Positions 1 to 32,035 of a DNA stretch of 32,035 bases are shown one piece after another. Each line of letters opens with the position of its first letter. Within the stretch, counting starts at the first letter, position 1. The notes beneath the pieces were generated by a model that was not told the DNA's origin, did not search any database, and saw nothing but the letters and a program-made list of their open reading frames with translations. The DNA is from Dehalococcoidia bacterium (GTDB taxonomy: Bacteria > Chloroflexota > Dehalococcoidia > Dehalococcoidales > W498): assembly GCA_011191875.1 (NCBI GenBank), contig DUFC01000011.1, positions 1 to 32,035 on the forward strand, read 5' to 3'. A program made the position numbers and the translations under genes.

Positions 1-1
1 A

Positions 2-58
2 CCTGAAGTCCAGCCAGACGAGAAACTCCAGAAACTGTACCGCTTACTATTCTCATAA
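2..58 (+). CDS. 3' end of an unidentified coding frame (partial)
   Basis: A frame open from the window edge encodes 18 residues ending RLLFS and stops at the TAA at 56-58. A 19-base palindrome begins at the next base, which suits a gene end. The piece is too short to assign to any family, and an open frame of this length is also expected by chance. Confidence 0.2.
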   Translation, partial: PEVQPDEKLQKLYRLLFS

Positions 59-77
59 TGACACTATTATAGTGTCA
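59..77. terminator. 19-base palindrome after the first frame
   Basis: TGACACTA and TAGTGTCA form an 8-bp perfect stem around a 3-base loop (TTA). It begins right after the stop codon at 58. There is no T-tract on either side, so a classical intrinsic terminator is doubtful; a protein-binding operator is the alternative. Confidence 0.3.
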
Positions 78-118
78 CCTATCTATCTGAACCAGAGCAT
101 ACCCAAATTAAATGGTTT

Positions 119-217
119 TGTTAATATTCTACAATTTTGTCACCATCTAAGTGTTCTGAGAAAATGTCACCATTAAGGAGATGGTGTTATTGAACAGGAA
201 AGAGCAGAGGAGGTTGG
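119..217 (+). mobile_element. Left insertion-sequence scar (terminal region plus transposase start)
   Basis: Bases 119-173 match the reverse complement of 14120-14174 at 52 of 55 positions. Bases 190-216, which would encode LNRKEQRRL, match 14074-14100 at 24 of 27. The right-hand copy continues into a recognisable helix-turn-helix transposase N-terminus; this copy diverges after about base 217 and the frame closes at 277-279. Within the repeat TGTCACCAT occurs twice (138-146 and 165-173), as expected for transposase-binding repeats near an element end. The element reads inward, toward the ATPase gene. I infer a decayed insertion sequence of the ISNCY-like kind; the family name is from memory of the protein motif. 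Confidence 0.6.
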
Positions 218-240
218 TAAACAATCTCAAGTCCATGTGC

Positions 241-269
241 TTGTCAAGGAAACTCCAACGGGCTACAAT
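241..269 (+). promoter_or_regulatory. Sigma-70-type promoter for the ArsA-like gene
   Basis: TTGTCA (241-246) is separated by 17 bases from TACAAT (264-269). The predicted transcript start is near 276. GGGAG at 279-283 lies 8 bases before the GTG start at 292. The promoter begins just downstream of the insertion-sequence scar. Confidence 0.6.
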
Positions 270-291
270 ATGGAGATAGGGAGACATCAGC

Positions 292-1479
292 GTGAGAGTT
301 ATTCTATATACGGGAAAAGGAGGGGTGGGGAAAACCACAGTTGCTGCCGCCTCTGCTTTGCGCTCGGCAGAGTTGGGTTACAAAACCATTATTCTCAGCA
401 CCGATAGTGCTCATAGCCTTGCCGATTCCTTTGACCTTGGCCTAGGGAGTGAACCTCAGCTTATTATTCCTAACCTTTGGGGGCAGGAACCGGAAATAAC
501 ACACACCTTGGGAAATCGCTGGGGCACTATCCAGAAATGGGTATCAGCCCTCTTGGCGTGGCGGGGAATGGATGAAATAATCGCCGATGAGATGACAGTT
601 CTTCCCGGAATGGAGGAGCTAGCCAACCTTTTGTATATCGCTGAATACTACCGGAGTGGAGAATATGAAGTCATTATCGTGGATTGTGCTCCTACGGGGG
701 AGACACTGCGCTTCCTTGCTTTCCCCGAGATATTGCACTGGTGGATGGAAAAGATATTCCCCATCGAGCGTAAAGCAGTAAGTCTGGCACGTCCCCTAGT
801 TAGTGCACTGACAAATATCCCCATCCCTAATGATGAGGTCTTCATCTCAGTGGAGAACCTATATTCTGAGCTTAACGAAATAAAGGCTCTCCTCGGCAAT
901 CAAGATGTAACCTCGGTGCGTCTAGTGGTCAATCCAGAGAAAATGGTAATCAAGGAAGCACAGCGCACCTTTACCTATCTTAACCTCTATGGTTATCTCA
1001 CCGACCTCATTATCTGTAATCGCGTAATTCCTAGTAAGGTAGCTGACCAGTATTTTAATTTCTGGAAAGAGAGCCAAAGCAAATATTATAGGGTTATTGA
1101 GGAGTGCTTTGCTCCTCTTCCCATCTCAACCATACCCCTTCTTGACCGGGAGGTAGTAGGCATCCCCATGCTTGAAGTTATAGCTGATACCCTCTACCAG
1201 GAAGACGACCCCACTAGCCTTTACTTTCAGGGGCAGGTTCAAGATTTGCAGAAAGAGGATGCACACTTCATCCTTACCTTGTCCCTCCCTCTAATTGAAA
1301 AGGGAGACATTTCTCTGACGCAGAGCAGTGATGAACTCATCATTCGGGTAGGAAACTTCAAACGGAATATCATCCTCCCCCATACTTTGGTTGGTTTAGC
1401 TGCTACCAAAGCAAAATTTGAAGAGGGTAAGCTAAGAATCCAGTTTAACCAACGGGAAGGAGGTGAAAAGCATGGCTAA
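292..1479 (+). CDS. ArsA/Get3-family ATPase
   Basis: A 395-residue P-loop ATPase of the ArsA/GET3 family (anion-pump or tail-anchored-protein targeting ATPases). The deviant Walker A GKGGVGKTT is at residues 8-16, followed by the switch-type STDSAHSLADSF near 36-47 and VDCAPTGETLRFL near 128-140, all hallmarks of the family. After the ATPase domain, roughly residues 320-390 look like the alpha-crystallin-like domain often found at the C-terminus of bacterial members. The GTG start is chosen because MRVILYTGKGG begins exactly where the family begins and GGGAG lies 8 bases upstream. There is no arsenic-resistance gene (arsB, arsC, arsR) nearby, so an arsenite role is not supported; a chaperone or targeting role is more likely. 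It overlaps the next gene by 8 bases. Family assignment is firm; substrate is unknown. Confidence 0.9.
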   Translation: MRVILYTGKGGVGKTTVAAASALRSAELGYKTIILSTDSAHSLADSFDLGLGSEPQLIIPNLWGQEPEITHTLGNRWGTIQKWVSALLAWRGMDEIIADEMTVLPGMEELANLLYIAEYYRSGEYEVIIVDCAPTGETLRFLAFPEILHWWMEKIFPIERKAVSLARPLVSALTNIPIPNDEVFISVENLYSELNEIKALLGNQDVTSVRLVVNPEKMVIKEAQRTFTYLNLYGYLTDLIICNRVIPSKVADQYFNFWKESQSKYYRVIEECFAPLPISTIPLLDREVVGIPMLEVIADTLYQEDDPTSLYFQGQVQDLQKEDAHFILTLSLPLIEKGDISLTQSSDELIIRVGNFKRNIILPHTLVGLAATKAKFEEGKLRIQFNQREGGEKHG

Positions 1480-1693
1480 GAAAGTTTTTGAAGTTGAGTA
1501 TCACCCGGGAGAGGAGGTAGTATTGCGCTTCAAAGCGCCAATACTCTCCGTTGTGCCTGAGGCAACCAGGGAGCATTTCAAAACAGCCCACAAAGAAGCA
1601 CTATTAGCCCTTCGCAGTTTGCTTGATAAGGCGATAGAGCGGTCTGAGGAAGCCGAGAAGACTAAGGAAAGAACTAAAATAGAGGTTGAGTGA
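1472..1693 (+). CDS. Small protein translationally coupled to the ArsA-like ATPase
   Basis: A 73-residue soluble protein of no family I recognise. It begins MAKKVFEVEYHPGEE and ends in a charged, helix-forming region from about residue 35 (many Glu, Lys and Arg). An in-frame start 9 bases upstream (1463) is possible, but AAGGAGGTG at 1457-1465 is placed for the ATG at 1472. The 8-base overlap with the ATPase gene implies coupled translation and a linked role, for example as a partner or regulator of the ATPase. A terminator hairpin follows at once, so this looks like a two-gene unit. Confidence 0.75.
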   Translation: MAKKVFEVEYHPGEEVVLRFKAPILSVVPEATREHFKTAHKEALLALRSLLDKAIERSEEAEKTKERTKIEVE

Positions 1694-1729
1694 GTTAGAA
1701 AACATCTAAAGCTTTAGGTGCTAACTTTT
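1694..1729. terminator. Bidirectional terminator hairpin between convergent genes
   Basis: GTTAG (1694-1698) pairs with CTAAC (1721-1725), enclosing the near-palindrome at 1703-1720 centred on CTAAAGCTTTAG. TTTT follows at 1726-1729 on the plus strand. On the minus strand the inner stem is followed by TTTT (complement of 1699-1702). It sits between the stop of the small plus-strand gene and the stop of the minus-strand membrane protein gene. Confidence 0.6.
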
Positions 1730-1738
1730 AGCTGTACC

Positions 1739-2215
1739 CTACTCCACCATTCTAGACTGCTTGATAGCGAGAACTATACTGCCTACCACTCCCACTAAAA
1801 ACCCTATTGGGCATATAAAGATTGCCACGATGAAGAATACCACATGAAAGACCTCCATCGCATGGCTTAATGCAGCAATGTGGCTGGTCATTATGGCTAA
1901 AGCATAAAAGGCATTGTGCAGAAAGACACTGATAAAAAATCCTACAGCGGAAGCTCCGGTCAATAATAAGAACTTTTTAAGTATCCCTCCTACTTTTCCC
2001 TTCACAGTTAGAAATATTAATACCACACCTAGCAGAAAGAAAATGGATCCAGAGACGATGATAAAAAGAAAGAAACGAAAACCTATAAGTAATTCTCTAA
2101 GTGCTGGAATGAAAAGTACACTGGCTATTACAATGAAAACTCCTACCAATGCCCAAAATATTGACCAACTTAATTTCCCCTTCACTTCCTCTAACCTCCT
2201 ATTAGTATTAACCAC
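1739..2215 (-). CDS. Four-helix membrane protein, function unknown
   Basis: A 158-residue protein with about four hydrophobic segments (roughly residues 16-36, 46-70, 83-110 and 122-150) after a short charged N-terminus. No family motif is recognised. The start is GTG; no ATG, GTG or TTG lies upstream before the in-frame TAG at 2255-2257. It is the last gene of a compact minus-strand cluster behind rmuC and two very small genes; the 31-residue gene ends 13 bases before this start, which suggests coupled translation. Convergent with the ArsA-linked gene, sharing a hairpin. Confidence 0.7.
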   Translation of the reverse strand: MVNTNRRLEEVKGKLSWSIFWALVGVFIVIASVLFIPALRELLIGFRFFLFIIVSGSIFFLLGVVLIFLTVKGKVGGILKKFLLLTGASAVGFFISVFLHNAFYALAIMTSHIAALSHAMEVFHVVFFIVAIFICPIGFLVGVVGSIVLAIKQSRMVE

Positions 2216-2228
2216 TTCCGGCTCATCC

Positions 2229-2324
2229 TCAGCATGATTGTACCAAGAGGAGAACTAAGCCAACACAGAGCATAAGGATACTAATCCCTAATAAGATATA
2301 CAGGGTACGAAGGCGTTGATTCAT
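2229..2324 (-). CDS. 31-residue single-helix membrane peptide
   Basis: A 31-residue frame starting MNQRLRTLYILLG and ending LLLVQSC. One hydrophobic segment spans about residues 8-28 after a basic N-terminus, so it should lie in the inner membrane with the N-terminus inside. Support: AAAGGAG lies 7 bases upstream of the ATG; the ATG overlaps the stop of the preceding 38-residue gene in an ATGA arrangement; and its stop is just before the next membrane protein. No homologue is recognised. It may be a small subunit for the 158-residue membrane protein. Confidence 0.55.
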   Translation of the reverse strand: MNQRLRTLYILLGISILMLCVGLVLLLVQSC

Positions 2325-2437
2325 TTCCTACTCCTTTGCTTGTTCAATCTATACTTATCGGCAACCTTCTTGAGCTGTTTTATCGCCCTGCCCGATTTAA
2401 ACCTATTTAGATTAACAAATCCCCTGGTTCTGTTCAT
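2321..2437 (-). CDS. 38-residue basic peptide
   Basis: A 38-residue, strongly basic frame (about 13 Lys and Arg; starts MNRTRGFVNLNRF, ends KQRSRK). It starts 3 bases after the rmuC stop and its own stop overlaps the next start (ATGA). The Shine-Dalgarno is weak (GAGGG inside the rmuC end), so it would depend on coupling to rmuC translation. The basic composition would suit nucleic-acid binding, but that is inference. No family recognised. Confidence 0.45.
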   Translation of the reverse strand: MNRTRGFVNLNRFKSGRAIKQLKKVADKYRLNKQRSRK

Positions 2438-2440
2438 TTA

Positions 2441-3397
2441 TTACTTACCCTCATTGCCTGTCTGATTGTCCCCTTCGGGTAGTTCTTCAACACGAGCTTC
2501 ACCGGCAAGTCGCAGCTTATCCCCAAGCCTGTCAAGCTTGCTACTTGCCTTGTCATATTTAGTTACGGTGTCATGAATATGTCCACCCAATATTTTGTAG
2601 TCATCTTGAAAATCCATAAGATCACCCTGCAGACGCCCCAAATGTCCAAGGATGTCACGAGCGGTTTTCTCAATATGTAACCCCTTTAGCCCCAGTACAA
2701 TAACCTGTAAATAGGCATAAAAGCTATTTGGTGAAACCGGGATAACCCTCTTTTGGAGAGAGTAGGAATATATCTCACTTTCTTCAGCATAACCACGGAG
2801 TATAGTCTCGTAATAAATGTTTTCTGCCGGAATATACATAAGGGCAAAGTCAAACGTATTTTCGTCAGGCAGAATGTATTTGGTTACATCGTCAATATGC
2901 TTTTTAATAGTGCGAGTGAATTGCCTTCGTAAGGATACTTGCTCCTCTTCAGATTCTGCTGCAATTATTCGCTTAAAATCTTCTAAAGGGAACTTGGAAT
3001 CAATGGGGACAAGATTTTCACCGATTCGAATGACCGCATCAACAGTCTCACCGTTTCGGAACCTATATTGGAGTGAGTAATTATCACGCGGTAGAATATC
3101 AGCCAGCAGTCTCTCCAGCAGGAGTTCACCAAAACCACCTCTAAATTTTGGTGCGCGTAAAATCTCTTGTAAACCAGAGATACTCTTGCCAACTTCTTGG
3201 ATTTCTTCTGTTCGTTGTGTAAGTTCCCCCAAACTTTCTTTAACCTCTCCGAAGACTTTGGTAGTGTCAGCTATTCTTTCTCCCACTGTTTTCGATAGGG
3301 TGTCGCCTTGCTCTCTCCACCTCTGGCTTGCACGAAGCCTGTCCCAAAGGAAAAAGCCGACCAAAATCACTAGAAGGACAATTATTACGATTTCCAT
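2441..3397 (-). CDS. rmuC: RmuC-family DNA recombination protein
   Basis: A 318-residue member of the RmuC family, predicted nuclease-like proteins that limit inversions at short inverted repeats. An N-terminal membrane anchor (about residues 2-20) is followed by a predicted coiled coil (about 25-80) and the RmuC core, with GGFGELLLERLL near 85-100 and the hallmark PIDSKFPLEDF near 130-145. It is shorter than E. coli RmuC (about 475 residues), mainly from a shorter coiled coil. A TTG four codons upstream (3409) is possible, but GGAG lies 6 bases before the ATG at 3397. Head of a four-gene minus-strand cluster. Confidence 0.9.
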   Translation of the reverse strand: MEIVIIVLLVILVGFFLWDRLRASQRWREQGDTLSKTVGERIADTTKVFGEVKESLGELTQRTEEIQEVGKSISGLQEILRAPKFRGGFGELLLERLLADILPRDNYSLQYRFRNGETVDAVIRIGENLVPIDSKFPLEDFKRIIAAESEEEQVSLRRQFTRTIKKHIDDVTKYILPDENTFDFALMYIPAENIYYETILRGYAEESEIYSYSLQKRVIPVSPNSFYAYLQVIVLGLKGLHIEKTARDILGHLGRLQGDLMDFQDDYKILGGHIHDTVTKYDKASSKLDRLGDKLRLAGEARVEELPEGDNQTGNEGK

Positions 3398-3451
3398 TAT
3401 TATCTCCAAGTGTTTTCCCGTTGGGCTTTTTAGCAGTAACTACCTGACTTC

Positions 3452-3457
3452 ATTATA
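3452..3457 (-). promoter_or_regulatory. Possible -10 box for rmuC
   Basis: The minus strand reads TATAAT here, about 55 bases before the rmuC ATG. No convincing -35 hexamer is found at 16-18 bases upstream, so the promoter call rests on the -10 alone. Confidence 0.3.
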
Positions 3458-3538
3458 CACTATAAATTAGTTAGATAGACACCATTTTGATGACCATTAC
3501 CCATCGTAAGTAGTATCGCCTATAATTGGTTAATTCAG

Positions 3539-3739
3539 GTGCGGAGATGTAAAGCACTATGGGAAATCAACAGGGTATTGAAACCCGGTGGAATACTAGC
3601 TATAACTGAATTTCTACCTGACCCGGACTATCCTTGGCGCTTGACCACTATCAAACTATGCAAGTACGAAGGATTTATCCCGGAGGGTAATCTAGGTAAT
3701 TTGTGGAATTACACGGTAAGATTTAAGAAGCCGTTCTAA
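3539..3739 (+). pseudogene. C-terminal remnant of a class I SAM-dependent methyltransferase
   Basis: The frame encodes EINRVLKPGGILAITEF, the post-motif-III region of UbiE/Methyltransf_11-type enzymes, then a natural C-terminus ending YTVRFKKPF. The SAM-binding motifs (about the first 100 residues) are absent: the frame is open only back to 3494 and what lies before 3539 does not resemble the family. There is no Shine-Dalgarno before the GTG at 3539. It is best read as a 5'-truncated gene left beside the end of the nuo operon. Confidence 0.7.
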
Positions 3740-3752
3740 GGGCAGTCCTCAG

Positions 3753-5213
3753 TTAGAAACCGAATATCTTGGCGGCTGCTTCGGCGAGCTTCATTACGAA
3801 ACCAGGGATAATACCCAGTAGTAAGACGCCCAGGCAGGAGACGGATAGAGCTAATCTCAGGGCTCCGGAAGAAGGCACCTTTTCCTCGGAGACTGGCTTA
3901 CCAAGCCACATCACCTTGACTACCCGGAGATAGTAGTAGGCAGATATTACACTGTTGAGCACAGCAATAATGACCAGCCACAACAAGCCATGCTGCACCG
4001 CTCCGCTAAAGATATAGAACTTGGCTATAAACCCGGCGGCTGGTGGCATGCCAATAAGAGAAATAAGACACAGGGTCAAACCTAAAGCCAGTAGCGGTGC
4101 CCGCTTGCCCATACCGGAATAATCCTCAATTAGGTCGCTATTGACCTTATTGGAGATGGCAATGATAGCCGTAAATGCTCCCAGGTTAGTTAAAGCATAA
4201 CTGGCTAAGAAGAAGAGAACAGCGCTCCGCCCAACCGCATCAGTCACTGGAGACAACCCCACTGCGGCTAACCCCACCATAAGATAGCCCGCCTGAGCTA
4301 TACTGGAGTAACCTAGCATACGTTTGATGTTGGTCTGGGGGAGGGCAGTTACATTGCCCACGGTCATACCGATAGCAGCAAGCACAGCGAAGACTAACCC
4401 CCAGTCTAGACTCAGCCATTGTGGTAGGCCAAAGGCAGAGTAGAAAACCCGCAATATAATGGCGAAACCGGCAGCCTTGCTAGCCACCGAGAGATAGGCG
4501 GTTACTGGTGTTGGCGCCCCTTCATAAACATCAGGCACCCACATCTGGAAGGGCACAGCCGCAATCTTAAAGCCGAAGCCGGCTACCAGTAATACTATGC
4601 CCAGAATAAGCCCTGGGCTATCCAGAATACCTGACAAAGACATAGTCTGGATAACCTGGGCAATCTCTCCTAGCTGTGTCTTCCCGGTAAAGCCAAAGAT
4701 GAGTGCCATGCCATAAAGAAGTACTGCCGAGGCTATAGCACCAAGCAGCAAGTATTTGAGTGAAGCCTCACTTGACTTGGGGTCTTTGAGAAAGCCAACC
4801 AGAACATATAAAGATATGCTGGTCAGCTCTAATGCAACATAAAGAGAAATTAGCTCAGTTGTAGCCGCCATTAGCATCATGCCTAGAGTTGATAGAAGTA
4901 TCAGAGCATAGTATTCACCCTGAAAGCGAGTAAACTTGGATACATAATCGGTAGAAGCCAGGATAACCAGGGCGGCAATACCTAAAAATAACAGTTTGAA
5001 GAACAGGGCAAAGTTATCCACCGCCAGCATATTATTGAAGATGGCCTGAGAGTTGCCTCCCCACATAGCTATAGTGAAGCCAGCAGATACCACCAACCCA
5101 GCTATGCTGACTATGGCCAGCAGCCCCTTCCGCTGGATAACAAGGTCAAGCAAGATTACCACTATAGCGCAGGCAATTAAGCACAACTCTGGTATAAATA
5201 GCTGAAGATTCAA
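3753..5213 (-). CDS. nuoN: NADH-quinone oxidoreductase subunit N
   Basis: A 486-residue antiporter-like membrane subunit of complex I with about 14 transmembrane helices. The helix-5 glutamate lies in LYVALELTSISLYVL, and the helix-7 lysine and broken-helix motif lie in FKIAAVPFQMWVPDVYEG; these are parts of the proton path in NuoN. Length matches the family. The TTG start has AGGAG 8 bases upstream. Last gene of the nuo operon, 12 bases after nuoM. Confidence 0.97.
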   Translation of the reverse strand: MNLQLFIPELCLIACAIVVILLDLVIQRKGLLAIVSIAGLVVSAGFTIAMWGGNSQAIFNNMLAVDNFALFFKLLFLGIAALVILASTDYVSKFTRFQGEYYALILLSTLGMMLMAATTELISLYVALELTSISLYVLVGFLKDPKSSEASLKYLLLGAIASAVLLYGMALIFGFTGKTQLGEIAQVIQTMSLSGILDSPGLILGIVLLVAGFGFKIAAVPFQMWVPDVYEGAPTPVTAYLSVASKAAGFAIILRVFYSAFGLPQWLSLDWGLVFAVLAAIGMTVGNVTALPQTNIKRMLGYSSIAQAGYLMVGLAAVGLSPVTDAVGRSAVLFFLASYALTNLGAFTAIIAISNKVNSDLIEDYSGMGKRAPLLALGLTLCLISLIGMPPAAGFIAKFYIFSGAVQHGLLWLVIIAVLNSVISAYYYLRVVKVMWLGKPVSEEKVPSSGALRLALSVSCLGVLLLGIIPGFVMKLAEAAAKIFGF

Positions 5214-5225
5214 AAGTCTGCTCCT

Positions 5226-6710
5226 TTACCCTCCTAGTAAGCCCACTATGGGCGAAATGCCGAGTTTAATAATATCAGTTATAATTGCCGGATAGATACC
5301 AACCAGCATAATCAAAACAATGAAGGCGGACATATATACCCTTTCCAAACCGTCAGCATCCTTTATACCATTGTATTGCTCCAGTACCGGACCGTAGAAT
5401 GTCCGCTGTAACATCCACAGTATATAGCCAGCGGCCAGGACAACACCCAATACTGCCAAGATGGTACAGACCTGCATGCCACTAAAAGCGGTGCTGGAGA
5501 AGCTGCCGATAAAGGTTATGAACTCAGCGGCAAAGCCGCTGGTAGTTGGCATGCCTAGACCGCCTAATCCCGCTATTGAGAAGACAACAGCGATAATCGG
5601 TATCTGCCGTGCCAGACCGCCAAGTTTACTAAGGTCCCGCTCGCCAACATTGTGTATGGTTAAACCGGCCATAGCAAACAGAAGACCGGTGATAAGACCA
5701 TGACTGACCATCTGCAGGGCAGCCCCAGTCAGGCTCACCTGACCCAGAGCAAAGACACCAAGTAGCACAAAGCCCATATGACTAACGCTACTATAAGCGA
5801 TTAGCCGCTTCAGGTCAGTCTGCCTTAGGGTTAATGCTGCCCCATAGAGCACACTAATCACGGCTAATATAACCAGTAAGGGGGCATAATCTCTAGCAAC
5901 CTGGGGGAAGATACTCACGCACACACGAATCATCCCATAACCACCCATCTTAATTAGTGCCCCGGCTAACATTACACTCCCTGCAGTCGGGGCATCAGTA
6001 TGGGCGTCAGGCAACCAAGTGTGCACAGGGACAACGGGCAGCTTAACAGCGAAGCCAGTTAGAAGCAGGAAGAAGATGGCTGCTGCCGGCATAATAGACT
6101 GCACCATACCAAGTCCGCCCTCGGCCAGTTCAATCATACTCAAACTACCAGTGGTGAAGTAGAGACTAAGGATGCCAGCCAGCATCATAGCACTGCCAAA
6201 TAAGGTGTAAACAACGTACTTTATCGCTGAGTATTCTTTTCTGCCTGACCCCCAGACAGAGATTAAGAAATACATCGGAATGACCTCTATCTCCCAGAAG
6301 ATGAAGAAGAGCAGCAGATCAAGGGAGCAAAATACCCCCAGAATGCTTGCCTCCAGAAGCAATAGCCAGGCAAAATACTCACGAATTCTGAGGTTAATCT
6401 TCCACGAGATGAGAACCACTATGAAACCGAGGAAGGCAGTCAGCACTACCAGAGGCAGGCTCAAGCCATCAACCCCCAGATGGTAGTGAGCATTGATAGC
6501 CGGAATCCATGACAGCTTCTCCTGAAATTGCATTACCACTAGTGACCTATCAAATTGGCAGAAGAGAAATACGGATAGAGCCAGAGGAATAAGGGTAAAA
6601 ATGGCAGCGATACGCTTAATCAACCGGGCTGATAGCCCGGGTATAAACGCAATTAAAATTGCCCCGAGCACCGGCAAGAAGATTATCGTTGTTAGATAAT
6701 TAAAGTCCAT
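5226..6710 (-). CDS. nuoM: NADH-quinone oxidoreductase subunit M
   Basis: A 494-residue antiporter-like subunit with about 14 transmembrane helices. Proton-channel residues are visible: the FFIFWEIEVIPMYFLI motif with Glu140 and Glu142, and Lys223 in VKLPVVPVHTWLPDAH with the conserved HTWLPDAHTDAP loop. Its length is typical. It begins 6 bases after the nuoL stop, as expected for co-translated subunits. Confidence 0.97.
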   Translation of the reverse strand: MDFNYLTTIIFLPVLGAILIAFIPGLSARLIKRIAAIFTLIPLALSVFLFCQFDRSLVVMQFQEKLSWIPAINAHYHLGVDGLSLPLVVLTAFLGFIVVLISWKINLRIREYFAWLLLLEASILGVFCSLDLLLFFIFWEIEVIPMYFLISVWGSGRKEYSAIKYVVYTLFGSAMMLAGILSLYFTTGSLSMIELAEGGLGMVQSIMPAAAIFFLLLTGFAVKLPVVPVHTWLPDAHTDAPTAGSVMLAGALIKMGGYGMIRVCVSIFPQVARDYAPLLVILAVISVLYGAALTLRQTDLKRLIAYSSVSHMGFVLLGVFALGQVSLTGAALQMVSHGLITGLLFAMAGLTIHNVGERDLSKLGGLARQIPIIAVVFSIAGLGGLGMPTTSGFAAEFITFIGSFSSTAFSGMQVCTILAVLGVVLAAGYILWMLQRTFYGPVLEQYNGIKDADGLERVYMSAFIVLIMLVGIYPAIITDIIKLGISPIVGLLGG

Positions 6711-6716
6711 AAATCC

Positions 6717-8612
6717 TTATCCAAAGAAATATACACAGAGAATAATAGCTAAAATACCTATGCCTATGAACAGACCGTAGAACTGTAGCTGACCGGTTTG
6801 TGCTCGCCGGATAGCCCTACCTCCTGCTATTGCTCCATTAGCCACTCCATTGACTGCTCCATCTACACCGTAAGTATCAACTTGCTGTAAGCCAGCAAAA
6901 AATCCACCGATTAAAGCATTTTTCACAAGGACACCCTCATAGAGTTCGTCCATCCAGTACTTCCTGATAAACAGGGTGTACAGTGGTTTGAACATGCTAC
7001 CAATTCGTTCGGCCGATAGCCACTTCTTACTATATATAGCGTAGGCTAATAAAATGCCCAAACCAGCCAGTATAAGTGATATCCAGGGTAATGTTTGTGT
7101 AAAGGGATGGAAAAGGCCATGAACAAAACTATGTGTCTCACCATGACCCATGAAGGCACCAAACTGCCCGGTAACATTCCAGAAACCGGAAACCACGGCC
7201 AGGACAGCCAGAACCACCATCGGTGTAACCATTACCGAAGACGATTCATGAGGATGACCGTGAGCCCCCGAACCACCCCCTCGGTACTCACCACCAAAGG
7301 TCATAAATATCACCCGGAACATATAAAAGGCAGTCATAAATACGGTTATCATTGCCAGATAGAACAGTATGGATGGGCCTCCAGTTTGAGAGTGGAGAAG
7401 AATCTCATCCTTACTCCAGAAGCCGGAGAGAGGCCAGATGCCAGCAATACTTAGCGCACCAATGAGGAAAGTAGCATATGTCCACGGCATAAATTTACGC
7501 AGTCCACCCATCTCTCGCATATCAAATGTCCCGGTGGCGTGATTGACACTACCTGCCCCAAGAAACAGTAGTGCCTTGAAGAAGGCATGGTTAAACAGGT
7601 GGAAAATACCAATGGCTACCCCACCAACTCCCAAGCCCAGCATCATATAGCCAAGCTGGCTGATAGTAGAATAAGCCAGAACTCGCTTAATATCGGTCAT
7701 CACTAAGCCCATAGAAGCCGCAAAAATAGCGGTAACCCCACCGATAATAGCCACTGTAGTTAATGCTTCAACCGAGTGGGCAAAGAGAGGGAAAGTGCGA
7801 GCTACCAGAAAGACACCAGCGGCTACCATAGTGGCGGCATGGATTAAGGCACTAACCGGTGTCGGGCCCTCCATAGCATCAGGCAGCCATACATGGAGAG
7901 GGAATTGGGCTGACTTGCCCACCGCACCAGAAAAGATGCCGATAGCTGCCCAGGTAAGGGTTGTCCCAGCTAGAGCCCCGGCTATAGCTAAACCATGCAG
8001 TTCAGCAATATCAAAGGTCCTGGTGTGAGCAAATAAAAGCAGGATGGCGGCTAAGAAACCAAAGTCACCAAACCGGGTAACGATAAAAGCTTTTTTAGCC
8101 GCATTAGCTGCCGACGGCTTATGAAACCAGAAGCCGATAAGCAGGTAGGAGCATAAACCAACTCCCTCCCAGAATACGAATACTAAGAGCAGACTGTCTG
8201 CCATAACCACACCTAGCATTGAAGCGGTAAATAGCGACATCCAAGCATAGTAGCGGTGGTAACCAGGGTCTCCGTGCATGTAGCCCTGTGAATAAATCTG
8301 TACCATCAGGCTGACTATGGTAACGACGACAAGCATTACTGCCGTTAGTGAATCCATTATCAGTCCCAGATGGATGGTAACATCCCCAACAACTAACCAG
8401 CTAATATCAGGCACTACTATCTGGTGATGGGGTGCTGCCATCACTGCCGCTAGTGCCCAGAGAGACAGGGCTAATGAACCACTAATGGCGGTAATGGTGA
8501 TATAACCAGCAACCCTTGACTCCGGCTTAACGAAGGGTCTGATAAAAAACGAGACTATTACAAATGAGCTAACTGGCAGTAAAAATATGAGCCAGATTAG
8601 TTGACTTGGCAT
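6717..8612 (-). CDS. nuoL: NADH-quinone oxidoreductase subunit L
   Basis: A 631-residue distal antiporter-like subunit of complex I. Conserved Glu149 lies in VFVFWEGVGLCSYLLIGFW and Lys233 in GKSAQFPLHVWLPDAM; the C-terminal 120 residues would form the long lateral helix and its anchor helix. Two starts compete: GTG at 8615 and ATG at 8612. The ATG is preferred because AGGA is 7 bases upstream. Either start overlaps the stop of the preceding 64-residue gene, so translation is coupled. Confidence 0.97.
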   Translation of the reverse strand: MPSQLIWLIFLLPVSSFVIVSFFIRPFVKPESRVAGYITITAISGSLALSLWALAAVMAAPHHQIVVPDISWLVVGDVTIHLGLIMDSLTAVMLVVVTIVSLMVQIYSQGYMHGDPGYHRYYAWMSLFTASMLGVVMADSLLLVFVFWEGVGLCSYLLIGFWFHKPSAANAAKKAFIVTRFGDFGFLAAILLLFAHTRTFDIAELHGLAIAGALAGTTLTWAAIGIFSGAVGKSAQFPLHVWLPDAMEGPTPVSALIHAATMVAAGVFLVARTFPLFAHSVEALTTVAIIGGVTAIFAASMGLVMTDIKRVLAYSTISQLGYMMLGLGVGGVAIGIFHLFNHAFFKALLFLGAGSVNHATGTFDMREMGGLRKFMPWTYATFLIGALSIAGIWPLSGFWSKDEILLHSQTGGPSILFYLAMITVFMTAFYMFRVIFMTFGGEYRGGGSGAHGHPHESSSVMVTPMVVLAVLAVVSGFWNVTGQFGAFMGHGETHSFVHGLFHPFTQTLPWISLILAGLGILLAYAIYSKKWLSAERIGSMFKPLYTLFIRKYWMDELYEGVLVKNALIGGFFAGLQQVDTYGVDGAVNGVANGAIAGGRAIRRAQTGQLQFYGLFIGIGILAIILCVYFFG

Positions 8613-8806
8613 CACAGTTTCCTTAACGCCTCTTCGGCAACATGTTCTTTATCTTCAGGCACAAGAATACGATAGGCAGCTAATTCCCTATCTCTAGGTT
8701 CGTCAGAGGCTGGCGTAATATGAGTAGGAATCCCTTCGCCCTCAAAGAACTCCTTCCACATCTCAGCCAGCATTAAGCTTTGTGCCTGTTTAACTTCTAC
8801 CCACAT
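8612..8806 (-). CDS. DUF2007-like small protein inside the nuo operon
   Basis: A 64-residue soluble protein that resembles the DUF2007 'putative signal transducing protein' family. The N-terminal pattern MWVEVKQAQSLMLAEMWKEF and the EGEGIPTHI segment fit, as do an exposed loop and the C-terminal YRILVPEDKEHVAEEALRKL, giving a ferredoxin-like alpha-beta fold. It is inserted between nuoK and nuoL: 6 bases after the nuoK stop and overlapping nuoL. It is not a known complex I subunit. An assembly or regulatory role is inference from position only. Confidence 0.75.
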   Translation of the reverse strand: MWVEVKQAQSLMLAEMWKEFFEGEGIPTHITPASDEPRDRELAAYRILVPEDKEHVAEEALRKL

Positions 8807-8812
8807 ATTAAA

Positions 8813-9124
8813 CTACCATTTCATTAAATCTATTTTGGTGGTATCTATAGTCTCACGACTCCGGTAGATGGCTATTATGATAGCTAAGCCAACGGCTGCC
8901 TCAGCTGCTGCCACCACCATAATGAAAATAGCAAAGACCTGTCCCGTTAGCATCAATGGCACAATATATCGTGAGAAGGCAACCATTGCAATATTCACCG
9001 CATTAAGCATAATTTCAATAGACATTAGAATAACTATGGCATTGCGTTTAGCCAGAGCCCCATATAGCCCGATAGAGAATAGAATGGCTGACAATATAAG
9101 ATAATGTTCTAAACCTATAGACAC
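8813..9124 (-). CDS. nuoK: NADH-quinone oxidoreductase subunit K
   Basis: A 103-residue, three-helix membrane subunit. It carries the two conserved intramembrane glutamates, Glu37 in SIEIMLNAVNIAMVAFS and Glu75 in VVAAAEAAVGLAIIIAIYR, that form part of the central proton path. GTG start, 4 bases after the nuoJ stop. Confidence 0.97.
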   Translation of the reverse strand: MSIGLEHYLILSAILFSIGLYGALAKRNAIVILMSIEIMLNAVNIAMVAFSRYIVPLMLTGQVFAIFIMVVAAAEAAVGLAIIIAIYRSRETIDTTKIDLMKW

Positions 9125-9128
9125 CTTT

Positions 9129-9629
9129 CTACTTCTCCCTAACCAAAACGATAGCCCCTAGGATGGCAGCCAATAACAGAATAGCGGCAATTTCTACGGG
9201 TAAAATAAAGCCCCCTTCACCAAAAAGCTTACCAGCCAGGGCTGGGGTGGTAGGCTCCAACGGAGCTACGCCAGCTAACCGCCATTGGTCTTTAACCATA
9301 GCGAAGCCCACCGTCCCTACCACCGTCCCTAAGAATAATATAGCCACAAAAAAGGCCGGAATCCGGAGTTTATTGGCAGGACTGCCTCGCTGAACCTCCC
9401 TGGTTAACATGATAGCCAGAATAATCAATACCGCAATAGCACCAACATAAATTAGAATCTGAACCACTGCCAGAAAGTCAGCGCTGAGGGTAACATAGAT
9501 TCCTGCTACCGTCAGGAAACATAGAACCAAGCAAAGAGCTGCCCGGAAAACATTGCTCAGTAAAACTACTGCTAAGGCAGCCCCGATACCTATCACAGCT
9601 AATATCCAGAAGGCAATCTCAAGTCCCAT
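9129..9629 (-). CDS. nuoJ: NADH-quinone oxidoreductase subunit J
   Basis: A 166-residue, five-helix membrane subunit. The helix-3 motif VQILIYVGAIAVLIILAIML, with the conserved Tyr and Gly of the pi-bulge region, identifies NuoJ. The start overlaps the nuoI stop by one base (TAATG). Confidence 0.96.
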   Translation of the reverse strand: MGLEIAFWILAVIGIGAALAVVLLSNVFRAALCLVLCFLTVAGIYVTLSADFLAVVQILIYVGAIAVLIILAIMLTREVQRGSPANKLRIPAFFVAILFLGTVVGTVGFAMVKDQWRLAGVAPLEPTTPALAGKLFGEGGFILPVEIAAILLLAAILGAIVLVREK

Positions 9630-10126
9630 TACTTCTCCTCTGTAATCCTCTCCACAAGCAGAGTCTGCCTCGGTAATTCTGATGCAATCTCGGGGTGCAT
9701 GTAGCCACTGGGTCGCCTCTTCGCCGATGCTAGTAGCATTTCATCAGCCTGCACCAGTTCACCACGCTGATATTTTGCCCGCTCAAAAGCATAACCCATA
9801 AATAATGCCTCATAGGGGCAAGCCTCGACACACAAGCCACAAGAGATACAGTAGCCGGTATCCATCTCAAATTTCTCAACCACATATTTATTCTCCTCGG
9901 CACTAACCGAGGTTATAATATGGATAACACCCTGAGGGCAAGTCTTAGCACAAGTAGCACAGCCGGTACATTTTTCCTTATCCCAGATTAGTTCGTTGCC
10001 CCGAGTCCGGCGCGAGACATTAAGTCTCTGCTCAGGATATTGTGCCGTGACCGGGTGACGTAACAGGTGTCTTATGGTTACCGTCAACCCTTTAGCAATA
10101 CCTTTTCCATACCGTTCAAACTTCAA
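9629..10126 (-). CDS. nuoI: NADH-quinone oxidoreductase subunit I (2x[4Fe-4S])
   Basis: A 165-residue ferredoxin-like subunit that passes electrons through clusters N6a and N6b toward N2. Two complete ligand sets are present: Cys53, 56, 59, 63 (CTGCATCAKTCP) and Cys93, 96, 99, 103 (CISCGLCVEACP). TTG start overlapping the end of nuoH by 11 bases, with GGATGGGG upstream. Because nuoE, nuoF and nuoG are absent, NuoI is a likely entry point for a soluble donor such as ferredoxin; the donor is inference. Confidence 0.96.
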   Translation of the reverse strand: MKFERYGKGIAKGLTVTIRHLLRHPVTAQYPEQRLNVSRRTRGNELIWDKEKCTGCATCAKTCPQGVIHIITSVSAEENKYVVEKFEMDTGYCISCGLCVEACPYEALFMGYAFERAKYQRGELVQADEMLLASAKRRPSGYMHPEIASELPRQTLLVERITEEK

Positions 10127-11237
10127 CTCTACCCCATCCTAACTTAAAGAACTTAGACCACAGCAGCACCAGTACTGCCGTTATAGCAATATTGACCAGT
10201 ATCATAACCCATGGTAAAGCCTCTGGCCAGGTTAACAATTCAATGCCGGTGATAAACAGATTAATCAAAGCTAAGGGGAAGAGGAACTTCCAGGCCAGCG
10301 CCATTAGCTGGTCTATTCTAACTCTAGGCAGTGTTGTCCGTGTCCAGACCATGACAAAGAACACAATAAAGACTTTAACTATGAACCATAGCCATGGTGG
10401 CAGTACTGGTCCTCTCCAGCCACCGAGAAAGAGAGTAGTGATAATAGCCGAAATAATCACGGCTTCAGAGTATTCTGCCAGATAGAACATGGCAAATCTC
10501 ATTCCTGAGTATTCAATATGGAAGCCAGCGACAAGCTCGGAATCAGCCTCCATGAGGTCGAAGGGACTACGATTAATCTCGGCACAGCCGCTGATGAAGA
10601 ATATAAGAAAGCCTAGAGGCTGTAGCAGAATGAAGGGGATATGCTGAGCCAGTACAATATCGTTCATGGATAGTGAGCCAGTGAGCAGTACCACACTGGC
10701 GATAGCTACTACCAGTGGAATCTCGTAGCTCACCACGGCTGCTATATTACGCATAGCACCGACCAGAGAATATTTGTTGCTGGAGGCCCACCCGGCCATA
10801 AATACGCCGAGTGCTGATATCGAGCTAATGGCTACTACATAAAGAATGCCAACGTTCAGATCAGCCAGTAATGCCCCGTCTGAAAACGGCACTACCGCAA
10901 AAATCATTAATGTTGGAGCAAAGACAACAACTGGTGCCAGCCAGTGGACTATCTTATCCCCCTGGGCTGGAGTAATGTTCTCTTTAAGCAATACCTTAAT
11001 CGCGTCAGCCACCGGTTGAAGCAGCCCAAAGGGGCCAGCCCGGTTGGGACCAAGCCGCGCCTGCATACGTCCCATACCTCTTCGCTCAAGCCAGATAAAT
11101 CCCATTACCATAAGTAAGACAAAGGCGATTATTACCACAGTAAATACCCCCCAGTGAGACCAGAACCCTACTGGCCAGTCAGAGGGCAGGGTTTCTAAGC
11201 GACCTAGTGCAGTAGGTGCAGAATCAACTATAGCCAC
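10116..11237 (-). CDS. nuoH: NADH-quinone oxidoreductase subunit H
   Basis: A 373-residue, eight- to nine-helix subunit that forms the quinone chamber entrance. Diagnostic motifs are ERRGMGRMQARLGPNRAGP near residues 51-69 and the acidic loop EINRSPFDLMEADSELVAGF with IEYSGMRFAMFYLAEY. A slightly extended N-terminus (about 30 residues) precedes helix 1. GTG start overlapping the nuoD stop by one base (TAGTG). Confidence 0.97.
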   Translation of the reverse strand: MAIVDSAPTALGRLETLPSDWPVGFWSHWGVFTVVIIAFVLLMVMGFIWLERRGMGRMQARLGPNRAGPFGLLQPVADAIKVLLKENITPAQGDKIVHWLAPVVVFAPTLMIFAVVPFSDGALLADLNVGILYVVAISSISALGVFMAGWASSNKYSLVGAMRNIAAVVSYEIPLVVAIASVVLLTGSLSMNDIVLAQHIPFILLQPLGFLIFFISGCAEINRSPFDLMEADSELVAGFHIEYSGMRFAMFYLAEYSEAVIISAIITTLFLGGWRGPVLPPWLWFIVKVFIVFFVMVWTRTTLPRVRIDQLMALAWKFLFPLALINLFITGIELLTWPEALPWVMILVNIAITAVLVLLWSKFFKLGWGRVEV

Positions 11238-12343
11238 TATCTATCTACCTCACCCATAGTAATATCAATACTGCCAAAGATAATTATGGCATCCTGTATC
11301 TTCCAGCCGATCATCATATCGCGGAGGGCTGTTAAATTAAGCAAACTTGGTGCCCGAATATGGCAGCGATATGGAGCAATTGAATTATCAGATACCAAAT
11401 AAAAGCCAAGCTCACCCTTAGGGGCTTCAATATGACCATAGGCTTCTCCCGCTGGTGGGCGAACCAAGTGTGGTACCTCACTTCTTATTGGTCCTGCTGG
11501 TAGTTGCTCCATAGCCTGCCTGATGATACGCAAGCTCTGCCGCATCTCTTCAACCCTTACCCGGTAGCGGTCGTAGCAGTCACCAGCAGTACCGGTGGGG
11601 ATATCAAACTCAAAGCGGTCATAAATGGAGTATGGGTCTACCTTACGAATGTCCCACTTAACTCCACTAGCCCGCAGCACTGGACCGCTGGCTGAGATAT
11701 TAATAGCTAGTTCCTTGGGTAAAATGCCTACACCCTTGGCACGAGCCAGCAGTATTTCGTTCTCCTTTAGCAGATAGTCATATTCATCAATAAAACTAGG
11801 CATTTGCTTAACGAATTTATCTAAAGCTGGTAAGAATTCATCAGGAATATCCTGGGTAAAGCCACCAATCCGCATGTAGTTATAGAGCAACCGCTGACCA
11901 CTGAGCATCTCAAAGAGGTCTACAATCTTTTCTCTTTCCCGGAACATATACAGGAAAGGCGTAAAAAAGGCACCACAGTCATTTAAAAAAGCACCAACGG
12001 CTATTAAGTGGCTGGCGATGCGTTGTAACTCAGCAATAATAACCCGCAGGTATTCGGCTCGTTCGGGGATAGAGATTCCGGCCAACTTTTCCACAGCTAG
12101 AACATAAGCCAAGTTATTGCTCATTGAAGCTAAATAGTCCAGTCGGTCGGTTAGTGGAATGATCCCGGTATAGGTTCGCTCCTCAGCCAGCTTCTCAATC
12201 CCGCGGTGTAGGTAGCCAAAAACCGGCTCTAAATTGACGATAACCTCCCCATCAAGGGTCGCCCTCATGCGAAACACCCCGTGGGTACTCGGATGTACTG
12301 GACCTATATTGAGAACAAAGGGTTCGGTTTTAATTGCCATCAT
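11237..12343 (-). CDS. nuoD: NADH-quinone oxidoreductase subunit D
   Basis: A 368-residue 49-kDa-type subunit, related to the large subunit of NiFe hydrogenases, that lines the quinone headgroup pocket. The GPVHPSTHGVFR motif (residues 14-25) carries the conserved His, and the C-terminal FGSIDITMGEVDR is intact. It is not fused to nuoC. The ATG overlaps the nuoC stop (ATGA). The second ATG one codon on is an alternative. Confidence 0.97.
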   Translation of the reverse strand: MMAIKTEPFVLNIGPVHPSTHGVFRMRATLDGEVIVNLEPVFGYLHRGIEKLAEERTYTGIIPLTDRLDYLASMSNNLAYVLAVEKLAGISIPERAEYLRVIIAELQRIASHLIAVGAFLNDCGAFFTPFLYMFREREKIVDLFEMLSGQRLLYNYMRIGGFTQDIPDEFLPALDKFVKQMPSFIDEYDYLLKENEILLARAKGVGILPKELAINISASGPVLRASGVKWDIRKVDPYSIYDRFEFDIPTGTAGDCYDRYRVRVEEMRQSLRIIRQAMEQLPAGPIRSEVPHLVRPPAGEAYGHIEAPKGELGFYLVSDNSIAPYRCHIRAPSLLNLTALRDMMIGWKIQDAIIIFGSIDITMGEVDR

Positions 12344-12780
12344 AGATAATCCTTACGCAACGGATGTCCCTGAAATCCATCCCAGAGGACAATACGCTTC
12401 AAATTCGGATGTCCCTTAAAAGTTATTCCAATAAGGTCATAAATTTCTCGCTCCTGAAAATCAGCTCCTCGCCACAAGCTAACCAGTGAAGGAAGTGTGG
12501 GGTTATCCCGACCATAACATCGCGTCTTCAATATCAGGCTATGGTTATGATTGATTGAGATTAGCTGATAGACCAACTCAAAATAGTCAAAATAGTCAAC
12601 AGCACTAATATAATTAAGGTAATCAAAGTTAAGTTCTGGCCTGTTCTTCAAATACTGAGCCACTTCAAAAAGGGATTCACTTCTGACCAATATAGCCTGG
12701 TCATTTATTTCAGAAACGGCGTCAGGAAATTGCTCTTTTATCTGATTAGCGACATCCCAAGCTGATAGAGAAACAGTCAT
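12340..12780 (-). CDS. nuoC: NADH-quinone oxidoreductase subunit C
   Basis: A 146-residue 30-kDa-type subunit of the peripheral arm. The signature is seen in WRGADFQEREIYDLIGITF and the C-terminal HPNLKRIVLWDGFQGHPLRKDY. Separate from nuoD, unlike the fused enterobacterial form. GGAAG lies upstream of the ATG; 51 bases separate it from nuoB. Confidence 0.96.
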   Translation of the reverse strand: MTVSLSAWDVANQIKEQFPDAVSEINDQAILVRSESLFEVAQYLKNRPELNFDYLNYISAVDYFDYFELVYQLISINHNHSLILKTRCYGRDNPTLPSLVSLWRGADFQEREIYDLIGITFKGHPNLKRIVLWDGFQGHPLRKDYL

Positions 12781-12831
12781 TACTCTTCCTTATAAGTTAT
12801 AGAAAATTACTCCCGACTCTGTTTTCTTAAT

Positions 12832-13434
12832 TCATAGGGGAGACAATTTAATATTAGTGTGCTCCTTGGCTATTTTATTCTGCAACATCCTTATCCCGTG
12901 AATTAACGCTTCGGGACGAGGCGGACAACCGGGCACATAAACATCGACCGGAACTATACGATTATATCCCGGGACTACATTATAAGATGAGCGGAAAATG
13001 CCGCCACTGATTCCACAGGCGCCCATGGCAATCACCCATTTCGGCTCAGCCATCTGGTCATAGATTCGCTTGACCTGGGGTGCCATTTTCCAAGTCAGTG
13101 TCCCGGCGGTAATCATTAGGTCGGCTTGGCGTGGTGAGGCACGTAAAATTTCCATACCAAAGCGGGAAAGATCAAATCGAGAAGCGTTGGCGGCAATAAG
13201 CTCAAAGGCACAGCAGGCGGGAAAGCAAATTGCAGGCCATAACGAAGAGCGCCGCGCCCAGTCAAGTATAGTATCTAGCGAAGTCAACAGGATATTGCGT
13301 TCTAGTTCTTCATCCAACCACCTATCAGGATCAGGGATGGGCTGCTGGCTATTCTCCTTCAGCGCCTCGATAGCCTCGCTTTCTGTCCTATCTAACTCAG
13401 TATCAGAATAGATATATCTTTGAACTACTTCCAT
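12832..13434 (-). CDS. nuoB: NADH-quinone oxidoreductase subunit B (cluster N2)
   Basis: A 200-residue subunit that binds the terminal [4Fe-4S] cluster N2. The four ligands are present: adjacent Cys74 and Cys75 in PACCAFEL, Cys140 in MGACGISGG and Cys170 in VPGCPPRPEA. The first 60 residues are an acidic extension compared with compact family members. An ATG at 13455 would add seven residues, but GGAGGAAGAAGG lies between the two starts and serves the ATG at 13434, which overlaps nuoA by 10 bases. Confidence 0.96.
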   Translation of the reverse strand: MEVVQRYIYSDTELDRTESEAIEALKENSQQPIPDPDRWLDEELERNILLTSLDTILDWARRSSLWPAICFPACCAFELIAANASRFDLSRFGMEILRASPRQADLMITAGTLTWKMAPQVKRIYDQMAEPKWVIAMGACGISGGIFRSSYNVVPGYNRIVPVDVYVPGCPPRPEALIHGIRMLQNKIAKEHTNIKLSPL

Positions 13435-13796
13435 TCCAAAACCTTCTTCCTCCATGCATAGATATAGCCGATAACAATGATGAAAATAAAAATAAACATC
13501 CCGATAAAACCGAAACGTCCTAGTTGCTTAAGGTCAACTGCCCAAGGATATAGAAAAACAACCATGACATCAATAACTAAAAACATGAGGGCATAAAAAT
13601 AATAGCGGAAATTGAATTGAACCCACGTCTTACCAATGGTCTCCATACCGCATTCAAAAGTGGAACTCTTGATAGGGCTAGGCTTGTGGGGAATAATCTT
13701 AAGAAATCTGAGAGTAACAGGGAGTAGAAGAGTACTAACAGTAAAAACAATGGCAACTACCAGAAATAACCCAATATAACCGTAGTTTGTGAGCAA
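13425..13796 (-). CDS. nuoA: NADH-quinone oxidoreductase subunit A
   Basis: A 123-residue, three-helix subunit and first gene of the operon. The helix 1-2 loop has FECGMETIG with the conserved Cys49. The helix-2 acidic motif normally reads D-V-E (Asp79 and Glu81 in E. coli); here it reads IDVMVVFLYPW, keeping Asp76 but having Met where Glu is usual. TTG start with a purine-rich AAAAAGGGGG upstream. A promoter lies about 30 bases upstream. Confidence 0.95.
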   Translation of the reverse strand: MLTNYGYIGLFLVVAIVFTVSTLLLPVTLRFLKIIPHKPSPIKSSTFECGMETIGKTWVQFNFRYYFYALMFLVIDVMVVFLYPWAVDLKQLGRFGFIGMFIFIFIIVIGYIYAWRKKVLEWK

Positions 13797-13827
13797 TTAT
13801 TGCCCCCTTTTTACAATAGCGGTGGTT

Positions 13828-13857
13828 AGTATATCATACCAAACCCCCATAAGGCAA
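13828..13857 (-). promoter_or_regulatory. Putative nuo operon promoter with overlapping inverted repeat
   Basis: On the minus strand TTGCCT (13852-13857) is followed after 18 bases by TATACT (13828-13833), giving a leader of about 25 bases to nuoA. An inverted repeat, CAAACCC (13840-13846) with GGGTTTG (13860-13866), overlaps the -35 and spacer, and could be a repressor or activator site. No sequence comparison supports a specific regulator. Confidence 0.45.
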
Positions 13858-13938
13858 GAGGGTTTGTAAAGTTATTTAAGTAGGTAACCTAACACCTTCC
13901 TTCCATGGGTCCAGCTCTTCGGCTCGATATAGGCATTA

Positions 13939-14100
13939 TCATTCTGCTAATGCTTGGACGCCCTCCCTTCTGTACGCTGCTAAAAATCTCCTCACATGGC
14001 GCAGGGAGAGGCCTAATACCTCAGTTGCTTCCCTGCCAACTATCTTACCCATCCCTACATAATTTAATACCATCAACCTCTTTTGCTCTTTCTTGTTCAA
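13939..14100 (-). pseudogene. Truncated transposase N-terminus (helix-turn-helix)
   Basis: A 53-residue frame from TTG at 14100 to TGA at 13941-13939. REATEVLGLSLRHVRRFLAA followed by YRREGVQALA is the winged helix-turn-helix N-terminus typical of ISNCY-type transposases, which normally run on for several hundred residues into a DDE catalytic domain. Here two stops close the frame and no DDE region follows. It cannot be an active transposase. Confidence 0.75.
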
Positions 14101-14174
14101 TATAAACCAACTCTTTCATATAGTGACGTTTTCTCAGAACACTTAGATGGTGACAAAATTGTAGAACATTAACA
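13939..14174 (-). mobile_element. Right insertion-sequence scar, inverted relative to the left one
   Basis: Bases 14120-14174 are the inverted match of 119-173 (52 of 55). The homology resumes at 14074-14100 with the transposase start, and on this side continues to 13939 as a helix-turn-helix transposase fragment. The element end nearest nadK is at about 14174. No matching far end of the element is visible toward nuoA, so most of the element is gone. Confidence 0.65.
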
Positions 14175-14187
14175 ACCGCACAATATA

Positions 14188-14205
14188 ACCTTGACACCTC
14201 AAGGT
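14188..14205 (+). promoter_or_regulatory. Operator-like palindrome over the nadK -35 box
   Basis: ACCTTGA and TCAAGGT form 7-bp arms around a 4-base centre and contain the whole TTGACA -35 element. A protein bound here would block polymerase. The regulator is unknown. Confidence 0.4.
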
Positions 14206-14219
14206 GCCAATGTTACACT
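14191..14219 (+). promoter_or_regulatory. Strong sigma-70-type promoter for nadK
   Basis: A consensus TTGACA (14191-14196), a 17-base spacer and TACACT (14214-14219). The expected transcript start is near 14226, giving a leader of about 43 bases before the GTG of nadK. Confidence 0.65.
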
Positions 14220-14268
14220 TCCTTTACCTCATATATGTAGTCTTCTGATTAGAAAGCGGCTTATCGCT

Positions 14269-15108
14269 GTGAAAAGAGTTGGTATTCTCTATCACCCTAT
14301 GATTGAAGCTGCCTATACTCTGGCTAAGGAACTACAGGAGTTCTTAAGCTCGAGTGGCGTCTCTGCCTGGCTGTGTTCTGCCTGGAAAGGAGAGGAAGCC
14401 AAGGCTCAGGTAAATGATAGCGATTTAATTCTTAGTATCGGTGGCGATGGCACTATTCTCCGAGCAGCTCAAGCGATAGTCCCTGGGCAAACCCCTATTA
14501 CCGGGATAAATCTAGGCAAGCTAGGGTTTATGACAGAACTTAGCGCCGATGAAGCTCAGGATAAGCTACCTGCCTTGCTGGCTGGGGAGGGTTGGATTGA
14601 TGAGCGGGCTATCCTCGAGGCTGAGTTTTCCCCTACCGACCAAGAGAATAAGCCACCCCATATATTTTATGCCTTAAACGATGTGGTGGTGGCACGGGGA
14701 GTAATACCTCGGATAATACATGTAGAAGCCAGCATTGATAGTGAGCCATTGACTACTTATAGAGCTGATGGAGTAATTTTGGCTACAGCTACTGGCAGCA
14801 CCGGCTACTCACTGGCAGCCGGTGGACCTATCCTCCATCCGCCGGCTAAGGAATTCCTGCTGTTACCAATAATACCTCATCTTAGCTCAGCTTACACTTT
14901 GGTACTACCCTCCACAGCAGTAGTCAAGCTACGCATTAGCACCGTTCACCAGGCAACAGTGAGCATTGATGGTCATATAAATTTACCACTGTCAAGCGGT
15001 GCCACTGTCACGGTAAAGCATAGCTCTAATACCACCCGATTTTTAAGAATCCATCCCGAGACCTCTTTCTATAGCTCTCTGGAGCAAAGATTGAAAGGAA
15101 AGCAATAG
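14269..15108 (+). CDS. nadK: NAD kinase
   Basis: A 279-residue NAD(+) kinase that makes NADP(+) from NAD(+) and ATP or polyphosphate. GGDGT is at residues 58-62, followed by NLGKLGFMTEL, the substrate-site region ALNDVVVARG and the glycine-rich ATGSTGYSLAAGGPILHP motif. The frame is open upstream to a TTG at 14191, but that TTG is the -35 box and the extra residues do not fit the family; VKRVGILYHP from the GTG at 14269 is the natural start. First gene of a three-gene unit with 1-base spacings. Confidence 0.95.
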   Translation: MKRVGILYHPMIEAAYTLAKELQEFLSSSGVSAWLCSAWKGEEAKAQVNDSDLILSIGGDGTILRAAQAIVPGQTPITGINLGKLGFMTELSADEAQDKLPALLAGEGWIDERAILEAEFSPTDQENKPPHIFYALNDVVVARGVIPRIIHVEASIDSEPLTTYRADGVILATATGSTGYSLAAGGPILHPPAKEFLLLPIIPHLSSAYTLVLPSTAVVKLRISTVHQATVSIDGHINLPLSSGATVTVKHSSNTTRFLRIHPETSFYSSLEQRLKGKQ

Positions 15109-15109
15109 T

Positions 15110-15574
15110 ATGAATCCAGTAGAAAAAGCCACCATTAAAGATGTACCCCAGATGCATCAGTTAATTAATTATTTTGCTGATAAGGGTGATATGTTGGCTC
15201 GCTCGCTGAGTGAGATATACGAAAATATCAGGGATTACCTCGTGGTTAGACAGGGTGAGCGGGTGATTGCCTGTGTGGCACTACATGTTTGCTGGTCAGA
15301 CCTAGCTGAGATAAAGTCAGTGGCTGTAGTCGAGGATAGTCAGGAACAGGGAATCGGCACCCAGCTAGTAGAAGCCTGTCTCAAGGAGGCTAGAGAGCTT
15401 GGCATCCCCACTGTTTTTTGTTTTACCTATCAGCCAGCTTTTTTTAAGCGGCAAAGGTTTGTTGATATAGATAAGATGGAGCTACCGCGTAAGGTCTGGA
15501 CTGACTGCTTTCGCTGCCCCAAATTCCCCAATTGTGATGAGGTAGCTCTTATCTATCATTTAGAGGGAGTCTAA
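15110..15574 (+). CDS. GNAT N-acetyltransferase, short N-acetylglutamate-synthase type
   Basis: A 154-residue GNAT enzyme. The acetyl-CoA loop is EDSQEQGIGTQLVEACLKEA near residues 80-99, and the C-terminus carries the CFRCPKFPNCDEVAL cysteine cluster. This architecture is that of stand-alone ArgA-like N-acetylglutamate synthases used in arginine biosynthesis; other arg genes are not in view, so the substrate is inferred from family. ATG one base after the nadK stop. Confidence 0.85.
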   Translation: MNPVEKATIKDVPQMHQLINYFADKGDMLARSLSEIYENIRDYLVVRQGERVIACVALHVCWSDLAEIKSVAVVEDSQEQGIGTQLVEACLKEARELGIPTVFCFTYQPAFFKRQRFVDIDKMELPRKVWTDCFRCPKFPNCDEVALIYHLEGV

Positions 15575-15575
15575 C

Positions 15576-16121
15576 TTGGCTGAAGAAAAAACGGTATCCA
15601 GCCAACTAATCTATGAGGGACAAGCGGTAAAGCTACGGGTTGACACAGTTGAAATGCCCAGCGGTAGACAAACTATACGAGAGATTGTGGAGCACAGTGA
15701 TTGTGTAGCCATTGTGGCTATAGATAGTAATGATAATGTGCTACTGGTTAATCAATTTCGCAAGCCAGTGGAGAAGGAGCTACTGGAGATACCGGCTGGT
15801 GGTATTGAGCCTGGAGAAGAGGCGGTAGCCACTGTTCATCGCGAATTAGGCGAGGAAACAGGCTACCTCCCCAGAAAGGTAGAAAGGTTGGGTGGTTTCT
15901 ATTCCACACCAGGTTATTGCACTGAATACCTTTATCTTTATCTGGCTACCGACCTTACTCCCAGCCAATTATATGCTGAGTATACTGAGAGTATTAGATT
16001 AACAAGGGTGCCAATTGGTCAGGTTCCCAGTCTTATTGCCTCGGGCTCTATTTGTGATGCCAAGAGCATAGCCGGCTTGCTTATCTTCTTAAAGTATCGT
16101 CAATCAGCCCAGTGTGTCTGA
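15576..16121 (+). CDS. Nudix hydrolase, ADP-ribose pyrophosphatase type
   Basis: A 181-residue Nudix enzyme. A complete Nudix box runs GGIEPGEEAVATVHR then ELGEETGY (G-x5-E-x7-REUXEEXGU), and the downstream GGFYSTPGYCTEYLYLYLA is typical of ADP-ribose pyrophosphatases, which hydrolyse ADP-ribose to AMP and ribose 5-phosphate. Pairing with nadK suggests NAD(P) turnover. TTG start one base after the GNAT stop. The 3' end overlaps the convergent HIT gene by 18 bases. Confidence 0.9.
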   Translation: MAEEKTVSSQLIYEGQAVKLRVDTVEMPSGRQTIREIVEHSDCVAIVAIDSNDNVLLVNQFRKPVEKELLEIPAGGIEPGEEAVATVHRELGEETGYLPRKVERLGGFYSTPGYCTEYLYLYLATDLTPSQLYAEYTESIRLTRVPIGQVPSLIASGSICDAKSIAGLLIFLKYRQSAQCV

Positions 16122-16445
16122 GAGCTTTCTACCTCCAAGAAGGTGCAGATGAAGATGAGGCACTACCTGTCCGCCCTCCTTACCGCAGTTCACCACCAGG
16201 CGATACCCACTTTCAGATATACCTTCCCTTTTTGCCAGTTGATTAGCAATGTTCACCATATGTCCCATTAGCTGAGCCTCCGCTTCAGATAGATGGATGA
16301 GGGAAGGAATGTGTCTCTTAGGGATAATTAGCAGGTGTATGGGTGCCTGAGGATTAATGTCTCGGAAGGCAATCACTTCCTCATCCTGGTAAATGATTTC
16401 ACCAGATAGCTCACCAGCTACAATTTGACAGAAAATACAATCCAT
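16104..16445 (-). CDS. HIT-family nucleotide hydrolase (HINT type)
   Basis: A 113-residue histidine-triad protein, likely a purine nucleoside phosphoramidase. The triad HLHLHLL has His97, His99 (catalytic) and His101; the N-terminal CIFCQIVAGE has a CxxC pair. The frame extends upstream to 16508, but MDCIFC at 16445 matches the family start; a GTG at 16451 is better spaced from AGGAGG and is a real alternative. Last gene of the TCA operon, 10 bases after fumarase beta. Confidence 0.92.
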   Translation of the reverse strand: MDCIFCQIVAGELSGEIIYQDEEVIAFRDINPQAPIHLLIIPKRHIPSLIHLSEAEAQLMGHMVNIANQLAKREGISESGYRLVVNCGKEGGQVVPHLHLHLLGGRKLSDTLG

Positions 16446-16455
16446 TTCCACTTCT

Positions 16456-17016
16456 CTATTTCCTCCTCTGGTATCTGGCTTTGCCCTGGTCAAATAGGTC
16501 TTCCCCATAAATATCGTTAGCTACAATAGCCGGGAAATTCTCAACATTAAGCCGTAAAATAGCCTCAGTGCCCAAATCTTCGTAAGCTATAACCTCCACC
16601 TGCCTAATAGATTTGGCTAGTAAAGCGCCAGCGCCACCAATGGTGGTGAAATAGACAGCTTTATACTTTTTAATAGCTTCTTTTACTGCTGGTGAGCGGT
16701 TACCCTTACCAATCATGGCTCTAATCCCGTCAGCAATAAGGCGTGGAGTATATATATCCATACGACTACTGGTGGTTGGACCGGCTGAGCCGATAACCTG
16801 GTCTGGTGCAGCGGGGGATGGTCCCATATAATATAAAGCTTGTCCGTTAAGGTCAAAGGGTAGCTTATCACCCTTATCCAGGGCTTGGACAAGCCTGTGG
16901 TGAGCGGCATCACGGGCAGTATAAATAACCCCAGAAAATAGGACTCTGGTGCCTACTGTCAGTTTTTCTATTACTTCAGCCTCAATTGGTGATGTGATAT
17001 AGAAATTGTTTATCAT
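16456..17016 (-). CDS. Class I fumarate hydratase, beta subunit (C-terminal region)
   Basis: A 186-residue subunit of the two-protein iron-sulfur fumarase (or the related tartrate dehydratase). The fold markers are GTRVLFSGVIYTARDAAHHR near residues 22-41, GPTTSSRMDIYTPRL, and TTIGGAGALLAKSI. It provides part of the substrate site while the alpha subunit binds the cluster. AAGGG lies 8 bases before the ATG, 10 bases after the alpha subunit stop. With malate dehydrogenase next door, fumarase is the likely activity. Confidence 0.93.
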   Translation of the reverse strand: MINNFYITSPIEAEVIEKLTVGTRVLFSGVIYTARDAAHHRLVQALDKGDKLPFDLNGQALYYMGPSPAAPDQVIGSAGPTTSSRMDIYTPRLIADGIRAMIGKGNRSPAVKEAIKKYKAVYFTTIGGAGALLAKSIRQVEVIAYEDLGTEAILRLNVENFPAIVANDIYGEDLFDQGKARYQRRK

Positions 17017-17026
17017 TTGAAGACCC

Positions 17027-17872
17027 TTATAATGTTATCTCTTTATGGCGAGCACTATGGCACTGAAGATTAACGGCTACCGGCAGGCTGGCAATATGGG
17101 TAGGCATAACCTCAGCGTGTACTGCCAAAGCAGTAATACTACCGCCGAAGCCCAGCGGTCCGATACCTAAATCATTGATACGGCTTAGAATTTCTTTCTC
17201 AAGCTCGCTAGCCTCAGGGTCAGGGCTTGGTTTAGCTACCGGACGGAGCAGTGCCTTCTTAGCCAGTAACATTGCTTTTTCGGCTGTGCCGCCTATGCCC
17301 AAGCCAACAATCAGTGGCGGACAGGGATTGCCTCCTGCCTCATCAATGGTTCTCACTACCAGGTCAATGATACCCTGCCTGCCGTCACTTGGTTTGAGCA
17401 TAGCCAAGCGGCTCATATTCTCAGCCCCGCTCCCCTTGGCCATAAGGGTAATCTTTAACTGGTCACTGGGGACTATTTCAGTATGAATAACCGGAGGGGT
17501 ATTATCCCCGGTATTTATCCTGGCTGAGAATGGTTGGCCGACTATGGATTTGCGCAAATAACCTTGACTATAGCCCAGGCTCACTCCCTCCTCTACGGCA
17601 GCATATAGGTCGCCGCCAATAATATGAGTTTCCTGACCTATTTCAAGGAAGACCACCGCCGTGCCACAGTCCTGGCATAATGGAAGATGCTCCTCTTTGG
17701 CAATTCTTGCATTTTCTATGAGCTGAGATAAAACCTCCCTCCCCAGTGGAGATTCTTCATCCTGCTGGGCTTGCTTAAGGGCAGCTAAGACATCCTCGCC
17801 CAACTCAAAGTTTGCCTGCTGACAAAGCTGGGCTACCGCTTGGATTATGGTGCTAGCTTCAATCCTTCGCAA
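17027..17872 (-). CDS. Class I fumarate hydratase, alpha subunit ([4Fe-4S])
   Basis: A 281-residue subunit that carries the oxygen-sensitive [4Fe-4S] cluster interconverting malate and fumarate. Likely ligands are Cys66 in LPLCQDCGTA, Cys184 in GGNPCPPL and Cys271 in NLQCHSARH. Many family members have CQDTG where this one has CQDCG, adding Cys69. TTG start, 12 bases after the malate dehydrogenase stop. The cluster type fits an anaerobe. Confidence 0.93.
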   Translation of the reverse strand: MRRIEASTIIQAVAQLCQQANFELGEDVLAALKQAQQDEESPLGREVLSQLIENARIAKEEHLPLCQDCGTAVVFLEIGQETHIIGGDLYAAVEEGVSLGYSQGYLRKSIVGQPFSARINTGDNTPPVIHTEIVPSDQLKITLMAKGSGAENMSRLAMLKPSDGRQGIIDLVVRTIDEAGGNPCPPLIVGLGIGGTAEKAMLLAKKALLRPVAKPSPDPEASELEKEILSRINDLGIGPLGFGGSITALAVHAEVMPTHIASLPVAVNLQCHSARHKEITL

Positions 17873-17884
17873 CCTTTACCTACC

Positions 17885-18844
17885 TTACCCCCTGGCGGTG
17901 TGCTTGATATTAGGCTTACTCAATTTCATAGTCTTTACCAGCTCCTGCACTGCCTCCGCCGAGGTGGTTAGGGCTTGCTTTTCTTCATCGGTTAACTCTA
18001 ATTCTATTATTCGTTCAATGCCGCTTTTACCCAGCTTTACCGGGACACTGATGACGGTATCTTTAATTCCATATTCTCCCTGGAGATAAGTAGCACAGGG
18101 CAGGACTTCTTTCTTATCTAAAATTACAGCATCTACCATCCGGGCAACGGCGGCTGATGGGGCATAAAAAGCGCTGCACGTTTTAAGCAGGTTAACAATC
18201 TCGGCACCACCATTTATAGTGCGCTCTACCAGTTTATCAATAGTTTCCTGCGGCAGGAGCTTAGTTATTGGTGTACCACCAACCGTAGATAGTCTGGGAA
18301 TAACGACCATATTTTTGCCATGTTGCCCCAGAACACAAACTGACACATCTTTTACTGATACATTAAGCTCAGTAGCGATGAAGCTGCTAAATCGGGTGCT
18401 ATCAAGGACGCCGGATAAGCCAAATACCCTATTTCGGGGAAAATGACTGCTATGGATAGCTAAATGGGTCATAGCATCCACAGGATTGGTAACCACAATG
18501 ATGATGCCGTTGGGTGAGTGGTTGACTACGTTATGGGTAACCTCGGTAATAATCTTTACATTAGTTAATAGCAGCTCATCACGGGTCATGCCTGGTTTTC
18601 TACCAGTGCCGGAGGTAATGATGACCACATCTGAGTTAGCCGTTTCCTGGTAGCTATTAGTTCCGATAATGTGGGTATCAAAATTGAGGATAGGCGCTGA
18701 CTCAAGAATATCTAATGCCTTACCTTGAGGCAGCCCCTCAATAATGTCTATTAAGACTATATCGGCATAACCTCTCTCAACCAATCGTTGGGCGCAGGTA
18801 GCCCCGACATTTCCTGCACCAATAATGCTAATTTTATTAACTAT
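17885..18844 (-). CDS. mdh: Malate dehydrogenase, apparently starting at ATA
   Basis: A 319-residue LDH-like NAD-dependent malate dehydrogenase. The NAD-binding GAGNVGA (residues 9-15) lies upstream of the first canonical start (TTG at 18784), so the protein must begin earlier. In that frame no ATG, GTG or TTG exists between the in-frame TAG at 18857-18859 and 18784. The best start is ATA at 18842-18844, with GAGGAG ending 7 bases upstream, overlapping the isocitrate dehydrogenase stop by 8 bases. GRKPGMTRDELL marks malate rather than lactate specificity; the catalytic His lies in LGQHGKNMV, where many relatives read GGHGD. Confidence 0.9.
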   Translation of the reverse strand: MVNKISIIGAGNVGATCAQRLVERGYADIVLIDIIEGLPQGKALDILESAPILNFDTHIIGTNSYQETANSDVVIITSGTGRKPGMTRDELLLTNVKIITEVTHNVVNHSPNGIIIVVTNPVDAMTHLAIHSSHFPRNRVFGLSGVLDSTRFSSFIATELNVSVKDVSVCVLGQHGKNMVVIPRLSTVGGTPITKLLPQETIDKLVERTINGGAEIVNLLKTCSAFYAPSAAVARMVDAVILDKKEVLPCATYLQGEYGIKDTVISVPVKLGKSGIERIIELELTDEEKQALTTSAEAVQELVKTMKLSKPNIKHTARG

Positions 18845-19931
18845 GGCTTGACTCCTCTAGCTTCTCAATTACGGCATCGACTACCTGTGAAGTGCCTACT
18901 GCCTGGGCATCGGCCATATTAAGCTTCATATCATAGGTAACACTCTTCCCCTCAGCGATAACCTCAGCTATAGCTTTTTCCAGCCTATCAGCCGCTTTCG
19001 TCTCGTTGAGGTGGTGGAGCAGCATCACTCCGGAGAGCATCACTGCCATGGGATTGACCTTATTTTGTCCGGCATACTTAGGCGCACTGCCGTGGGTCGG
19101 TTCAAAGACAGCCATGTTATCGCCTAAATTAGCCCCGGGGGCTAGCCCCAGCCCGCCGACCAACCCGGCGCATAAATCAGAGATTATGTCCCCATAAAGA
19201 TTCGGAGCCACTATTACATCAAACTGTTGCGGTCTTTTCGCCAGTTGCATGGTCATGTTATCTACAAGCCTATCCTCAAATTCAATATCAGGGTATTCTC
19301 TGGCTACCTCCCGGGCAACAGCCAGGAACAATCCATCTGAGAATTTCATAATATTGGCTTTATGCACTGCGGTTACCTTTTTCCTTTGGTGAGCCCGGGC
19401 ATATTCAAAAGCAAATTTGACGATTCTTCGGCTGTTTGCCTCCGAGATTGACTTTATACTGAAACCTGAATCCGTCCTGACTGCCTCTTCCTTCGTCTCC
19501 AGGATTAACTCAATTAGCCTTCTTGCCTCAGGGGTTCCTTCCTCAAACTCAATACCACTGTAGAGGTCTTCAGTATTCTCTCTCACCACTACAATATCTA
19601 CATCTTTATATAGAGTGGGAGCCCCGGAGTAGGTTTTACATGGACGGAGACAAGCATAAAGGTCTAGCCCCTTACGCAGAGCTACATTCACACTTCTAAA
19701 ACCTGAGCCTACAGGTGTGGTAACTGGTCCTTTAAGAGCGACCTTGTTCTTTCTGATGGACTCAAATACAAGGTCAGGGAGGGGCGTACCAAACTTATCC
19801 TGGACACTAGCCCCAGCATAAGCCAAATCCCAGTGAAAAATGACCCCGGTTGCTTCCAAAGCCCTTTTAGCCGCCTCGGTAACCTCGGGTCCTATTCCAT
19901 CACCGGGGATAAGGGTAACATCGTAAACCAC
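18837..19931 (-). CDS. icd: NAD-type isocitrate dehydrogenase (isopropylmalate dehydrogenase family)
   Basis: A 364-residue beta-decarboxylating dehydrogenase that converts isocitrate to 2-oxoglutarate. The substrate helix reads RSVNVALRK, the isocitrate-type pattern, rather than the leucine-pathway pattern. IPGDGIGPE near the N-terminus and NLYGDIISDLCAGLVGGLGL with the metal-binding aspartates complete the family signature. An ATG at 19937 is possible, but GGAGG is only one base before it and 7 bases before the GTG at 19931. Context (aconitase upstream, malate dehydrogenase downstream) supports a TCA rather than leucine role. Confidence 0.9.
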   Translation of the reverse strand: MVYDVTLIPGDGIGPEVTEAAKRALEATGVIFHWDLAYAGASVQDKFGTPLPDLVFESIRKNKVALKGPVTTPVGSGFRSVNVALRKGLDLYACLRPCKTYSGAPTLYKDVDIVVVRENTEDLYSGIEFEEGTPEARRLIELILETKEEAVRTDSGFSIKSISEANSRRIVKFAFEYARAHQRKKVTAVHKANIMKFSDGLFLAVAREVAREYPDIEFEDRLVDNMTMQLAKRPQQFDVIVAPNLYGDIISDLCAGLVGGLGLAPGANLGDNMAVFEPTHGSAPKYAGQNKVNPMAVMLSGVMLLHHLNETKAADRLEKAIAEVIAEGKSVTYDMKLNMADAQAVGTSQVVDAVIEKLEESSHS

Positions 19932-19958
19932 TAGCATGCCTCCATTATCACTTTCAAG

Positions 19959-20453
19959 TTATAGCTTAAAGTCACCATGCTTCTGAATATAGGGGATAAG
20001 CCCACCTTCGTCAAGGATATGGAGCATTACCTCAGGGATTTCGCTAAAAGTGAGCCGGTTGCCATTGGTTATGTCGTTGACTGTGCCCGCTACCAGGTCT
20101 ACCTCCAACTTATCCTCATCGTTAATCTTATCAGTATCGCATATCAATACCGGGAGCCCCAGATTGATAGCGTTTCTAAAGAAAATCCGGGCTACCGATT
20201 TAGCCAATATAGCACTTACCCCGGATATTTTAATAACCAGTGGAGCGTGTTCTCGACTGGAGCCGAGCCCAAAGTTAGAGCCACCAACTATGAAATCTCC
20301 TGGGGTTACCCTGGAGGCAAAATCAGGGTCGGCGTCTTCCATGACATGTTTGGCTAGCTCGGGGAGGTTACTTCTCAAGTGAGCCAGACGCCCAGGTATA
20401 ATATGGTCGGTAGAGATATTATCACCGAATTTTAAGGCTCTTCCGGTAAGCAT
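19959..20453 (-). CDS. Aconitase/isopropylmalate dehydratase family, small subunit
   Basis: A 164-residue LeuD-type swivelling domain. GDNISTDHIIPGR near residues 10-22 and GGSNFGLGSSREHAP near 57-71 are family hallmarks, the second with the substrate-binding Ser-Ser-Arg. It begins directly after the large-subunit stop with GAGG 8 bases upstream. Sequence alone cannot separate aconitase, homoaconitase and isopropylmalate dehydratase; the operon suggests citrate-isocitrate isomerisation. Confidence 0.9.
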   Translation of the reverse strand: MLTGRALKFGDNISTDHIIPGRLAHLRSNLPELAKHVMEDADPDFASRVTPGDFIVGGSNFGLGSSREHAPLVIKISGVSAILAKSVARIFFRNAINLGLPVLICDTDKINDEDKLEVDLVAGTVNDITNGNRLTFSEIPEVMLHILDEGGLIPYIQKHGDFKL

Positions 20454-21707
20454 CTAAATTACCTCTCTGGGGTCAGTAATTTCACCAGTAATAGCGGTAG
20501 CGGCAGCCGTAGCCGGGCTACCCAGATAAATAGAGGCTTGGGGATTACCCATCCTCCCCTTGAAATTTCGGTTAGCTGTAGATAGGCATGATTCCCCATC
20601 CCCCAACACTCCCTGATGGAGCCCAAGGCAAGCCCCACAGCCGGGCGGTAAGATAACAGCTTCAGCCTCAATTAAGCTTTGGATATAACCGGCCTCAATA
20701 GCCGCCAGTAAAACCTGCCGTGAAGCTGGGGCAACTATAAGTCTGGTGTCAGGGTGGCGTTTCTTTCCCTTCAAAATATTAGCGGCTACAGCCAGGTCTT
20801 CCAGACGTCCATTAGTGCAAGTGCCAATAAATACCTGTTGGATTTTGGTTCCTTTAAGCTCTCCAGCCAGGGCAATATTATCTACGGTGTTGGGCTTAGA
20901 TACGGTGGGTTCAAGCTCAGCCACATTAATATTAATGATTTGTTCATAGGTGGCATCGGCATCAGGAAAGACTGGTTGGTAGTGGTTACCTCTCCCCTGA
21001 GATATTAAATAGTCTTTGGTTATGTTATCGGCGGGGAAAAGCCCTGCCTTAGCCCCAGCCTCCACTGCCATGTTGGCTATGGTAAAACGCTGCGACATAG
21101 ACATTCTATCCACGGTATCACCGCTAAATTCTAATGCTCTATAGGTAGCGCCATTGGCTCCGATATTTCCAATAAGATGAAGAATAAGGTCTTTAGCATA
21201 GACGCCTTCAACGAAATTACCTGAGACGACTACCTTAATACTTTCTGGGACTCGGAACCAGGTCTTGCCCAGACCGAAGGCAACAGCTACGTCAGAAGAG
21301 CCCATTCCGGTGGCAAAAGCACCGAGACCACCAGCAGTTACGGTATGGGAATCAGCACCGATTACTACATCACCTGGCTTAGCCAGAGACTCGGCTACCA
21401 ACTGGTGACAAATACCGTCTCCAATATCAAAGATAAGGCAGCCAGTTTGTTGAGCAAATTGGCGTAGGAGTATGTGCTCAGAGGACAATCTATAATTAGG
21501 ACTGGGGGCAGCGTGGTCAAGGAATAGAGCAGTTTTATTTGGGTTAGCCAGATTCTGAAACCCGCTTGCCTGAAATTGCGTTACGGTAAGTGGTCCGGTA
21601 GTATCCTGAGCAAAAACCAGAGCTACCTCAGCCACTACAATACTTCCTGCCCGGGCATCACTTCCAGACTTTTGGCTCAGTATCTTCTCAGCTAATGTTT
21701 TTCCCAC
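20454..21707 (-). CDS. Aconitase/isopropylmalate dehydratase family, large subunit
   Basis: A 417-residue LeuC-type catalytic subunit with three cluster cysteines: Cys297 in GTCTNGR, Cys357 and Cys360 in GCGACLG. GADSHTVTAGGLGAFATGMG near residues 117-136 is also diagnostic. It is 28 bases after the carboxyltransferase gene and abuts its small subunit. GTG start, with no strong Shine-Dalgarno, but MGKTLAEKIL is the typical N-terminus. With isocitrate dehydrogenase in the same operon it most likely serves as the cell's aconitase; a leucine-pathway role cannot be excluded. Confidence 0.9.
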   Translation of the reverse strand: MGKTLAEKILSQKSGSDARAGSIVVAEVALVFAQDTTGPLTVTQFQASGFQNLANPNKTALFLDHAAPSPNYRLSSEHILLRQFAQQTGCLIFDIGDGICHQLVAESLAKPGDVVIGADSHTVTAGGLGAFATGMGSSDVAVAFGLGKTWFRVPESIKVVVSGNFVEGVYAKDLILHLIGNIGANGATYRALEFSGDTVDRMSMSQRFTIANMAVEAGAKAGLFPADNITKDYLISQGRGNHYQPVFPDADATYEQIININVAELEPTVSKPNTVDNIALAGELKGTKIQQVFIGTCTNGRLEDLAVAANILKGKKRHPDTRLIVAPASRQVLLAAIEAGYIQSLIEAEAVILPPGCGACLGLHQGVLGDGESCLSTANRNFKGRMGNPQASIYLGSPATAAATAITGEITDPREVI

Positions 21708-21735
21708 GGTAGCCCGGCACTCACTAAATTGATAG

Positions 21736-23637
21736 CTAACCGATTACAGCCAGGATATCCTCTCTAGCTACACGGTCGCCATTATTGAAATTTATCGTCT
21801 CAACCCGCCCACTAACTGGAGTAGTCAGAGCATTAGCCATCTTCATTGCTTCCAGTATAACCACAGTATCACCAGCCTTGACCTCATCGCCGACTGTCAC
21901 CTCATAGCGTATTATTATACCCGGCATAGGGGCCACAATAGTCGTTCCTCCAACCTTAGCCACCTCTGGTGGTGCTTTTTCCTCCACTGGTTCAGCCGGC
22001 GGGGCAACAGCGGGAGTAGTTACCGGTTCAGCCGGCGGGGCAACAGTGGGAGTAGTTACCGGAGCAGTTAGTGGAGGAGCACCGACTGCCTCCACCCCTA
22101 CACTATATAGCTCCTCGCCAACATAGACATTAAATGTTCTGACATTAGCCCCCTTTGGTGGCATCTCTACCAGCTTGCCAGCTTTTGCCTTGGCGATAAG
22201 CTCATCTTCACGCTTTACATCCTCCATGGTCTTTGGCTTTACTTCAGGGGGTGGGGGTTCCAAACCATACTTCCACCTTAGGAAGCGCATTCCTGTGGTG
22301 GGATAGAGGGCATAGGTGAGTACATCACCGATGTCCTTAGCAATATCCCTGGTAGCATCATAAGCTTTCTCTAACTCTGGCTCAAGTATATCAGCGGCTC
22401 GACAGGTAATGGGTGTCTCTCCTCGTTCATAGCCGTTAAGCACTATTTTCTGAACCTCGGGGTCAATGGGGGCTGGGGGTTTGCCGTATAGTCCGTAAAC
22501 ATAGTCTTTTACCTGGTCCGATATCATTTTATATCTACCAAAGAGGACATTCTGGACGGCTTGAATACCCACAATCTGACTGGTGGGGGTAACCAAGGGC
22601 GGGTAGCCTAGCTCTTTTCGAACTCGTGGCAACTCCTCATAGACCTCGTCAATCCTATCAAGGGCATCAGCCTCTCGCAGTTGGGATACCAGGTTGGTAG
22701 TCATGCCCCCAGGAACTTGGTGCATCAGCACCCCGGTATCAATAACTGCCATTCTAGTAGTATCCAGAAAGTCCCGATACTTAGGGGTTATAGACCCAAT
22801 ATACTGCCCCAATTTGAATAGGTGAGCCAAATCAAGCCCGGTGTCCCTAGGTGTTCCCTGAAGAGCGACCACAATAGGTTCAATAGCTGGATGAGAGGAG
22901 CGCAGGGCAAAGGGAGCCAGGGCGGTATCAATAATATCTACCCCAGCCTCAACAGCCTTAAGGCAACTCATAGATGCCATACCGCTAGTGTAGTGGGTAT
23001 GTAGCTGTACTGGTATCTTCAATACCTGCTTGAGTGCCTTAATCAGCTCATAGGCATCGTCAGGGGCAATAAGCCCAGCCATGTCCTTAATGCATAGGCT
23101 ATCAGCTCCCATATCTTGAAGGATAAGCGCCTTATTAACATAGTAGTCAATATTGTATACCGGCCCTCCCATTTTGGGCTCGGTAAGAGAGTAGCATATA
23201 GAAAGCTGAGCGTGCTTGCCGCACTCCTTGATTGCCTTCAGGACAGTCTCAAAATTACGCTCATCATTGACGGCATCAAATACCCTGAAGATATCAATAC
23301 CTACTTCGGCAGCATGATACACAAAAGCGGTAGCCACATCATCAGCATAGTTGCGATAACCTACCAGGTTCTGCCCTCTAAGCAACATCTGAAGAGGGGT
23401 ATCAGGCATAAGTTTTTTCAAGATGCGTGGTCTTTCCCACGGGTCCTCATTCAGGAATCTAGTAGGAACATCAAAGGTAGCCCCACCCCAGACCTCCATA
23501 GAGTAAAACCCGGCTTTATTCATTTCCTCGGCAATACCCACCATATCCTCAGTTCGCATTCGTGTAGCCAGTGACGATTGATGCCCGTCACGGAAGGTAA
23601 CATCTGTAATTTTCACAGGGTTCATTGCCATCTCCAT
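21736..23637 (-). CDS. pycB: Pyruvate carboxylase subunit B / oxaloacetate decarboxylase alpha type, biotin domain fused
   Basis: A 633-residue biotin enzyme. The N-terminal carboxyltransferase barrel carries the metal site Asp17, Lys184, His213 and His215 (DVTFRDGHQS, LCIKDMAGL, HTHYTSG). A conserved PycA/OadA domain follows to about residue 490. A Pro-Ala-Thr linker with a duplicated 12-residue unit (about 525-550) leads to the biotinyl domain, whose EAMKM lysine is Lys599. The reaction links pyruvate and oxaloacetate. There is no biotin carboxylase (PycA/AccC) and no membrane sodium-pump beta subunit in the window. ATGs at 23637, 23631 and 23625 are all possible; the last has GGAG 6 bases upstream. 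Confidence 0.93.
   Translation of the reverse strand: MEMAMNPVKITDVTFRDGHQSSLATRMRTEDMVGIAEEMNKAGFYSMEVWGGATFDVPTRFLNEDPWERPRILKKLMPDTPLQMLLRGQNLVGYRNYADDVATAFVYHAAEVGIDIFRVFDAVNDERNFETVLKAIKECGKHAQLSICYSLTEPKMGGPVYNIDYYVNKALILQDMGADSLCIKDMAGLIAPDDAYELIKALKQVLKIPVQLHTHYTSGMASMSCLKAVEAGVDIIDTALAPFALRSSHPAIEPIVVALQGTPRDTGLDLAHLFKLGQYIGSITPKYRDFLDTTRMAVIDTGVLMHQVPGGMTTNLVSQLREADALDRIDEVYEELPRVRKELGYPPLVTPTSQIVGIQAVQNVLFGRYKMISDQVKDYVYGLYGKPPAPIDPEVQKIVLNGYERGETPITCRAADILEPELEKAYDATRDIAKDIGDVLTYALYPTTGMRFLRWKYGLEPPPPEVKPKTMEDVKREDELIAKAKAGKLVEMPPKGANVRTFNVYVGEELYSVGVEAVGAPPLTAPVTTPTVAPPAEPVTTPAVAPPAEPVEEKAPPEVAKVGGTTIVAPMPGIIIRYEVTVGDEVKAGDTVVILEAMKMANALTTPVSGRVETINFNNGDRVAREDILAVIG
21989..22060. 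repeat. Tandem 36-base duplication in the biotin-domain linker
   Basis: Two adjacent 36-base units (21989-22024 and 22025-22060) differ at one position. They encode the repeated Pro-Val-Thr-Thr-Pro / Val-Ala-Pro-Pro-Ala-Glu linker upstream of the biotinyl domain. The near identity points to a recent duplication. Confidence 0.9.
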
Positions 23638-23693
23638 TTAGTCTATCCCTTTCCGTTTGGAATTATTTGTAGTTGAATTAATGTTTAAGCCTT

Positions 23694-23864
23694 TTACGCT
23701 TTTATAGAGCCCCGTCGTCTGAAAATCTTCCACCAGCTAACTTTCGGTTGAGGCTCAACCCCGGGAACTACTGTAGGAGCTACCGAAGGAGGTTGCTGTT
23801 CCATCTGGATGCGGGCATTGACGGCACTCATAATGGCGGCTATTAACTTCCTTCTATCCTCCAT
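23694..23864 (-). CDS. 56-residue accessory subunit of the biotin carboxylase/decarboxylase set
   Basis: A small frame starting MEDRRKLIAAIMSAVNARIQ and ending SWWKIFRRRGSIKA, with a Pro-rich middle. GAGGGGGAG lies 5-10 bases before the ATG, 18 bases after the carboxyltransferase stop. The pattern (short N-terminal helix with repeated Ala/Ile, Pro linker, C-terminal Trp-basic tail) resembles the tiny epsilon or delta-type subunits encoded beside methylmalonyl-CoA decarboxylase and acyl-CoA carboxylase genes. It has no transmembrane helix, unlike OadG. The role as an assembly subunit is inference. Confidence 0.65.
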   Translation of the reverse strand: MEDRRKLIAAIMSAVNARIQMEQQPPSVAPTVVPGVEPQPKVSWWKIFRRRGSIKA

Positions 23865-23882
23865 ATTCTCCCCCTCGCTGCC

Positions 23883-25436
23883 TTATAACGGAATATTCCC
23901 GTGTTTTTTATACAGGGGAGAGCTATTGGTGGGGTTCTCAAGTATCTCCAGTGCCCTAATCAGCTTAGGGCGTGTTACCCTAGGGTCAATGACATCATCA
24001 ATATAACCCCTGGACGCAGCGTTATAAGGATTAGCGAACTTCTCTCTATAGTCGCTGACTAGTTTCCGCCATGTTTCATCCGGGTTAGCTGATTCAGCTA
24101 TATCTTTCCTGAAGATGATATTTACCGCTCCTTCTGGTCCCATGACAGCAATCTCTGCGGTGGGCCAGGAATAATTAATGTCACCGCGGAGGTGCTTCGA
24201 GCTCATCACTATATAGGCTCCCCCATAAGCCTTGCGGGTGATAACAGTAACCTTAGGCACAGTAGCTTCGGCATAGGCATAGATGAATTTGGCACCGTTT
24301 CTGATGATGCCACTGTGCTCTTGATGGATGCCAGGCATGAATCCGGGGACATCGACGAAGCTTACCAGGGGAATGTTAAAGGCGTCACAGAAGCGGACGA
24401 ATCTAGCCCCTTTAACTGAAGCGTCAATATCAATAACCCCAGCCAAGTAAGCTGGCTGTTGAGCCACAATCCCTACTGGTTTGCCATTTAACCGGGCAAA
24501 ACCGACAACAAGGTTAGGGGCAAAGTGTTGATGCACCTCCATAAAGTCGCCATTATCTACCACATTAAAGATTATTTCATTCATACTATAAGCCTCATTA
24601 GGGTCACTGGGAATGAGGTTGAGCAAGCTTTCTTCTGTCCTGTTTGGGTCGTCAGTAGGCTCTATTGTAGATGGCTCCTCCATATTACTCTGGGGGAGGA
24701 AGCTTAAAAGTCGGCGCACCATCTGGAAACACTGTGGCTCATCCTCAGCCACAAAGTGGGCAACGCCACTCTTTTGAGCATGGACTATAGCTCCACCCAG
24801 CTCCTCATAGCTAACCTGCTCCCCAGTAACTGCCCTAACTACATCGGGACCAGTAATATACATCTGGCTTATACCCTTTACCATGAAGACGAAATCGGTT
24901 ATAGCTGGACCATAGACTGCCCCGCCAGCGCATGGACCCACTACTACCGATAATTGTGGAATGACCCCTGAACACAGGGTATTTTGCAAAAGTACATCAC
25001 CTACGCCACCGAGGCTCACAACCCCCTCTTGAATGCGGGCTCCACCGGAGTCATTTAAGCCAATTACAGGCGCTCCCTTTTTAACAGCTAACTCCATCAC
25101 CCTGCAAATTTTCTGGGAGCTTACTTCAGATATTGAGCCACCAATGACAGTAAAATCCTCAGAGTAGACAAAAACAAGCCTGCCATCTATCCTGCCTGAG
25201 CCAATAACTACGGCATCACCCAGGTACTGTTGCTCAGCAAGTCCAAAATCGGTAGCTCGGTGAGTTATAAACAGGTGCAACTCCTCGAAGCTACCTGAGT
25301 CAAGAAGAAGGTCAATTCTCTCACGGGCGGTTAGCTTACCTTTTGCGTGTTGCTGTTCAATGCGCTTTTCACCACCACCAGCCTTCGCCTCCTTTTTCAG
25401 TTTGGCTAACCTATCCAACTTATCTTCTATTGTCAT
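23883..25436 (-). CDS. mmdA: Methylmalonyl/propionyl-CoA carboxyltransferase subunit (12S/MmdA type)
   Basis: A 517-residue acyl-CoA carboxyltransferase with two crotonase-like halves. The first oxyanion region is GARIQEGVVSLGG with GPCAGGAVYGP, the second FVDVPGFMPG with RKAYGGAYIVM. It moves the carboxyl group between biotin and propionyl- or acetyl-CoA. A TTG at 25445 would add three residues; the ATG at 25436 is preferred although AAGGGG is 12 bases upstream. First gene of the long central-carbon operon, with the biotin carrier two genes downstream. Confidence 0.93.
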   Translation of the reverse strand: MTIEDKLDRLAKLKKEAKAGGGEKRIEQQHAKGKLTARERIDLLLDSGSFEELHLFITHRATDFGLAEQQYLGDAVVIGSGRIDGRLVFVYSEDFTVIGGSISEVSSQKICRVMELAVKKGAPVIGLNDSGGARIQEGVVSLGGVGDVLLQNTLCSGVIPQLSVVVGPCAGGAVYGPAITDFVFMVKGISQMYITGPDVVRAVTGEQVSYEELGGAIVHAQKSGVAHFVAEDEPQCFQMVRRLLSFLPQSNMEEPSTIEPTDDPNRTEESLLNLIPSDPNEAYSMNEIIFNVVDNGDFMEVHQHFAPNLVVGFARLNGKPVGIVAQQPAYLAGVIDIDASVKGARFVRFCDAFNIPLVSFVDVPGFMPGIHQEHSGIIRNGAKFIYAYAEATVPKVTVITRKAYGGAYIVMSSKHLRGDINYSWPTAEIAVMGPEGAVNIIFRKDIAESANPDETWRKLVSDYREKFANPYNAASRGYIDDVIDPRVTRPKLIRALEILENPTNSSPLYKKHGNIPL

Positions 25437-25480
25437 TTGAACCAATTACCCCTTGTGTGAAGGCTGAATTTAGATGGATA

Positions 25481-25510
25481 ATATTATCATACTGCCTATC
25501 ATGTAAGCAA
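25481..25510 (-). promoter_or_regulatory. Putative promoter of the central-carbon operon
   Basis: On the minus strand TTGCTT (25505-25510), an 18-base spacer and TAATAT (25481-25486) would start a transcript near 25474, about 38 bases before the first gene. The genes downstream are nearly contiguous to 16104, so this may drive the whole unit. Confidence 0.4.
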
Positions 25511-25547
25511 GTTCATCTTAATAAGGTGGAGGTTTTTTATCAACCTA

Positions 25548-25612
25548 GTAACATACTATATCCCGCTGAGTGATGCTGCTCTCTTTCAGATAGACCGGGA
25601 ACACTATGTTAC
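25548..25612. other. Imperfect inverted repeat in a 420-base noncoding region
   Basis: The region 25437-25865 between the divergent mmdA and folK genes contains promoters at its two ends and no supported gene. In its middle GTAACATA (25548-25555) pairs with TATGTTAC (25605-25612), and TCCCG (25561-25565) with CGGGA (25596-25600); CTGA (25566-25569) and TCAG (25586-25589) extend the fold. This makes a long imperfect hairpin. It has no T-tract, so it may be a structured RNA, a protein site or a decayed repeat. Confidence 0.35.
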
Positions 25613-25819
25613 TTAGAATACAGCACAGTTTATCCTCACTTCCATGTCACTGCCAGCCACGCTCTCTTTTATTATTGGTTCATCCTTCTACAGATGGACT
25701 CGCCATGACGAGAGGATATATACCTCGCCGGTAACGAAAACAGAGGGGAACATCCGCCGCCATCTACAGCCTTGAAAAAAAAGAGAGCTACCACTAAAGT
25801 AGTAAACGAGCACAGATAC

Positions 25820-25847
25820 TTGATAAGTGGCGAAAGAGTGCTACAAT
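25820..25847 (+). promoter_or_regulatory. Putative folK promoter
   Basis: TTGATA (25820-25825), a 16-base spacer and TACAAT (25842-25847). Transcription would begin near 25854, leaving a very short leader that starts close to AAGGGGG (25854-25860). Confidence 0.5.
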
Positions 25848-25865
25848 ATGGGTAAGGGGGATTAG

Positions 25866-26363
25866 TTGAGTATTGAACCAATAACAGCATATCTTGGTCT
25901 TGGCTCAAATATGGGAAATCGCCAGGATAATCTGGAGAGGGCATTAGATTTTCTGACACAAAGGTTGCGGTTAGAAAAGGTGTCATCTATTTATGATACC
26001 GAGCCAATAGGTAATGTTCAGCAGCCACGTTTTCTTAACTTGGCGTGTCAGGTTTCTACCAGGCTTACCCCGATGGGGTTACTTACCCTGGCTAAGGGCA
26101 TTGAGAGCAAGCTGGGAAGGTTACCCCACACCTCTAATTCTCCTCGCCCTATTGATATAGATATCCTATTTTACAGTGACCAGATTATTGAAACTCCTGA
26201 GCTGATTATCCCTCACCCCCGGGTGGCGGAGAGAGCCTTTGTTCTGGTTCCTTTAGCTGAGATTGCTCCTGACCTGGTGCACCCGGTAACTGGCAAGACT
26301 ACTAAACAGCTATTAGAAGAGGTAACTGAGGTTCAGGGCGTGTTTAAATGGAAAAATAGTTAA
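25866..26363 (+). CDS. folK: 2-amino-4-hydroxy-6-hydroxymethyldihydropteridine pyrophosphokinase
   Basis: A 165-residue HPPK that pyrophosphorylates 6-hydroxymethyl-dihydropterin for folate synthesis. The N-terminal YLGLGSNMGNRQDNLERAL, the pterin-site VSSIYDTEPIGNVQQPRFLN and the Mg-ATP motif SPRPIDIDILFY with its two aspartates are all intact. TTG start with AAGGGGG 5 bases upstream. The next gene, a pterin enzyme, starts 8 bases after the stop; no folB or folP is in view. Confidence 0.95.
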   Translation: MSIEPITAYLGLGSNMGNRQDNLERALDFLTQRLRLEKVSSIYDTEPIGNVQQPRFLNLACQVSTRLTPMGLLTLAKGIESKLGRLPHTSNSPRPIDIDILFYSDQIIETPELIIPHPRVAERAFVLVPLAEIAPDLVHPVTGKTTKQLLEEVTEVQGVFKWKNS

Positions 26364-26371
26364 GGAGAGAA

Positions 26372-26743
26372 ATGTATCAAATATCTGTAGAACAAGATTT
26401 TGATGCCGCCCACTTTCTGCGGGGTTATCACGGCAAGTGCGAGGCGTTACACGGGCATCGTTTCCGGGTAGTAGTCAAGGTACAATCTGCGCAGGTTGAT
26501 GACACTGGTATGGCCTACGATTTCACGGTGCTAAAGCAGCACTTAGCCGATATTCTGGCAAGGTTTGACCATACCTGTCTCAACGATGTGCTACCATTTG
26601 ATGAAATAAACCCATCTTCGGAGAATATTGCCTCCACCATCTATAAAGAACTCCAGCCCAAGCTGGCAACAGCTCCGGTTTCAATCTCCTGCGTAGAGGT
26701 ATGGGAGTCTCCCCAGAGTGGTGTCGCTTATAGCCTTGACTAA
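26372..26743 (+). CDS. queD: 6-pyruvoyl-tetrahydropterin synthase family (QueD, possibly dual PTPS-I/III)
   Basis: A 123-residue COG0720 enzyme. Zinc ligands are His14, His27 and His29, and the active-site motif is C23-E24-x-x-H-G-H. QueD enzymes use the Cys to make carboxy-tetrahydropterin for queuosine; PTPS-III enzymes use a Glu to make 6-hydroxymethyl-dihydropterin and replace FolB in folate synthesis. Having both residues (CExxHGH) is the pattern described for dual-function members. Sitting directly behind folK supports a folate role. Overlaps the convergent Trm112-like gene by 4 bases. Confidence 0.9.
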   Translation: MYQISVEQDFDAAHFLRGYHGKCEALHGHRFRVVVKVQSAQVDDTGMAYDFTVLKQHLADILARFDHTCLNDVLPFDEINPSSENIASTIYKELQPKLATAPVSISCVEVWESPQSGVAYSLD

Positions 26744-26922
26744 TCACGCTGGTCTGGCGGCAACAGATTGGGGATGGTATCCACAATAGGATAGCGCTCA
26801 TCACACTTTGGGCAGTATAGGGAACCGGTAACTATCTCTTGCTCATTCTCCTCCTCCACGATAAGCTCCAGTTCCCCCTTACACACCGGACAGGCTAGAA
26901 CATCCATCAACTCTCTTTTCAT
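26740..26922 (-). CDS. Trm112-like zinc-ribbon protein
   Basis: A 60-residue Trm112-family protein. CPVCKGEL (Cys11, Cys14) and LYCPKCDERYPIVDTIPNLLP (second CxxC) form the zinc ribbon, and YPIVDTIPNLLP is the family ending. Eukaryotic and archaeal Trm112 activates methyltransferases; the role of small bacterial members is mostly unknown. The ATG has no Shine-Dalgarno; TATAAT lies 6 bases upstream, which suggests a leaderless message. Confidence 0.9.
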   Translation of the reverse strand: MKRELMDVLACPVCKGELELIVEEENEQEIVTGSLYCPKCDERYPIVDTIPNLLPPDQRD

Positions 26923-26928
26923 AGCTTT

Positions 26929-26934
26929 ATTATA
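26929..26934 (-). promoter_or_regulatory. -10 box placed for a leaderless Trm112-like transcript
   Basis: The minus strand reads TATAAT, then six bases, then the ATG at 26922. A transcript starting 6-7 bases after the -10 would begin at or one base from the start codon. No -35 of good quality is seen. Confidence 0.4.
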
Positions 26935-26956
26935 CCACTAAGCCTTACAAGTTTTC

Positions 26957-26985
26957 TTGTCTTTTTAATTGGCTTTCATTATAAT
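26957..26985 (+). promoter_or_regulatory. Promoter for the PNPOx-like gene
   Basis: TTGTCT (26957-26962), a 17-base spacer and a consensus TATAAT (26980-26985). A strong Shine-Dalgarno, AAGGAGG at 27001-27007, lies 7 bases before the ATG. Confidence 0.6.
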
Positions 26986-27014
26986 TCAGCTAGTAGTAAT
27001 AAGGAGGTTCTGAT

Positions 27015-27383
27015 ATGGCAAAGCTGAATGAGGAAGCCAAGAAGGCAATAGCTGAGTTCGGTGCGGCACTGGTAGCCACCGCTAGCAAGGATGGAAAGCC
27101 AAATGTGTCGCCTAAAGGTTCATTTAGCGTTCTGGATGATGAGCATGTCATCTTCGCTGACATTGCTTCACCACGGACTATGGCTAACCTAGCAGAGAAT
27201 CCACAACTATCAGCAATAGTCTTTGACCCCCCTACGCGTAAGGGTTGCCGAATCTGGGGAAGGGCAGTGGAGACTCTAGATAGTGGCGACCTATTTAATA
27301 CTATCTCGGCTAAATTTGAACCAATGGGGATGAAAGTTAACCACATTGTTAAGGTCGCAGTGGATGAGGTGATTACTTTTTAG
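27015..27383 (+). CDS. Pyridoxamine 5'-phosphate oxidase-like FMN-binding protein
   Basis: A 122-residue split-barrel protein of the PNPOx-like superfamily. The N-terminal VATASKDGKPNVSPKGSFSV is the FMN-phosphate-binding strand pair, followed by SPRTMANLAENPQLSAIVF and RIWGRAVETL. Such short members are flavin or F420 oxidoreductases of mostly unknown substrate and rarely true pyridoxamine oxidases. It has its own strong promoter and is monocistronic, convergent with the MBL-fold gene 16 bases away. Confidence 0.88.
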   Translation: MAKLNEEAKKAIAEFGAALVATASKDGKPNVSPKGSFSVLDDEHVIFADIASPRTMANLAENPQLSAIVFDPPTRKGCRIWGRAVETLDSGDLFNTISAKFEPMGMKVNHIVKVAVDEVITF

Positions 27384-27399
27384 GTGGTCTTATCGGTTA

Positions 27400-28305
27400 T
27401 TATAACACCAATCTTCTGTCTGTTGACCCCAATTTAAATTGCATCCCGGCATGTAAAGGTGAAAACCTTTCTTTAAAGGCAAGATAAAGTTCAACCTGTG
27501 CTTTGAATCCGGTACAGTGACCGGCACTTATCCATGCCACATTCAGCTTAGAGAGTCCCTCAACCGTTCTCTTTATTACAGTACTGGATGCCTCCACGAG
27601 ATGTAATCCACCAATAATACCCTCTATTTTATTGCCGTCAGCTACTTCTATGGCCTGTTTGGCAATGTTAATGATGCCAGCGTGGCTGCAACCGGTAACA
27701 ATCACAAGCCCTTTACCCTTGACATTTGCTATAACAGAAATATCATCAAGCATTAAATCATCAACAATCATTCCGTTCTCTATAGTCTTCAGCCCTATAA
27801 TCGCTTCCTCAAAGTCAGTTCGTCTTTTTACCTCACCGGTTGTCACAATCCCAGGCATAATCACCAAAGGGTCTTTGGTTAGTGACAAACTACCACCAGC
27901 TTTTTCTATCTCCACCTTTGAATCACCTGGCATAATACCTACATGTCTGTGATAGGGTTGAGTAACAAAATGCAGACGGAAGATGCTGGGGTGAGCAATC
28001 ACCTGAACATCCCTCCTGCCAATTTCCTTGAGCATACGCACTATTCCTTGGGTATGGTCATAGTGACAATGTGTTAGCACAATTGTATCAATACTTGTTG
28101 GGGAAATACCCAGGATTCCCATATTGCTGAGCAGAGCCTCGGAATTCTGACCAACATCAACCAGGATTCTGTGTATATTTCCCCCACTCACACCTTCAAG
28201 TAAGAAAGAAACCCCGTGCTGCCCCAAATATGGACTTTCGTAGACTACAGAATCTTCCGCCAGAACTGTAATTCTTAGACTATCTAACGTGCCGAGTTTC
28301 TCTAT
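27400..28305 (-). CDS. Metallo-beta-lactamase-fold hydrolase (COG1237 type), apparently starting at ATA
   Basis: A 301-residue MBL-fold protein of the group that includes the archaeal dihydropterin-ribofuranosyl-aminobenzene phosphate synthase relatives. Metal ligands lie in THCHYDHTQG (His79, His81, Asp83, His84), VTGCSHAGI and SAGHCTGF. The first canonical start (TTG at 28227) falls inside the conserved N-terminus: the upstream codons read LRITVLAEDSVVYESPYLGQ. Upstream of 28227 the frame has no ATG, GTG or TTG before a TAG at 28333-28335. ATA at 28303-28305 with AAGGGGG five bases upstream is the best start. Substrate unknown. Confidence 0.85.
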   Translation of the reverse strand: MEKLGTLDSLRITVLAEDSVVYESPYLGQHGVSFLLEGVSGGNIHRILVDVGQNSEALLSNMGILGISPTSIDTIVLTHCHYDHTQGIVRMLKEIGRRDVQVIAHPSIFRLHFVTQPYHRHVGIMPGDSKVEIEKAGGSLSLTKDPLVIMPGIVTTGEVKRRTDFEEAIIGLKTIENGMIVDDLMLDDISVIANVKGKGLVIVTGCSHAGIINIAKQAIEVADGNKIEGIIGGLHLVEASSTVIKRTVEGLSKLNVAWISAGHCTGFKAQVELYLAFKERFSPLHAGMQFKLGSTDRRLVL

Positions 28306-28327
28306 ATCTGCCCCCTTATGACAAGCA

Positions 28328-28360
28328 GAATGCTACCATAGTCAGGTTATGGTAGCATTC
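28328..28360. terminator. Perfect 13-bp hairpin after livK
   Basis: GAATGCTACCATA (28328-28340) and its exact complement (28348-28360) enclose a 7-base loop. It lies 40 bases past the livK stop and just before the MBL-fold gene's ribosome-binding site. No T-tract follows on the minus strand, so it may be a terminator of the liv operon, an mRNA-stabilising stem, or a regulatory element of the next gene. Confidence 0.45.
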
Positions 28361-28400
28361 CACTCAGTAATAGTAATCAACAAATAATGGCTGCTATCAC

Positions 28401-29576
28401 TTACATAATCCAGGTAACCACCTCTATTGGAGCATTGTTATAGCCAGTTTCAGTGGTAGGATCTTCTACCACTTCCCAGATTTCAAAGGCACCGGCGGTG
28501 CGGTCGCCTAATTCATTGAAAACGATGGGGCCAGTGACACCATGAAATCCATATATTTCAGTCAAGGCAGTCCTTATCGCTTCACCGTCATAGACACCAG
28601 CATCCTGTATTCCCTTGGCTATTGCCCATACCGCATCATAGGTGGTATCACAGTAGGTTTCAGGAGCGGCACCAAACTTTTCGGTATAGTTAGTAACAAA
28701 CTCTTCATAAGGTGTTCCTAAGCCAACGGTTCTAGTCCCAGCAACAATGGCCTTCTCCATAAACTCAGCGCTACTGGGTTCCGCAAATAGAGCTGAGCCG
28801 TAATTGCCATCGCAGCCAAGCCAGGCAATTTCATCCAGGCCCATCTCTAAGGCCTGTTTAAAGACTATGATGCCATCATCACCGTAGGTAACCGCCAGAA
28901 CTACATCTGGGTTGCTATCCCTAATTACCCCTAGCTCAGTGCGATAGTCCTTCTTAGCTATATCATAATGTACCGTTGCCACATGTTCTCCCGGCCATCC
29001 TGCCGCTTCAAGTCCGTCAACAATCGCTGTTTCTAAACCTATACCATAGGTGTTATCCAATACCATAGTAGCCAGTTTGGTATAGCCTGCAGCCAGAACG
29101 AAATCGGCTAACACCAGGGCTTGAGCATCATCACGCAGGCAGGTGCGGAAGTACCACTCTGTACCCTCTACCTCAGAGAGTGGAACCCCTGTAGCTGACA
29201 TCGTCATCAAAGGAATTTTATGTACCTTAGCATATGGCATTGAAAGCTCAGAGGTTGGTGTAATCATAGGACCGACAATTGCTTGTACCCCGTCTATCTC
29301 AACTAGCTTCTTAACTCTGTCAAAGCCTATGGCTGCGTCAGTAGCACCATCCTCTACCAATAGTTCCAACTGTTTCCCCAACACCCCACCAGCAGCATTA
29401 ATGTCCTCAACTGCCATCTCGGCACCATTCAGCATCATCTCCCCCATATGACCCAAAGGTCCACTGAGTTCTAGCACACAGCCTATCTTGATTGTCTCAG
29501 CCTCTGCCGGAGCACAAGCTGCCGCTGGTATAAGCAAGGACAGAGCAACTACCACCAATAACAACTTTTTAACCAT
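28401..29576 (-). CDS. livK: Branched-chain amino-acid-type ABC transporter, substrate-binding lipoprotein
   Basis: A 391-residue periplasmic-binding-fold protein (Peripla_BP_6 type). The N-terminus has a signal peptide with lipobox-like PAAAC, giving lipidated Cys21. The mature part begins with IKIGCVLELSGPLGHMGEMM and has GAEMAVEDINAAGG, typical of LivJ/LivK. The ligand may be an amino acid, an amide or an aromatic acid; family alone does not say. AAAGGAG precedes the ATG by 6 bases. Last gene of the liv cluster, after a 118-base gap holding a duplicated segment. Confidence 0.93.
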   Translation of the reverse strand: MVKKLLLVVVALSLLIPAAACAPAEAETIKIGCVLELSGPLGHMGEMMLNGAEMAVEDINAAGGVLGKQLELLVEDGATDAAIGFDRVKKLVEIDGVQAIVGPMITPTSELSMPYAKVHKIPLMTMSATGVPLSEVEGTEWYFRTCLRDDAQALVLADFVLAAGYTKLATMVLDNTYGIGLETAIVDGLEAAGWPGEHVATVHYDIAKKDYRTELGVIRDSNPDVVLAVTYGDDGIIVFKQALEMGLDEIAWLGCDGNYGSALFAEPSSAEFMEKAIVAGTRTVGLGTPYEEFVTNYTEKFGAAPETYCDTTYDAVWAIAKGIQDAGVYDGEAIRTALTEIYGFHGVTGPIVFNELGDRTAGAFEIWEVVEDPTTETGYNNAPIEVVTWIM

Positions 29577-29582
29577 ATATTA

Positions 29583-29700
29583 CTCCTTTCTTAAAATATT
29601 ACGCTTAATACTAATTCATCTAAAAACTGTATCAATCACCTCCTTCCTTAAAATCTAGCGTTTAATGCAGTTTAATCCGAAAACTAAACACGCATCAATC
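29583..29700. repeat. Imperfect 57-base tandem duplication in the livF-livK gap
   Basis: Starting at 29583 and again at 29640, both copies read CTCCTT, then CTTAAAAT, CG, TTAAT, AAAACT and TCAATC in the same order, with substitutions and a short indel. On the coding strand one copy supplies livK's AAAGGAG; the other carries AAGGAGGTGATT, a near-perfect 16S anti-Shine-Dalgarno complement, with no canonical gene behind it. Confidence 0.5.
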
Positions 29701-30423
29701 CTTTTTAGCTTCTAACCCCAAATAGCGCTGTTTGGAGGATTCTTCAGCAAATAGAGATTCGGCATCTCCCTCCATAGCACAAGTACCATTAACTAAAACA
29801 TAGCCCCGGTTCGAGATGCTCAGCACCTTTTTAACATTTTGCTCCACAATTACTATAGCGGTACCGTTTTCTCTTATGCTCTCCATCTTAGACAGGATAA
29901 CTGAAGCTGGCTTAGGGGATAGGGAAGCCAGCGGCTCATCAAGCAACAGAACTTCAGGCTGTGCCATCATGGCTCTGGCTATAGCAAGCATTTGCCTTTC
30001 ACCACCACTCAAGTTCCCGGCTAGAGATTTCTTCCTCTCCTTGAGCTCATGAAACATATCATATACTTCCTCCATCGCCGACTTGATGGAGGCTTTACCT
30101 TTCCTGTGATATGCTCCCATATCCAGATTTTCGGCTATAGTAAGATTGGGAAAGATATTGTTTATCTGAGGAACATAGCCTATTCCCAGGCTCACTACTC
30201 GATCGGAGGCTACGCCAGTGATGTCCTTCCCCTGATAAAAGACACTACCCTGAAACAACCTGGCAAAGCCAAGGAAGCTTTTAATCAGAGTTGACTTGCC
30301 ACTACCATTGGGTCCTACGATGGCTACAATCTCGCCCTCAGCCACATGGATAGAGATATCCTGAATAATAATGGCATCGCCGTAGCCAGCACCAATGTTT
30401 TCGGCAGCAAAGATAGCATCCAT
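29695..30423 (-). CDS. livF: Branched-chain amino-acid-type ABC transporter, ATP-binding protein LivF
   Basis: A 242-residue ABC ATPase. Walker A GPNGSGKST is at 37-45, the Q-loop in GYVPQINNIFPNLTIAENL, the signature LSGGE at 138-142 and Walker B LLLDEP at 159-164. The lack of the long LivG-type insert and the IVEQNVKKVL segment identify LivF. It starts at the base after the livG stop. Confidence 0.94.
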   Translation of the reverse strand: MDAIFAAENIGAGYGDAIIIQDISIHVAEGEIVAIVGPNGSGKSTLIKSFLGFARLFQGSVFYQGKDITGVASDRVVSLGIGYVPQINNIFPNLTIAENLDMGAYHRKGKASIKSAMEEVYDMFHELKERKKSLAGNLSGGERQMLAIARAMMAQPEVLLLDEPLASLSPKPASVILSKMESIRENGTAIVIVEQNVKKVLSISNRGYVLVNGTCAMEGDAESLFAEESSKQRYLGLEAKKD

Positions 30424-31188
30424 TTACTCTTCCCCTAGATATACTGCGTAGAAAGTCGGATCGTCAATTATGGCCTGTGGTTCTCCTGCAATTACTACCT
30501 TCCCTTTATCCATAACATAAACCCAGGTGGCAAAATCAAATAATATCTCTAACCGGTGCTCCACAATAAAAAAGGCTATGCCGTTATAAGAGAAATCCTT
30601 TAATTTCTGAAATATTTTCTTCCCCAATACGGGATTTATCCCCGCCGCCGGCTCATCTAGAAGCAGAAGCCTCGGCTTAGCCATAAGCCCCCTGGCAACT
30701 TCTAGAAGCTTTCTCTGTCCACCAGAAAGCTCACCAGCCGGGGAAAAAGCCCATTGAGTCAACTCCACAACTTCCAGAATATCCAGAGCCTCCTCAATCA
30801 GCCCTTTTTCCTGCTCCTGCCATCTCCCTCTCAGAAAAAGGCTATTATATAGCCTATCGCCTTGCTGCCCTCTGGCCGCCACCAACATATTATCTAGTAC
30901 GCTTAAATTAAAAAAGAGTCGAGGCAATTGAAAGGCATTTACCAAGCCTAAATCATAAATTTGGTGAATAGCCAGGTTATTAATACATTTGCCTTTAAAA
31001 TGGATATCTCCCTGGTCAGGCTTATGAAGACCGAGGATAGTATTAAACAGGGTTGTCTTACCACTTCCATTGGGCCCCACTAAGCCGCAGATTCCACCAT
31101 GGTCTATGTCCAGACTCACCCCATTGACGGCGTAAACACCGCCAAAGTGCTTACTGACTTCCCTTATTCTTAATAGCTCTTCTTCCAT
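30424..31188 (-). CDS. livG: Branched-chain amino-acid-type ABC transporter, ATP-binding protein LivG
   Basis: A 254-residue ABC ATPase. Walker A GPNGSGKTT (38-46), NAFQLPRLFFNLSVLDNMLVA as the LivG Q-loop region (LivG often reads RTFQ here), LSGGQ (154-158), LLLDEP (175-180) and an AAGINP D-loop. It overlaps the livM 3' end by 38 bases and has no strong Shine-Dalgarno, so translation is probably coupled to livM. Confidence 0.94.
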   Translation of the reverse strand: MEEELLRIREVSKHFGGVYAVNGVSLDIDHGGICGLVGPNGSGKTTLFNTILGLHKPDQGDIHFKGKCINNLAIHQIYDLGLVNAFQLPRLFFNLSVLDNMLVAARGQQGDRLYNSLFLRGRWQEQEKGLIEEALDILEVVELTQWAFSPAGELSGGQRKLLEVARGLMAKPRLLLLDEPAAGINPVLGKKIFQKLKDFSYNGIAFFIVEHRLEILFDFATWVYVMDKGKVVIAGEPQAIIDDPTFYAVYLGEE

Positions 31189-32035
31189 TTCTGACCAACT
31201 TCAGTGCCTTTGTCTTAATCGTACTTTCCTTTAGCAAACCTTGAGGTCGGAAAAGTAACATAAGTATTATTAAAACACCGAATAGAATATATTGCAAGTC
31301 GTTGAGGTCAATAGGCAAGGCGATATAGTCCTTGGCTATATTTGTACCCCTAGCAAAAATTTGAACCAGTGCCGCACCCAGTAGTGCTCCCCAGTTATTA
31401 GCCGGCCCGCCCAAAAGAACCATTATCCACACGGTAAAGGTAACCATAGGCATAAACATACCGGGGAGGACATACTGCAAGTACTGAGCGTAAAGACCTC
31501 CAGCCAGTCCCGCCATAGCCGAACCTAACATAAATACTTGAGCCTTATATTTAGCCTTACTCTTACCCAGTGCCTCAGCGGCTACTTCGTCTTCCCTTAT
31601 GGCTCGCAGCACCCTACCGTAAGGAGAGTTAGCTAATAGCTGAACGACAAGGAAACAGATAATCAAACAGAGAAAGACTAAACCTATATTCTCTAAGCGG
31701 TAAATAATATAAGAGCCCGTGTAAGGGAAAATAGGATTGACTGGTGTCCCCCAATCACCCCCAGCCAGCCACTTCTCAGATTTAACAATCAACCTCAAGA
31801 TTTCACCAAAGGCTAAGACGGCTATAGCTAGGTAATCAGCCCTCAGTCTCAAAGCCGGCAAGGAAACAAGCAAACCGAAAATAGCCGCAAGTGAGGCACC
31901 GGTGATAAGGCAAAGGTAAAAGGGAACACCCATTTGAGATAGAAGGGCATAGGTATATGCACCGATGAGGAAGAAAGCCACCTTACCAAAGTTAGCCAGT
32001 CCGGTAAAGCCAAACTCTAGGTTCAGGCTTAGGGC
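31151..32035 (-). CDS. livM: Branched-chain amino-acid-type ABC transporter permease LivM (5' end outside window)
   Basis: The frame is open to the window edge: 294 residues of a permease with about eight hydrophobic segments. The frame runs beyond the first internal GTG (31981) into LEFGFTGLANFGKVAFFLIG, the conserved LivM/LivH N-terminal motif, so the gene continues past 32035. The EAA-like cytoplasmic loop GRVLRAIREDEVAAEALGKS contacts the ATPases, and FRPQGLL is the typical C-terminal motif. livH is expected upstream, off the window. Confidence 0.93.
   Translation of the reverse strand, partial: ALSLNLEFGFTGLANFGKVAFFLIGAYTYALLSQMGVPFYLCLITGASLAAIFGLLVSLPALRLRADYLAIAVLAFGEILRLIVKSEKWLAGGDWGTPVNPIFPYTGSYIIYRLENIGLVFLCLIICFLVVQLLANSPYGRVLRAIREDEVAAEALGKSKAKYKAQVFMLGSAMAGLAGGLYAQYLQYVLPGMFMPMVTFTVWIMVLLGGPANNWGALLGAALVQIFARGTNIAKDYIALPIDLNDLQYILFGVLIILMLLFRPQGLLKESTIKTKALKLVRNGRRAIKNKGSQ

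Follow-up and report, generated by a model that had tools for sequence, protein, structure and literature searches.

The window, a stretch of 32,035 nt on which all coordinates below are given unless a contig or locus is named, belongs to the MAG G000, from an uncultured relative of Dehalococcoides. On its minus strand lies a gene for an MBL-fold hydrolase (28305-27400; 301 codons and a stop when read from ATA), the product of which matches both PF12706 (31.9 bits; curated cut-off 27) and PF00753 (26.7 bits; curated cut-off 22.7). The translation contains HCHYDH, which fits HxHxDH, the metal motif of MBL-fold metallo-hydrolases, and the protein is assigned to that class. The frame is open from an in-frame TAG (28335-28333) to the stop at 27400, and its first canonical start codon is a TTG at 28227-28225; between this TTG and the TAG there is no ATG, GTG or TTG, as the preliminary description of this DNA had reported. 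The ATA proposed there as the start codon (28305-28303) is also exactly as described, separated by five bases (CAGAT, 28310-28306) from a Shine-Dalgarno sequence, AAGGGGG (28317-28311), and has a Shine-Dalgarno score of 16.8.

Homologues of this gene were matched in 44 of 61 genomes, and start positions were read at 28 loci among the best 30. Twenty-two homologues, all from other genomes, have a start codon (ATG in 18, GTG in three, CTG in one) located 18 to 22 codons, mostly 19, upstream of the place of TTG 28227, which bears out the earlier claim that the conserved N-terminus extends upstream of that codon; the remaining six loci comprise the gene of the window itself, a homologue whose alignment begins only at codon 27, a partial match and three more distant paralogues. 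A start at the TTG would drop the conserved N-terminal segment LRITVLAEDS, and was rejected. The homologues can be turned to a different account, in which translation begins at TTG 28227 or at another triplet near LRIT (TTA, CTA or ATT) and the ATA is there by chance, in that most of those outside the genus place their start codon seven codons downstream of the ATA. We consider this very unlikely: the TTG sacrifices the conserved segment, the TTA, CTA and ATT triplets are at a distance of some 20 bases or more from the Shine-Dalgarno sequence, and the sister genome G001 has an ATG precisely at the position of the ATA. The homologue in G029 (L027) shows an apparent CTG start after AGGAGG.

G001 (88% complete) is the only genome of the same genus among the 60 relatives listed. 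The context upstream of the MBL-fold gene is the same as in the window, and the gene itself is present only as a 5' remnant, an open frame of 48 codons, 30 of them from its ATG. The aligned remnant reads ggagatggatATGgaagaactc in G001 against gggggcagatATAgagaaactc in the window, with the window ATA at the G001 ATG, and the start regions, ggagatggatATGgaagaactcagtggg in G001 and gggggcagatATAgagaaactcggcacg in the window, likewise carry ATG and ATA at the identical position; among the sequence comparisons, this correspondence is the most direct evidence for the predicted start. Near position 175257 of contig C8 of G001 (L034), where most of the gene is gone, the remnant joins the 3' end of the convergent neighbour. 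The 88% complete assembly yielded no fuller copy, so that the gene is probably dispensable, and its reduction in G001 raises the prospect that the ATA of the window is a first step of decay in a gene losing its start, the real users of AUA being other genes. Such a history is unlikely in our judgement, given that in the window the frame runs unbroken through 301 codons from the ATA, that its Shine-Dalgarno sequence is good, and that rpsE, mdh and pyrE of G000 show the same pattern.

Of these, mdh, encoding malate dehydrogenase (18844-17885, minus strand), also lies in the window, and we take it to be the first of the two genes without a canonical start to which the preliminary description referred; that claim holds for it as well. 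No canonical start occurs between the upstream TAG and the conserved core, and the proposed start ATA (18844-18842) follows a Shine-Dalgarno sequence, GAGGAG (18857-18852), by seven bases, the latter residing inside the end of the upstream gene icd, which the mdh start overlaps (icd stop TAA, 18839-18837). Read from the ATA, counted as residue 1, the product matches TIGR01763 with 433.6 bits (cut-off 351.85), residues 3-305 falling on profile positions 2-304. In G001, mdh has a TTG after a perfect Shine-Dalgarno sequence and is one codon longer, a comparison of aligned starts that is only approximate. The two window genes thus share a near-cognate codon 5-9 bases downstream of a Shine-Dalgarno sequence (five after AAGGGGG, seven after GAGGAG) and the lack of a canonical start between upstream stop and conserved N-terminus. 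A third ATA (29632-29630, minus strand), in the livF-livK gap, had also been put forward as a start, and we judge that it is not one: the corresponding triplet in G001 is ACA, the frame spans only 13 codons, and no open frame common to both genomes was seen.

The wider occurrence of such starts was assessed by comparing 842,119 bases of G000 (37 contigs, 93.82% complete; 842 of 1,147 kb sampled) with 667,707 bases of G001. The comparison yielded 283 orthologous frames at an identity of at least 55%; 277 of them were assessable in G000 and 283 in G001, and a case was scored where a conserved frame lacked a usable canonical start and a Shine-Dalgarno sequence pointed to a near-cognate codon. In G000 these were rpsE (ATA), mdh (ATA), purM (ATT), rpsU (CTG) and infC (ATA, with ATT as the next codon; the single in-frame TTG upstream lies before the Shine-Dalgarno sequence). 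In G001 they were the fumarate hydratase beta gene fumB (ATA), a sulfhydrogenase-beta-like gene (ATA), purM (ATT), rpsU (CTG) and infC (ATA). Among 266 aligned start pairs no further true exchange of ATG for ATA was present, the single flagged pair having ATG as its next codon. For rpsE of G000, and for fumB and the sulfhydrogenase-beta-like gene of G001, the in-frame TAG was itself considered as a start, on account of the TTG-ATA found in rpsE of four relatives; ATA is preferred because that of the sulfhydrogenase-like gene aligns with a GTG in the other genome. An early procedure for picking starts had flagged 125 of the 277 G000 frames, having selected internal starts or conserved Shine-Dalgarno codons, and was replaced. 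Two further G000 genes have no canonical start near the conserved N-terminus, adk (L093:17881-18576), with a Shine-Dalgarno sequence pointing to GTA, and a dut/dcd-like gene (L055:10944-11468), with one pointing to ACG; both are doubtful and were not counted.

The scan was extended to G045, another genome of the order, of which 390,000 bases were compared. Against it, six of 190 assessed G000 genes were flagged (purM, mdh, rpsE, rpsU, dut and one judged an artefact), as were ten of 151 G001 genes (purM, fumB, mtnA with CTG, rpsU, infC and five judged to be artefacts or to have no settled codon). G045 itself gave four flags among 192 genes against G000 and six among 152 against G001, which include infC (ATA), rnhA (ATT) and a glmM-like gene (ATA), the remaining two and three flags, respectively, being without a settled start codon; the family matches of the sulfhydrogenase-like, glmM-like and rnhA products fall below the cut-offs of the models themselves. 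The same scan applied to the close pair flagged 30 of 295 frames in G000 and 21 of 302 in G001, many of which look like similarity running into conserved upstream sequence, the startless frames also including artefacts and fragments.

An excess of ATA was also apparent without recourse to homology. Here we took frames of at least 130 codons that were the longest over their span and had no ATG, GTG or TTG in the first 20 codons, and compared the identity of codons at Shine-Dalgarno spacing with that of the other codons by Fisher's test, bearing in mind that Shine-Dalgarno-placed codons within one frame are not independent. In the 84 such frames of G000, ATA accounted for 9 of 98 placed codons versus 30 of 1582 others (p = 2.7e-4). 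The nine include both window genes from which the idea arose; exclusion of the window gives 7 of 93 versus 30 of 1507 (p = 0.0044), and the genome-wide excess of ATA at such positions that the preliminary description anticipated is found outside the window also. The corresponding values were 5 of 59 versus 27 of 961 in G001 (51 frames; p = 0.033) and 2 of 14 versus 20 of 766 in G045 (39 frames; p = 0.056). When ATA, ATT, ATC, CTG and ACG were pooled, G000 gave 13 of 98 versus 142 of 1582, which is not significant (p = 0.11), so that the firm excess in this genome is that of ATA alone; the pooled comparison gave p = 0.068 in G001 and 0.030 in G045.

The nine G000 genes are those for the MBL-fold hydrolase, mdh, rpsE, pyrE, ruvX, a Dph6-like ATPase, a flavin reductase and two others, one of 330 codons whose sole match, to SerB, is weak and distant from the start, the other (L091, minus strand) presumably encoding a radical-SAM-like protein, from our reading of its translation. 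The gene infC falls outside this set because of its upstream TTG; its inclusion brings the ATA candidates to ten in 842 kb, which, at an assumed gene density near one per kb, would be roughly 1% of genes. The five placed ATA codons of G001 belong to fumB, the sulfhydrogenase-like gene, infC, a gene for an ATP adenylyltransferase-like HIT protein and one whose product we take to be HisA. Several products match their families from a point beside the ATA: pyrE with residues 4-186 on profile positions 2-186, RuvX with 3-134 on 2-133 and the Dph6-like protein with 3-220 on 2-217. The HIT protein of G001 matches from residue 2 on profile positions 13-170, below the model cut-off. From the ATA to the first canonical codon downstream is a distance of 81 codons in pyrE, 15 in ruvX, 33 in the Dph6-like gene and 14 in the HIT protein gene. 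Shine-Dalgarno sequences point to ATT in hflX of G000 and in a gene of G001 for a probable lipoprotein without a family match; as read from the sequences, other near-cognates appear to be used as well, AUU, AUC and CUG occurring and ACG perhaps so.

Starts of this kind recur in other families of Dehalococcoidales. A purM match was found in 54 of 61 genomes, and many of the closest named relatives to which it led are titled as Dehalococcoidia or Dehalococcoidales MAGs. Its best 30 loci (29 distinct, those of G000 and G001 included) comprise 16 in which the stretch from the upstream stop to the conserved core is free of canonical starts; the start-like codon at Shine-Dalgarno spacing is ATT in 15 of the 16 and ATC in one, at the same aligned position, and it directly follows a TAG in G001, G019 and G044. 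Among 80 named purM loci, which partly repeat the same species, nine of the 79 assessed lack a canonical start (seven ATT, one ATA, one CTG). For mdh, matched in 31 of 61 genomes, four of the best 30 loci have no canonical start whatever: ATA in G000, ATC in G024, and ATA, ATC or CTA in G021 and G053. In G003, G004, G015 and G050, an ATA lies near the mdh start position and a canonical codon further upstream in frame. Of 30 fumB loci, 12 were readable and two were without a canonical start, both with ATA (G050 and G015); the fumB ATA follows an in-frame TAG in G001 and G050. Matches to rpsE occur in 60 of 61 genomes, and within its best 30 loci only that of G000 lacks a canonical start, G001, G006, G020 and G052 having TTG-ATA where G000 reads TAG-ATA. 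The gene infC reads ATA in G000, G001 and G045. From the scan of relatives as a whole, which flagged 188 of 808 frames as startless among the matches listed, only purM, mdh and fumB are used here, many of the flagged frames reading as shadow frames.

The recurrence of the same codons in separate genomes bears on whether errors of sequencing or assembly turned ATG into ATA in this MAG. G000 is an incomplete assembly in 37 contigs, and a single G-to-A error would suffice for the MBL-fold gene; still, the error rate required would be expected to break many frames, and errors would not favour ATA at Shine-Dalgarno spacing. The purM ATT is, moreover, common to both genomes of the genus and to other families, including CP070693 (L272), a record titled chromosome; the rpsU CTG and infC ATA occur in both genomes of the genus, and the fumB ATA in G001 and G050. 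We find error a highly improbable explanation. The suggestion that this lineage tolerates AUA starts is instead supported by the G001 ATG, the ATA excess outside the window, the further named genes, and purM, mdh and fumB in other families.

We therefore regard it as very probable, on the strength of these comparisons of sequence, that the MBL-fold gene is translated from the AUA at 28305-28303 by mismatched fMet initiation, and that about 1% of genes (with ATA) and a few more with AUU, AUC or CUG are read likewise, in other families of the order too. Frames, spacing, alignment and excess are observed; from them we infer initiation with fMet across a third-base mismatch. In the mechanism proposed, an ordinary fMet-tRNA with anticodon CAU would accept AUA with the mismatch at the third codon base, and strong Shine-Dalgarno pairing would keep the 30S complex in place until IF3 proofreading is passed, such that the MBL protein would begin with fMet, at reduced yield; the same initiation would operate at about 1% of G000 genes at ATA, at a few more at AUU, AUC and CUG, and elsewhere in the order. 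At 17 near-cognate sites, two of them doubtful, the median Shine-Dalgarno score is 17 versus 13.4 at canonical starts (p = 3e-5), a difference that is partly a selection effect because Shine-Dalgarno strength helped to pick the sites. IF3 is known to repress non-canonical starts (in the available part of PMC5472188), and weak third-base pairs were disfavoured when codon-anticodon pairs were surveyed in vitro with IF3 (PMC10158994, available part), which fits initiation at low efficiency rather than equal use.

A change in the decoding of AUA itself, either by reassignment to methionine as in animal mitochondria or through an altered initiator tRNA, could be read into the finding that ATG, where it differs between G000 and G001, is most often exchanged with ATA (138 sites). 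Internal ATA, however, is exchanged with ATT and ATC at 316 sites and, because these exchanges predominate, is taken to be isoleucine inside genes; a code with AUA as methionine was rejected on this ground. Reassignment would in addition leave the ATT, ATC and CTG starts unexplained, and the initiator tRNA of G001 has a CAU anticodon and the usual GGG/CCC anticodon stem. We give this possibility next to no weight. An altered IF3 or initiator tRNA, for which the preliminary description had suggested looking, was not seen: the IF3 gene is present in both G000 and G001, its product has an ordinary sequence, most of which can be aligned with solved IF3 chains, and the G001 initiator tRNA is, as described, ordinary too. 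None of the 35 tRNA matches in G000 is an initiator, the single Met-type tRNA among them being presumably elongator-like. In G001 the initiator tRNA gene adjoins the liv genes (C8:170155-170229); the matching place in G000 would, by extrapolation, fall just past the end of the window's contig, at about 32035, and the contig end may account for the missing gene.

Individual genes with such starts are known from other bacteria. In Staphylococcus aureus, according to the part of PMC13009471 available, infC, ccpN and citZ start with AUA behind strong Shine-Dalgarno sequences, and reporters of ccpN, citZ and cvfC1 (AUU) reached about 10% of the yield with AUG when the medium was poor, that of ccpN up to 30% in rich medium. 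The resemblance to the present genes lies in a near-cognate AUN start combined with a strong or extended Shine-Dalgarno sequence; the ccpN start is conserved between species, and citZ, a gene of the TCA cycle, also has AUA, in one strain lineage only. The S. aureus study, in that same part of its text, reports four sites in a genome, which retapamulin profiling supports, with reporters for three, whereas the present candidates, ten with ATA in 842 kb, are known from sequence alone and include metabolic and ribosomal-protein genes. The infC gene starts with AUU in Escherichia coli and ATC in Streptomyces, in connection with IF3 autocontrol, and Streptomyces sigR starts with GTC (PMC5472188, available part). 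The ATA read in infC of G000, G001 and G045 appears to be of the same kind, and the candidates have the architecture of sigR, a conserved non-canonical start with a strong ribosome-binding site; purM, mdh, fumB, rpsE, pyrE and ruvX are outside the cases described in that portion of the paper. In Borrelia burgdorferi, pncA, encoding an essential enzyme, starts with AUU and was truncated in databases because that start was not accepted (PMC13398362, available part); it is a single gene with biochemistry and structure, as against a lineage-wide pattern read here from genomes. For 61,358 ancestral AUG starts in 36 genome groups, a reconstruction reports one switch to AUU and two to CUG (PMC5622118, available part).

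The kind of event is known, and its scale and the conservation in purM, as gauged from these genomes, seem new. Among the matches listed from the open-access literature (titles and abstract openings, with most subscription journals outside), we found none that presents near-cognate starts as characteristic of Dehalococcoidia or Chloroflexota. We lean towards the broader proposal that, in a large part of Dehalococcoidales, AUA serves as a regular fourth start codon in about 1% of genes, including those for a ribosomal protein and core metabolic enzymes, that AUU/AUC is an old, conserved start of purM, and that either start discrimination is relaxed or nucleotide and central metabolism is under an order-wide control linked to IF3. 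If this is true, it would represent natural near-cognate initiation at genome scale, in genes expected to be essential among others, and would make the cost of start-codon proofreading, and what Shine-Dalgarno strength buys back, directly testable. Gene callers that accept no start other than ATG, GTG or TTG would clip, mis-set or miss these proteins, the MBL-fold protein and mdh losing conserved N-terminal segments and pyrE its first 81 residues, and N-termini in this uncultured group would as a result be systematically wrong.

Two minor features concern ATA next to other codons. In genes of G000 and G001 picked with TTG starts, ATA is the commonest second codon, in 5 of 35 families versus 5 of 177 after ATG (Fisher p = 0.013), which could reflect either a dual TTG-AUA start or a common repeat. 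A dispersed repeat, approximately GAGAGGGGGATTAAGGGGGTGAGG-T(T/A)G-ATAAACAA, is present at the 5' ends of a number of genes unrelated to each other, and apparently provides both their Shine-Dalgarno sequence and a TTG-ATA or TAG-ATA start; at other copies only short frames open. At up to eight mismatches, and counted with no shuffled control, there are seven copies in G000, ten in G001 and none in 390 kb of G045. Examples, all on the plus strand, occur in G000 at C22:12119-12151 (L089) and C26:22492 (L132, at a gene that we read as truA-like) and in G001 at C6:107798 (L116) and C8:186259 (L077).
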